Shown one piece after another: positions 1-52,756 of a stretch of 52,756 nt of DNA. Under the pieces are notes generated by a model. That model saw only the letters and a program-made list of their open reading frames with translations. It was not told the DNA's origin and made no database searches. Positions within the stretch are counted from its first letter, which is position 1; every line of letters starts with the position of its first letter. Source of the stretch: Phycisphaerae bacterium (GTDB lineage Bacteria > Planctomycetota > Phycisphaerae > JAAYCJ01); assembly GCA_012729815.1 (NCBI GenBank), contig JAAYCJ010000198.1, positions 1 to 52,756 on the forward strand, written 5' to 3'. Made by a program: the position numbers and the translations under genes.

Positions 1-128
1 CGCAGGAAGTAGCGGCCACCTCTGGCATGGGCTGTGCAAGTTCCTCCACGTCCGAACCTGTTGTGGTGTGATAGTGGTCACTTCTAATTCTCAGTCATAT
101 TCTGCGCGCTGGGTCTGATAAACGTGGT

Positions 129-156
129 TAAGTGGGGGTATTCGACTGGCCGATAC
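129..156 (+). promoter_or_regulatory. Candidate sigma28 (FliA-type) flagellar promoter
   Basis: A GCCGATAC box at 149-156 matches seven of eight positions of the flagellar sigma28 -10 consensus GCCGATAA. A TTAAG element at 128-132 lies where the -35 box (TAAA) would be, with a gap of 16 rather than the usual 15. The position fits: it is the only such box ahead of fliD. The rest of 1-235 shows no gene I can support. Confidence 0.45.
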
Positions 157-235
157 TAGGGTAAGGCGTCGCTGGCACTACGGTAAGTGCCTGCACCGGC
201 TACGGCACCGGTGCTCCAGTGATGGAGGTAAGGTC

Positions 236-436
236 ATGCCCAGCGTCGCAGAGTTGGAAGGCGAAGTGAGGCGAGAGGCGCCGGTTCGTAAGTTCCGGTG
301 CCTGCGAGGGTTGCTGCACGGCGAAGCGGTCTTTCGGATCGCCGCGTGCCGGGCCGAACCGATGGCGGTTCGGCGGCGGCCCTCGGATTCCTGGATCGCG
401 TCCGGCTTCTTCTCAGAGGATTTGCTGGACGAGTGA
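236..436 (+). CDS. Possible small protein upstream of fliD (unknown)
   Basis: This is a 66-residue reading frame starting at an ATG with a strong Shine-Dalgarno sequence (GGAGG at 224-228, seven bases upstream). It lies between the candidate sigma28 promoter and fliD. The protein is arginine-rich, has no membrane segment, and matches no family I recognise. A FlaG gene is often found next to fliD, but this sequence does not resemble FlaG. The good ribosome site argues for translation, while the composition looks like non-coding GC-rich sequence. It could be a real small protein or a leader peptide. Confidence 0.3.
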   Translation: MPSVAELEGEVRREAPVRKFRCLRGLLHGEAVFRIAACRAEPMAVRRRPSDSWIASGFFSEDLLDE

Positions 437-511
437 GGGTCGTTGGGAGGCCCCAAGGAGGCCGCCCGGGGGGACAGGCCGCAAGGCGGACAATCGGAGT
501 TCGACAAACCA

Positions 512-3500
512 ATGGGTACCATCAGTTCCAGCACAGGACTGATCAGCGGGCTGGACATCGAAAGTCTGGTCAGTTCGCTGATCGCGGTGGAAACCCGTCC
601 GATCACGCTCCTCGAGAACCAGAAAAAGGGCCTCGAGGCGGAACGGACGGCGTTTATGACGGTTTCAGCAAGACTGCTGTCGCTGAAGCTCTCGGTCGTT
701 CCGTTCAAATCGGGGGTGACGTTCCGGCCGCGAAGCGCCAGCAGCAGCGATGAGAACGTCCTGACCGCCAAGGCGTCATCGTCAGCCAGTCCGGGCAGCT
801 ACTCGTTCCGCGTCCGGCAGTTGGCCCAGACCCACCAGATGGTCAGCTCGGGCTTCAGCGATCCCGATCTGAGCCCGATCTCTCCCGGCACGATCACCAT
901 CGAGATGGGCCAGGGGCGGCTTGACCGCGAAACCGAACTGAACTTCCTCAACGGCCACCAGGGCGTTCGGCGGGGAGTAATACGAATTACGGACCGATCG
1001 GGCGGATCGGCCGAGGTCGATCTGGGCAGCGCGGTGACGGTCCAGGACGTGATTGATCAGATCAATCAGACCTCTGGGATCAGCGTCCGGGCGTCGATCG
1101 ACGGCGACCGGCTGGTGCTGACCGACCAGACCGGCCAGAGCACCGGCAACCTGATCGTCGAGGATATGCACCAGGGGTACGCGGCTCAGGACCTGGGCAT
1201 CGCCGGGATCGGCACGGAGGGTGTGATCACCGGCCAGGATCTGGTCCGGATCACGGAAACCACGACGCTCAAGGCGCTTAACGACGGGGCGGGCGTCCGC
1301 TCGTCGCGGGACGCCTCCGCGGACCTGCACATCAAGCTGCACAGCGGGGTCGAATTCGACGTGGGGTTGCCCGAGGCCCTGACCCTCGATACGTCGCTGA
1401 GCATGCTCAACCGCGGCAAGGGAGTCCGGCTGGGGGCGATCCAGATCACCATGCGCAACGGTGATGAGAAGATCGTCGATCTGACCGGCGCGACCACGCT
1501 GGGCGACGTGGCCTCTAAAATTAGCACTGCTACAGATGGTAAAGTGACGCTGGGAACGGTGGGTACCGGCGTGCGACTGAGCGATAGCACCGGCGGCGAG
1601 GGAACGCTGAAGATCGAGAATTTTGGCGGCAGCTACGCCGCCAGCGATCTGGGGATCGACAAGGAGAGCGAGGAGGGGCAGGCGATCGTCAGCGGGGACG
1701 ATATCTTCTTCACGCTCAGCACGGTGGGCGACGTGATCCGGGCCGTCCAGGACGCTGCGGACCGCAGTGCGGCTGGGCCGGGGGCCCTGACCGCGCGGGT
1801 CGCGGCCGACGGCAAGCGGATCGAGTTGATCGACAATACGACCGGGGCCGGGGCATTCGAAATCAGTTCGGCCAACGAGTCGGGTCTGGCGGAGGACCTG
1901 GGCCTGGCCGGGGTTTTTGACGGTTCGACGGCTGAGGGTCGGCGGGTGGTTTCGGGGCTCAACGCCGTGCTGCTTCGGAGCCTTAACGGCGGGTCGGGGG
2001 TCGAGTTGGGCCAGATCCGGATCCAGGACCGCACGGGCGGCGAGGCGACGCTGGACCTTTCGACGGCTGAGACACTCGACGACGTGCTGGCTGCGATCAA
2101 CAACTCGCCCGACGTCAACGTTCGGGCGGAGTTGAACCAAGCCGGTACGGGGATTGTAGTTCGCGATATGACCGGTGCGACCACGGGGAACTTCCGGATC
2201 AGCGGGGCGATGGCTGAGCAGTTGGGCATTGCCTACGACGGCGAGGCCGCGACGGTGGACAGCGGCAACAACCAGTTCCGTTACGTATCGGAGAACACGC
2301 TGCTATCGGAGCTCAACGGCGGGCGCGGCATCAGCAGCGGGAGCTTCACCGTCACGGACAGCACGGGCAACCAGAAGCGTTTTGCCGTGGCGTCGAACAA
2401 CGACATGACGGTGGGCGCGCTGGTGGACATAATCAACAAAGAGACGGCTGAGGGACGTCTGAATGTCACCGCGTCGATCAACGCCAACGGCGACGGGATT
2501 CTCCTGACGGACACCGGCGACGGGGCGGGCACGCTGACCGTGGCGGACAATGCCGGCGGGCGGACGGCTCGCGATCTGCGGATCGCCGGCAAGAGCGAGA
2601 CATCCGGCAACGGGACGATCGACGGTTCCTACGAGTACCGCATCGAGGTGGACAGCGGCGACGGGCTCCAGGCGGTGGTCGACAAGATCAACGCGTTGGG
2701 CGTTCCGATCAAGGCCGGCATCATCAACGACGGCAGCCAGATCAACGGGTATCGCCTGAGCCTTTCGAGCGAGCTGAGCGGCAAGGACGGCCGCATGATC
2801 GTCAACTGGGGCCAGACGGACCTGGCCATGTTCGACCTGGTCAAGCCGCAGGACGCGGTGATCGCGTTCGGCGGGGCTGGGTACAACAATCCGATTGTGG
2901 CCAGTTCGAGCACGAACACGTTCACCGGCACGATTCCGGGCGTGACACTCAACGTCCAGGCGGTCTCCGACAAGCCGGTCACGGTGACGGTGGCGACGGA
3001 TGTGGACGGCGTGGTCGCCAAGATCGACGACTTCGTGGCGAAGTTCAACGAGGTGATCGACCTGATAACGCAGTTGACCGACTACGATCCGGAGACCGAA
3101 GAGGCCGGCGTGCTGTTGGGCGAGACCACGGTCGATCTGGTCAAGACGCGGCTGTACAACACGCTTCGCGCCGCGGTGCAGGGCGTCGGGGATCTGGACC
3201 GGGTTTCGGAACTCGGGATCAGCGTCGGCACCGGCGGCAAGCTTCAGTTCGACGAGGAGAAATTCCGCACCGTCTACGAGAACGATCCGGACGCGGTGGA
3301 GGAGTTCTTCTCCAGCTTCGACCAGGACAAGTATCGGGCGGCCGCGGCCGACGGCGAGGACGCCCTGGATCGGTTCTACGCCAACGAGCCGATGGGCTTC
3401 GGCCACGTGATGGACCGCCTGCTGGACGTGATGACCCGGACCGACGGGATCATCGCCCGAAAGACCAGCAGCTATCAGCGGCGGGAATCGCTGTTTTCCG

Positions 3501-3670
3501 ACCGCATCGAGTATCTCGAGGAGATGCTGGAGCGCAAGGAGCAGCGGCTTTACCAGCAGTTTTACAATATGGAGCTGGCCCTTTCGCGGATGCAGGAAAT
3601 GCAGTCCGCGTTGTCAAGTTACACCCCGATTTCACCGATCACTACCAGCAGTTCGACGAGCAGAGCATGA
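512..3670 (+). CDS. fliD: Flagellar filament cap protein FliD (expanded)
   Basis: FliD (HAP2) caps the growing flagellar filament and guides flagellin polymerisation outside the cell. The N-terminus (SGLISGLDIESLVSSLI) is the typical FliD D0/coiled segment. The C-terminal FliD domain spans roughly residues 830-935 and ends in a heptad-rich tail. Between them lie about five degenerate flagellin-hook-IN-type repeats (pattern LNxGxGVxxGxIxIxDxxG), starting near residues 145, 250, 300, 490 and 600. At 1052 residues it is far longer than the usual 450-700, and the extra length comes from these repeats. I chose ATG 512 because the family N-terminus begins there and GGAG lies upstream; an in-frame TTG at 443 would add 23 unrelated residues. 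fliS follows 32 bases downstream. Confidence 0.93.
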   Translation: MGTISSSTGLISGLDIESLVSSLIAVETRPITLLENQKKGLEAERTAFMTVSARLLSLKLSVVPFKSGVTFRPRSASSSDENVLTAKASSSASPGSYSFRVRQLAQTHQMVSSGFSDPDLSPISPGTITIEMGQGRLDRETELNFLNGHQGVRRGVIRITDRSGGSAEVDLGSAVTVQDVIDQINQTSGISVRASIDGDRLVLTDQTGQSTGNLIVEDMHQGYAAQDLGIAGIGTEGVITGQDLVRITETTTLKALNDGAGVRSSRDASADLHIKLHSGVEFDVGLPEALTLDTSLSMLNRGKGVRLGAIQITMRNGDEKIVDLTGATTLGDVASKISTATDGKVTLGTVGTGVRLSDSTGGEGTLKIENFGGSYAASDLGIDKESEEGQAIVSGDDIFFTLSTVGDVIRAVQDAADRSAAGPGALTARVAADGKRIELIDNTTGAGAFEISSANESGLAEDLGLAGVFDGSTAEGRRVVSGLNAVLLRSLNGGSGVELGQIRIQDRTGGEATLDLSTAETLDDVLAAINNSPDVNVRAELNQAGTGIVVRDMTGATTGNFRISGAMAEQLGIAYDGEAATVDSGNNQFRYVSENTLLSELNGGRGISSGSFTVTDSTGNQKRFAVASNNDMTVGALVDIINKETAEGRLNVTASINANGDGILLTDTGDGAGTLTVADNAGGRTARDLRIAGKSETSGNGTIDGSYEYRIEVDSGDGLQAVVDKINALGVPIKAGIINDGSQINGYRLSLSSELSGKDGRMIVNWGQTDLAMFDLVKPQDAVIAFGGAGYNNPIVASSSTNTFTGTIPGVTLNVQAVSDKPVTVTVATDVDGVVAKIDDFVAKFNEVIDLITQLTDYDPETEEAGVLLGETTVDLVKTRLYNTLRAAVQGVGDLDRVSELGISVGTGGKLQFDEEKFRTVYENDPDAVEEFFSSFDQDKYRAAAADGEDALDRFYANEPMGFGHVMDRLLDVMTRTDGIIARKTSSYQRRESLFSDRIEYLEEMLERKEQRLYQQFYNMELALSRMQEMQSALSSYTPISPITTSSSTSRA

Positions 3671-3702
3671 GACGGTGACAATCCAGGTGAGGCCAAGAGA
3701 TC

Positions 3703-4170
3703 ATGAGCCAGTATGACAAGGCGAAGAGCGAGTACCTGCGGACCAAGATCCTGACCGCGTCTCCGGAAGAGCTTCAGTTGATGCTTTACGACGGCGCGAT
3801 CAAGTTCACCGAAGAGGCCCGCCTGGCCATTTCCGAGGGCCGGCTCGAGGAGGCCCACGCCGCCAGCGTTCGCGCCCAGAACATCGTTCTGGAGCTCTCA
3901 TCCAGCCTCGACCACGAGGCCGAACCGGAGCTCTGCGGCAAACTCGCCAGCCTGTACAATTTCATCTACCGCCGGCTGATCGAAGGCAACGTCAAACGGG
4001 ACGCCGCCGCCCTGGAAGACGCACTGAAGATCCTGACGTATCAACGGGAGACGTGGGAGATGCTGATGGCCAAACTCGCCGCGCAGAAGAAGGCGGATCA
4101 GGCGGAGGTCGAAGACGGGAATCCCGCCGAGGAGCCGGCGGAACGGCCGAGCCTCAGCCTCAGCGTCTAG
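3703..4170 (+). CDS. fliS: Flagellar export chaperone FliS
   Basis: FliS binds the C-terminus of flagellin in the cytoplasm, prevents premature polymerisation and delivers it to the export gate. The 155-residue protein has the family signature near its N-terminus (TASPEELQLMLYDGAIKF), followed by a helical bundle with the conserved YxFIYRRL-type helix and the YQRETWEML segment. The last 25 residues are a low-complexity Glu/Pro tail not usual for the family. An ATG preceded by a purine-rich stretch (gccaagagatc) starts it, 32 bases after fliD, so the two probably form one transcription unit. Confidence 0.93.
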   Translation: MSQYDKAKSEYLRTKILTASPEELQLMLYDGAIKFTEEARLAISEGRLEEAHAASVRAQNIVLELSSSLDHEAEPELCGKLASLYNFIYRRLIEGNVKRDAAALEDALKILTYQRETWEMLMAKLAAQKKADQAEVEDGNPAEEPAERPSLSLSV

Positions 4171-4197
4171 CGCCTGTCGCGGAGTCGGATCGCCCCG

Positions 4198-5361
4198 CTA
4201 TTCGCCCGACTCCACTGACGCGGTGATCGTGTTGAACTTCTGGTCCTCGATCTCGAGGGCGAAATCGTCGAACTCCAGTTCGGCGAATTTTTCGACGAAC
4301 TTCTCAGCGGTGTCGGTGGTCTTGATCTCGAATTTGGCCACCGGCTTGTTCCACTGGCGGTGAACCTCCTTGACCCCGTCGATCGCCTCGAGCTTCTTCT
4401 GGATCGCCAGCATCTGCTTGAAGGCGAGGTTGTTGACGGTGACCACGACCTGTCCGCCGCTCGTGGCCTGCCTCGACCACTTCTGGAGGATGGCCTGGAG
4501 GCACTTTTTGGCCAGGTCCTGGCCGGATTTTTCGATCGCCTTCTTGGCCCCGGGCGGTCCCTGGGTTCGCGAGCCGCTGCGGTCGCCGACCTTGTTTTCG
4601 GCGAAGAGGATGGCGGCGGTCTCGGACCAGAAGGCCTTGAGGGTCACGTCGGTTTCCCACATGTAGAGCGTGGTTCCGTAGGCGTCGGTGAGCTGCGGGC
4701 CCGAGGCGCGGGCGTTGCCCACGATGTACATCTGGGCGCCCAGTTCGGTGGCAAGCCGCTTGAGGGCGGCGGTGTCGTTGTCGAGGGTGGCCTGGCGGAT
4801 CTGGTCCTGCTTGAGCTGCTCGATCTGTCCCTTGTCCACAAGGGCGAAGCCCTTATCGACCAGGAGCTTTTCGATCATGTTGCCCAGCAGGCTGTCGGCG
4901 TCGACCTGTTCGACCCGCTTGTCGGCGCGGGTGGTGTCGTGGATGCGTTCGACGATGCTGACGAGGATCTTGGGCCGTCCGAGCTGTCGCAGCAGGATTT
5001 CAACCTGGCCCCAGGTGGCGTCGACGACCTGGCGGTCGATCACGGCCTCGATTTCGACGAAATAGCCGCCCAGATCGTCCTCGCCCTTCTTGAGCACCTT
5101 GTACTCCTTGATGAGTCCGGTGGCCTGGGAGAGGATGGTGTCGTGGATCAGCTCGTAGTTCTCGGTCTTGCTCTCGGCGTAGAGCTTGAGCTTGCCGCCC
5201 TGTTCGACCGCTTTGCGGAGGCCGTCGTCCAGCGCACTCTGCTCATCGGTGCCGAGGCCCTTGACGGTTACCGTGTTCAGGTCTTCTTTGGCGTCATCCG
5301 CCGGGGCGAAAGGGGCAGCCATCATCAGGACGATCATCAGGGCCAGTACGTACCGTTTCAT
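4198..5361 (-). CDS. Secreted CsgG/FlgT-like protein of unknown function
   Basis: This is a 387-residue protein with a clear signal peptide (MKRYVLALMIVLMMAAPFAPA). The region after cleavage (VTVKGLGTDEQSALDDGLRKAVEQGG) resembles the N-terminal domain of FlgT-like and LPP20/CsgG-type periplasmic proteins. The middle (residues ~150-270), with a GRPKILVSIVERI strand and a LATELGAQMYIVGNA segment, resembles the CsgG-like fold that builds outer-membrane pores or rings. The C-terminal ~80 residues contain a small alpha/beta repeat-like segment. The ATG at 5361 was chosen because it starts the signal peptide. It converges with fliS 27 bases away, so a flagellar role (H- or T-ring-like) is possible but unproven. 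The family assignment is by motif memory only. Confidence 0.7.
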   Translation of the reverse strand: MKRYVLALMIVLMMAAPFAPADDAKEDLNTVTVKGLGTDEQSALDDGLRKAVEQGGKLKLYAESKTENYELIHDTILSQATGLIKEYKVLKKGEDDLGGYFVEIEAVIDRQVVDATWGQVEILLRQLGRPKILVSIVERIHDTTRADKRVEQVDADSLLGNMIEKLLVDKGFALVDKGQIEQLKQDQIRQATLDNDTAALKRLATELGAQMYIVGNARASGPQLTDAYGTTLYMWETDVTLKAFWSETAAILFAENKVGDRSGSRTQGPPGAKKAIEKSGQDLAKKCLQAILQKWSRQATSGGQVVVTVNNLAFKQMLAIQKKLEAIDGVKEVHRQWNKPVAKFEIKTTDTAEKFVEKFAELEFDDFALEIEDQKFNTITASVESGE

Positions 5362-5374
5362 GTGGGGGTGTCCT

Positions 5375-6421
5375 TTACTGGGGCAGATGTTTGGCGATCT
5401 CGGAGAGGATGTGGACCAGCGACTCGGCGTCGGCGGTCCAGCTTCCGAGCAGATACCGTCCTCGCGGGGCCAGCACGATGGTATTGCGGTGCAGCGGGCT
5501 GGTGGTCGGCAGTTTGAGCATGTCCTGGTAGTTGCGGTAGACCTCCTGGGCCTGCTCGTGGCTGGCGTAGCTGACGATCCAGGCGACGTTGCGGCTTGGC
5601 CAATCCTCAACCTGGAAGGCGCCGACGGCCAGGGGGGTCTGCGGGTTCAGCTTCAGGAGTTCAGTCAGCGCTTCGGGATTGTCCATGCCGATCTGCGTTC
5701 GGAGGTCCTGAGGCAGGCTGGTCAATCCGTAGACGTAGTAGGTGTCGGCGGGCGGGAGGCCCTCGGCCTGGAAGATCTGGACCAGCACCGGCGCGCCGCC
5801 CCGGCCGGGCAGGTTGAACATCACCTTACCCGCGAATTCCTCGAGAGCCTCGTCGGTCAGGCGGGTCTGGCTGGTGGTGCGGTCGGCGAAGATGCCCAGA
5901 TAGTTGCCGCGCAGGGCGCAGATTCGTCCGGGCCCCGCGAGGCGGTAGACGTCGGCGATCTTGATCTGGTCCTGACCGGGGCACAGCACCGTCATGATAC
6001 CGTAGGCGTCCTGTCCGTCGGCCGCCTCGATGATGGTCACTTCGACGGTCTGCAGGTCTCCCCTGGCGTATCGCTGGTAGGTCGCGGCGGCCGCTGCATT
6101 GATCCGATAGGGCCGCACGAGGCCCGCCGCCTCGGGCAGCAGTTGGGCGACGTTTTCGCCCTGGTTGCCGCGGACGGCCTGGGTCTTGGTCCACTCCTTG
6201 AGTTTCTCGCTGGTCGGGAACCACTGGGCGTAAGGGGCCTGGTCGCGGGCGTCGGCCGGTTCGAGCGCGGGAGTCGGCGCGGCCGGAGCGCCGGTCGGGC
6301 TGACCTGTGTCCGTCCGGCGGGCCCGTTTGGTTTGCCGGCGGGTTCCTCTTCGTCGCGTCCGCAGCCTGCGATCAGTACGGTAATCAGTAAGACAATCGC
6401 GATCCGTTTTGATGACGGCAT
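5375..6421 (-). CDS. DUF6599-like lipoprotein
   Basis: This 348-residue protein begins with a lipoprotein signal peptide ending in LIAGC, followed by a Pro/Ala/Thr-rich linker to about residue 60. The remaining ~280 residues resemble the DUF6599 family, with motifs such as QDAYGIMTVLCP and a GRYLLGSW segment near the C-terminus. No catalytic motif is evident. It lies 13 bases upstream of the CsgG/FlgT-like gene on the same strand, so both envelope proteins are probably co-transcribed. Function is unknown; the protein is expected to be anchored in a membrane facing the periplasm. Confidence 0.65.
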   Translation of the reverse strand: MPSSKRIAIVLLITVLIAGCGRDEEEPAGKPNGPAGRTQVSPTGAPAAPTPALEPADARDQAPYAQWFPTSEKLKEWTKTQAVRGNQGENVAQLLPEAAGLVRPYRINAAAAATYQRYARGDLQTVEVTIIEAADGQDAYGIMTVLCPGQDQIKIADVYRLAGPGRICALRGNYLGIFADRTTSQTRLTDEALEEFAGKVMFNLPGRGGAPVLVQIFQAEGLPPADTYYVYGLTSLPQDLRTQIGMDNPEALTELLKLNPQTPLAVGAFQVEDWPSRNVAWIVSYASHEQAQEVYRNYQDMLKLPTTSPLHRNTIVLAPRGRYLLGSWTADAESLVHILSEIAKHLPQ

Positions 6422-6576
6422 GCCGGCGACCTCCACGACAATCGAATGGGACCGGGACCGTTGCCTGTTGTACCGCCGGCAACGCGTGCCCGGCTGCGAA
6501 TTCCTTTCGAACATCGTACCTTCGCCGCAGGCCGTTGACAAGTCCCGGCCGCCGGTTTGTTGGACCCGGCGGAACG

Positions 6577-6605
6577 TTGCACCGCGGCGGACGCGGGCAT
6601 ACAAT
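6577..6605 (+). promoter_or_regulatory. Candidate sigma70 promoter of the dehydrogenase gene
   Basis: TTGCAC (6577-6582), a 17-base spacer and TACAAT (6600-6605) form a plausible housekeeping promoter. It sits 23 to 50 bases before the candidate start codons of the 2-hydroxyacid dehydrogenase, in the divergent intergenic region. Confidence 0.45.
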
Positions 6606-6654
6606 CGCTTCGTCAATGCGGTAGTCCATGAGCCTGCAGTTGGAGAACCACGAG

Positions 6655-7662
6655 ATGCAAGCGTTGATGGCTGTCCCTCAGGAGACGTTCAAGAGCTGTT
6701 TCACCTGCGAGCAGATCGACCGGCTCAGGCGGCAGCTTGCGGTGGCGCCCTCAAATCCGTGCGAGGAACTGCCCGAGACGATCGATCTGGACTGGATCGG
6801 CCGGCGGATCGGCGAGGCGGACATCCTGATCACCGGCTGGGGCACGCCGGGACTGACCGACGAGATCATCGCCAGGGCGCCGAAGCTCCGGGCGATCGCC
6901 CACTCAGCCGGGTCGATCAAGCACCTGGCGCCGGCGTCGGCGTATCAACGGCACATCGCGGTGACCAACTGCCGTCACGCGCTGGCCCTGGGCGTGGCCG
7001 AGTCGACGGTCGGCATGATCATCGCGGCGTGCAAGATGTTCATCCCGCTGGACCGGGTGATCGAGCGGGGCGGCTGGCGCGGCACGGAGTGGGATGAGTG
7101 GGTCATGGAATTGTACAACATCCGGATCGGCGTGGTCGGAGCCAGCGAGGTCGGCAAGCACCTGCTGAACCTGTTGAAGAGCTTTCAGGTCGAGCGGGTG
7201 GTCTACGATCCCTACGCCTCCGCCGAACGAATCGCGGAATACGGGGCGGCGAAGGTCGAACTCGACGAGCTGTGCGCGAGCAGCGAGGTGGTTGTGCTGT
7301 GCGCTCCGGCCACCGATGAGACGCGGCACATGATCGGCCGCAGGCAGCTCGCTCTGATGAAGGATCGCGTGCGTTTCGTCAACCCGTCGCGAGGCTCGAT
7401 CGTCGATGAGCAGGCGTTGATCGAGAAGCTGGCGGAGGGCCGCATGTACGCGGTTTTGGACGTGACGGACCCGGAGCCGCCGGCCAAGGACAATCCGCTT
7501 CGCCAGAGTCCGTACTGCGCGATGTTCACGCACATCGCCGGCCACGCCTCGAACGGCCGCAGGCGGCAGGGCCAGCTCGTGGTCGAGGAGATCGAGAAGT
7601 TCCTCGCCGACGGGACGTTTCGATGGCAGGTGGACCCCAAGACCCTGGGCCGCATGGCGTAG
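6655..7662 (+). CDS. D-isomer-specific 2-hydroxyacid dehydrogenase family protein
   Basis: This is a cytoplasmic NAD-dependent oxidoreductase of the D-2-hydroxyacid dehydrogenase family, which includes phosphoglycerate, glycerate and hydroxypyruvate reductases. The nucleotide-binding core contains IGVVGASEVGKHLLNLL, a variant of GxGxxG with Ala-Ser in the loop. Family catalytic positions are visible: Arg in FVNPSRGSIVDEQAL, Glu/acidic in VTDPEPPAKDNPL, and His in THIAGHAS. The start at 6655 has GGAG nine bases upstream (6642-6645); ATG 6628 would add nine residues and has a poor ribosome site. The substrate cannot be named. The altered dinucleotide loop may affect cofactor preference. Confidence 0.85.
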   Translation: MQALMAVPQETFKSCFTCEQIDRLRRQLAVAPSNPCEELPETIDLDWIGRRIGEADILITGWGTPGLTDEIIARAPKLRAIAHSAGSIKHLAPASAYQRHIAVTNCRHALALGVAESTVGMIIAACKMFIPLDRVIERGGWRGTEWDEWVMELYNIRIGVVGASEVGKHLLNLLKSFQVERVVYDPYASAERIAEYGAAKVELDELCASSEVVVLCAPATDETRHMIGRRQLALMKDRVRFVNPSRGSIVDEQALIEKLAEGRMYAVLDVTDPEPPAKDNPLRQSPYCAMFTHIAGHASNGRRRQGQLVVEEIEKFLADGTFRWQVDPKTLGRMA

Positions 7663-7691
7663 CCGTCGCTCCAGGGCTGCCATGAACCCGC

Positions 7692-9962
7692 TCAGCGGCG
7701 GCGTTTGCCTCGCCGCGCGCCGGATTTCGACTTGCCGCGTTCCTTGGCGGGTTTGGCCCGTTCGCCGCGTTCGGGTCGTCTGGGCGAACGTTCGGCGCGG
7801 GCCAGCAGCTTCTCGTCGACCGGGGCCAGGTCGAGCCGTCGCCGCAGCGGATCGGCGGCGACGATCTTGACCTCGATGGGGTCGCCGATGGCGATCCGGC
7901 GCTTGGAGCGCCGTCCCTGGATGTAGCCGCCCTCGACGTTCAGTTCCCACCAGTCGCTGCCGAGTTCCTCGACCTTCAGTAGTCCATCGGCCAGGAACTT
8001 GCTGAGCTGCACGAACGCGCCAAGGGCGCTGACGCCGCTGACGACGCCCTGGTAGTGCCGGCCGATCTGCTGAGCGAGCAGTTGCAGGACCAGCGTTTCG
8101 GTAAGCTGGCGCTCGGCGCTTTCGGCCTGACGTTCGGTGAAGTTGCAGCGGCTGCCGATTTCCTCCAGCGCATAGGCGTGGTCGCGCAGCTTCCGGGCGT
8201 TTTTCTTGAGCCGTCCGGCGAAATGCTCGTCGAGCAGGCGGTGCACGGTCAGGTCCGGATAGCGCCTGATCGGCGAGGTGAAGTGGCAGTAGTGGCTGCT
8301 GGCGAGGGCGAAGTGACCGGGGTTCTTGGTGGAATACTCCGCCTTCTGGAGGCTTCGCAGGATCGCGATGTTGACCGCGAAACTCGACGGTTTACCGGCC
8401 GAGGTCTGGATCAGCCGCTGGAGGTCCGACCGGTCGGGCTGCTTGGGCAGCTTGAGTCCGAAGAGGGTCAGAAACTTGCTGAGCTGCTCGAAGGCCGCCT
8501 GTTCGGGCTCCGGATGGATTCGCTGCAGGAAGGGCACGTTGCAGGAGTCCAGAAGCCGGGCGACCGCCTCGTTGGCCTCGACCATGAACATTTCGATGAT
8601 GGTGTGCGAAAAGCTGTCGTCGGCCGGATGGGCGTCGACGACCTCACCCTTGTCGTTGTAGACCAGTTCGACCTCCGGCAGCATCAGGTGGAGCATGCCT
8701 TCGGCGCGTCGGCGTTGCAGGATCCTCTTGGCCAGGTCTTCAGCCTGTTTGATGGCCGCCACGACGGCTGGGGCGATCCCGTCGGTTTTGCCGTCGAGGA
8801 CTCCGGTCGCCTGGTCGTAGGTCAGCCGCTGTTTCGAGCGGATCACGCTGTTGGCGAACCGCGTGCCTTTGACCTGGCCTTTGCGGTCGTAGGCGATAAA
8901 GACGCTCTTGGTCATCCGATCCTGATCCTGCTGAAGGCTGCACAAGCCGTTGCTCAGGGCCTCGGGGATCATTGGAATGACCTTCCGCGGCAGGTAGACG
9001 CTGTTGCCGCGTTCGGCGGCTTCGCGGTCGATCGGTCCTTCGGTTTCGACGAAGTAGGAGACGTCGGCGATGTGCACGCCCAGTTCGAAGCCGTCGCGGG
9101 TGGCGCGGATCGAGATGGCGTCGTCGAAGTCCCGTGCGTCGACCGGATCGATGGTGAAGGTCAGTTCATCCCGCAGGTCCTGCCGGCCCGCGGGCAGCTT
9201 GCCCTTGGTCAGTTCCGGAAGCACCTGGCGGTTGAACCGTTCGATGACCCGGTCCAGATCGTTATCGACCTCGGCTGGAAACGCCTCGGGCAGGTCGAAC
9301 TCGCGGATCACCGCGCCCAGTTCCGCTTCGTACTCGCCTTCGGCGCCGAGCACCTCGATTACCACGCCGCGGGCAAGCTGCTCCTGTTGCGGAAATTCGG
9401 TCAGCCGCACCACCACGCGGTCGCCCGGCCGGGCCTCCTTGGCGCCGACGTCATCGACCGCGATCGGTTGATGGATCACCCTGCCGTCGGTCTGGACCAT
9501 CCATCGGTTGGCCGCCCGCATGAGCGTGCCGACGAACTTGTCCTTGCCCCGCGTGATGATTCGCGTGATCTCGCCGTAGGAGCGCATCTGGCCGCGGACC
9601 TGTCGGCGGCGGACGGTGGCCTCGACCACGTCGCCGGTCATCGCGTCCAGCGTCTCCTGGGCTGGGATGTAGAGGTCTTCGGTCGATGATGGATCAAAGG
9701 GAGAGACGAACCCGAAACCCTTTTGGTTGCCCTGGAAGGTGCCGATGATCCGGCCGCCGGGCGGCGGCAGGTGAATCGAGTTGTCTTCGCCGATCACCAG
9801 CCGTCCGTCGCGGCGGAGCTGGTCGATGGCGGCTTTGAACTGCGGATACTGATCCTTGTTGACCCCCAACTTCTCCGCCAGGTCCTGCCAGTCGGTCGGT
9901 TGCCCCTGCGCCCCGGCCAGGCCGGCCAGGATATTCTTCTGCATCGTCTGTTGCTTGCTCAT
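7692..9962 (-). CDS. rnr: Ribonuclease R (3'-5' exoribonuclease)
   Basis: RNase R degrades structured RNA processively from the 3' end. The 756-residue protein shows the expected order: an N-terminal winged-helix region (residues ~10-65), a cold-shock/OB segment starting near GTFQGNQKGFGFVSP, and the RNB catalytic domain with the metal-binding aspartates in DPVDARDFDDAIS and the HIADVSYFV strand. Downstream are the HFTSPIRRYPDLTVHRLL motif, an S1 domain near GVVSGVSALGAFVQL, and a Lys/Arg-rich tail. Family length is typically 700-850. It is transcribed divergently from the YlbF-family gene. Confidence 0.95.
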   Translation of the reverse strand: MSKQQTMQKNILAGLAGAQGQPTDWQDLAEKLGVNKDQYPQFKAAIDQLRRDGRLVIGEDNSIHLPPPGGRIIGTFQGNQKGFGFVSPFDPSSTEDLYIPAQETLDAMTGDVVEATVRRRQVRGQMRSYGEITRIITRGKDKFVGTLMRAANRWMVQTDGRVIHQPIAVDDVGAKEARPGDRVVVRLTEFPQQEQLARGVVIEVLGAEGEYEAELGAVIREFDLPEAFPAEVDNDLDRVIERFNRQVLPELTKGKLPAGRQDLRDELTFTIDPVDARDFDDAISIRATRDGFELGVHIADVSYFVETEGPIDREAAERGNSVYLPRKVIPMIPEALSNGLCSLQQDQDRMTKSVFIAYDRKGQVKGTRFANSVIRSKQRLTYDQATGVLDGKTDGIAPAVVAAIKQAEDLAKRILQRRRAEGMLHLMLPEVELVYNDKGEVVDAHPADDSFSHTIIEMFMVEANEAVARLLDSCNVPFLQRIHPEPEQAAFEQLSKFLTLFGLKLPKQPDRSDLQRLIQTSAGKPSSFAVNIAILRSLQKAEYSTKNPGHFALASSHYCHFTSPIRRYPDLTVHRLLDEHFAGRLKKNARKLRDHAYALEEIGSRCNFTERQAESAERQLTETLVLQLLAQQIGRHYQGVVSGVSALGAFVQLSKFLADGLLKVEELGSDWWELNVEGGYIQGRRSKRRIAIGDPIEVKIVAADPLRRRLDLAPVDEKLLARAERSPRRPERGERAKPAKERGKSKSGARRGKRRR

Positions 9963-10088
9963 GTCTTCCCGTTTCGAAAGGACTATCAGTCGGGTTTATC
10001 GATTTTTACATTTATCGACCCCCGAAGTCTCTCTATAATAACAGGAAACATGCACCGAATGTAAGCCTGATATTATAAAGGGATTACC

Positions 10089-10454
10089 ATGGCGGACGTG
10101 ATCAAGATGGCGGAAGACCTCGGCAAGGAGATTGCCAAAGACGCCGCGACCAAACGCTACATCGCGCTGCAGAACGAGTTGAACGCGGACCCGCAGGCCC
10201 AGAAGCTGCTGGAGGAATACGAGCAGCAGGCCCACCGGATGGCTGGGCTGGAGGCTCAGGGCCAGCCGATCGAGCCGGAGGACAAGCACAAGCTCTCGCG
10301 TCTCCAGGCCGACCTGTCGGGCAACGCGAGCGTCAAGAAGTTCATGGCCGCCCAGGTCGAATACGCCAATCTGATGCGCAAGGTCAATCAGGCGGTGATG
10401 GGCCAGGTGTTCCCGGCGGAGAAGGGGCAGTCGGGCCCGCAGGTCGCCCAGTAG
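10089..10454 (+). CDS. YlbF-family regulator
   Basis: This 121-residue, almost entirely helical cytoplasmic protein matches the YlbF/YmcA (Com_YlbF) family. In Bacillus, members form the Y-complex that modulates RNase Y. The pattern of A-L-dP-xaq-kLLeEYeqq at residues ~25-45 and the NASVKKFMAAQVEYANLMRKV segment near the C-terminus support it. A TATAAT box at 10034-10039 lies 50 bases upstream, and an AAGGG ribosome site precedes the ATG. It is divergent from RNase R; the neighbourhood of two RNA-turnover-linked families is suggestive only. Confidence 0.75.
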   Translation: MADVIKMAEDLGKEIAKDAATKRYIALQNELNADPQAQKLLEEYEQQAHRMAGLEAQGQPIEPEDKHKLSRLQADLSGNASVKKFMAAQVEYANLMRKVNQAVMGQVFPAEKGQSGPQVAQ

Positions 10455-10512
10455 GTCGTTTTGGGTTTCCCGCGCCGGTGGCGGTCGGTGTTTCGTTGGC
10501 AAGGTGGTTTCG

Positions 10513-11499
10513 ATGCGCCTGGTTCTCGTGCAGTGGCTGATCCTGCTTCCGCTTCCTTCGCTGGCCGCCCAGTCGCTGCGGTTCGCCGTGGTGGCGGACA
10601 GCCAGGGATCGGGCGGGTTGGCCGTTAGCGAGAACGCCTTTAACAAGGTCGTGCACCTGGTGCTTCGGGCCGATCCGCCGGTGGACTGCGTAATCGTGGC
10701 TGGCGACCTGACCTACGGATTCTACGACAATCGCATCACGGCGGAGGGTTTCGATCTCTGGCGACGGATCGCCTCGCCGTGGTACGAGTCCGAGATGCTC
10801 GGCTTGAAGGTCTATCCGGTGCCCGGCAACCACGACCTGGAGAATTTCTTCTGGTGCCAGATGCAGTGGCAGCTTGCGTTTCCGGAACTGCCCGACAACG
10901 GCCCGGACTATGAGCGCAAGATGAGCTATTCGTTCGACCTCGGGCCGGTGCACTTTGCGGCCGTCAGCACGTCCAGCCCGATGCGCCGTCACCGGGTGGA
11001 CCTGGAGTGGCTCGCCCGCGATCTGGGTAATTCCACCGCGCCGGTCCGCTTCGTTTTCGGGCACGCTCCCGCGTTTCCCTACGGCCGTCACGTGGGCGGT
11101 TCGCTGGACGCCCATCCGGAAGATCGCGACCGGTTCTGGCAACTGCTTGTCGACCATAACGTCGCGGCGTACTTCTGCGGCCACACGCATATTTACGACC
11201 ACTGGGCCAAAGACGGCGTGCACCAGATCACCGCCCCGCCGGCCGGCGCCTGCGGTGACGCGACCGGTTACCTGATTGTCGACGTTGACGAGAACGGCGC
11301 GCGGGTCACGGTCTACGACCGGGACGGATCGGTCCAGGAGGCGTTCGCTCTTGCCGATTACGGCCCGAATCTCGTTGAGCAGCGGGTCGCCTCGGAGGCA
11401 TCGCCTTCGCCGGTAGGCTGCGGTGCGCCGCTGCTGTGCCTGGCTGTCGCTATCGGCTTAGCCGGTGTGCTTCTTTCTGGTCAGGACGGCTTCTCATGA
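10513..11499 (+). CDS. Calcineurin-like metallophosphoesterase, membrane-anchored
   Basis: This 328-residue protein has an N-terminal signal/anchor segment (residues 1-20) and a calcineurin-type metallophosphoesterase core: VVADSQG (D29), AGDLTYG (D65), PGNHDLE (N106-H107), FGHAP and CGHTHIYDH. The first motif, normally DxH, reads D-S-Q, so one metal ligand may be replaced. A C-terminal hydrophobic stretch (LLCLAVAIGLAGVLLSG) suggests membrane attachment, placing the enzyme outside the cytoplasm. I prefer ATG 10513 over the in-frame GTG at 10504 because AAGGTGG precedes it. The stop codon overlaps the acpS start (ATGA), implying translational coupling. The substrate is unknown. Confidence 0.85.
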   Translation: MRLVLVQWLILLPLPSLAAQSLRFAVVADSQGSGGLAVSENAFNKVVHLVLRADPPVDCVIVAGDLTYGFYDNRITAEGFDLWRRIASPWYESEMLGLKVYPVPGNHDLENFFWCQMQWQLAFPELPDNGPDYERKMSYSFDLGPVHFAAVSTSSPMRRHRVDLEWLARDLGNSTAPVRFVFGHAPAFPYGRHVGGSLDAHPEDRDRFWQLLVDHNVAAYFCGHTHIYDHWAKDGVHQITAPPAGACGDATGYLIVDVDENGARVTVYDRDGSVQEAFALADYGPNLVEQRVASEASPSPVGCGAPLLCLAVAIGLAGVLLSGQDGFS

Positions 11500-11882
11500 C
11501 GAAGATACTCGGACACGGCATCGATCTGGTCGAGGTCCATCGCATCGAGGAACTCGCGGAGCGGTATGGCGAGCGGTTTCTCGCCCGTGTGTTCACCGAG
11601 ACGGAGCTGGAGTACTGCCGGGCCCGCAAACGCCGCTGGGAGCATCTGGCTGGGCGGTTCGCGGTCAAGGAGGCGGTGCTCAAGGCGATCGGGACGGGAT
11701 GGCGGGGGCAGATCGCGTGGACCGACGTGGCGGTGGTGAACGATCCGTTGGGCCGGCCCACCGTTGTCCTGGGCGGCCACACCAAAATGCTGGCGGAGCA
11801 GAAGGGGATCGCCGAGATCCAGATTTCGATCAGCCACACCGAGCAGCACGCCATCGCTTCGGCTTTGGCGCTGGGGGAATGA
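11496..11882 (+). CDS. acpS: Holo-[acyl-carrier-protein] synthase
   Basis: AcpS transfers 4'-phosphopantetheine from CoA to the serine of acyl carrier protein. The 128-residue length is typical. The magnesium-binding residues are present: Asp10 in GHGIDLVEV and Glu59 in RFAVKEAVLKAIGTG. The C-terminal ISISHTEQHAIASALA strand is also characteristic. The ATG overlaps the TGA of the phosphoesterase gene by the shared ATGA, so translation is probably coupled. Its substrate AcpP is encoded in this window at 32909-33172. Confidence 0.95.
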   Translation: MTKILGHGIDLVEVHRIEELAERYGERFLARVFTETELEYCRARKRRWEHLAGRFAVKEAVLKAIGTGWRGQIAWTDVAVVNDPLGRPTVVLGGHTKMLAEQKGIAEIQISISHTEQHAIASALALGE

Positions 11883-11891
11883 AAGGTCGGT

Positions 11892-12605
11892 CTATCTGCG
11901 TGGTTCGCGATTCCCGATCAGAAGGGCGGCGAGGGCGGCGGCGGCGGTTTCCACCCGCATGACGTAATGTCCCAATCGCACCGGCTGAACTCCGCGTTCG
12001 ATCAGGAGGCGTTCCTCCTCGTCGCAGAGGCCGCCTTCAGGACCGACGAACACGATGGCGGTTCGCCACGCCTTCGCGAGCGGTTCGCGGGCTAATTGAT
12101 CCGTCTGGGTCGAGCCGAAGACTTTCAGGTCGAAATCCCCGGTGCGATCCAGTGCCTCAGCCAGCGTGACCGGTTCGGCCACCTCCGGAAGCGAGTTTCG
12201 GCCGGACTGCTTGCACGTTTCGACCAGCCACCGTTGCCACCTCGCCGCGGAGACGTCCCGCACGGCGCTGTACCGGCAGACCACCGGCCAGAAGGCGTCC
12301 ACGCCGACCTCCGCGGCGTGGCTGACCAGGCACGGCTGGACCGGCCCTTTGGGAATGGCGGTGGCCAACACCAGTCGGGTCTCAGCCGGCGGATCGGTCC
12401 GGATTTCGCCCACCGTCAGTTCCAGGGCATCTTTGTCGGCCGAGCGGACCTGGGCCGCTGCGCTTCGACCGGCGCCATCGAAGAGTTCCACCGTCTCGCC
12501 CGCACCCAGCCGCAACACGCTGCGGGCGTGGTGGGCTTCCGGGCCGGTCACCCTGACCGGTCCGGCCTCGATCCGCGGGACGTAGAGCCGGGTCTGCCGA
12601 GCCAT
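11892..12605 (-). CDS. rsmE: 16S rRNA (uracil-1498-N3)-methyltransferase RsmE
   Basis: RsmE is a SPOUT-family methyltransferase that modifies U1498 of 16S rRNA in the assembled 30S subunit. The 237-residue protein has an N-terminal PUA-like domain (EAHHARSVLRLGAGE) and a C-terminal knot with the SAM-binding motifs FVGPEGGLCDEEE and LGHYVMRVETAAAAL. Typical length is about 240. AGGAAGG precedes the ATG. It converges with acpS (nine bases apart) and is divergent from the acidic membrane protein gene. Confidence 0.95.
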   Translation of the reverse strand: MARQTRLYVPRIEAGPVRVTGPEAHHARSVLRLGAGETVELFDGAGRSAAAQVRSADKDALELTVGEIRTDPPAETRLVLATAIPKGPVQPCLVSHAAEVGVDAFWPVVCRYSAVRDVSAARWQRWLVETCKQSGRNSLPEVAEPVTLAEALDRTGDFDLKVFGSTQTDQLAREPLAKAWRTAIVFVGPEGGLCDEEERLLIERGVQPVRLGHYVMRVETAAAALAALLIGNREPRR

Positions 12606-12648
12606 CCAACCTTCCTGTGCAACTCAAGGACCGTCTGATAATGATCGA

Positions 12649-12660
12649 TAATCATGATTA
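12649..12660. promoter_or_regulatory. 12-bp AT-rich palindrome (possible operator)
   Basis: TAATCATGATTA is a perfect palindrome in the ~95-base region between rsmE and the divergent acidic-protein gene. It is much more AT-rich than its surroundings and could be an operator or promoter component. No bound factor can be named. Confidence 0.3.
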
Positions 12661-12701
12661 TAGGGGGCGTTGCCGCGCCCCGTACAGGGAGTTTCGAGGC
12701 G

Positions 12702-13526
12702 ATGGCCGATCCGATGGAAGACAATTCGCCGGCCTCCGAAGAGTCGATCGAAGGGGAACTGGCCGATCTGCTGAACGAGGTCAGCCAACTCGGCGAGGAA
12801 CTCAACGCCGTCACTCAGACCGCTGAGGCGGTCGCGACGGATGTCCCACCGCCACAGGAAGGCGGCGAGTCCCAAGCCGCTCTCGAGGCCGAACCGCCGC
12901 CCGCCGAACCGGAAGCGTCCGGCGGCAAGGCGTCATCGGAGCCAGCCGCCGAACAACCGCCGGACCCGCCCAAAAGTCGCCGGCCCAGCTTCCTGAGCCG
13001 CAAAAAAACGGACACGCCTCCTGAGGGCAAATCCGCCACGGATCAACCCAACGACCAGGCCGGGACCGCCACTCCGTCTCCCGAGCCAGCATCGGAACCC
13101 GACATACCGGAACTGTCCACCGAGCCGGTCATGGACCCGGAAATCCCGGACGATCAGGATTCGAATCTTGACGAGGCGCCGGAAGACGAGGGGGCGGAGA
13201 TGCCGTCCGACGAGATCGTCGTTCCCGGCGAAGAGGATCTGGAGGTCGGCCCGGAAGACGACCTGGTGGCCGAGGAAGAGATATCTTCGGCTTTGGGCCG
13301 GCTTGACGAAGTGCAGAGCGGCGTCTCGGCCTCGCCGCCCACGACCGGGGCTGTGACTCCTGCCTATCGGTTGCCAATGCCGGTCAGAATTGCCGTTGGT
13401 CTCGTCAATCTGTTCGACTGGCCGTTCTACTGGGTGCCCAGACCGGTCAAGAATTTTCTGGGTTATTTGGCTGTTTCCACGTTCCTTTTAGGTATCATTG
13501 TATGGATACTGCTGCTGGCCCGCTGA
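12702..13526 (+). CDS. Acidic, Pro/Glu-rich protein with C-terminal membrane anchor
   Basis: This is a 274-residue protein that I do not recognise. The first ~215 residues are low-complexity and strongly acidic (Glu/Asp/Pro/Ala-rich) and are probably disordered, with one short helical segment near residues 10-35. The C-terminal ~55 residues hold an amphipathic stretch (MPVRIAVGLVNLFDWPFYWVP) and a membrane helix (LGYLAVSTFLLGIIVWILLLA) ending at the C-terminus. I chose ATG 12702 because AGGGAG lies upstream; an in-frame ATG at 12654 overlaps the palindrome. The shape suggests a tail-anchored adaptor with a long cytoplasmic arm. Confidence 0.6.
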   Translation: MADPMEDNSPASEESIEGELADLLNEVSQLGEELNAVTQTAEAVATDVPPPQEGGESQAALEAEPPPAEPEASGGKASSEPAAEQPPDPPKSRRPSFLSRKKTDTPPEGKSATDQPNDQAGTATPSPEPASEPDIPELSTEPVMDPEIPDDQDSNLDEAPEDEGAEMPSDEIVVPGEEDLEVGPEDDLVAEEEISSALGRLDEVQSGVSASPPTTGAVTPAYRLPMPVRIAVGLVNLFDWPFYWVPRPVKNFLGYLAVSTFLLGIIVWILLLAR

Positions 13527-13584
13527 CAGGCCCGCGCGAGGCCCACACGTGCTTTCCCACAAGGTCAATCCAAGGAGCAAGTAC

Positions 13585-14112
13585 ATGAACACCCGCTACC
13601 TGCCCCGTAAGTCCTTTATTCTGCCGGTTTTACTGCTATTGTCCATGGCGGCGGTTGGCGGATGCGACGGCAGCGGCCCCAGCATTCTTCCAAGCAACTT
13701 CCTTTCGCCCGAGCAGGAGGCCGTCCTGTCGCAGGAGGTGTTGGAATTGACCAACGACGAGCGGGTCGAGGCGGGGTTGGCTCCGCTGACCTGGAATGCG
13801 ACGTTGGCTGAGGCGGCGGCCGCCCACGGCGAGGACATGATCGAGCGGAACTACTTCGACCACGAATCGCCGGAGGGCGAAAACGTGGCCGATCGCGTGA
13901 CCGCGCGGGGCTACGTGTACATGCTGGTCGGCGAGAACATCGCAGCGGGACAGGACTCGCCCGAAGAGGTCGTTGACGCCTGGATGAACAGCGAAGGGCA
14001 CCGGGCGAACATCCTGCGGCCGGAGTTCATCGAACTGGGCGTGGGCGTCAAGCGCAACTACGCGGGCCGCTACTACTGGGTCCAGGTTTTCGGCACGCCG
14101 ATGCCGGAGTAG
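13585..14112 (+). CDS. CAP-domain (SCP/PR1-like) lipoprotein
   Basis: This 175-residue secreted protein has a lipoprotein-type signal ending in AVGGC, followed by a CAP domain. Family motifs include the NDERVEAGLAPLTWN start helix, AAAHGEDMIERNYFDHESPEG, GENIAAG and the NSEGHRANIL motif. The histidines and acidic residues that line the CAP cavity are present. The biochemical role of bacterial CAP proteins is mostly unknown. AAGGAG lies seven bases before the ATG, which decides the start. It follows the acidic anchored protein by 58 bases on the same strand and may be co-transcribed with it. Confidence 0.88.
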   Translation: MNTRYLPRKSFILPVLLLLSMAAVGGCDGSGPSILPSNFLSPEQEAVLSQEVLELTNDERVEAGLAPLTWNATLAEAAAAHGEDMIERNYFDHESPEGENVADRVTARGYVYMLVGENIAAGQDSPEEVVDAWMNSEGHRANILRPEFIELGVGVKRNYAGRYYWVQVFGTPMPE

Positions 14113-14130
14113 TCGCGACGCGGATGGCGG

Positions 14131-15390
14131 CTAATCGGCGTTGAGTGCCGGGGACGTTTCCGATTCGCCCTGGGGCGTGTCCGCCGTCGGTTTGGCCGGC
14201 TGAGTGGCGGCCACCAGCTTCTCGACCATCTGGTCGTACTGGTCCGCCCGCTGGGGGTCGAGCCGTTTGGCCTCGCTGACCGCTTCGATCGCCTTCTGGA
14301 CCGCTGCTTGCGGGTTCATCCGCAGTTCGACCGCCATGAATCGGGCGAGATTCTCGTAGGCCCTGGCGGTCGCCACGTGCAGGTTGGCCATTTCCGGGTT
14401 CTTCTGGATCGCCCGGCTCAGGTAGATGATCGAGCGGACGTGTGCGTACAGCATGTCGACTTCCTTGGTGCGGATCAGGACCAGATCGGCCAGGGCCAGG
14501 TAGGGCCTGGGGTCTTGCGGGTTCCGCTGGGTTTCCGCATCGTAGACGCCGCTGATCCCGTCGTAGCACTGGCTGAGCAGATTGATTGTCTCAGGGTTGG
14601 CCGGGTCGCTCTGTACGTGCTGGCGGACCAGCTTCATGGCGTCGCCGAACAGCTTGACCGCTTCGCCGAAGTTCGCTCCGCCCGATCCCTGTTCGAGGAT
14701 CTTCTGGTAATTGAAATTCAGCCGGGCCAGACGGATTCGCAGGTCCGGCAGCATGGCTTGGGCTGTCGGATCTTCCGGTGAGGCCTCAGCCAGCTCCACC
14801 GCCCGCTGAATGTGACCGACCGCCTCCTTCATCATTTCCGGGTCGTAGTTTTTCTCCGCGGCCCGGCCGGCGGTGGCCAGACCGAGGTTGGTCAGGCCCG
14901 GGATGTGGTTGGGGTTGAGTTCCTGAACCAGGCGCTTGAGGTCGGCGATGGCCAGGGAATAGGCCTCGCGGCCCAAGTAGCAGGACCCTCGCCCGAACAG
15001 GGCGGCTTGGCTGTTGGGGTTGGCTTCGAGGTACAGATTGTAGTAATTGACGGCCCGCAGCGGACTGGTATGACGGTAGATCTCGGCCAGGTTGAACAGC
15101 GCCCCCATGTGCCTGGGGTCCAGGTCCAGGATGCTCCGCAGGATCGAGGTCGAAACCTCTGAATCCTTGATGGAGAAACCTTGCCGAGCGATCTCCACCA
15201 GTTCATCCAGGGACTTCTGGGCCTCAGCCGTCTTGCCGAGCAGGGTCGCCTCGCGGGCCTTGTCCAGCAACACCCTGATCTGCTGCTGATCGATCTTGGG
15301 TTCTTCGGTCGGTTCGACCGACTCCGTCTGGGCCGCAGCCGCAGCGATCAGGCACAACACAACGGCAAGGGTTGCCAACGCTTTTGTCAT
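14131..15390 (-). CDS. Secreted TPR-repeat protein
   Basis: This 419-residue protein has a signal peptide (cleavage likely after AAAAAQ) and helical repeats of the tetratricopeptide type. Clear units include the segments around LDPRHMGALFNLAEIYRH, ANPNSQAALFGRGSCYLG and LNPNHIPGLTNLGLATAGR; the later third is more divergent. TPR arrays mediate protein-protein contacts, and here they would act in the periplasm or at the cell surface. GGAGG lies upstream of the ATG. The partner and function are unknown. It converges with the CAP lipoprotein gene. Confidence 0.8.
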   Translation of the reverse strand: MTKALATLAVVLCLIAAAAAQTESVEPTEEPKIDQQQIRVLLDKAREATLLGKTAEAQKSLDELVEIARQGFSIKDSEVSTSILRSILDLDPRHMGALFNLAEIYRHTSPLRAVNYYNLYLEANPNSQAALFGRGSCYLGREAYSLAIADLKRLVQELNPNHIPGLTNLGLATAGRAAEKNYDPEMMKEAVGHIQRAVELAEASPEDPTAQAMLPDLRIRLARLNFNYQKILEQGSGGANFGEAVKLFGDAMKLVRQHVQSDPANPETINLLSQCYDGISGVYDAETQRNPQDPRPYLALADLVLIRTKEVDMLYAHVRSIIYLSRAIQKNPEMANLHVATARAYENLARFMAVELRMNPQAAVQKAIEAVSEAKRLDPQRADQYDQMVEKLVAATQPAKPTADTPQGESETSPALNAD

Positions 15391-15569
15391 CGAGAAAACC
15401 TCCTGCTTATTATAAGCAGAGCTGCGATATTAGTTTTGATAGCCAAATATTGATCCGGCAAAGAGATTATCGGCAAGAAAGGGAGGCGCAAACCCGTAAA
15501 ATGAGGCGCACTTGCCGTTCTCGCCGAGGCCGCGACTTACCTATTCTACGAGCGGTGTTGGACGCCAGT

Positions 15570-16226
15570 TCATCGGCCACCCAGCAGCAGGCGGGCCAGG
15601 TCGGCTGGCGTATCGACGATCGCCTGGGCGCCGGAGTCCTCGAGTTCCCGACGGTCGCGAAAGCCCCAGGTCACCCCGATGGCGAACATGCCGGCCTTCA
15701 CCGCCGTCTCCATGTCGATCCAGGTATCGCCCACGTAGGCGATCGTGGCGGGCGGCAGATCGAGTTTTTCCGCGATCGCCAGGGCTCCGGCCGGGTCGGG
15801 TTTGCGGGCGATACCCGCGCCCTCGCCGCAGACCGCGTCGAACCGGAACGCCCCGAAGAGCTTTTCGATGGTCAGGTCGACGAACGGCTGGGGCTTGTTC
15901 GACAGCACAGCCATACGGATGTTGGCCGCCTGGAGGGCCTTGAGCAGTTCCTCGATGCCCGGATAGGGGGCGGTGAAATCGAAGCAGTGCTCGCCGTAGT
16001 ACCGGGTCATCAGTTCCTCGAGCCGGGGCGTGAGGTCCTGGCGGTCGGACGGCAAAGCCCGCTGGCAGAGGACGTTACGTCCTTCGCCGACCATGAGGCG
16101 GTAGGCCTGCACGGGATGGGTCGGCTGGCCCAGTTCGGCCAGGCCCCAGTTGGTGGCGTCGGCTAGGTCGCGCAGGGTGTCAGCCAGGGTGCCGTCGAGG
16201 TCGAAGATCGCAGCCGGGTAGGTCAT
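15570..16226 (-). CDS. HAD-family hydrolase (phosphoglycolate phosphatase-like)
   Basis: This 218-residue cytoplasmic phosphatase of the haloacid dehalogenase superfamily has all four HAD motifs: the nucleophile in FDLDGTLADT, Ser/Thr in VLSNKPQP, Lys in IARKPDP, and the acidic pair in YVGDTWIDMETA. The helical cap between motifs I and II is of the Gph/PgmB type. ATG 16226 has GGAG upstream. It lies 25 bases downstream of the nitroreductase gene and probably belongs to the same unit. The substrate is not deducible from sequence. Confidence 0.9.
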   Translation of the reverse strand: MTYPAAIFDLDGTLADTLRDLADATNWGLAELGQPTHPVQAYRLMVGEGRNVLCQRALPSDRQDLTPRLEELMTRYYGEHCFDFTAPYPGIEELLKALQAANIRMAVLSNKPQPFVDLTIEKLFGAFRFDAVCGEGAGIARKPDPAGALAIAEKLDLPPATIAYVGDTWIDMETAVKAGMFAIGVTWGFRDRRELEDSGAQAIVDTPADLARLLLGGR

Positions 16227-16251
16227 CGGATGCTCCGGAGGCAGGGTCAGG

Positions 16252-16836
16252 TCAATCTTGACAGAAGTCCTCGTGGTGGACGATGCTGCTGAGCCGCCGC
16301 TTGGGCACGTGCAGGACGTCCTGTTCGTCGAGCCAGTATTCAATCGAGTCTTCGAGGATCTCGGCGACGGGGCGCTCCGCCGGATAGCCCAGGGCGAGCA
16401 CGCCGAAGAGGTGCCGGTCTTCGGGCACGCTGAACAGCTCGATCACCTTCTGGCGGGTCACCGACCCGATCCAGCAGGAGCCCACGCCGGCGGCCCAGGC
16501 GGTCAGGATCATGTTCTGCATGGCGGCCCCGGCGTCGGCGGCGTTAATCCAGTTCAGCTCCTTATCGCGGACCAGGACGATCACGTAGGCCATCGGGCGT
16601 TTGCCTTCGGGCGGCGTGCGGCGCGGCTTGACGTAGCCGGCCCAGGCGGTCTGCTCGAAGAGTTTCTGGCGGTTCTGAGGCTCCTCGATCACGAGGAACT
16701 CCAGGACCTGGCGATTGGCCGCTGAGGGGGCCAGCCGGCCGGCGTCCAGAATTTTCTCCATCAGGTCGGCTGGGATGGGTTTCTGTTGAAACAGCCGGAT
16801 CGTCCTTCGCGAGGTCGCGGCTTGATAGACGTCCAT
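16252..16836 (-). CDS. Nitroreductase-family FMN oxidoreductase
   Basis: The 194-residue protein fits the nitroreductase family, which uses FMN and NAD(P)H as homodimers. It starts with the family helix (DVYQAATSRRTIRLFQ, including the FMN-phosphate arginines), then has RLAPSAANRQ and, later, DAGAAMQNMILTAWAAGVGSCWIG and GVLALGYPAERP. The substrate cannot be inferred. It sits between larE upstream and the HAD phosphatase downstream, all on the minus strand with short gaps. Confidence 0.88.
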   Translation of the reverse strand: MDVYQAATSRRTIRLFQQKPIPADLMEKILDAGRLAPSAANRQVLEFLVIEEPQNRQKLFEQTAWAGYVKPRRTPPEGKRPMAYVIVLVRDKELNWINAADAGAAMQNMILTAWAAGVGSCWIGSVTRQKVIELFSVPEDRHLFGVLALGYPAERPVAEILEDSIEYWLDEQDVLHVPKRRLSSIVHHEDFCQD

Positions 16837-16895
16837 GATCCGTTGCCCTCCTTCCGCAGGTCTCCGCTGGGCGGGTGCAGAACCGATGGGGTCTA

Positions 16896-17738
16896 TTATT
16901 GCGGTTCGGCGGTCTGTGGCAAGAGTCTGTTGAGGTTTCCGTAGCGGTAGCCGGCCAGATCGACGGCGGTGAAGGCAAAGCCCAGTTCCCGCAGCTTCTC
17001 CTCGATCTTCTCCCGCATCGGCAGTTCAGCGGCGCGGGCGATCTGCCCGGCGGCCAGTTCGAGCCTGGCCACCGGCCCGTGGACGCGGACGCGAACCGGC
17101 TCGAAGCCCTCAGCCCGCAGGAAAGCTTCAGCCTGGTCGATCTGCTGGAGCAGTTCGGTGGTGATCGTCTGGCCGTAGGCCACCCGCGAAGCCAGGCACG
17201 GGCTGGGCGGTTCCGCCCAGTTGGGCAACCCCCATTGCCGCGACAGCACGCGGATCTCCGCTTTGGAAATCTGTGCATCCTTGAGCGGGGTGTGGACGCC
17301 CAGTTCCTGCAGGGCTCGGTGGCCCGGCCGGTAGTCGAGCGCGTCGTCGGCGTTCTCAGCGGCCAGAACGTGCTCAAAGCCCTGCTCGCGGGCCAGATTC
17401 CTGATCCGGGTCATAAGGAACGTTTTGCAGTGATAGCATCGCTGCGGCGTGTTCCGAACGAATTCGGGCAACCGCTGGACCTCGACCAGCAACTCGAGAT
17501 GCCTCGCGTGAAGGCCGGAGGCGATCCGCCTTGCCTGTTCCTGCTGATAGGCGGGAAACACCGGTCCGACCGCGCTGATGGCCACCACGTTGTCGCGGCC
17601 GAGGGTATCGAGGGCAAGCTTCAGAAGGCATGAACTGTCGACGCCGCCGGAGAAGGCGACGGCCGCTTTGCCCAACTCGGTCAGGTTCGTCCTGGCCCGC
17701 TGGAGCTTTTCATCGAGCTGTGAATCGATATCGATCAT
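16896..17738 (-). CDS. larE: LarE-family sulfur transferase (three-cysteine type)
   Basis: LarE supplies sulfur to the nickel-pincer nucleotide cofactor of lactate racemase and related enzymes. The 280-residue protein has the PP-loop ATP pyrophosphatase motif SGGVDSS (30-36), a CxxC pair at Cys101/Cys104 (RCYHCK), the DYRPGHRAL segment, and Cys181 in PSPCLASR. In the Lactiplantibacillus enzyme, Cys176 is sacrificed and the CxxC is absent; homologues with three cysteines, as described for Thermotoga, bind a [4Fe-4S] cluster. This one is of the three-cysteine kind. No larA, larB or larC is in the window. ATG 17738 was preferred over an upstream alternative start because the family N-terminus begins there. 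Confidence 0.9.
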   Translation of the reverse strand: MIDIDSQLDEKLQRARTNLTELGKAAVAFSGGVDSSCLLKLALDTLGRDNVVAISAVGPVFPAYQQEQARRIASGLHARHLELLVEVQRLPEFVRNTPQRCYHCKTFLMTRIRNLAREQGFEHVLAAENADDALDYRPGHRALQELGVHTPLKDAQISKAEIRVLSRQWGLPNWAEPPSPCLASRVAYGQTITTELLQQIDQAEAFLRAEGFEPVRVRVHGPVARLELAAGQIARAAELPMREKIEEKLRELGFAFTAVDLAGYRYGNLNRLLPQTAEPQ

Positions 17739-17824
17739 GCCGGACCCCCAACACACACATGCCATCCGCCGCCGTCGGGCAACGGGCGATGGAAGCGCGA
17801 CCAACGTCCCGCGATCGCAGGGAA

Positions 17825-18553
17825 TTATATCCTCGCCGGAACCGGGGCGGGCGCCAGCACATCGGAGATTGCCATGGGCAGCGGCGGGGTGCGGCGCATC
17901 GCGGTCTCCAGGCAGCCGAGGCGCGGCTTGTTGTTCCGCATGAAGACGATTTCCCAGAGGTCCAGGTTACGGACTTTGTAGCGGAAATCGACCTCCAGAT
18001 CGGCCTGCTGGAGCAATTCGTGGAGGTTCAGATCGCTTCGCCAGCCCAGATGGACGCAGACCGGCGAGAGCACCTTTTCGAGCCAGGCCATCGGCCGGTA
18101 GCCCGACTGGAAATGGTTGATGATGACGATCCGACAGTTGGGTTTGCCAACCCGCTTGATGTGTTCGAGCAGGCGGATCGGGTCGGAGACGACCGTGATG
18201 ACGTGGCTGATCAGGATGTGATCGAAGGTGCTGTCGGGAAAGGGCATGTTCATGGCGTCGGCGATGACCAGGGAGGCGTTGTCGCGACCGGTCTCGCGGA
18301 CCCGCTGAACCGCTTTTGAGAGCATGCCTTCGGAGATGTCGATCCCGACGATCTGGCAGTGCCTGGGATACATCTCGAGTGAGACGCCCGTGCCGATGCC
18401 GATATCCAGCACCTTGTCGCCCGAACGGATGTTCATCCGGGACAGCGCACTGCCCTGACGGCGACGGATCATGTTGCCCAGCAGCTCGTCGTAGAAGTGC
18501 GACTGAATGTTGTATATCTTCCGCGTGATGGGTTCTTTCATTCCCGGCGCCAT
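17825..18553 (-). CDS. Class I SAM-dependent methyltransferase
   Basis: This 242-residue cytoplasmic methyltransferase has the Rossmann motif I KVLDIGIGTGVSLEMYP, motif II IVGIDISEGML and the post-motif ADAMNMPFPDSTFDHILISH. It resembles phosphatidylethanolamine N-methyltransferases of the PmtA type and ubiquinone/menaquinone methyltransferases, but the substrate is uncertain. The N-terminal ITRKIYNIQSHFYDELLG helix is typical of PmtA-like enzymes. AGGAGA lies seven bases before ATG 18553. It is 86 bases upstream of larE on the same strand and divergent from the GntR-type regulator. Confidence 0.85.
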   Translation of the reverse strand: MAPGMKEPITRKIYNIQSHFYDELLGNMIRRRQGSALSRMNIRSGDKVLDIGIGTGVSLEMYPRHCQIVGIDISEGMLSKAVQRVRETGRDNASLVIADAMNMPFPDSTFDHILISHVITVVSDPIRLLEHIKRVGKPNCRIVIINHFQSGYRPMAWLEKVLSPVCVHLGWRSDLNLHELLQQADLEVDFRYKVRNLDLWEIVFMRNNKPRLGCLETAMRRTPPLPMAISDVLAPAPVPARI

Positions 18554-18723
18554 GATGTCTTCTCCTGACGGCAATTGTTTCGGTTTAATGTAGTCGAAGG
18601 TAGACCGACCTGCAAGCACGAAATCGCTTTTTGTTGCTTAAAATGTCCTATAATTAGTGTTGTTAATTAGAATCTGCAGGCTATTTCGGGCGGGTAACGG
18701 ATTCAGGATGACCGGCTAGACCA

Positions 18724-18752
18724 TTGACAGGAGGGAGGCTCTCCTGTACGAT
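18724..18752 (+). promoter_or_regulatory. Near-consensus sigma70 promoter with operator-like inverted repeat
   Basis: TTGACA (18724-18729), a 17-base spacer and TACGAT (18747-18752) form an almost perfect promoter. The inverted repeat ACAGGAG (18727-18733) / CTCCTGT (18741-18747), separated by seven bases, overlaps the -35 box and fills the spacer. A dimeric regulator binding there would block polymerase. The predicted transcript start near 18759 is about 27 bases before the regulator's ATG. Autoregulation by the downstream GntR/LacI-type protein is inferred. Confidence 0.7.
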
Positions 18753-18785
18753 GGTATTACAACCTGTGTCGGTTTGGACGAAATC

Positions 18786-19835
18786 ATGAAAGCCAAGTAC
18801 GAAGCGTTGGCGGACGACCTGAAGCGGAAGATCTCAGCCCTGGAGCCGGGAACCCGTCTTCCGCCGGTACGCCAGATGGTCCAGGAGAGCGGGGTCAGCC
18901 AGTTTACGGTGGTTCGGGCGTTGGAGATTCTCGAGCAGGAGGGCTATGTGATCCGTCGCCCGACGGTTGGGACGTACACCTCGCGTCCGCGGCGAACGCA
19001 AGGTTTGGGCTCGGCCACGCGGCGGATACTGCTCCTGTCGCTGGATATCTGCGACATGGCCTTCAACGAGGTTCTTCGACGAACGCTGGTGGAGCGGGGA
19101 TATCTGCCGCGGATTCACTATTTCGATCTTCGCGAGTCGCCGGAACGGTGGGTGCCGCGGGTGCGGGCGGATGGCATTCTCTTCCTGGCCGCCTGTCCGT
19201 CGCACGCGGTTCCGGTGTTGCGGAAGCGCGGCGTGCCGCTGGTCTGCCAGGGCGTGCCGTACTCCCGAGAGGAGGTCGATTGCACCTACGGCGACGAGCG
19301 GGGAGTGGGGGTGATGGCGGCCCGGCATCTTCTGGAGTTGGGGCACCGCCGGCTGGCGGTGCTGAACCACGAGCCGGACACGCCGGACGGCCGGGAGCGG
19401 ATCGCGGGATTCCTGGATGAGGCCGAACGGGCGGCGGCCCAGGTGCGGGTGCTCGACTGTCACGCTGAGTTGCACTGCGATTCCCGGGAAACGGGCAAAC
19501 GGAGGATCATGGAGACGCTGGAGGAGGGGGCGTTGGACTTCACCGGGCTTTTCGCGATCAACGATGCGGGGGCGGTTGGCGCCCTGCAGGCATTCTATCT
19601 GCGGGACATCCGCGTGCCGGATCGGGTGAGCGTGATCGGCTGTGACAACCGGGACGGGGCCGCGTACCTGTGTCCGGCCCTGACCACGTTTGAGTTCAGC
19701 CACGCCGACCGGGCCAACGGGTTGGTGGACATTCTCGAGGAAAGACTCCAGGGCAATGACGCGCCGGTTGTCCAGAAGGCGTTTGAGGCGAAGCTGATCG
19801 TCCGGGACTCGACGGGAAGGGCGGGGGATTACTGA
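18786..19835 (+). CDS. GntR-type transcriptional regulator with LacI-like sensor domain
   Basis: This 349-residue regulator combines a GntR winged helix-turn-helix (residues 1-~68; PGTRLPPVRQMVQESGVSQ and TVVRALEILEQEGYV) with a periplasmic-binding-protein-like sensor of the LacI type (residues ~80-345). The sensor shows ERGVGVMAARHLLELGHRRLAVL, GLFAINDAGAVGAL and VIGCDNRDGAAYL. Such AraR-like hybrids bind sugars and release DNA. ATG 18786 is preferred; an in-frame TTG at 18774 is possible, and neither has a strong ribosome site. It is followed 15 bases later by a pseudopilin and then a glycosidase, which are its probable targets. Confidence 0.9.
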   Translation: MKAKYEALADDLKRKISALEPGTRLPPVRQMVQESGVSQFTVVRALEILEQEGYVIRRPTVGTYTSRPRRTQGLGSATRRILLLSLDICDMAFNEVLRRTLVERGYLPRIHYFDLRESPERWVPRVRADGILFLAACPSHAVPVLRKRGVPLVCQGVPYSREEVDCTYGDERGVGVMAARHLLELGHRRLAVLNHEPDTPDGRERIAGFLDEAERAAAQVRVLDCHAELHCDSRETGKRRIMETLEEGALDFTGLFAINDAGAVGALQAFYLRDIRVPDRVSVIGCDNRDGAAYLCPALTTFEFSHADRANGLVDILEERLQGNDAPVVQKAFEAKLIVRDSTGRAGDY

Positions 19836-19850
19836 TTTGGGAGAATGGAC

Positions 19851-20561
19851 ATGAGCTGCCAGACTGTCTCTTCCGCAAATCCGAACTACGAACTTCGAGG
19901 CGCGCAGTCTTTTACCCTCATTGAGCTCCTGGTGGTTGTGGCGATCATCGCCGTATTGGTCGCCATGCTGCTGCCGGCGCTGGCGGAGGCGAGGGAGCAG
20001 GCTCGGGCGGCGGTGTGTCTGTCGAATCTGCGGCAGTTGGGACTGGCGTTCGAGGGTTACGCTCAGGACTTCGACGGGTATGTTCCCTGCGAGCGGGTCC
20101 GTCCGGAGGGAACCGCGGCGCAGTGGTATGACCTGCTCGGGATGGCGCGTATCATTCCAAGCCGCAAGGGCATTCTTGTCTGCCCCGGCAATCCGAAGGT
20201 CCTGGGCGATGAGGCGTGGGTGAACGATCCGAGCACCAACTACGCCCAGGCGCACGCGACGTGCTACGCGTTTCACTACCAGGAATTCCGGGCGGGCCGG
20301 CCGTGCTGGTGGCCGCCGTTCCGGATCGGACAGTTCGCCGAGCCGGCCCGCAAGATCCAACTGGTCGGCAGCGGGTACAGCTTCGCGGTCTACGCCACAG
20401 ACTATATTCTGTTCGGCCATGAGTGGTATCTGGCCCAGGTCGCGTCCGTACATCATGCGGGCGCCCAGGCGCTCTACGCCGACGGCCACGCCGCGTGGGA
20501 CAGCTACGCGAGCCTGACCGACCCGGCGAACCTGTCGTGGTTTTTCCCGGATTGGGAGTAG
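19851..20561 (+). CDS. Pseudopilin-like protein with prepilin N-terminus and H-X9-DG motif
   Basis: This 236-residue protein carries a type II/IV prepilin segment ([25 protein letters not shown]) after a 20-residue leader, then the planctomycetal continuation [18 protein letters not shown]. Near the C-terminus it has [13 protein letters not shown], the H-X9-DG motif typical of this expanded planctomycetal family. Prepilin peptidase would cleave before Phe, leaving an N-methylated membrane-anchored protein with a ~190-residue exported domain. ATG 19851 has GGGAG at the right distance; ATG 19845 is too close to it. It lies between the regulator and a secreted glycosidase. Confidence 0.88.
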
Positions 20562-20605
20562 GGCGTTCCGTGTAGTTCCTCTCAGAACTCAATCGAGGAG
20601 GTTCC

Positions 20606-22132
20606 ATGCGTTTAGCGATAGTGGCGGTGATGCTGGCGGCGGTTTCGGCGGCTTGGGCGGATGAACCGGTGCGGGTGTCGGTGGCGCTGGGGCCGCTCGA
20701 GGGGGGTCAGATGCTGGCCCGTGGCGAGGGAATCGAGGCGGCTTTGGCCAAGCCGGAATTCGTGGCCCAGGTCGCCGGCCGGACTTGCTGGACGATCCCC
20801 GCCAGCGGCGAAGAGGCCCGCTACCTGTACGTGCGGGTGACCGATCCGCGGCTCAAGGACGGGAGCATGGCGGTGAAGGTCTGGGCCGAGGTGCTGGACC
20901 AGCCGGGCGTGTTGCAGATCGACTACGACAGCTACCTCTTTCCGTGGAAGTCGCAGTCGGTGCAGAAGGGCGATACGGGGCAATGGAAGCGATTCGTCTT
21001 CGAACTGCCTGATGCGACGTTCATCAACCGCTGCAACGGCTGGGACTTGCGGTTTGCCTCGGATCAGGCGATGTCAATCGCGGCGATCGGGGTGGAACTG
21101 GTCGGGCGGACGATCGCGCCGGAGGGATTTAATCGCGATTGGAGTGTGGCCAGACTGAGCCGGACGGACCTGGCCCGCTGCGGGTTCGCCCACGGCGGGG
21201 TGTTCTGGGGCCCTGGAGGGATGACCAGGGATATCTACGAGAAGGAACTGGACCTGACCAGCGAGCTGGGCTTCGGCTGGATGCGATATTGGCCGGAGTG
21301 GGCGATGCTCGAGCCGAAGAAGGGCGAGTTCGACTGGACGCTGTCGGACTACATGGTGTCCGAGGCGAAGAAACGCGGGATCAAGATGGTGGGGCTGGTG
21401 GCGTTCGACACGATGTGGGCGGCCGACGCCCCGGACGAGGTGACCGACTGGTCGCGGACCAAGTATCCGCCGCGGAACTTAAAGGACCTATCGGACTACG
21501 TTTACGCCCTGGTCTCGCGGTACAAGGACGATGTCAAGTACTGGGAGGGATGGAATGAGCAGAACGCGGTAGGGGCGTTCTGGCTCGTTCCGCCGTCGGG
21601 CCGCGACCCGGTGGAGCACTACGTGGCGTGGCAGCGGACGTTCTACGAGGCGGCCAAGAAGGCGGACCCGCAGTGCGTGGTGCTGACCGGCGGTTTCGCC
21701 GACGGGGTGAACCTGATGCGCGAGCTCATCGGCTACTACGAGAAGGGGCTCAAGGGGACCTTCGACGCGATGAACATTCACAGCTACGGCAAGGACCCGC
21801 GGGAGCACTGGGTTCCCGGACAGATCGAGGGGGTCATCCGCGTGATGCGGCACTTTGGCGACGGCGACAAGAAGATCTGGATCACCGAGACGGGCTGGCC
21901 GGTGGAAAAACACCCGTACTCGGTGACTCCGGCGCAGCAGGCCCAGTGGGCGCCGTGGCAACTGGCGGTGCTGCTGAGCTACCCGCAGGTTGAGCGGGCC
22001 TTTTTCTACCAGCTTCGTGACACGACGTCGAATGATGCGTTCGGGTGGTACCACTTCGACTTTGTGGCGCGGCCGGTGGTGGCGGCGTGGAAGGAGTTCC
22101 TCAAGACCATGCCATCGACCGACGGTCAATAG
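20606..22132 (+). CDS. Secreted clan GH-A glycoside hydrolase (GH39-like)
   Basis: This is a 508-residue secreted enzyme with a signal peptide cleaved near AAWA. Residues ~25-175 form a beta-rich domain, possibly carbohydrate-binding. The catalytic (beta/alpha)8 domain starts near LGFGWMRYWPEWAMLEPKKGEFDW. The probable acid/base is Glu318 in WEGWNEQN and the nucleophile Glu428 in WITETGWP, a spacing usual for retaining clan A enzymes such as GH39 and GH5. The exact family and substrate are uncertain. It is 44 bases downstream of the pseudopilin gene, with a GAGGAGG-like ribosome site, so regulator, pseudopilin and enzyme look like one operon. Confidence 0.85.
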   Translation: MRLAIVAVMLAAVSAAWADEPVRVSVALGPLEGGQMLARGEGIEAALAKPEFVAQVAGRTCWTIPASGEEARYLYVRVTDPRLKDGSMAVKVWAEVLDQPGVLQIDYDSYLFPWKSQSVQKGDTGQWKRFVFELPDATFINRCNGWDLRFASDQAMSIAAIGVELVGRTIAPEGFNRDWSVARLSRTDLARCGFAHGGVFWGPGGMTRDIYEKELDLTSELGFGWMRYWPEWAMLEPKKGEFDWTLSDYMVSEAKKRGIKMVGLVAFDTMWAADAPDEVTDWSRTKYPPRNLKDLSDYVYALVSRYKDDVKYWEGWNEQNAVGAFWLVPPSGRDPVEHYVAWQRTFYEAAKKADPQCVVLTGGFADGVNLMRELIGYYEKGLKGTFDAMNIHSYGKDPREHWVPGQIEGVIRVMRHFGDGDKKIWITETGWPVEKHPYSVTPAQQAQWAPWQLAVLLSYPQVERAFFYQLRDTTSNDAFGWYHFDFVARPVVAAWKEFLKTMPSTDGQ

Positions 22133-22140
22133 CCTGACTG

Positions 22141-23553
22141 CTACCAGCGGTCGTCGGGATCGTTCTCGCCGCCGGCGCGGAGGGCGTAGAGTTCGAGGCG
22201 GTCGAAGTGGATCTGGAGTTTGATTGTTCGGCCGGCCAGTTCGCGCAGCGAGCGTTGGCCGCCGTCCCAGCGGAAGCGGCTCCAGTGCTGGTTGGTCCAG
22301 TAGTCGGCGTGGGTCTGATGGCAGGGCGGTTCGAATCCTTCGATTGGCTTGCCTTCAGGAGTCACGACGCGAACCTGGCAGACGCCGCCGGGAATGTGCG
22401 GACTTGCCGACGGTCCCTTGAGTTGGAGCCACAGGTCGCCGCCGGGCCAGTTGATCAGCTTGGTGGTCAGTTGTCCCGGCCAGGCGTCGGCGACGATGCC
22501 GACCATCAGGTTCGTCCGCTGCGACGCCAAGCCGATGGCGGCGTACGGATGCGGCTCGCCGGTGTGGTGCGAGCAGGACCGGCCGCTGACGTACCACCAC
22601 AGTTCGCCGTTACGAAGCAGGGGGGCGTTGGAGGGCAGATCGATCCACGTCTCGTACCATGACCCTGTCGGTCCGCACGGAATAAACGCGCCGCGGCAGG
22701 AGAGTCGTCGCCAGTTCGTCCCGTCGCGGCTGGTGACCAGTTCGATATCGAGGGTGTCGGTGTTGGACCAGAGCCGCTGCACCCAGCCGACGTATTGATC
22801 GTGATACGGAAAACCCGCCATCGCGTAGAACTGGAGTTCCGGCGGGTCGGCCAGGTCCGGAGCCAGGACGAGTTTCGGCTCGGTCCAGTGCAGAAAATCC
22901 TCGCTGGTCGAGAGGAAGCACGCCCGTCCGCCGGCGCCCGCGGGATGATTGAAGCGACCCATCTCACGATGGCGGTTCAGGTGCACGAACCGGCCGTTGA
23001 CGCGGGTCGGGATCAGGTTGCTCCGGTCACCGGTGACGTGGCTGACGGGTTCGGGATGCCACTTCCAGTGGACGCCGTCGCGGGAGAACGCCGCCATCAG
23101 GTCGTGCTCCTGCGACTCGGTGAAGCACAGCATCTTATAGCGGCGGGACTCGTCCGGGTCGTCCGGATCGTGGATGACCGACGGGCTGTCGAGCGTCCGC
23201 GCGCCTATGGGCATGTCGAGGATGATGTTGTTGTCGGTTGAATTCTCGAAGGGGACGTCGCCGATGGCCGGGCGCTCCCAGTGGAGGCCGTCGTCGCTGA
23301 CCGCCAGGCAGATCCGGGTGCCGAAGGTCCGGCGGGCCTCCTTGGCGAACACTTGGTAGTACATGTGCAGCCGGTCGTTCTCCGGGCTGTGCAGCACGGT
23401 GCCGAACAGGACCACCGCCCGGTACTCCCAGGGGCGATGCGGCTTGAAGATCGGTTCGGGCAGCAGCTTGGGCGGACGAACCTGCCGCTGAAGGCGAAAC
23501 GCGCTTTCGATCAGCTCGTCGTCGAGGAACAACTGGGTTCGGGCCAAGTCCAT
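22141..23553 (-). CDS. Beta-propeller glycoside hydrolase-like protein (GH32/GH43 fold)
   Basis: This 470-residue protein lacks a signal peptide. It has the repeated blade pattern of five-bladed propeller glycosidases: LHMYYQVFAKE, CLAVSDDGLHWERP, DSPSVIHDPDDPDESRRYKML, AAFSRDGVHWKWHP and STSEDFLHWTEP. The C-terminal ~100 residues (LQLKGPSASPH to the end) form a beta-sandwich-like extension. It resembles uncharacterised planctomycetal proteins related to GH32/GH43; catalytic residues cannot be assigned with confidence. ATG 23553 has GGAGGG upstream and was preferred to an ATG 42 bases earlier. It converges with the clan A glycosidase eight bases away and may belong functionally to that cassette. 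Confidence 0.7.
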   Translation of the reverse strand: MDLARTQLFLDDELIESAFRLQRQVRPPKLLPEPIFKPHRPWEYRAVVLFGTVLHSPENDRLHMYYQVFAKEARRTFGTRICLAVSDDGLHWERPAIGDVPFENSTDNNIILDMPIGARTLDSPSVIHDPDDPDESRRYKMLCFTESQEHDLMAAFSRDGVHWKWHPEPVSHVTGDRSNLIPTRVNGRFVHLNRHREMGRFNHPAGAGGRACFLSTSEDFLHWTEPKLVLAPDLADPPELQFYAMAGFPYHDQYVGWVQRLWSNTDTLDIELVTSRDGTNWRRLSCRGAFIPCGPTGSWYETWIDLPSNAPLLRNGELWWYVSGRSCSHHTGEPHPYAAIGLASQRTNLMVGIVADAWPGQLTTKLINWPGGDLWLQLKGPSASPHIPGGVCQVRVVTPEGKPIEGFEPPCHQTHADYWTNQHWSRFRWDGGQRSLRELAGRTIKLQIHFDRLELYALRAGGENDPDDRW

Positions 23554-23620
23554 GAGCTTTCCCTCCGCGATGACAGGCCGCGGGTTCCGAGCCAAGTTGT
23601 GGCGGGCCGATGGCCGCCGC

Positions 23621-24928
23621 TCAATCGAACATCGGATAGACGATCAGGCCCGTGGCCAGTTTCGGATAGAAGTAGGTGCTCTTCTGGGGCATCAGCATCT
23701 TGTCCGAACAGACCTTGCGGACGGACTCGACCGGCGTGGGCGGCACGATCGCGCCCAGGGCGTTTGGATGCCCGTTGACGAACTCGACGGTCTCGTCGGC
23801 CCGGTGGAAGTACTCGATCTGCGGCTGATCGCCGTCGAGCCACTTGGGATAGACGACCTTCTCGAAGATGAAATTGTGCAGGATGGCCACCGGAAGCGTC
23901 CGCCAGGCCAGCGTGTACTTGTCGCGCATGTGGTCCAGCAGGTGCTCGCCGTCCTGCGGCCAGACCACCAGGGCCCGGTCCTCATCCGGCTTGACGAACG
24001 CGAACGACTGATCGCCGGTGGTGACCACCGCCTGCTCGAGGTGTTGAGGATCGTCCTGCTTGCTCACCCAGCGGGGATGGAACTGGTCCTTGAGGGCCTC
24101 CGCCAGTTCGGCCAGCGTAAAGGGCTTCAGGTTCATGACCACCCGGTGGGTCGGCAGGACCAGCAGCCCGGGTTCGGACATCGAGACGAACATGGCCGAG
24201 ACGTAGTTGGCCGGGTGGTTCTGGTGGAGCTGGGCCTGTTGGGCCAGCAGATTGCGATAGTTCAGCGCGGTCGAGTAGCGATGGTGCCCGTCGGCGATGA
24301 ACACCGGTTTGGGCGCCATCTTCGAGGCCAGCCAGTGGCGGGCGCTGCGCTCGGTGATTACCCAGACCTCGTTCTTCACGCCGTCCAGCACGCCCCAATA
24401 GGTCGGATTGCTCTGGGCCTTGGTGAACAGCACGTCGGCGATTTCGTTGTCGGAGTCTTCATAGAGGCAGAAGACCTGCGAGATATAGGCCTGGCTATGG
24501 CGGGTCAGCAACAGCCGGTCCTCCTTGGGGCCGCTGTAGGTCTGCTCGTGCGGCAGGACCGACCCCTTGCCCAACTCTTCGAGGCGAAGCCGCCCGATGA
24601 ACCCGCGGCGGATGTAGTTCTTGCCGCCGTAGGTGAACGACTGGCGGTAGAGGTAGATCGCCGGCTCGATCTCGCGGGTCAGCACGTCCTGTTCGAGCCA
24701 CTCCCTGAGCCGTTCGCCCGCCTGCCGGTAGAGATGCTCCGGCCCGGCCTGTTTGGGAGGCAGGTAAGGCAGGTCGATGGCGACGATGTTGTGCGGCGAG
24801 TGCTCGAGGAGGCGGTTCTTGGCCTGGTCGGTCATGATCGTGTCGTAGGGCGGGGCCAGGTAGGGCGAGATGTCCGTCCCTTGCGTCAGCGAATACCGGA
24901 TACCGCGAAACCCTTCGATCTGTGCCAT
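23621..24928 (-). CDS. DUF1015 family protein
   Basis: This 435-residue cytoplasmic protein has the DUF1015 hallmarks: an early PYLAPPYDTIMTDQAKNRLLEHSPHNIV, IYLYRQSFTYGGKNYIRRGFIG, then the central FIADGHHRYSTALNYR and the late VYPMF. Length fits the family (~400-430). DUF1015 proteins occur widely in bacteria and archaea, often near serine-metabolism genes, and their activity is not known. The conserved DGHHR suggests metal or nucleotide chemistry. It lies downstream of ahcY on the same strand with a 158-base gap that contains an imperfect GC-rich hairpin (25011-25051) without a U tract. Confidence 0.9.
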   Translation of the reverse strand: MAQIEGFRGIRYSLTQGTDISPYLAPPYDTIMTDQAKNRLLEHSPHNIVAIDLPYLPPKQAGPEHLYRQAGERLREWLEQDVLTREIEPAIYLYRQSFTYGGKNYIRRGFIGRLRLEELGKGSVLPHEQTYSGPKEDRLLLTRHSQAYISQVFCLYEDSDNEIADVLFTKAQSNPTYWGVLDGVKNEVWVITERSARHWLASKMAPKPVFIADGHHRYSTALNYRNLLAQQAQLHQNHPANYVSAMFVSMSEPGLLVLPTHRVVMNLKPFTLAELAEALKDQFHPRWVSKQDDPQHLEQAVVTTGDQSFAFVKPDEDRALVVWPQDGEHLLDHMRDKYTLAWRTLPVAILHNFIFEKVVYPKWLDGDQPQIEYFHRADETVEFVNGHPNALGAIVPPTPVESVRKVCSDKMLMPQKSTYFYPKLATGLIVYPMFD

Positions 24929-25086
24929 AGTCCAACCGCTCCTCGTACAACGTTCGCCGGCCGCCCAAAGCCGCGGTCGGCGGCAAAGTTCCGTCTTCTC
25001 CTGCCATTCCCGCGAAGCCCGCCCCTGCCTCCATATGAGACGGGCTCCGCGGGCGACAGGTTATCCTGCGGCTTGTTCGCGGCCCG

Positions 25087-27050
<1,964 letters not shown>

Positions 27051-27176
27051 CGGCGGCTGTGTTCCTTCCCTGTTGCGGTCATGAAAGTCAAATTATTCAC
27101 TATAAGTGGCTGTTTGGGGCAAATCAAAACCTTTTCGGCGCCGACGGGTCGCAGGCGAGGAAGATCGCCAGCCGAC

Positions 27177-27210
27177 CAAAAGAAAAGCAGGCAGCCCGAA
27201 AGCTGCCTGC
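27177..27210 (-). terminator. Rho-independent terminator after the SH3-domain gene
   Basis: A perfect nine-base stem, GCAGGCAGC (27187-27195) / GCTGCCTGC (27202-27210), with a six-base loop is followed on the minus strand by CTTTTCTTTT. It lies 30 bases beyond the stop codon of the SH3-domain gene. Confidence 0.85.
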
Positions 27211-27239
27211 CGTCGTTGCCTGAGTCGATGGTCCTGGAT

Positions 27240-28472
27240 TTACTGGCCGGCGGCTGGCGGTTCCTTGACCGTCAGGTCCAGGGCCTTGATGATGTTGATC
27301 TTCAACTGGGGGTTGTAGTAGATCTGGCCGGTCACCGTCACGTAACGGTCCAGGTATTTCTCGACGGTGATGCCGCTGTCGGCGGGCACCTCGAGGTAGG
27401 CGACCGTCCGCTCGCGGGCCGGATCGTAGAGGCGATACCGCCTCGGCATGCCTTCGCCCTGGAAGACGAAACTGGCCCGCAGCACGCCCTCGCCCTGCCA
27501 GACCTTCGGCTCAGCCTCCAGGGCCTTGGCCTGGAGCTGGGCCACTTCCTGCCGCGTACGGGTATGGCTCTTCTGGTACCGGTCCCTCAACTCGACCAGC
27601 CGACTCAACCCGGTGCGGGCCTGCTGCTGATATTGCACCACCGCCAGACGCTGCTGGGCATAACTGGCCGCGGCGGGATTCTCCTGCTGTTCAGCGATGG
27701 CTTTGTACTCCGCCGCCAGTTCATCCCACTCCTGCTGGTCGAGCGGCTTCTCCAGTTCCGCTTCGTACTGCTTGTCCAAATCCGCCAGCGTGCCGGCGAA
27801 CTGGCCGAGACGCTGCTCCTGCGGCGTCCGTCCTTCCTCCGCCGGCCGGGTGGTCGCAGCGGGTTGAGTGGTGGTTTCCGGCTCCTCGACCGGTCCTTCC
27901 GCCACCTCCCGCTCTTCCGGGCTCAGGACCTCGATCTGCTCGGCCCGCGGCTCGGTGGGAACGCCTTCCTGCTCCTGGACCGGCTGGATGAACTGGCCGG
28001 AAATCCACACGAACGAACCCTCGGGCGGCTCGATCTTGAACCAGTCGCCCTCTTCGCCGAGGATCTTGACCTGCTCATCGCGGCCGAGGAGCACCTGAAT
28101 GGCCATCCGATTGGTCTCGTCCATCACCGACCCGGCCCGCACGGTCACGCGGTCGGCCACCACCCGTCCGGTATCGCCGGTGGTCCGTTCCACGTAGACC
28201 CCGTCGTCGCCCTGCCGCTTGACCCAACTGAAGTTGCCCGGCGGAGGCACGATCTTGTACCAGCCGTGCTCTTCGCCCACCACGCGGACCTGGTTGCCCT
28301 TCATCAGCCGCGAAACCGAATACCACCCGGTGTCCGGGCCCGAACGGATGTTTACGTAGTCGCCGGTCACCACGCCGGTAAAGGGATAGCGGACGCCCTG
28401 ACCCTCCTGGGCCAACGCAATGCCCGAGAAGATCAGCAGCACTGATAGGACTTGTGAAATCAAGCGAGTCAT
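27240..28472 (-). CDS. Secreted protein with two bacterial SH3 domains
   Basis: This 410-residue protein has a signal peptide (cleavage after GIALA). Two bacterial SH3 domains follow: TGDYVNIRSGPDTGWYSV to NFSWVKRQ (residues ~35-95), and ADRVTVRAGSVMDETN to SFVWISGQFI (~105-165). A Glu/Thr/Pro-rich linker leads to a charged, probably coiled-coil region (residues ~215-320). The C-terminal ~85 residues may form an OB-like domain (YLDRYVTVTGQIYY). SH3b domains commonly bind peptidoglycan or other envelope partners, so a cell-wall role is likely. ATG 28472 was chosen with GGAG eight bases upstream. Confidence 0.82.
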   Translation of the reverse strand: MTRLISQVLSVLLIFSGIALAQEGQGVRYPFTGVVTGDYVNIRSGPDTGWYSVSRLMKGNQVRVVGEEHGWYKIVPPPGNFSWVKRQGDDGVYVERTTGDTGRVVADRVTVRAGSVMDETNRMAIQVLLGRDEQVKILGEEGDWFKIEPPEGSFVWISGQFIQPVQEQEGVPTEPRAEQIEVLSPEEREVAEGPVEEPETTTQPAATTRPAEEGRTPQEQRLGQFAGTLADLDKQYEAELEKPLDQQEWDELAAEYKAIAEQQENPAAASYAQQRLAVVQYQQQARTGLSRLVELRDRYQKSHTRTRQEVAQLQAKALEAEPKVWQGEGVLRASFVFQGEGMPRRYRLYDPARERTVAYLEVPADSGITVEKYLDRYVTVTGQIYYNPQLKINIIKALDLTVKEPPAAGQ

Positions 28473-28677
28473 GGTTCCAACTCCAGAAATGCCCACTTAT
28501 TTGCTCCGTTTGTCGCTGATGACGCCAAACACTACCACCAAACCCTCGCCAAGTCAACGCCAAAGCGCAAGTCCAAGGCCCGGCGGAACTTGTCTGCCGC
28601 TCCGGGACGATCTGAAATTGTATACCCGCCGGTCCCGGAACGGTCGCCGAACCGACCGACGCGCAGCGGCCAAGGCA

Positions 28678-28693
28678 AAAAACCGCGGTTTTT
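28678..28693. other. Perfect 16-bp palindrome in the SH3 gene-LOG gene gap
   Basis: AAAAACCGCGGTTTTT sits in the 518-base gap between the SH3-domain gene and the LOG gene, upstream of the tRNA promoter. It could act as a weak bidirectional terminator insulating the tRNA or as a binding site. The remainder of 28473-28700 shows nothing else I can support. Confidence 0.3.
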
Positions 28694-28718
28694 CCGGATG
28701 TAAATTCGGCTCATGGGC

Positions 28719-28747
28719 TTGCTGTCGGCGTTCCGAGTGTATATAAT
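28719..28747 (+). promoter_or_regulatory. Promoter of the tRNA gene
   Basis: TTGCTG (28719-28724), a 17-base spacer and a perfect TATAAT (28742-28747) place a transcript start about ten bases before the tRNA. Confidence 0.7.
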
Positions 28748-28763
28748 GCCAGTTCTGACAACT

Positions 28764-28834
28764 GGGGACGTGGTGTAATGGGAGCACGCCGCGGTCGCAT
28801 CGCGGAAATGAGGGTTCGACTCCCTTCGTCTCCA
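28764..28834 (+). tRNA. tRNA-Ala (anticodon CGC), atypical
   Basis: A complete cloverleaf can be drawn. The acceptor stem GGGGACG/CGTCTCC contains a G3-U70 wobble, the alanine identity element. The D arm is GTGT/GCAC, the anticodon stem CCGCG/CGCGG with loop GTCGCAT (anticodon CGC, reading GCG), and the T arm GAGGG/CCCTT with loop TTCGACT. The discriminator is A and CCA is not encoded. Odd features: the variable loop has four bases, the loop closes with G32-U38, and the D arm resembles tRNA-Gly or tRNA-Gln rather than bacterial tRNA-Ala. A promoter lies directly upstream. The identity is firm if the gene is functional. Confidence 0.82.
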
Positions 28835-28838
28835 TTCA

Positions 28839-28866
28839 GTCGGCGTGGGCTGCAGCCCACGCCGAC
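28839..28866. repeat. Perfect 28-bp palindrome after the tRNA
   Basis: The 14-base arms (GTCGGCGTGGGCTG and its exact complement) abut without spacer, starting five bases after the tRNA. As RNA this folds into a 12-bp GC-rich hairpin with a UGCA loop. No U tract follows, so it may serve as a 3' processing barrier or a Rho-assisted stop rather than a standard terminator. Confidence 0.75.
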
Positions 28867-28990
28867 GCCAGCGGGCCTTCCAATGCCGGGGGCGGTTGTG
28901 ATCCAATCCAACCGAGGAGCTTCAACAGGCGTTGTCTGAGCCTTTCATCAGTGCGGTACGACGGCCCGAGGCGATTCATTGGAGTAACAG

Positions 28991-29860
28991 ATGAGCGGAA
29001 CCAACGACAACGGCGACCAAACCCGATGGCTGATGAAGGCTTACGAGAACATCGAGTTTCTCAAGAGCCCGGACGCCCGGTCCGTTCGCGTGCTCTGCGA
29101 GTTGGTCGAGTCGGAGGCCCGGCTGCGGCGTCATCACATCCGCAACACGATCGTGTTCTTCGGTTCGACACGCATTCTGCCCCGCCAGACCGCCCAGAAG
29201 ATGCTGCAGGACAAGAAGACCGGGAATCATGACCGCCGGACCGACCAGCAGATTCAGGAGCAGGCCCAGCGCGACCTGGTCATGTCGCGATACTACGAGG
29301 ATGCGGTCGAACTGGCCCGGCGGCTCACCGAATGGTCGCTGGCCATTCCGGACCCGCGCAGGCGGTTCACCATCTGCACCGGCGGCGGGCCCGGAATCAT
29401 GGAGGCGGGCAACCGCGGGGCGAGCCTGGCCGGCGGCGAATCGATCGGCCTGAACATCAGCCTGCCCTTCGAGCAGGTGCCCAACCCGTACCAGACGCGA
29501 AACATCTCGTTCGAGTTCCACTACTTTTTCATCCGCAAGTTCTGGTTCTTCTACCTGGCCAAGGCGCTGGTCGTCTTCCCGGGCGGCTTCGGCACCATGG
29601 ATGAGCTGTTCGAACTGCTGACCCTGGTCCAGACCCGCAAGACCAAAAAGTACATGCCCATCATCATCTACGGACCGGAGTACTGGAACGAGGTGTTCAA
29701 CTTCGACGCGCTGGTCAAGTGGGGCACGATCAGCCCGGAAGACCTGACCCTCTTCCAGTTCTTCGACGACGTGGACAGCACCTTCGAATACCTCAAAGCC
29801 GAACTGCTCGAGCACTACGTCAATCCGCCCGAGCACGGCGAGGGGGCGCACCACCCGTGA
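28991..29860 (+). CDS. LOG-family protein (lysine-decarboxylase-like Rossmann fold)
   Basis: This 289-residue cytoplasmic protein belongs to the LOG family; characterised members are cytokinin riboside 5'-monophosphate phosphoribohydrolases or nucleotide hydrolases. The hallmark PGGFGTMDELFE is present, as are FGSTRI near residue 57 and CTGGGPGIMEAGNRGA. The ~50-residue N-terminal extension and an internal charged insertion make it longer than plant LOG proteins, matching the larger bacterial subgroup. GGAG precedes the ATG. Its stop codon overlaps the GTG start of the TPR gene. Confidence 0.9.
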   Translation: MSGTNDNGDQTRWLMKAYENIEFLKSPDARSVRVLCELVESEARLRRHHIRNTIVFFGSTRILPRQTAQKMLQDKKTGNHDRRTDQQIQEQAQRDLVMSRYYEDAVELARRLTEWSLAIPDPRRRFTICTGGGPGIMEAGNRGASLAGGESIGLNISLPFEQVPNPYQTRNISFEFHYFFIRKFWFFYLAKALVVFPGGFGTMDELFELLTLVQTRKTKKYMPIIIYGPEYWNEVFNFDALVKWGTISPEDLTLFQFFDDVDSTFEYLKAELLEHYVNPPEHGEGAHHP

Positions 29861-30171
29861 GTCGCCAGCGGATCATCGAGCTGAACGAGGCTTTGGGCCG
29901 TCGTCCGGAGCATGAGTTCGCCCTCTACGCCCTGGCCATGGAGCACGCGTCGCTGGGCGAACTGGAGCGGGCGGTGGAGCTGTTCGAACAGCTCGTGCGG
30001 ACCCACCCGAATTACGTGCCCGCCTACCAGCAGTACGCCTCGGTCCTGGCCCGCCTGCGCCGCTACGATCGCATGCGCACCGTGCTGCAAAGCGGCCTGG
30101 TGCACGCCCAGGAGCACGGCCAGTTCCACGCCCGCGACAAGATGCGAGACATGCTCAGCCAGTTGCCGTGA
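29857..30171 (+). CDS. Small TPR-type protein
   Basis: This 104-residue protein consists of about two and a half tetratricopeptide helices (FALYALAMEHASLGELERAVELFEQL, then YVPAYQQYASVLARLRRYDRM) and resembles small planctomycetal TPR proteins. The start is a GTG whose bases overlap the LOG stop codon (GTGA), implying translational coupling; an AGGGGG sequence lies 11 bases upstream. Function is unknown; an adaptor for the LOG enzyme is possible. Confidence 0.75.
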   Translation: MSRQRIIELNEALGRRPEHEFALYALAMEHASLGELERAVELFEQLVRTHPNYVPAYQQYASVLARLRRYDRMRTVLQSGLVHAQEHGQFHARDKMRDMLSQLP

Positions 30172-30201
30172 ACTGACCGCTGGCGACGTTCTTTGCCTCA
30201 G

Positions 30202-31530
30202 TCATCGGATCGCCGTATCGAACAGGACTTCGTACCAGTGGACGAATGTGACCCCGTCGATGGTGCGCCGCGTCTGATCATCGAGGCGGAACCGCTGGCT
30301 CTCGGAGCAACGGCGCTGGCAATAGTGCCGTTGAAGAATGGTCCGTCCCTGTCGGGTGAAGTAGGCCTCGATCAGTGTCGTGTGATCGCCGCTCAGTTCG
30401 CCGTCCAGATAGAAGGTCCGAAGGCAGGTGAACGCGCGGGGACCGACCTTCAGCCGGAACATCCCGCAGCCGATGGCGTCGGGCTCGTATCCGCTCTGGC
30501 GGAAGACGCCGAACGATTCCTCGATGAACCGGCCGCGGTCCTCGATCCGCCGCGGATGCTGACCCCCGTCTCCCTCGAAATCGTCACCGAGGAATGTGAA
30601 TACCTTCCGCATTCCATCGGCGATGCGCGAGACCCCAAGCCACTGGGACTTCTCATCCGTCAGCCGGGCAAACACCGTATCGACAGCCTCGCTCCAGCCG
30701 CCTTTTCGGGTCCATTCGTTGACCTCGACCTCAACGCAATCCACGTGATGCACCTGGGCCGGGCGAACGCTGCGGGTCGATGTGACGCTGGCCAATGTCC
30801 AATCCGGCGGGTCGTACCATCCACCGGACGCTTGGGCGCCGACATCGGGAATGATCGGCCACCACAGCAGTTCTCGTACGCTCACGGCGAAGGGCCTTGC
30901 CCGGCTTGGTTCGATGGTGATTTGCGGCCTTCGCTCGGGGAAATCCGGTTTCCTGTCTTTCTTTGATCCCATGACGATTCTCCTCTCTTGGCGGTCGATC
31001 CCAGCCATGCTCCGTACCATGTTCCTGGCCGCGAACAGTTGTCGCTTCACGGTGCCCTGCGGCCGCCGAATGCGCCGGGCGATCTGGTCGATGCTCAAAC
31101 CCTCCAGGTAGAACATCTCGATCAACTTTCGGTTCTCCGGATGCCGGGATTCGAGGGACTCGAGGATCTCTTCGACAAACTCGGCGGCTTCTGATGGATG
31201 GTCCCCGGACATCGCTGCCTGCAGGTGCGGTTCGATCTCGATCACCGGTCCCTGCCTTGTCGACCGGCGATGGAAGTCCCGGCAGCGGTTGCGGGCGATC
31301 TGGAGGAGCCATGCCCGAAAGTGAGCGGGTTGGCGCAAAGTGCCGACGCCTCGCCATGCCTGCAGAAGCGTCTCTTGAAGCACGTCCTCAATCGAGGCGG
31401 GGTCGCGGACCTCGTACCGGACCAGGGCGGTCAGCACACGCTCGTTGCGGCGGACCAACTCCACGAACGCCCGGGCGTCACCGACTGCGCTGTGCCTGAC
31501 AAGTTGTTCATCGGAAATGTTCGGTGCCAT
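30202..31530 (-). CDS. ECF sigma factor fused in frame to a C-terminal domain of unknown function
   Basis: Residues 1-~185 are an ECF sigma-70 factor: region 2 (ARAFVELVRRNERVL to FRAWLLQIARNRCRDFHRR) and region 4 (RKLIEMFYLEGLSIDQIARRI, TVKRQLFAARNMV). Without a stop codon the frame continues for 256 residues starting at MGSKKDRKPDF, a soluble segment with no membrane helix and no family I recognise (WWPIIPDVGAQASGGWYDPP near its start, HCYC-type cysteines near the end). ATG 31530 has GGAG eight bases upstream; an ATG at 31551 is in frame. An internal ATG at 30972 has its own strong ribosome site (see separate entry), so two products are possible. Confidence 0.8.
   Translation of the reverse strand: MAPNISDEQLVRHSAVGDARAFVELVRRNERVLTALVRYEVRDPASIEDVLQETLLQAWRGVGTLRQPAHFRAWLLQIARNRCRDFHRRSTRQGPVIEIEPHLQAAMSGDHPSEAAEFVEEILESLESRHPENRKLIEMFYLEGLSIDQIARRIRRPQGTVKRQLFAARNMVRSMAGIDRQERRIVMGSKKDRKPDFPERRPQITIEPSRARPFAVSVRELLWWPIIPDVGAQASGGWYDPPDWTLASVTSTRSVRPAQVHHVDCVEVEVNEWTRKGGWSEAVDTVFARLTDEKSQWLGVSRIADGMRKVFTFLGDDFEGDGGQHPRRIEDRGRFIEESFGVFRQSGYEPDAIGCGMFRLKVGPRAFTCLRTFYLDGELSGDHTTLIEAYFTRQGRTILQRHYCQRRCSESQRFRLDDQTRRTIDGVTFVHWYEVLFDTAIR
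30972..30992 (-). promoter_or_regulatory. Internal ribosome site and ATG inside the sigma-fusion gene
   Basis: On the minus strand AGAGGAGA is followed by six bases and ATG at 30972, exactly at the boundary between the sigma region and the unknown domain. The spacing is ideal, suggesting the C-terminal 256 residues may also be made as a separate protein. Confidence 0.6.
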
Positions 31531-31612
31531 CGCCATGTCTCCATCGTACATGGCGTTGGCGAATGCGGAAAGGTTCGCGAAAAACCCGGATCAGCAACAC
31601 CGTCGCCGGCGG

Positions 31613-32863
31613 TCAGTCGGCGAAGCGTCTGACCACGATGCAAGCGTTGTGGCCGCCGAACCCGAACGAGTTGGAGACCGCCACGTTGATCGTGCCCGGA
31701 CGCGGCTGGTTGGGCACGTAGTCCAGGTCGCACTGCGGGTCCGGATTCTCGAGGTTGACCGTGGGCGGCAGCGTGTCCTTGAGCATGCCCAGGATGGTGG
31801 TGATCAGCTCAGCGCCGCCGCTGGCCCCGAGCAGATGCCCGAGCTGGCTTTTGGTCGAGCTGATCGCCAGCTTGCGGGCGTGGTCGCCGAACACGGCCTT
31901 GACCGCTTTGGTCTCGCCGATATCGCCCAGTTCCGTGCTCGTCCCGTGGGCGTTGATGTACTCGACGTCCTGCGGGTTGACTCCGGCGTCGGCCAGGGCC
32001 CGGCGAAGGGCCATGGCGGCGCCCAGACCGTCGGGCTCCGGCGCGGTCAGGTGATAGGCGTCGGCGCTGGCCCCGAAGCCGAGCACCTCAGCCACGATCG
32101 TCGCGCCGCGGGCCTTGGCGTGTTCGAGCTCTTCAAAGATCAGCACGCCGGCCCCTTCGGCCATGATGAACCCGTCGCGGTCCTTGTCGAACGGGCGGCT
32201 GGCCCGCTGTGGATCGTCGTTGCGGGTCGAGAGCGCCTTCATGGCACAGAAACTCGAGAGGCCCAGGTGGGTCAAGGCGGCTTCGGACCCGCCGGTGAAC
32301 ATCATGTCGCAGTCGTTTCGCTGAATGGCCCGAAGGGCGTCGCCCATGGCGTTGGTCGCCGAGGCGCAGGCGGTGGCCACCGAGGTGTTGATGCCTTTGG
32401 CCCCGAACAGGAGCGAGACGTTGCCCGAGGCGGCGTTGCCCATCAGCTTGGGGATGGTGAACACCGAGACCTTCGAGGGTCCTTTTTCCAGCAGGCGGAC
32501 GTGCTGTTCCTCCAGTTCGGTCAGGCCGCCGATGCCCGACCCGATGATCACGCCGGTCCGCTCCTGATGCTCCGCGGGCAGGGGCATGGACAGGCCGGCG
32601 TTCTTCGCCGCGCTCTGCGCCGCCGCCACCGCGAACTGGGCGAACCGGTCAAGCCGCTTGACGTCCTTGCGGTCGATGTAGCGGGCGGGATCGAAGTCCA
32701 CGCACTCGCCGCCGATCCGCGAGTCGTAGCACGAGGCGTCGAACCGGCGGACCGGACCGATGCCGCTCTTGCACGCGATGATGTTGGACCAGTACGTCTC
32801 CAGGTCTTCGCCCAGAGACGTGACCAGACCCATTCCTGTTATGACAATACGTCGCTTGGCCAT
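31613..32863 (-). CDS. fabF: 3-oxoacyl-[ACP] synthase II
   Basis: FabF condenses malonyl-ACP with acyl-ACP during fatty acid elongation. The 416-residue thiolase-fold enzyme has the Cys-His-His triad: Cys166 (VATACASATN), His306 (NAHGTSTELGD) and His343 (SQLGHLLGASG). Typical length is ~413. It is the last gene of the fabD-fabG-acpP-fabF operon, 45 bases after acpP. Confidence 0.97.
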   Translation of the reverse strand: MAKRRIVITGMGLVTSLGEDLETYWSNIIACKSGIGPVRRFDASCYDSRIGGECVDFDPARYIDRKDVKRLDRFAQFAVAAAQSAAKNAGLSMPLPAEHQERTGVIIGSGIGGLTELEEQHVRLLEKGPSKVSVFTIPKLMGNAASGNVSLLFGAKGINTSVATACASATNAMGDALRAIQRNDCDMMFTGGSEAALTHLGLSSFCAMKALSTRNDDPQRASRPFDKDRDGFIMAEGAGVLIFEELEHAKARGATIVAEVLGFGASADAYHLTAPEPDGLGAAMALRRALADAGVNPQDVEYINAHGTSTELGDIGETKAVKAVFGDHARKLAISSTKSQLGHLLGASGGAELITTILGMLKDTLPPTVNLENPDPQCDLDYVPNQPRPGTINVAVSNSFGFGGHNACIVVRRFAD

Positions 32864-32908
32864 CTGCTTACCCAGGGAGGTAGGTTGGACGGTCGCTTCA
32901 GGGGCGCC

Positions 32909-33172
32909 TCAGGACTGCTGCTGCTGTTTGTCGATGTGCTCGGTGATGTAGTCGATCGCCATGCCGACGGTCTGGATCTTCTCGGCCTCCTCGTCGGGAA
33001 TGTTCATGTCGAACGCGTCTTCCAGTTCCATGACCAGCTCGACGGTGTCCAGCGAATCCGCGTTCAGGTCGTTGATGAAGGAGGTCTCGCGGCTGATTTC
33101 CGCTTTGTCCACGCCCATCTGCTCGCTGACGATTTCGATCACCTTGCTTTCGACTTCAGTCTTATCTGCCAA
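32909..33172 (-). CDS. acpP: Acyl carrier protein (TTG start)
   Basis: AcpP carries growing acyl chains on a 4'-phosphopantetheine arm attached to Ser40 ([12 protein letters not shown]) by AcpS. The 87-residue acidic helical bundle is complete and slightly long because of a QQQQS tail. No ATG exists at the N-terminus; the start is TTG 33172, seven bases after a perfect AGGAGG ribosome site. A promoter (33245-33273) lies in the gap after fabG, so acpP-fabF may be transcribed both from the operon and separately. Confidence 0.95.
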
Positions 33173-33244
33173 GATCGATCCTCCTAATTGGCATAGCACC
33201 GAAACCCGGGTCCACCACCAGCCTTGTGGTTGCATGGACGCCGT

Positions 33245-33273
33245 AATATACCAAAGCACGCGTACCCGATCAA
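33245..33273 (-). promoter_or_regulatory. Internal promoter for acpP-fabF
   Basis: On the minus strand TTGATC (33273-33268), a 17-base spacer and TATATT (33250-33245) precede acpP by about 70 bases. A small ACCAC/GTGGT hairpin lies in the leader. Extra expression of the abundant ACP would explain it. Confidence 0.5.
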
Positions 33274-33288
33274 AGACTTTTTGCCCCG

Positions 33289-34035
33289 TTACATGAGCAT
33301 TCCGCCGTCCACCACCAGCACCTGCCCGGTGATGTACGAAGCCCCCGGACCGGCCAGAAACCGCACCGCGGCCGCGATTTCCTCCGGCTGGCCGAACCGT
33401 CTGGCCGGAATCATCGGCAGCACCGCCTCCTTGACCTTCTCGGGCAGCACGTCGGTCATGTCCGTGGCGATAAAGCCCGGGGCCACCGCGTTGACGGTCA
33501 CGCCGCGCTTGGCCAGTTCCTTGGCCGCCGATTTGGTCAGGCCGACCATGCCCGCCTTGGCCGCCGCGTAGTTGCACTGCCCGGCGTTGCCGGCGAGGCC
33601 CGAGACGCTGGTGATATTGATGATCCGGCCGCTGCGCTGGCGGATCATGTGCTTTCCCGCCTGGCGCATGGCCACGAAGGCGGATTTAAGATTCACGTTC
33701 AGGACTTCGTCAAACTGGCCGTCGTCCATGCTGATCAGCAGGCCGTCGCGGGTGATGCCCGCGTTGTTGACCAGGATATCGAGTTTTCCGTTGGCCTCAG
33801 CCACTTCGTCGATCGCGGCGGCCAGCGCCGCGGTGTCGGCGATGTCCACCACCTTGGCCTCGACCGAACCGGGCAGGTCCCCGGCCTCCGCAGCCACCGC
33901 GTCGAGCTTCTCCTGATTCCGGGCCATGGCCACCACCTTGGCCCCGGCCCCAGCCAGGGCCAGCACGATCGCCCGGCCGATCCCTCGCGACCCGCCGGTC
34001 ACGATCGCCAGCTTATCCTGCAGTTCCGCGGTCAT
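33289..34035 (-). CDS. fabG: 3-oxoacyl-[ACP] reductase
   Basis: FabG is the NADPH-dependent short-chain dehydrogenase that reduces 3-oxoacyl-ACP. The 248-residue protein shows TGGSRGIG (13-20), NNAG (90-93), catalytic Ser143, Tyr156 and Lys160 (YAAAK), and the C-terminal [19 protein letters not shown] lies five bases before ATG 34035. It follows fabD by 29 bases in the same operon. Confidence 0.97.
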
Positions 34036-34064
34036 CCGCACTCCTTTCGCATGTCTATATATAG

Positions 34065-34982
34065 TCATTTCAGGTCGGCCGACGTGGAAATGTTGGCGGT
34101 TTTGGTCCGGCGGCTGATCCGCTTCATGAACGCGGTCAGCGTCTTTTTCGGCCCCACTTCGACAAACTCGTCCGCCCCCAGCTCCAGCAGCTTCTGCATC
34201 GACTTGGCCCACCAGGTGGCCGAGGTGACCTGCGTATAGAGGCTCCGCCGGATGGCGTCCGGGTCGTCGTGGAACTGGCAATCGACGTTGGCGACCACCG
34301 GGAATTTCGGCTTCGAAAAGGCCGTCTCCTCGAGAATCGGCTTGAGCTTGTCCGCCGCCGACTGCATCAGCGGCGAATGGAACGCCCCAGCCACGTCCAG
34401 GATGACCACCTTCATCGCTCCGGCTGCCTCAGCCGCCCGGGCCGCCCGGTCGATCGCCGCCTTCTGACCGCTCAGGACCACCTGTCCGGGGCAGTTGTAG
34501 TTGGCCACCACCAGCACCTCGCCCTGGCCGGCTTCGCGGCAGATCGCCTCGACCTTCTCGTCGTCCAGGCCGATCACCGCCACCATGCCGCCATCGGTCG
34601 CCTCCGCCGCCTCCTGCATGAATCTGGCCCGGGCCGCCAGCAACTTCAACGCCGAGTCGAAGCCCAACGCCCCAGCCGCGTGATAGGCGGTGTACTCGCC
34701 CAGACTCAACCCGCCCGCGTAGGCGGGCGCCAACTCCCATCGTCCCAGCCCCTTGGCCGCCTCCAGCGCCGCCACCGATGTCACGAAAATCGCCGGCTGC
34801 TGGACGTCGGTGGCGTTGAGCCGCTCAGCCGGTCCGTTGAAGCACAGCTCCGAAATCTTATAGCCGAGCACCTCGTCGGCCCGGTCAAAGACCGCCTTGG
34901 CCGCTGGGTACTCCCGATAGAGATCGGCGCCCATGCCGACCTCCTGAGCGCCCTGACCGGGAAACATCAGTACCGTTGTCAT
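34065..34982 (-). CDS. fabD: Malonyl-CoA:ACP transacylase
   Basis: FabD loads malonyl groups onto ACP. The 305-residue enzyme contains the N-terminal FPGQGAQ, the nucleophile elbow GLSLGE with Ser93, and His202 in AGAFHSPLM. Length is typical. AGGAG precedes ATG 34982. As the first gene of the operon it is the likely start of transcription, with the 419-base upstream gap holding its promoter region. Confidence 0.97.
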
Positions 34983-35163
34983 GTCTCTGCATCTCCTGCA
35001 CAGCCCACGTTCACGCCCGCTCGATGAGTCGGATTAACATAACCGCCCAACCGCCCCAGTTCAAGCCTTCCACCACCTTTTCAGACTAGAATCTTGGCCC
35101 AAACTTAATTTAGCATCATTAAGCATGACTGATAGTTATAATTCCTCCACAATGTTGTACTAT

Positions 35164-35209
35164 CTCCGGTGGTGTGTGCTTTCGCCCGCGAAAACGCACA
35201 CCACCGGAG
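35164..35209. repeat. Long two-part inverted repeat (13-bp stem plus inner hairpin)
   Basis: CTCCGGTGGTGTG (35164-35176) pairs perfectly with CACACCACCGGAG (35197-35209). Inside, TTTCG/CGAAA (35180-35184/35189-35193) closes a CCCG tetraloop. The element sits between the divergent fabD and DUF486 genes and ends 11 bases before a TATAAT sequence. Confidence 0.75.
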
Positions 35210-35220
35210 GGGCGGCTCGA

Positions 35221-35343
35221 TATAATATCGTCAGTGTCGCTGCGGCGTTGCGGCGAGAGGACCGACAGGAGCATCAGGTAGCGGCGTAACCGAGCGTCAG
35301 TTATCCCGTCCGAGACCGGGCTCCGCCCGCCTTCTCGATTTTT
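35221..35343 (+). ncRNA. Putative leader RNA with terminator-like end upstream of the DUF486 gene
   Basis: TATAAT at 35221-35226 (within CGATATAATATCG) could start a transcript near 35233. About 110 bases later a composite hairpin (CGAGA...CGGGC-TCC-GCCCG...TCTCG, 35311-35337) is followed by ATTTTT, as in an intrinsic terminator or attenuator. The coding start is 58 bases further on. No known riboswitch class fits by eye, and no good -35 box is visible. This accounts for most of the 34983-35401 gap. Confidence 0.35.
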
Positions 35344-35401
35344 CCCCATTTGGACCGGGATGGGTATGCGTCCGGACGTCGCCGCTGGGCGAGGAATTGC
35401 C

Positions 35402-35731
35402 GTGAAGACCGTCCTTCTGCTGTTGATTTCGAACATCTTCATGACCGCCGCGTGGTACGGCCACCTGCGGTTCAAGGAGACTGCGCTGGGCAAGGTGATC
35501 CTGATCAGTTGGATGATCGCCTTCGTCGAGTACTGCTTCCAGGTGCCGGCCAACCGGATCGGCCACGGGCAGTTCTCAGCCGCCCAGCTCAAGACCATCC
35601 AGGAGGTGATCACCCTGATCGTCTTCTGCGTGTTCTCCGTCCTCTATCTCAAGGAGGGCCTCAAGTGGAACTACCTGGTCGGCTTCGCCATGATGGTGGC
35701 GGCGGTCTTCTTCGTGTTCAAAAAGTGGTGA
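35402..35731 (+). CDS. DUF486/DMT-family small membrane protein
   Basis: This 109-residue integral membrane protein has four predicted helices (TVLLLLISNIFMTAAWYGHL; VILISWMIAFVEYCFQVPANRIG; IQEVITLIVFCVFSVLYL; WNYLVGFAMMVAAVFFVF). The VEYCFQVPANRIGH motif is diagnostic of the DUF486 family, distantly related to drug/metabolite transporters. Substrate is unknown. The start is GTG 35402, with GAGG seven to eight bases upstream; an ATG at 35360 would add 14 polar residues. The KDPG aldolase gene follows 82 bases later. Confidence 0.88.
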   Translation: MKTVLLLLISNIFMTAAWYGHLRFKETALGKVILISWMIAFVEYCFQVPANRIGHGQFSAAQLKTIQEVITLIVFCVFSVLYLKEGLKWNYLVGFAMMVAAVFFVFKKW

Positions 35732-35813
35732 AGCGGTGAAGACACATCACCATTGCGGCAGGCCGAGATTTGCGGTACAAGGGGGAATTGCTGAATGTTA
35801 AGGAGGCCGATTG

Positions 35814-36449
35814 ATGTCCAGCCGACAGATTGCCGCGGAGATTGAACAGGAAAAACTGATCGCGATCATCCGGGCCGACAGCGCGGACGGATTGGTTCAG
35901 GTCGCCAAGGCCCTGGAGACCGGCGGCTGCCGGCTTATCGAGCTGACCATGACCACGCCAAACGCCCTGGAGATCCTCAAGGAGGCCTCCACGGCCCTGC
36001 CGAACTGCGTGTTCGGAGCCGGTACGGTGCTGGACGGTCCGACCGCCCGAATGGCCATCTACGCCGGGGCTCGATACATCGTCTCGCCGATCCTCGACCT
36101 GGGCATGATCGAGATGTGCCGGACCTACGACGTGGTGTCGGTGCCCGGCGCGTTCACGCCGACTGAAATGGTCACCGCCTGGCGGGCGGGAACCGAGTTC
36201 GTCAAATGGTACCCAGCCAATCCGATCGGGCCCGAGTTCATCAAACACCTCAAGGGCCCGCTACCGCAGCTCAAGGTCATCCCGACCGGGGCCATCAACC
36301 TCGACAACGCCGCGGCGTTCCTCAAAGCCGGAGCGACGGCGGTGGCGGCGGGGACGGAACTCGTGGGCAAAGGCCCCATCACCGATCAGCGGCTCAAGGA
36401 TATCACCGATCGGGCCCGCCGGTTCAAAGCCCTGGTCGGTTCGGTCTAG
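35814..36449 (+). CDS. eda: KDPG/KHG aldolase family protein
   Basis: The family cleaves 2-keto-3-deoxy-6-phosphogluconate (Entner-Doudoroff) or 4-hydroxy-2-oxoglutarate through a Schiff base. The 211-residue TIM barrel has Arg20 (IAIIRA), Glu43 (LIELTMTTP), GAGTVLD and the Schiff-base Lys131 in EFVKWYPAN. Well-known enzymes read K-L/F-F-P, so Trp132-Tyr133 is a variation beside the active site and substrate preference may differ. ATG 35814 is preceded by AAGGAGG. It could serve sugar-acid catabolism linked to the carbohydrate genes nearby. Confidence 0.88.
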   Translation: MSSRQIAAEIEQEKLIAIIRADSADGLVQVAKALETGGCRLIELTMTTPNALEILKEASTALPNCVFGAGTVLDGPTARMAIYAGARYIVSPILDLGMIEMCRTYDVVSVPGAFTPTEMVTAWRAGTEFVKWYPANPIGPEFIKHLKGPLPQLKVIPTGAINLDNAAAFLKAGATAVAAGTELVGKGPITDQRLKDITDRARRFKALVGSV

Positions 36450-36456
36450 GCTGCGA

Positions 36457-36834
36457 CTACTGCCCGACGTGACCGCCGGTGCAGGTCATCTCCGAGACCT
36501 TGCGCAGCTTGCCGGCCAGGTAGGCCGCGATATTCTCGGCCACTGTGCCTTCCACGCCGCGGTACACGTCGATGGCCATCTGCTGAAGGGCCAGCAGCGG
36601 CCCGCCACCGATGCCCAGGGCGATCAGGCTGTCGGCGCCGTGGTCATGGATCAGGTTGACCGGACCGATGCAGCCCTCGGGGCCGTGGCCCGGATTTGGC
36701 ATGCTCTCCACTTCGCCGGCCTTGCCGTCCTGAATGGTGACGAACGTGAAGAACTCGCAGCCGCCGAAATGGAACGAACTTCGCGAGTCGAGACCTTCGG
36801 CATTCATGGTGGGGATCGCGACGATCTGTCTCAT
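36457..36834 (-). CDS. NifX/NifB-type (dinitrogenase Fe-Mo cofactor) domain protein
   Basis: This 125-residue single-domain protein resembles the dinitrogenase iron-molybdenum cofactor family (NifX, NafY, and small proteins of unknown role such as MTH1175). Diagnostic features are SSFHFGGCEFFTFV, VNLIHDHGADSLIALGIGGGPL and GVEGTVAENIAAYLAGKL. In non-diazotrophs these proteins may carry metal clusters. No nif gene is present here. Its ATG is four bases after the thioesterase stop codon, so the two are one operon. Confidence 0.82.
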   Translation of the reverse strand: MRQIVAIPTMNAEGLDSRSSFHFGGCEFFTFVTIQDGKAGEVESMPNPGHGPEGCIGPVNLIHDHGADSLIALGIGGGPLLALQQMAIDVYRGVEGTVAENIAAYLAGKLRKVSEMTCTGGHVGQ

Positions 36835-36838
36835 CGGC

Positions 36839-37267
36839 TCACTCTCCTGTCGATTCCTCATAGCGTACGAAAACCGCTTCGGACTGAGCGATCGTCCTTT
36901 GACGGTTATCGACAATTCTTGATTTAAGGTGATACTGCCGATCGTCCTCGCCGCGATCGGGCCTCGGCCACGCGGTGATGGTGATCCAACTGCCCGGGGC
37001 CAGCGAACGGTGAAACTTGGTCTGCAGCAGGGCGGTGACCGCCACAACCCCGTTCTGCAGGAGCCACTGGGCCATCGCGGCATCCATCAGCGCAGCCAGA
37101 ATGCCGCCGTGGGTCACGCCGGGCAGGCTCTGCAGGTCCTCGCGGACCTGAAAACGTCCGCTGATCCGCCCGTCGGCCAGCTCGAACCGAGCTCGCAGGC
37201 CGGAGGGGCTGTCCTCTCCGCATACAAAGCATCGCCTGTGCATGTGCGTCAACGACTGAGTCGTCAT
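36839..37267 (-). CDS. PaaI-family hotdog thioesterase
   Basis: The 142-residue protein has the PaaI/YbgC-type hotdog fold signature VTHGGILAALMDAAMAQWL, preceded by a short zinc-ribbon-like RRCFVCGEDSPSGL start seen in many such thioesterases. It is expected to hydrolyse acyl-CoA in the cytoplasm; the acyl group is unknown. It is translated immediately before the NifX-like gene. The leader upstream (37268-37440) shows no clear promoter. Confidence 0.85.
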   Translation of the reverse strand: MTTQSLTHMHRRCFVCGEDSPSGLRARFELADGRISGRFQVREDLQSLPGVTHGGILAALMDAAMAQWLLQNGVVAVTALLQTKFHRSLAPGSWITITAWPRPDRGEDDRQYHLKSRIVDNRQRTIAQSEAVFVRYEESTGE

Positions 37268-37473
37268 GATGATTCCCCTGAATACTCACGAGCGATTGGC
37301 CGGTTCGCGGTGCGACCACCCCCCTGGTTGCCTCGACCGGAAGGCCCCCCTCCCTCGCCGTTCGGCAACATGACAACCACTCCTTTCCAGAAGCCCGGGG
37401 CAAAAAAGACTTTCTTTATTGAATGATATTCGTTATCTCGGCCTTAGGCGTGCTGCGGGGCCACTTTGGCAGG

Positions 37474-37548
37474 AAAAAAAGGCCGGTCGGACCGAACGGT
37501 GCATCCGGGTTCAGTCGCCGCTTTTGGGCTAGAACGGCTCGACCGGCC
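37474..37548 (-). terminator. Probable terminator or structured RNA beyond the AraC gene
   Basis: On the minus strand GGCCGGTCG (37548-37540) pairs with CGACCGGCC (37489-37481), which is followed directly by seven Ts (37480-37474). The 50-base loop is long, so it may fold further. It lies ~200 bases after the AraC stop codon in the 488-base gap 37268-37755. A small palindrome, ATTAGCTAAT, near 37630 is the only other pattern I see there. Confidence 0.5.
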
Positions 37549-37755
37549 CTAAACTGACTGATAGTGCTAAGGTTACAGAAGCCATAGGAGCTGCTGTATC
37601 GCGATTGCGGGGTCGTACAAGGGGGTAATTAGCTAATACTTAACACTATTTACGCATGGTTCGCGCAAGGATTCAACCTTTTTTGGAGAATTTCGTGCTG
37701 CAAGGGGTCGTCCGGTGCGAATGGGGAGGTCAGCCGCCACTGAGGCTGAGTGTTT

Positions 37756-38637
37756 TCAACTCTTATTTGGGGCGGCTCTGACCCGGTAGAGCCGTGGGGC
37801 GACGTGGAAGGCCCTGACAAAGAGCCGGGTCATGTATGCGGGGTCGGCGTAACCGCACGCCTGGGCGATCTCGGAGATGTTGAGGGTGCTGTGGAGAAGC
37901 AGGTCTTTGACCCGTTCGAGCCGCCGGGCGTTCAGGAAGTCGGTGATGCGGTCGCCGGTTTGCCGGCGAAAGAGGCTCGATAGGTAGTTGGGCGAGCATT
38001 CGACGTGGCGGGCGAGGGTCTTGACGCACAGACCCGTATCGTTGAGATGGTTGCGAATGTACTGTTTGCAGAACGCGATCTTGGGGTGTTCGATCGGGGG
38101 ATTTCTCCCAGCGGCCTCGATGGCCTCGAGCAGGGCGGAAAAGGCGAGCAATGCCGCGCCCCGCGTTTGAATGGGGCCAAAGGGCCTGGGACGCGAACCG
38201 CACGCGACCGCCTCGGTCAGCAGCCCGAGCAGGCGATGCATGTCGTGCAGTTGGCAATAGACCAGGTGAGTGGAATGAAAGCGGTCGGCTTCGCTGAAGA
38301 CGCCCTGATGCCACGACATGCCGTCGTAGCCGAGCATGCCGACCAGGTAGTGAAATCGGGCCTTGCCATGACTGAAATGCTCGCGGTGCGGGGTGTACGG
38401 CGGGATGATGCAGGTCTGGCCCGCGCGAAGGCGGAACCGCTGCCAGGGCAGGACGAAATCGGTGGACCCGCTCATTTGAACAAAAATCTCGGGCAGGGTG
38501 TGGAAGTGGCCGGCGGGAGCGGGAGGGTTCTCCGGAACGGCGGGGACGATCAGCGCGTGGCCCGGATTCCGGGCAAGCCGCCGGACCAGGGCCCGCACCT
38601 GGCGGCTGACCAGGGCCAGGGTGTCCGTCGTCTCCAT
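37756..38637 (-). CDS. AraC-family transcriptional regulator
   Basis: This 293-residue regulator has an N-terminal cupin sensor (HTLPEIFVQMSGSTDFVLPW, CIIPPYTPHREHF) and a C-terminal AraC/XylS pair of helix-turn-helices (VKTLARHVECSPNYLSSLFRRQTG; ISEIAQACGYADPAYMTRLFVRAF). Such proteins usually sense a sugar and activate adjacent operons. It is divergent from the ThuA/Gfo-Idh-MocA pair across 141 bases that contain an inverted repeat, its likely site. No strong ribosome site precedes ATG 38637. Confidence 0.9.
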   Translation of the reverse strand: METTDTLALVSRQVRALVRRLARNPGHALIVPAVPENPPAPAGHFHTLPEIFVQMSGSTDFVLPWQRFRLRAGQTCIIPPYTPHREHFSHGKARFHYLVGMLGYDGMSWHQGVFSEADRFHSTHLVYCQLHDMHRLLGLLTEAVACGSRPRPFGPIQTRGAALLAFSALLEAIEAAGRNPPIEHPKIAFCKQYIRNHLNDTGLCVKTLARHVECSPNYLSSLFRRQTGDRITDFLNARRLERVKDLLLHSTLNISEIAQACGYADPAYMTRLFVRAFHVAPRLYRVRAAPNKS

Positions 38638-38723
38638 ATTGTAGAAAAATCCTGATATTCGTAGTTATTTACTGTGCCGGGACGGCCGGTTACCTGGTAC
38701 TGTAGCTTAAAACGCCAGTTGAG

Positions 38724-38737
38724 GCCTGTCTACAGGC
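38724..38737. promoter_or_regulatory. Operator-like inverted repeat in AraC/ThuA gap
   Basis: GCCTGT-CT-ACAGGC is a perfect repeat with six-base arms, located between the divergent AraC and ThuA-like genes. TTGAG directly precedes it and could be part of a -35 box for the rightward genes. Confidence 0.4.
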
Positions 38738-38778
38738 TACCGCGTATTGTGAGAAATGTCCAGGTTATGGAGCAGACG

Positions 38779-39507
38779 ATGAATGCGAAGATCCGGGTGA
38801 CGGTGTGGAATGAGTTTCGGCACGAAAAGAGCCAGGACGTCGTGCGGTCGATCTACCCGAAGGGGATGCACGTGACGATCGGCGAGGCCCTCAAAGCCGG
38901 CGCGGATGTCTCGGTGCGCTACGCGACGCTCGACGAGCCGGAGCACGGGCTGACCCAGGACGTCGTCGACGCCACCGACGTGCTGATCTGGTGGGGCCAC
39001 TGCGCCCACGATGAGGTGGACGACCGGATCGTCAAGCGGGTCCAGAAACGGGTGCTGGAGGGCATGGGGCTGATCGTCCTGCATTCCGGGCACTTCTCCA
39101 AGATATTCAAGGCCATGCTGGGAACCAACTGCAGCCTCAAGTGGCGCGAAGCGGGAGAGAAGGAACGCCTCTGGAACATCGAGCCGGGGCATCCGATCAC
39201 CGAAGGGGTCGGCGAGTACATCGAGCTGCCCAACACCGAGATGTACGGCGAGCGGTTCGACATTCCCACGCCGGACAAGCTGATCTTCGTCTCGTGGTTC
39301 GCCGGCGGCGAGGTTTTCCGCAGCGGCTGCTGCTGGGAACGCGGCCACGGGCGGATTTTCTACTTCCGGCCAGGGCACGAGTCGTACCCGATCTTCCACA
39401 ACGCCGAGGTGCAGCGGGTGATCGCCAATGCGGTTCGCTGGGCCCGGCCCCGCATCTTCGCGGAGCACTCGGCGCCGTGCACCAAACCGCTCGAGCCGCT
39501 CGGTTAA
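38779..39507 (+). CDS. ThuA-like (trehalose-utilisation type) protein
   Basis: The 242-residue cytoplasmic protein matches the ThuA family, a class I glutamine-amidotransferase-like fold often encoded with sugar catabolism genes. Features include [54 protein letters not shown] and [14 protein letters not shown]. ThuA is linked to 3-ketotrehalose metabolism in rhizobia. ATG 38779 has GGAG six bases upstream; ATG 38767 is too close to it. The oxidoreductase gene follows 54 bases later. Confidence 0.87.
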
Positions 39508-39561
39508 GGAACGTCGCGCTCAGCGGATGGATGTCGGACCATAGGAAGAAGGAGAAGCGGC

Positions 39562-40641
39562 ATGAAGAAGTTGCGCGCGGGCGTGATCGGACTGGGAATG
39601 GGCATGGCCCATGTGGCCGGGTATCGGGGCCACCCGGACGTGGAGGTGATCTCGATCGCCGATACCGATAAGGACCGGCTTTCGACCCGGGGCCGGGAAC
39701 TGCAGATCGCCTCGCAGTACACCGACCCGCTCGAGATGCTCCGCAAGGAGAAGCTGGACGTGGTCAGCGTGGCCACGCCGAACAAGTTCCACCTGCCGCT
39801 GACCATCGCCGCCCTCAAGGCCGGCTGCCACGTCCTGTGCGAAAAGCCGATGGCGATGAACGCTGCGGAAGGCCGCCGAATGGTCGCCATGGCCGACAGG
39901 GTCAACCGCCGCCTGATGATCAACTTCAGCTACCGCTTCAACGACCAGTCCTACGCCATGAAGAAGGCGGTAGAAAGCGGCATGCTGGGCGAGGTCTACT
40001 ACGCCCGGACGGTCTGGAACCGCCGGCGCGGCCTGCCGGGGTTCGGCCGATGGTTCGGTCAGAAGGCCCTCTCGGGCGGCGGGCCGCTGATCGACCTGGG
40101 CGTTCACCGGCTGGACCTGGCCCTCTGGCTGATGAACTACCCCAAGCCGCTGTGGGTCATGGGCGGGACGTACAACCCGATCGCCACGCGCCTGGCCAGA
40201 GAGCAGAACAAGGAGTACGACGTCGAGGATTTCGCCGCTGCGATGGTGCGGTTCGACAACGGGGCCACGCTGGCCCTCGAGGCGTCCTGGGCGGCCAACA
40301 TCAAAGCCCCGGAAGAGATGGAGACCCGCCTGCTGGGCACCAAGGCCGGCCTGGTCCAGAAGAACGTCAACGAGGGCTATCAGTGGGAGGCCGAGATATA
40401 CCTCGAACAGGACGGCTGCCAGTTCGACATGAAACTCCACCCGCCGGTGCCCCAGGCCAAAGGGGCAATGGTGCACTTCGCCGACTCCATTCTCGCCAAT
40501 ACGCCGCACATCGCCACCGGCGAGGAAGGCCTGATGGTGATGCAGATTCTCGACGCGATCTACGCTAGCGCCGACCGCAGGGCGCCCGTTCGGATTCTCC
40601 AGACGCGGGTCACCAACGGCAAACGAGGGCCCAAGCAGTAG
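39562..40641 (+). CDS. Gfo/Idh/MocA-family oxidoreductase
   Basis: This 359-residue NAD(P)-dependent sugar oxidoreductase has an N-terminal Rossmann segment (AGVIGLGMGMAHVAGY), the family signature HVLCEKPMAMNAAEG with the catalytic Lys, and GGGPLIDLGVHRLDLALWL with the substrate-binding Asp/His. Substrate is probably a sugar or inositol-like polyol. AAGGAG precedes the ATG. Pairing with a ThuA-like gene suggests 3-keto-sugar chemistry, because Gfo/Idh/MocA enzymes oxidise at C3 in several such pathways. Confidence 0.92.
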   Translation: MKKLRAGVIGLGMGMAHVAGYRGHPDVEVISIADTDKDRLSTRGRELQIASQYTDPLEMLRKEKLDVVSVATPNKFHLPLTIAALKAGCHVLCEKPMAMNAAEGRRMVAMADRVNRRLMINFSYRFNDQSYAMKKAVESGMLGEVYYARTVWNRRRGLPGFGRWFGQKALSGGGPLIDLGVHRLDLALWLMNYPKPLWVMGGTYNPIATRLAREQNKEYDVEDFAAAMVRFDNGATLALEASWAANIKAPEEMETRLLGTKAGLVQKNVNEGYQWEAEIYLEQDGCQFDMKLHPPVPQAKGAMVHFADSILANTPHIATGEEGLMVMQILDAIYASADRRAPVRILQTRVTNGKRGPKQ

Positions 40642-40730
40642 AGAATCCCGGTCCGCGTGCCTCGTTCCCCGATGGCGTTCGTCCGCGGAACCGCTGTGCC
40701 ATGTCCCGCCGATTTGATGAAGAAAACGTT

Positions 40731-40759
40731 TGGGCAGAGGCCGGTGGTCATGGTATAAT
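40731..40759 (+). promoter_or_regulatory. Extended -10 promoter of metK
   Basis: TGGTATAAT (TATAAT at 40754-40759 with the TGn extension) lies 60 bases before the start codon, with TTGGGC/TGGGCA around 40730-40736 as a weak -35. The 5' leader is about 54 bases, too short for a SAM riboswitch, and none is visible. Confidence 0.65.
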
Positions 40760-40819
40760 TCCACGTTTTAATTGGAACGCACGCGGTTTTTGATAGCGCA
40801 AAATAAAGGAGAAGCGAAC

Positions 40820-42040
40820 GTGGCACGGTTCATGAACTGCAACGGTACCAAGCACCTGTTCACCAGCGAGTCCGTCACGATGGGGCATCCCGACAAACTC
40901 GCTGACCAGATCTCCGACGCCGTGCTCGACGCCCTCTTGACGCAGGACAAGTACTCGCGGGTGGCCTGCGAGGTCATGTGCAAGAACTCGCTGATCATCG
41001 TGGCCGGCGAGATCACGACCAAGGCCCAGGTCTACATTCCCGACGTAGTCCGCCAGACGGTCCGCGAGATCGGCTACACCGACCCGGAGACCGGGCTCGA
41101 TGCCGACAGCTGCACGGTGAACGTCTGTATTGACAAGCAGTCGCCCGACATCTCGCGCGGCGTGACGAGCAAGGACGTCAAGCGGCAGGGCGCCGGCGAC
41201 CAGGGCCTGATGTTCGGCTTCGCCTGCAACGAGACGCCCACCCTCATGCCCCTGCCGATCTACCTCTCGCACCGGATCGTCGAGAAGATGGCCGAGGTTC
41301 GCCAGAAGGGCAAGCTGCCGTGGCTCCGTCCGGACGGCAAGAGCCAGGTCACCGTCGAGTACTGCAACAACAAGCCGGTGCGGATCGACACCGTGGTCTG
41401 CTCGACCCAGTACTCCGACGACCAGGAATACGTCAAGAAGGGCTGGATCGACAAGGCCGGCTGCATGACCGAAAAGGGCAAGAAGCTCCTGATCGACACC
41501 GTCATCAAGCCGGTCCTGCCCGCCAAATACGTCAAGGGCGATGTGAAGTACTTCATCAACCCGACCGGCCGGTTCGTGGTCGGCGGACCGCACGGCGACT
41601 GCGGCCTGACCGGGCGCAAGATCATCGTCGACACCTACGGCGGCCGAGGCTGCCACGGCGGCGGCGCCTTCAGCGGCAAGGACCCCTCCAAGGTCGACCG
41701 CTCCGCCAGCTACATGGCCCGCCACATCGCCAAGAACATCGTGGCCGCCGGACTCGCCGATATCTGCGAGGTCCAGATCGCCTACGCGATCGGCGTGCCC
41801 GACCCGGTCAGCGTCCTGGTCGATACCCAGGGCACCGCCAAGATCGACGAGAAGAAGCTCGCGGACCTCGTTCGCAAGACCTTCCCGCTGCGCCCGGGCG
41901 AGATCATTCAGTACCTCAAGCTCCTGCGGCCGATCTACAAGGAAACCGCCCGCCACGGCCACTTCGGACGCGAACTGCCCGATTTCACCTGGGAAAAAAC
42001 CAATAAGGCCCGCGAGCTGAAGCGCGAGGCCGGAATCTAG
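40820..42040 (+). CDS. metK: S-adenosylmethionine synthetase (GTG start)
   Basis: MetK makes SAM from methionine and ATP. The 406-residue enzyme has the N-terminal [18 protein letters not shown], the signature [13 protein letters not shown], and the glycine-rich [19 protein letters not shown] with the phosphate-binding Lys/Asp. The start is GTG 40820, eight bases after AAAGGAG; an ATG 12 bases later lacks a ribosome site. It has its own promoter and terminator, so it is monocistronic. It supplies the methyltransferases in this window and pairs functionally with ahcY. Confidence 0.96.
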
Positions 42041-42074
42041 TCGATCCACCGCATTTTGCGGCAGTGGCTTAACG

Positions 42075-42114
42075 GCGGCCTGGAGAGCACCACCCTCCAG
42101 GCCGCTGCTTTTTT
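42075..42114 (+). terminator. Rho-independent terminator of metK
   Basis: A perfect 11-base stem GCGGCCTGGAG (42075-42085) / CTCCAGGCCGC (42095-42105), with a nine-base loop, is followed by TGC and six Ts. It lies 34 bases after the metK stop codon. Confidence 0.9.
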
Positions 42115-42133
42115 GATCGGACCTGGTCCGGCG

Positions 42134-42958
42134 TCAGCGTGACATCCAGCGGATCATCTCGCCCAGCCGCGGAGCCTCCTGGGCGATCGTCGCCCGGTCG
42201 CTGGGCCGCCCGTCGGTCAGATTCATCCCGCCGTACTCCAGCGTCGCCACCCGCGGACGCCGCCATTCGCCGCGGCGAATCCGGTCAAACACCCACTCGA
42301 TGAGCCGCCAGTCCTCGTCCCGCAGAGCGTAGTGATCCATCCACAACCCATCCTCACCAAGCTGGGTGCCGGATATGTGAATCTCGTGGATCAGTTCGCC
42401 CGGCAGGGCGGCCAGGTAGTCCCGTTCGTCCACGCCGAAGTACTTGGCCGCCATGGCGGCGTGCGTGATGTCCAGCAGCAGCTTGCCCGACGTCGTGCGA
42501 ACCACCTCGTCGATCAACGCCGGCTCCAGTGCCGGACGCGGCACCGCGTACGGCTGATGAGGCGTGTAGGGCAGGTTCTCCAGCACGATCGGCAGGTCGG
42601 CGAACCGCGCCATCAGGTGCCTTATGTCACGAACGATCGCCTCGCGGACTCGCCGCTGGTCGTCCTCGCTGCGGGTGTCGATGTCCATGCCGGGAAAGTC
42701 GCGGACATTCGGGGAGATGTGCATGTTCAATGCAGCCGTCCGCGTCAGCTCCAGCATCTCCGCAGCCCGCTGCACCTGCGGCTCGTCAAGCGGCCCGCAC
42801 CCGGCGCGGATGCGGAAATGCACGTAGCACGGCCCAGCCCGAAGGGCCGCCTCGATAATCTCCGGCTTGTCGGGACACTTGAACAGGTCCACGCCAATGA
42901 TACCCTCGCGATGCAGCGCTTCGGCCTCGGGTGAATAGTTGATGGCGAATTGGGTCAA
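42134..42958 (-). CDS. DUF692/MNIO-like TIM-barrel protein (TTG start)
   Basis: This 274-residue cytoplasmic TIM barrel has candidate metal ligands at beta-strand ends: His in LNMHISPNV, Glu in VLENLPYTP, Asp/His in LLLDITHAAMAAKYFG, His in IHEIHISGT, Asp/His in WMDHYAL and Glu in ATLEYGG. The LLD...YLAALPGELIHEIHISG stretch strongly recalls DUF692, the MNIO iron enzymes that modify peptides (MbnB, TglH types). The alternative is a sugar-phosphate isomerase/epimerase (AP endonuclease 2 fold). The likely start is TTG 42958, eight bases after GAGG; no ATG fits. No precursor peptide or partner protein is recognisable next to it. Confidence 0.7.
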   Translation of the reverse strand: MTQFAINYSPEAEALHREGIIGVDLFKCPDKPEIIEAALRAGPCYVHFRIRAGCGPLDEPQVQRAAEMLELTRTAALNMHISPNVRDFPGMDIDTRSEDDQRRVREAIVRDIRHLMARFADLPIVLENLPYTPHQPYAVPRPALEPALIDEVVRTTSGKLLLDITHAAMAAKYFGVDERDYLAALPGELIHEIHISGTQLGEDGLWMDHYALRDEDWRLIEWVFDRIRRGEWRRPRVATLEYGGMNLTDGRPSDRATIAQEAPRLGEMIRWMSR

Positions 42959-43042
42959 GGGTCGGTCCTCTATGGGTGTGGTTGGTCCAAAGAAAGCATT
43001 GTAGCGAGCCGTCGATCGTTCAGCCACCGCCGGATAAAGCGA

Positions 43043-43070
43043 TTCACACCCGATGGCCAAGGGGTATAAT
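43043..43070 (+). promoter_or_regulatory. Promoter of the metallohydrolase gene
   Basis: TTCACA (43043-43048), a 16-base spacer and a perfect TATAAT (43065-43070) lie about 70 bases before the start codon. Confidence 0.6.
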
Positions 43071-43138
43071 TGGCATACAGTCCGAAGACTTTGGCCGAGT
43101 CCCCAGCGGGCGGCCGGTCCGATCAAAGGAAGCCGGGA

Positions 43139-43984
43139 ATGAGCTTGAGCGTGTGCGTGCTGGCCAGCGGCAGCACGGGAAATGCGACACTGGTCAGCGA
43201 CGGACAGACCCATCTGCTGGTCGACTGCGGACTGGTGGCCAGGGAGATCGAAACGCGGATGCTGCGGGCGGGCTTCGATCCCCGCGGTCTCGCCGGCGTG
43301 CTGATCACCCACGCCCACACCGACCATTTCCGTTCCGCCGGCACGCTGGCCTACCGCTACGGCGCACCCATCTACGTCGATCCGGCCGCCGACCGGGCCA
43401 TCCGCGAGCGCCCGAGCAACGGAAGCTATCACCGCGTGCGAAAGTCGCTGCCGATCCCCGAATCGATCGGCGGCATTCGCGTTGAGACCTTCGCCACCAG
43501 CCACCACGTCTGGGGCGGGACGCCCGTGGGCTTTGTGCTCTCTGCCGGCGGCGCGCGCGTCGGCGTGATGACCGACACCGGAACCGTCTCAAGCGAGGCC
43601 CTCAAGCTCCTGGCCGGCTGTCAGGCCCTCGTGCTTGAGGCCAACTACGACAAGGACACCGTCTCCGCCAAACTCGGCGACCGGCGCTACGCGATGGACT
43701 GGCGCTACCTCGAGTGGGTCGCCTCGGACCACGGCCACCTCTCCAACGACCAATGCGCCCGGTTCCTCGCCCGAATCGCCGGAACCGAAACCATGCACGT
43801 GTTCCTGGCCCACATCTCCGAAAACCACGCCGATCAGCGCAAGGACAACAACAGCTTCGAAAAGGCCGAGCAGACCGTCCGCGAGTTCTTCAGCCGCGAG
43901 GGGCTGTCGCTGCCGCCGCTTCACCGCACCTACCGCCGCGGCGCGACCGAAGGCCAGGCCTCGATCCTGGTGCGGATCGACTGA
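43139..43984 (+). CDS. MBL-fold metallohydrolase (YycJ/WalJ-like)
   Basis: The 281-residue cytoplasmic protein has the metallo-beta-lactamase fold with ITHAHTDHF (HxHxDH), TSHHVWGG, MTDTGTVS and VFLAHISENH supplying two metal sites. The early ASGSTGNATLV and the LEANYD segment are typical of the YycJ/WalJ group, some of which are 5'-3' DNA exonucleases. AAAGGA lies upstream of ATG 43139. It converges with the histidine phosphatase gene. Confidence 0.9.
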   Translation: MSLSVCVLASGSTGNATLVSDGQTHLLVDCGLVAREIETRMLRAGFDPRGLAGVLITHAHTDHFRSAGTLAYRYGAPIYVDPAADRAIRERPSNGSYHRVRKSLPIPESIGGIRVETFATSHHVWGGTPVGFVLSAGGARVGVMTDTGTVSSEALKLLAGCQALVLEANYDKDTVSAKLGDRRYAMDWRYLEWVASDHGHLSNDQCARFLARIAGTETMHVFLAHISENHADQRKDNNSFEKAEQTVREFFSREGLSLPPLHRTYRRGATEGQASILVRID

Positions 43985-43993
43985 CCGCACGGC

Positions 43994-44644
43994 TTAGAAG
44001 TCATCCAGCGTCGCTAATCCCGCCTTTTCCAGATGCCCGGTATCGCCCCAGAGCTCCAGCGTCCAGCGGCCGTCGCGAACGCCGAACCGGTTGACCGCGC
44101 CATTGTAGAGTGAGAATCGCCGCGGCCCGCCGGCCGGCAGGCCCAGCGCATGGCGAAACAGACTCTGGATGGTCCCGCCGTGGGCGATGACGGCGACGGT
44201 CCGGCCGCGATGTCGGGCGGCGATTTCAGCCGCGCAGGCCGCCGTCCGCTCGTCGCGCTGACGGCTGCTCTCGCCGTCGGGCAGCACGTAGTCCGGATCG
44301 CCCGAACGGAACCGCTCGTACTCCTCCGGGAATCGCTGGCGGAACTCCGCCATGGTGAGGGTCTGCATGATCCCAAGATGCCGCTCGCGCAGGCGAGCGT
44401 CGAGAATCGGCTCGAGCGTCAGGACCTCGCCGACGATCCTCGCGGTCTGCACCGCCCGGCCCAGGTCGCTGGCGTGGATGGCCTCGATGCCTCTGTTCCG
44501 CAGCGCCTCGGCCACCGCCCGCGCCTGGCGAACGCCCAGCGGCGTCAGCGGGCTGTCCAGATGGCCCTGCTGCTTGCCCGCCAGGTTCCATTCGGTCTCG
44601 CCGTGGCGGACGGCAAAGACGGTGGTCTTCTCGGTGGCATTCAT
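43994..44644 (-). CDS. Histidine phosphatase family protein
   Basis: This 216-residue protein belongs to the phosphoglycerate-mutase-like superfamily. The RHGE motif with the phosphorylated His14 (VRHGETEWN), the downstream DLGRAVQTARI and the second catalytic His in VIAHGGTIQSLF are present. Close relatives include alpha-ribazole phosphatase and cofactor-dependent mutases; the substrate is not clear. Two adjacent ATGs (44647 and 44644) are possible, and the second has better spacing to GGAG. The SGNH hydrolase gene lies 22 bases upstream on the same strand. Confidence 0.9.
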   Translation of the reverse strand: MNATEKTTVFAVRHGETEWNLAGKQQGHLDSPLTPLGVRQARAVAEALRNRGIEAIHASDLGRAVQTARIVGEVLTLEPILDARLRERHLGIMQTLTMAEFRQRFPEEYERFRSGDPDYVLPDGESSRQRDERTAACAAEIAARHRGRTVAVIAHGGTIQSLFRHALGLPAGGPRRFSLYNGAVNRFGVRDGRWTLELWGDTGHLEKAGLATLDDF

Positions 44645-44666
44645 CATGTTGCTCCGCGGAGATCGT

Positions 44667-45701
44667 TCAACCGGCGATCAGCGACCGCAGCAGCGGCGCC
44701 AGCGCGTCGGCGTAGCGGACGTAGCCCAGGTCGCTGGGATGCGAACTGTCGATCGTGCCCTCATTGTCGCTTCCCAACAGCGGATCGCCCCCCACGTAGT
44801 GCAGATTCGCAACGCCCGAGGCAGCCAGCTTCTCGTACGCGTCGCGCAACGCCGCCCGGCTCGTGCGGTGGCGCTCGCGCCCGATCTGGGCCAGCCACGC
44901 GTTCCCGCACGTCCGGTCCTCGACCAGCACGATCGGCGTGTCCGGCCGCGATGCCCGCAACGTCCGCACGAACGGCTCAGCCCGCTCGCGAACGGTCGGC
45001 TCGGTCATGTTGGGCAGGCAGTCCACCAGGTACACCGCCGCCTCCAACTCGACCATCAACTCGGCGATCGGCGCATCCATCGTGCCCGCGCCGGCAAATC
45101 CGAGGTTGATCACCGGCCGCTCCAGCCGACGTCCCAGGATCGCCGCGTGACACATGCCCGGCCGCGACGCCCCTTCGCCGTGCACGATCGACGTGCCGTA
45201 GTAGACGATCGGAAGGCCCGCAAACGGCACAGCCGGTTCTAGCGCCGCCCCTTCCGGCACGCCGACCCAAAGCTTCTCGATGCCGTTTCGCAGCGGCAGG
45301 TACAGCAGGTAGTCCCGCATTTGCCCGTCCAGACCGCCGACCAGCACCGCCTCGTTGTCGCGGCCATTGGGACCGCCGTGGCCCGCCCATCGCCAACACC
45401 CGGCGGCGTCGCGGGCGTAAAGGTCCAACCCGCTGGCCCCGATCGGGCCCATCATCGGCCGGATGAGCTGCTCGAGCAGAAGCTCCCACCTCGCTGCGAT
45501 CTTCACCGCATTAGTCCGAAACCCCACGCACAACCCAGCCGACTGGCGGCTCAGGTCCCAGACCGCCTCACGCACCACGCCTTCCGCCCGGCCGGACAAC
45601 CGGTCAAAAAAACGCTTCGTGTCGCTCCAGCCTTTGCCGCCGACAAAGAGCTCGCGGGCGTCGATCCACTCCTGAGCGGGATTTGCGGTGCCGTTGTTCA
45701 T
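44667..45701 (-). CDS. SGNH/GDSL-family hydrolase
   Basis: This 344-residue protein lacks a signal peptide. The N-terminal ~165 residues form a beta-sandwich-like domain (ESVWDLSRQ-type strands, LDLYARDAAGCWRWAG). The C-terminal domain is an SGNH hydrolase with the nucleophile in IVYYGTSIVHGEG, Gly in NLGFAGAGTMD, Asn in DCLPNMTE and the Asp-His pair in SSHPSDLG. Esterases of this two-domain type remove acetyl groups from carbohydrates, which fits the neighbouring GH5/GH51 cluster. No ribosome site is evident before ATG 45701. Confidence 0.85.
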   Translation of the reverse strand: MNNGTANPAQEWIDARELFVGGKGWSDTKRFFDRLSGRAEGVVREAVWDLSRQSAGLCVGFRTNAVKIAARWELLLEQLIRPMMGPIGASGLDLYARDAAGCWRWAGHGGPNGRDNEAVLVGGLDGQMRDYLLYLPLRNGIEKLWVGVPEGAALEPAVPFAGLPIVYYGTSIVHGEGASRPGMCHAAILGRRLERPVINLGFAGAGTMDAPIAELMVELEAAVYLVDCLPNMTEPTVRERAEPFVRTLRASRPDTPIVLVEDRTCGNAWLAQIGRERHRTSRAALRDAYEKLAASGVANLHYVGGDPLLGSDNEGTIDSSHPSDLGYVRYADALAPLLRSLIAG

Positions 45702-45789
45702 CGTAGTGGCAGGTCAATATAGTGTCGCAAGCCGGGCGAATCAAGCCATCAAGCCTATCGACGTTCGCAGCCGAGACCCCGCCGCGGCC

Positions 45790-46998
45790 TCACTTGGCGC
45801 GATTGCGCCTCAAATACTCACGCATCACCTTGGCCCGCTCGGTCAACTCCTTCGGTTTCGGCACTTCGACCTTGGCCGGCGTGCCGTACGGGGCGTAGAA
45901 CAGGCCTTCGTTGGGGTCGGCCACTCCGGTGCGCACGTAGTTGCCGTCCTTGTCGTACAGATCGACTTCGTCCGGCGCCTCCAGATTCCACACGTCGGCC
46001 TCGCGCCACGAATGATAGTTCCAGTCCCAGCCCAGTTCTTCAAACATCTCAATGAGCTCGCGAAGATACGCAGCGCCGTTGGGCGCCCAACGGGCCACGC
46101 TGAATTCGCCCACGTAGATCTGAACGCCGTGCTTCTGCTGAAACTCAATGGCGTCCTTGATCTCCTCGCGAAGACGAGTCTTGTCCCACATTCCACCGCC
46201 GTGCTCGTTGAACGGCCCGGGGAAGGAGCGAGGTATATTGTTGCTCACTCCCTGGTGCGTATACTCGACGGGTTGATAGGGATGGACCGAATAGATCACG
46301 GGCATCACGGGATCGTTGACCGGCGTAAACCCCGCAAAACCCCACGTCAGCATTCCCGGCCCCGGTTCGATGACGACCGGGTGCTTCCTGTCGATTTGTC
46401 GGATCGCCTCGGTCGTCTTCTGCGCCCATTCGGGCCACGTGGGCGGATAGCTCGGGTGGCTGTGGACCCGCGTCCAATCGAGCGGCTCGTTGAGCAGGTC
46501 GAACCAGATCACCTGATCGCGGTCCTTGCAGAGTTCCGCGAGCTGCTGCCAGCATTCGATCAGCGTCTCCAGGTTGCTCTGGTCAAACCAGTATTCATGG
46601 GACGCCTGCGCCCCGTCATCGGAATACTTCTGGGGATGGTCGTTGGGGATCTGGTGCAGATCGAGCACGACGGCCAGGCCGAGCGCCTTGGCCCGATCCA
46701 GGCCTGCCGGCAGATCGGCGAGAATCTTCTCCCACGTCGCCTGATAGGACGGCATCTTCCACTGGTCCTTCCACCACACCGGGCACATCATGTACCGCAC
46801 CTGGTTCGCGTTCCAATCATTGACCGCGCTCTCGAGAACCGCCTGATCCATGGTGGCGACGGTAAAACCGCGGTAGACGGTCTTTCCGCGATCCCCAGCC
46901 GCCGGACGCGTTGTCTGACCGAAAACCGCAAAGGTCCCGCCGAAAAACGTGAACATAGCCATAGCGGCGAACAGGGAGGGAATTCGTCTGGTCTTCAT
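45790..46998 (-). CDS. Secreted GH5-type glycoside hydrolase (copy 1)
   Basis: This 402-residue secreted enzyme has a signal peptide cleaved near FAVFGQ. The catalytic (beta/alpha)8 barrel runs from YRGFTVATMDQ to the C-terminus. The acid/base is Glu171 in FDLLNEPLDW and the nucleophile Glu298 in VGEFSVARW, as in GH5 cellulases and mannanases; LDLHQIPND and the PGPGMLTWG segment also fit. The polysaccharide is unknown. AAGGAG lies nine bases before the ATG. The next gene upstream (47066-48925) is a clear paralogue, sharing the barrel almost segment by segment. Confidence 0.9.
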   Translation of the reverse strand: MKTRRIPSLFAAMAMFTFFGGTFAVFGQTTRPAAGDRGKTVYRGFTVATMDQAVLESAVNDWNANQVRYMMCPVWWKDQWKMPSYQATWEKILADLPAGLDRAKALGLAVVLDLHQIPNDHPQKYSDDGAQASHEYWFDQSNLETLIECWQQLAELCKDRDQVIWFDLLNEPLDWTRVHSHPSYPPTWPEWAQKTTEAIRQIDRKHPVVIEPGPGMLTWGFAGFTPVNDPVMPVIYSVHPYQPVEYTHQGVSNNIPRSFPGPFNEHGGGMWDKTRLREEIKDAIEFQQKHGVQIYVGEFSVARWAPNGAAYLRELIEMFEELGWDWNYHSWREADVWNLEAPDEVDLYDKDGNYVRTGVADPNEGLFYAPYGTPAKVEVPKPKELTERAKVMREYLRRNRAK

Positions 46999-47065
46999 GC
47001 CGTCATACTCCTTCAGGAAAGCAGCATCGGGTTAGGGTGCGGTTGCGTCTCCGGACAGCCAGCCG

Positions 47066-48925
47066 CTACTTCGTCGCGGGTGCGGATGTCGGCTGTTGTT
47101 GGTTCAACGCCAGGTACTTCTTGACCACCTGGCCGCGCTCGGTCGGCTCCTTCGGTCTCGGCACATCGACCTTGGCCGGCGTGCCGTAGCGGCCGTAAAA
47201 CAGCCCCTCGTTCGGATCGCCCAATCCGGTCCGCACGTAGTTGCCCTCGGCGTCGTACAGATCGACCTCGTCGGGCTCCTCCAGGCTCCAGATCCCCGCC
47301 TCGCGAAACGCGTGGTAGTTCCAGTCCCAGCCGTACTTCTCGAACAGGTCCAGGCAGTCGCCCAGATACCGGGCCGAGTGCGGCGCCCAGCGCGGCGAAC
47401 TGAACTCGCCCACGTTGATCCGCACGCCGTGCTTCTTCTGGAACGCGATGACCGGCGCGTACTCGACCTCCAGACGCTCGCGATCCCACCAGCCGCCGCC
47501 GTGGTCGTTGAACTCGCCCGGCCAGTCGTACACTTTGACGTCGTTGACGCCCTGATGTGTGTAGATCACCGGCTGATACACGTGCGCCGAGTAGATCACC
47601 GGGCAGTGCGAATCCTTGATCGGCGGAAAGTCCGTAAATCCCCAGCACAGCATGCCCGGACCCGGCTCGATCACCACCGGATGGCGCGTGTCGATCTTCC
47701 GAATCGCATCCGTCGTCTGCTGGACCCACTCGGGCCAGTGCGGCGGATAACTCGGCTGCTGGTGCACGACGGACCACTCCAGCGGCTCGTTCAAGAGGTC
47801 AAACCAGATCGACTGCTCTCGGTCCTTGCAGATCTCGGCCATCTGACGCCAGCACTCGAGCATCACCCGAAGGTTGCCTTCGTCATTCCACCACTGGACC
47901 GAATCCCAGTGGGGGTTCTTTTCCGGATCGGGATTCGGCGGGACAGGAGCCGGGTTGTCGTTGGGAATCGTGTGCAGGTCGAGGACCACCGCAACGCCCA
48001 ACTCCGCCGCCCGGTCAAGGTCCGCGGGCAGCCGTTCGAGCAAAGCCTGCCACGCCGCCCCTGTGCTCGGAAATCGATTGCGGTAAATCCAGCTCGGGCA
48101 CAGCATGTACCGCACCTGGTTGGCGTGCCAGTCATTGATCGCGTCCTCCAGCAGCTTCCGATCCATCGTGCAGACGGTAAAACCGCGGTAGCGGGTGCCC
48201 TCGTCGTTCCAGACCGGCTCGACCGCGGGCACAGCCGACTCGCACGCGCCCGCGTTGTCGACAAACAGCGTTCCCGGATCGTGCACGCCCTCGCCGCTCA
48301 TCGCCTCCCAGAACAGCGTCTTGACCGCCAGCCCGGGCTCGGTCCGCACGTCGAAAACCTCCTCGATGCCGAAACGCCCTTGCGCCCGGCCGGTCTTCGG
48401 ATCGTACCGCACCACCGCCATCCGCCAGTAACCGTCAAAACCGGTCGCCGAGTCGAACCCGCCCGACTTCGACCCCGCCTTCCACGTCAGCCGCTTGCCG
48501 CTGGAATTGACCTCGAACACGATGTCGCTGTTCTGATCGCCCGACCGCAGCGCGAACGTCCGCACGCCGCCCGCACCGCCCTCGCCGCCGACCCAACGCA
48601 GATCGCAGTGTACCTGCCACGCCCGGTCCGTCGGCGTCGCACCCTCATCGGTGTACCAGATGTTGGCCGAACGCGGATACCAGCCGACCGTGGCTTCCGC
48701 CCGCCGGAAAACATCCGGCCCCACCACGGCCGTCTTCTCCGACGGGCCCGACTCATGGTGACTCCACGTGCCCTTGCCCTCAAACTTCTGAAAAACATAA
48801 CTGTCGCACCCGGCGAAATGCGGGGCCTCGAAATCCCCACCCGGCACCCGGTGCAGCACGTCAGCACAGGCATAACCGGCGCAGAGGCCCAACAGACCAA
48901 ACAACAGACAGAACTGTCTCATCAT
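47066..48925 (-). CDS. Secreted GH5-type glycoside hydrolase with N-terminal beta domain (copy 2)
   Basis: This 619-residue secreted protein has a signal peptide ending near GYACA. Residues ~22-225 are a beta-rich domain with a GDFEAPHFAG start, probably carbohydrate-binding. The GH5 barrel that follows is paralogous to copy 1: YRGFTVCTMDRKLLEDAINDWHANQVRYM, acid/base Glu380 in FDLLNEPLEW, nucleophile Glu507 in NVGEFSSPRW. Shared terminal segments (DPNEGLFY, YGTPAKV) show recent duplication. Two adjacent ATGs (48925, 48922) follow AAGGA. It likely attacks the same polymer as copy 1, with the extra domain aiding binding. Confidence 0.9.
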   Translation of the reverse strand: MMRQFCLLFGLLGLCAGYACADVLHRVPGGDFEAPHFAGCDSYVFQKFEGKGTWSHHESGPSEKTAVVGPDVFRRAEATVGWYPRSANIWYTDEGATPTDRAWQVHCDLRWVGGEGGAGGVRTFALRSGDQNSDIVFEVNSSGKRLTWKAGSKSGGFDSATGFDGYWRMAVVRYDPKTGRAQGRFGIEEVFDVRTEPGLAVKTLFWEAMSGEGVHDPGTLFVDNAGACESAVPAVEPVWNDEGTRYRGFTVCTMDRKLLEDAINDWHANQVRYMLCPSWIYRNRFPSTGAAWQALLERLPADLDRAAELGVAVVLDLHTIPNDNPAPVPPNPDPEKNPHWDSVQWWNDEGNLRVMLECWRQMAEICKDREQSIWFDLLNEPLEWSVVHQQPSYPPHWPEWVQQTTDAIRKIDTRHPVVIEPGPGMLCWGFTDFPPIKDSHCPVIYSAHVYQPVIYTHQGVNDVKVYDWPGEFNDHGGGWWDRERLEVEYAPVIAFQKKHGVRINVGEFSSPRWAPHSARYLGDCLDLFEKYGWDWNYHAFREAGIWSLEEPDEVDLYDAEGNYVRTGLGDPNEGLFYGRYGTPAKVDVPRPKEPTERGQVVKKYLALNQQQPTSAPATK

Positions 48926-49008
48926 ATGTTCCTTGAAGTTGATGGATGCTCGTTGCAGGCGCGCATTCCAGGGCGCCATCGCAGAACCTCTGCGATCCGG
49001 GCGGACTG

Positions 49009-49659
49009 TTACCACAGCCAGCCGGAGTGATCGCCGGAAGTGTTGTACCAGTGCGTGTCCTTGTGCGGAACGTTGGACTCCCACGTCACATGCCAGTCCA
49101 TCCATAGATAATTCGCGCCGCGCGAGTGCCGTTCGTGTACACCCGGTGGATAGTTGTCCGGATCTGCGGCGGAGTATTTCGGCTGAATGTACACTTCCCA
49201 ATAGACCGCTGAACTGCCCTCAGCCACCGCGACCTTCATGTTGGGTTCGTTCACCTCGCGGTACGGGAAAAATCCCCCTGGAGGGGACCAGGCCCACTGG
49301 AAATACATGAAATTCGCCCGGTAGCTGACGTGCTCACTGTTCTGTGTCTGGTCGCTCAGACACGACAAAATGTCTTTTCCGGACTCGCGGACGTAGTGCG
49401 TGTACTTGTCAAGGTACCGATACCATGACATCGCTGTCGCTCCTACGTACCCCGGCGGAAGCTTCTCGTACCATTCATCGAGGTAGCAGATGAACCCGAC
49501 GCCCAACTGCCTGAGGTTCGACTGGCACGCCACCTGTCGCGCCTGTTCCCGCGCCTGCCCTAACGCCGGCAGCAGCATTGCCACCAGCACCGCGATGATC
49601 GCCACCACCACCAGCAGCTCGATCAGCGTGAATCCGCGTTGTCTATCGCCTCGTACCAT
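49009..49659 (-). CDS. Pseudopilin-like protein (prepilin N-terminus)
   Basis: This 216-residue protein starts with a short basic leader (MVRGDRQRG) and the prepilin segment [24 protein letters not shown], then [18 protein letters not shown]. The exported domain is compact and Trp/Tyr-rich. In place of H-X9-DG it ends with [15 protein letters not shown], a variant of the same motif (H-X9-D-W-H). ATG 49659 has AGGAG nine bases upstream. It lies between the GH5 genes and another pseudopilin on one strand. Confidence 0.87.
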
Positions 49660-49724
49660 GTTCTGTGTCTCCTCGGTCCCTGTTCCGTATGACTTCACCG
49701 TTGCCCTCGCTTTCGTTTCTCCGG

Positions 49725-50423
49725 TCAATACCATAGCCACGTGTTCTGGACGAACCACCGGAAGGCGAAGACGTAATTCCATCGCGATTGCTCCGGGCTG
49801 GCCGGGTCATCGAGATTCGGCACCCAACCGGTGTTGCCGCCCGCAAACAGAAACACGTCGCCGTTGCTGTGATAGTGCCGGAAATGCAGATTGCCGTAGT
49901 TGTGGGCTTCGGCGATGTGGGCGGGATAGCAGCCGAGATAGCTGGCGGCGTCGACCACCAGCGGCGTCCGTGTGGGCTCGGCCAGTTCGTCGATCCGGTA
50001 AGAGGTCGTTCGCCACGGCGCGGTGTAAAAACCGCTGAGGAACCGGTTGATGCCGTAGTACGACTGGTGATACGTCCCATTGGCCGACGGCTTCCGCGTA
50101 TCCGACGGGCAAAGCCAGACGCTCGGCGCCCGGAGCTGATAGTACGCGGCGGGGTTGTCCGAGGCCACCAGGTACTTTTCGTACAGCTTGTACTGCCACG
50201 ACGTCGTGTCGTGCTGGTTGCCCGTCAGAGGCAGAAAGCCCGCATTGTCGTCGGCGTACATGCCGAACGCGATGCCCATCTGCTTCAGGTTGCTCGTGCA
50301 CATCACCGTCTTGGCCTGATCGCGAGCGCTCTGAAGCGCCGGCAGCAGAATCGACACCAGCACCGCGATGATCGCCACCACTACCAGCAACTCGATCAGC
50401 GTAAATGCTCTGGATCTTCTCAT
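49725..50423 (-). CDS. Pseudopilin-like protein (prepilin N-terminus)
   Basis: This 232-residue protein has the leader MRRSRA and the segment [24 protein letters not shown], followed by [20 protein letters not shown]. The exported domain contains [12 protein letters not shown], typical of the planctomycetal pseudopilin family, and a C-terminal [15 protein letters not shown] where the H-X9-DG motif would be (here modified). ATG 50423 is two bases beyond the stop of the GH51-like gene, whose last codons supply its GGAG ribosome site. The two are therefore translationally linked. Confidence 0.87.
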
Positions 50424-50425
50424 GG

Positions 50426-52081
50426 TCACTCCACCTCCGGTTCGCCGGCCGGTGTGGCGGGCGAAGCAAGCTCCAGCTCCACTCGCACCAGGCGGCAGGG
50501 TTTGGCCTGATAGGCGTTGAGGGTTTCCACGTCGAGCGCCCGCTGCGCCTTGCGGAAAGGATACGGCTTCCCGTCGGTAACCGTCGGCCAGATGTTGGCG
50601 GCCCAGGAATCGGCCTCGATCGCGTGCTCGACCGCCTTGACCACCCGCCGGCCGTCGATGGCGGTCGGCACAGCGACGGTGAAGGTGCGGTCCGGCGACC
50701 GGTTGACCAGCACGAGGTTGACCGCCCGGTCGGTCGCGGTGGCGTACGCCGTAACGTAGGGCACCACCACGTCGCGCCCCTGGTAGGTGGCCCGGTGGGT
50801 GTAGGTCGGCACGTGGGCCAGGCGGACGGGAACGACGCGGTGACCCTTGGCGGCGCTCCAGAACTCGACGGCCGCCCCGCCCGGCTTGGGCACCACGGGC
50901 ACGACGCTCTTCTGGGCCTCCGCGTTCCAGGCGACGCCGATCCCGAACGTCAGCGTGTGCACCACCGCGATATCGACGTACCCGGTGGCCAGCATCTTGC
51001 CCAGGTAGTCCGCGCAGCCGAGCAAGGAGACAAAGGCGTGGGTCGGCGAGTTCTCGTATCCAAGCTGGTCGAAATGGGCCTTCGAAATCGACTTGTTCTC
51101 CAGGAAGATACCCTTCATGTCTGGAACGTAGTGCCAGTTGATCATCCACTCGGTGCATGCCAGCCGGACCGGCGAGTTCGCCTCCCTGATCCATGCGATC
51201 TGCTGGCGGAGCAGTTGCTCGCCGCACTCGATGTTGGCGAAGAGCGACACGCCGTTCTCCACCGCGTCCACCCCGTCCCCGTCCAGGTAAATATGAGGGG
51301 CCAGGTAATCGAACGAACCGTGGGCGTCCTTGAGCAGGGCCCGGGTCCACTTCTCCGCGTTCGTCCGGTTGACGGACCGGGGTTCCCACTCCGGATCGTC
51401 CGGAAAATTGAGCCAGACCGGGTTGAACTCCGAGTCCACAGCCAGACCGCAGGCGATGATCTTGATCCCCGGGTCGACCTTCCGCATGGCCGAGGCGTAC
51501 TCCCGCACGTACACCGGGTACTCAGATTCCTTCAGCCAGATCCAGACCTCGTTGCCGATCTCCCAGTACTTCACGCCCGACTTGTTCTTGACGTTCGCGT
51601 GCTCCACCCACCGGGCGGCGTAGTCCGCGCCCATGCGGATGCTCTCGACCCGTGTCGGGTTGATCCGATTGCGCTCGTCGTGCACCCCGGCGAGGTTGCT
51701 GTTGACCGTGATGATCGGCTCGTAGCCCAGCGCCTTGCAGAAGGCGACAAAATCGTCCGGACGGGTCTTCGTGCGATTCTTCTCGAAATCGGACGGCCAG
51801 TACCCGTTCTCGATGTCGTCCCACGCCAGCCAGTCCGACGGCGTCCCGCAGGGGTAGCGGAACGCGGTCAGCCCCAGCCGACGGTAATCCTCCATGTGGT
51901 CGTTACGCAGGTATGGTATCGTGAAAACCTCTTCCTGGACCCCCAAAATACCCGCGGGAAACGCGAAACCATGGGCCGTATCGAACGATACCGCGATCGG
52001 CGCGCCGGCCTCTTCCGCCGATGCGGCGCCGCGGACCAAACCCATCAAAACCACAAACGCAACCCACAAACGTTTCTTCAT
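50426..52081 (-). CDS. Secreted GH51-like alpha-L-arabinofuranosidase
   Basis: This 551-residue secreted enzyme has a signal peptide cleaved near ASA. The clan A barrel spans residues ~30-400, with the acid/base Glu178 in YWEIGNEVW and nucleophile Glu311 in [12 protein letters not shown]-terminal beta-sandwich carries [16 protein letters not shown] and [18 protein letters not shown], as in GH51 alpha-L-arabinofuranosidases; GH39/GH79 are alternatives. It would trim arabinose side chains from hemicellulose or pectin. GGAG precedes the ATG. Pseudopilin genes flank it on both sides. Confidence 0.85.
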
Positions 52082-52099
52082 AAACCTGCTCCAACGTAT

Positions 52100-52756
52100 T
52101 TACAGACCGAAATGCCCGTGCATCTCCGCGTTCTCCGCGACTTCGGAATCCGTCAGGAACCGGACGTGGCCGTCCCAGAAACCGACATTCAAACCGCCCG
52201 CCCCGTGCCGCCCGAACGCGGGCATATCCCAACTGGATGCGGTCCACCCGAAAGCGGCGCAAATCGGGCAATAGTGCGTGGCGTAGCCGAAGGCGTCGCA
52301 CAGCATGCGGATTTCCGATGGGCGGCTGAACCGACTCGAACGAAGCCAGATGTCGGTCCGGTATTCCTGACCATCGCTGGGAATCATGTGCCGCAGGAGA
52401 TCCGCGTACGCGTAGTGAATGCCCTCGCCGGCCGCCGCGCCGATCGCCGCGCCGGGTTCCTCAGTCGACGGACAGCAGAACACCCTCATCCGCGCCGTCT
52501 GAAGAATCCCCTGCCACGAACCCGGCTGCATGGTCAACAACTCGCCGCCGCCCACGTACTTGCCGATGAACTGTGTCCAGACCGTCCAGTCGGACGACAT
52601 CCCCGGAATACCCCAGTACACCGGCGGGTAGATGCCCCAATCCGTCTCGTACGCCATCACGCCCTGCGCCTGCGACCTGATGTTCGTCATGCAGATCGTC
52701 GTCTTCGCGCTCTCCCGCGCGCTCTGCAGCGCCGGCAGCAAAATCGCCACCAGCAC
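52100..52756 (-). CDS. Pseudopilin-like protein, N-terminus beyond the window
   Basis: The frame runs off the window edge; 218 residues are visible. The first residues ([28 protein letters not shown]) are the end of a prepilin-type hydrophobic segment. The C-terminal RHGAGGLNVGFWDGHVRFL contains a full H-X9-DG motif. Cysteine pairs (VFCCPSTEEP, HYCPICAAFG) may be structural. Its stop codon is 18 bases before the GH51-like start, so it heads the same operon. Confidence 0.85.
   Translation of the reverse strand: MLVAILLPALQSARESAKTTICMTNIRSQAQGVMAYETDWGIYPPVYWGIPGMSSDWTVWTQFIGKYVGGGELLTMQPGSWQGILQTARMRVFCCPSTEEPGAAIGAAAGEGIHYAYADLLRHMIPSDGQEYRTDIWLRSSRFSRPSEIRMLCDAFGYATHYCPICAAFGWTASSWDMPAFGRHGAGGLNVGFWDGHVRFLTDSEVAENAEMHGHFGL

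Follow-up and report, generated by a model that had tools for sequence, protein, structure and literature searches.

A sigma factor gene with a C-terminal extension

The window, i.e., the whole stretch of 52,756 nt that was analyzed, carries on its minus strand a gene (30202-31530) that joins an ECF sigma factor to a C-terminal domain in one reading frame. The product has 442 aa when read from the likely start, ATG 31530. An alternative first ATG at 31551 on the same strand would give 449 codons, and the next stop is found only at codon 450. We favor ATG 31530 as the start, because a GGAG (31542-31539) lies 8 nt 5' of it and because ATG 31551 directly adjoins the putative -10 element described below. 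Pfam detects Sigma-70 region 2 (PF04542, Sigma70_r2; 31255-31458, minus strand; residues 32-99; E 4e-16) and region 4 (PF08281, r4_2, the DNA-binding helix-turn-helix; 31024-31143, minus strand; residues 137-176; E 3e-8), both in the numbering of the 449-aa form. Only these two are present, both within the N-terminal 185 residues, and regions 1 and 3 are absent, which is the makeup of an ECF sigma factor. In NCBIfam, the sigma70-ECF model TIGR02937 is matched with 79.5 bits (cut-off 42.9); the score against TIGR02989 is 83.6 bits, under that model's cut-off of 124.6 bits. The initial annotation had placed the end of the sigma part near residue 185, followed by 256 residues with no stop. This holds: both Pfam matches lie before that point and the frame stays open.

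The C-terminal domain (30202-30972, minus strand, 256 aa) belongs to no family that we could match. Past residue ~185 there is no match in Pfam (E up to 10), NCBIfam or PHROGs. Against the PDB, phmmer found nothing and a profile search gave only chance-level matches (E at least 0.4). Relatives of the domain are absent from the plasmids, phages and viral contigs searched. Related domains may exist in Bacillota. The domain appears soluble, with no TM helix: the maximum 19-residue Kyte-Doolittle mean is 0.77-1.03 across the four domains known to us. Comparison of its two halves by hhalign gave no sign of an internal duplication. The AlphaFold2 models, made from the four sequences with two of them in the lead, consist mostly of beta strands and have pLDDT values of 37.6 and 33.8; thus, the folds cannot be used, and they point only weakly to an all-beta or beta-rich domain. 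The initial annotation had proposed HMM and structure searches of this region. The HMM part was carried out and gave no family, and the structure part ended with models too poor to assign a fold. The top three Foldseek matches were chains of MucB (E 0.17-0.27, probability at most 0.10, TM 0.12, from the query model with pLDDT 37.6), and hhalign of the domain to E. coli RseB returned nothing. A resemblance to MucB/RseB (LolA-like) is kept as a lead only, as the Foldseek matches are not significant and the RseB profile comparison does not support it. In the four-sequence alignment, conserved positions cluster in YDPPDW, TFLD, FTCLR, GRT.L.R.Y and VHWY.

Just upstream of the fusion gene, the window has a same-strand fatty-acid synthesis cluster (31613-34982; fabD, fabG, acpP and fabF, named by eye). 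The fusion gene starts 82 nt past the fabF stop, and its own putative promoter lies within this gap. The sole Rfam or tRNA match in the window is a tRNA-Ala (CGC) gene at 28763-28835. On other contigs of the same genome there are three more extended ECF sigma genes (L003:1225-2964, L007:445-2031 and L005:1474-2775). Their extensions match BNR_2 (sialidase-like), APH phosphotransferase and T2SSF domains, and their sigma parts form one clade in the sigma tree. It is as if one sigma lineage had repeatedly acquired new C-terminal domains.

Fused, split and orphan relatives

We looked for the domain in about 1,090 Planctomycetota genome searches (some genomes were repeated) and also scanned about 85,000 species genomes with a pattern. 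Three further homologues were found, 41-44% identical to the domain of the window, so that the family is known from four sequences, all of them from draft metagenome assemblies. A weak profile match in another genome (L015 in G687) was discarded as spurious, as there is no plausible open frame at that place. The initial annotation had asked whether relatives carry split or fused versions, and the three homologues give one fused, one split and one solitary form. The fused homologue (JAFGJE010000198.1, here G122; 454 aa) comes from the same class but a different family, and its protein is 41% identical to that of the window over both parts. The idea of a fused unit was to be given up if the domain were always separate in relatives and had no functional link to the sigma, and G122 speaks against this. 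In the split homologue (JAUVVP010000025.1, here L017), a Planctomycetota MAG, sigma and domain are two genes in different frames that overlap by 8 nt (ATGCATAA), with a GGAG 7 nt before the ATG of the domain gene. This genome would belong to a class other than that of the window, because its class comprises 75 of the searched genomes versus at least 397 for the window's class. The third homologue is an orphan domain in genome HyVt-337 (DRGC01000097.1, here L018, the genome also labeled G063; L018:5955-6798). A GGAG site precedes it, and no sigma gene lies beside it. The best sigma factor in HyVt-337 scores 51.5 bits against the window's sigma; in the two genomes that have a cognate sigma, the scores are 157 and 114 bits.

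When 61 ECF sigmas were placed in a tree, those of the window, G122 and L017 formed a clade with 100/100 support on a long stem, apart from the 58 others. They are mutual best matches, with those 157 and 114 bits set against at most 58 for the other sigmas of the two genomes. Among 298 genomes of the class, the G122 sigma reaches 112.6 bits and the next best sigma 80. Judged from these comparisons, the sigma subfamily was found only together with the domain. Since the clade is separate and fully supported, we take sigma and domain to be linked partners and the fusion to be no sequencing error. It is most improbable that a missed stop or an indel, in sequencing or assembly, joined two genes in the window. 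All four assemblies are draft metagenomes, and in L017 one AG unit would turn the split form into the fused one. However, the same in-frame fusion occurs in G122, an independent assembly at 41% identity, and on this ground sequencing error was rejected as its source; moreover, the junction in the window has no homopolymer and intact frames on either side.

How the fused state arose can be narrowed to two courses. The sigma tree joins the fused G122 with the split L017 (93/83) and leaves the window outside, and therefore the fused genes of the window and G122 are not sister to each other. This suggests either two fusions or a single fusion and one later split; the domain tree gives only 58% support on the fusion order. 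At the junction of L017 (L017:5955-5972) there is a short AG repeat (GGAGAGAGAGG), and one extra AG would fuse the genes in frame. Because a single AG unit separates the two states, the step between them is small, and it is possible that the length of the repeat acts as a slippage switch between split and fused forms. The neighborhood is otherwise not conserved: in the window fabF lies upstream, L017 has an lpxK-like gene and G122 has other genes (names given by eye).

A putative internal start and an upstream motif

At the junction there is a putative internal start. The initial annotation had reported a ribosome site and an ATG exactly at this place, and both were recovered: the internal Shine-Dalgarno sequence AGAGGAGA occupies 30986-30979 on the minus strand and the in-frame ATG 30972-30970, with GGAG 7 nt before the ATG. 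This ATG aligns with the starts of the stand-alone homologues, and in the alignment the internal ATGs of both fused genes fall within a few residues of the starts of the free proteins. The sequences at the joint are CAAGAGAGGAGAATCGTCATG in the window, AAACCAGGGAGAGTTATCATG in G122, GGAAGGAGAGAGAGGATG in L017 and CCTGAGGAGCAAGTCATG in the orphan L018, and the GGAG-to-ATG spacing is 7, 7, 7 and 6 nt, respectively. Thus, the predicted internal Shine-Dalgarno sequence and start are conserved in both fused homologues. By chance, a GGAG placed 5-9 nt before an in-frame ATG occurs at 0.0072 per 15-codon stretch in each genome, as counted in 158 genes from the window's genome and 62 from that of G122. 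This count was used instead of a duplex-energy score with the whole 16S tail, which proved too blunt (6.6% of internal ATGs came out as strong). Such a site is missing from the junctions of the other three extended ECF genes in the window's genome. The Shine-Dalgarno sequence of the window is spelled by a tandem AGG-AGA Arg pair, which is used for 7 of 419 Arg-Arg pairs.

Between proteins that are 41% identical, saturation of silent sites is expected, and therefore the retention of the ATG and GGAG in both fused genes points, short of proof, to use of the internal start or to two recent fusions. The site could also be left over from an ancestor in which the two genes were split. In a rival account, the domain acts within the same chain, as in ECF41, ECF42 and CorE, and the internal Shine-Dalgarno sequence and ATG are an unused remnant of separate genes or a coincidence of the coding sequence. 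It is well known that C-terminal extensions can act within the chain that carries them (PMC8999054), such a mode requires no separate start, and the three unrelated extended ECF genes in the same genome indicate that the fusion route is common here. Even so, we regard this account as rather doubtful. It has to accommodate two fused genes, 41% identical, that both have an ATG and an equally spaced GGAG where the free homologues begin, and the split relative and the orphan indicate that the domain is viable as a free protein.

Upstream of the fusion gene, a putative ECF -35 element, GAACCTT (31570-31576, minus strand), is common to the upstream regions of G122 and L017. The putative -10 element, CGCC (31552-31555, minus strand), follows 14 nt past GAACCTT, and the spacing is equal in the three genomes. 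GAACCTT-N14-CGCC is thus found just before the start of the three sigma genes, and AACCTT lies 39-53 nt before the start in 4 of 4 genes. Before the orphan, the -35-like motif AACCTTTC is kept and CGCC lies two bases further, so that the match is partial. For comparison, 75-mers were drawn at random from these genomes. All four had a 6-mer in common in 109 of 20,000 trials and three had a 7-mer in common in 142 of 20,000; a 7-mer with an equally spaced 4-mer was common to none of 5,000 random triples. A scan of the upstream regions for 24-column three-way blocks was matched in score by 3 of 60 shuffles and is not significant alone. No sigma-70-type promoter is visible in the upstream region. 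An AAC in the -35 element together with a CG in the -10 element is characteristic of ECF promoters (PMC8103513). We suggest that GAACCTT-N14-CGCC is probably an ECF-type promoter, recognized by the sigma factor whose gene it precedes.

Genome searches for GAACCTT-N13-15-CGCC returned 14, 21, 6 and 4 sites, versus 7, 5, 3 and 3 in the reversed control. When 30 sites were examined as loci, nearly all lay within coding frames, and the sigma genes were the clear promoter-like ones. Because the other matches are mostly inside coding frames, no wider regulon can be named, and the pattern fits a promoter aimed mainly at its own gene.

The solitary domain in HyVt-337 bears on what the domain does. It stands alone behind the AACCTTTC motif in a genome where a cognate sigma was not found, and the conserved positions listed above could belong to a binding or enzymatic domain. 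From this one might argue that the domain is an effector or sensor, a target co-transcribed under the control of the sigma factor and not its regulator, with the fusion ensuring co-expression. We consider this improbable, since the other two genomes with a sigma of this clade have the domain fused or overlapping, which is the usual layout of a regulator, and since a fusion after region 4 would put the effector on RNA polymerase.

A possible mechanism and its place among known systems

The reading that we favor, with a probability of about 0.5, is that the ECF sigma factor regulates its own gene and has a soluble cytoplasmic regulator joined to it, which is also made as a free protein by internal initiation. 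This reading builds on the conserved partnership, the fused and split states, the conserved internal start signals, the common upstream motif and the lack of a TM helix; from these we infer two products, direct binding, a sign of regulation and a ligand. In such a mechanism, the sigma part would recognize GAACCTT-N14-CGCC before its own gene, as the motif common to three genomes suggests. In the resting state, the domain would most likely pack on the sigma-2 and sigma-4 lobes and limit the binding of RNA polymerase. The switch would be relieved or triggered by a signal from the cytoplasm, probably a ligand that the predicted beta-rich domain binds. Ribosomes that read the whole gene would make the fused protein, and a second initiation at the internal AGAGGAGA and ATG would make the free domain, which may oligomerize with the fused form or act upon it. 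In the split relative, overlapping genes would provide a similar coupling.

The sign of the regulation may go either way, as the ECF41 extension and anti-sigma factors inhibit their sigma and the ECF42 extension is required for activity. We lean towards inhibition because of the coupled-pair layout. The initial annotation had likened the gene to a sigma/anti-sigma pair merged into one. The partnership and the split and fused forms agree with that view, and a match to a known anti-sigma family does not come with them. The orphan domain, in a genome without a cognate sigma, also calls for caution against a plain anti-sigma reading, and the domain may serve some function independent of its cognate sigma. 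The broader proposal, in which one gene gives both an ECF sigma carrying its regulator and the regulator alone, the internal start has been retained as the lineage shifted between the split and the fused form, and translation sets the ratio of the two products, remains tentative, and we put its chances a little below even.

At least 26 ECF groups have N- or C-terminal extensions, and for some of these an origin by ancient fusion of a sigma with its anti-sigma factor has been proposed (PMC8999054). Like ECF41/SigJ (SnoaL), ECF42 (TPR) and ECF238/CorE (cysteine-rich), the present protein combines a sigma-2/sigma-4 core and a soluble cytoplasmic domain in one chain, and no membrane anti-sigma can be made out within the gene. 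Unlike in those groups, the domain lies outside the known extension families of Pfam and NCBIfam, a split relative with overlapping genes exists and both fused genes retain a predicted internal start. In these two databases, its members match neither the SnoaL domain of ECF41/ECF56 nor the TPR of ECF42. A CorE-like cysteine-rich domain is also absent, with 5 Cys in 257 residues and Cys in all four sequences at one column only (TCLR). For class I anti-sigma factors (ASD-I/ZAS), there is no Pfam or NCBIfam match and, by inspection, no HxxxCxxC in the alignment, though a structural resemblance below sequence detection may exist. As none of the SnoaL, TPR, CorE and class I/ZAS features is found, the gene is, on sequence grounds, a variant of the known ECF-with-extension theme whose partner domain falls outside any described regulator family.

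IutY and the sigma/anti-sigma fusions of ECF48, ECF52 and ECF53 (PMC8999054) are alike in that a regulator that is usually the next gene has been merged onto the sigma C-terminus. In contrast to them, the present fusion has no TM helix in the extension, the membrane feature of IutY and ECF52/53, and no zinc-binding anti-sigma motif or sign of proteolytic release; a free regulator would come here from internal translation. In a limited literature search, we found no report that combines an extended ECF sigma with an internally initiated free regulator. Because the new and very rare partner domain occurs in a fused, a split and an orphan form, and a promoter is predicted as well, autoregulation and the two-product hypothesis are open to direct test.

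Genes within genes that give a C-terminal product are known elsewhere, Cas11d being one. Free C-terminal regulators from internal starts have been described for the Rpn toxins (RpnL/RpnS; PMC10327210), and an internal in-frame start in Cas11b gives a free C-terminal product (PMC11899642). RpnL/RpnS, Cas11d and Cas11b resemble our proposal in that a full-length protein is accompanied by a C-terminal form, made from an internal Shine-Dalgarno sequence and ATG, that acts on or with the long form. They differ in that the long form here is a sigma factor and the short form is predicted from sequence; the comparison is one of how the systems would work and implies no homology. If the proposal is right, the gene would represent a third mode of merging a sigma factor with its regulator, beside intramolecular extensions and proteolytically released membrane fusions, in which one gene supplies a fused sigma and, by internal initiation, a free regulator.
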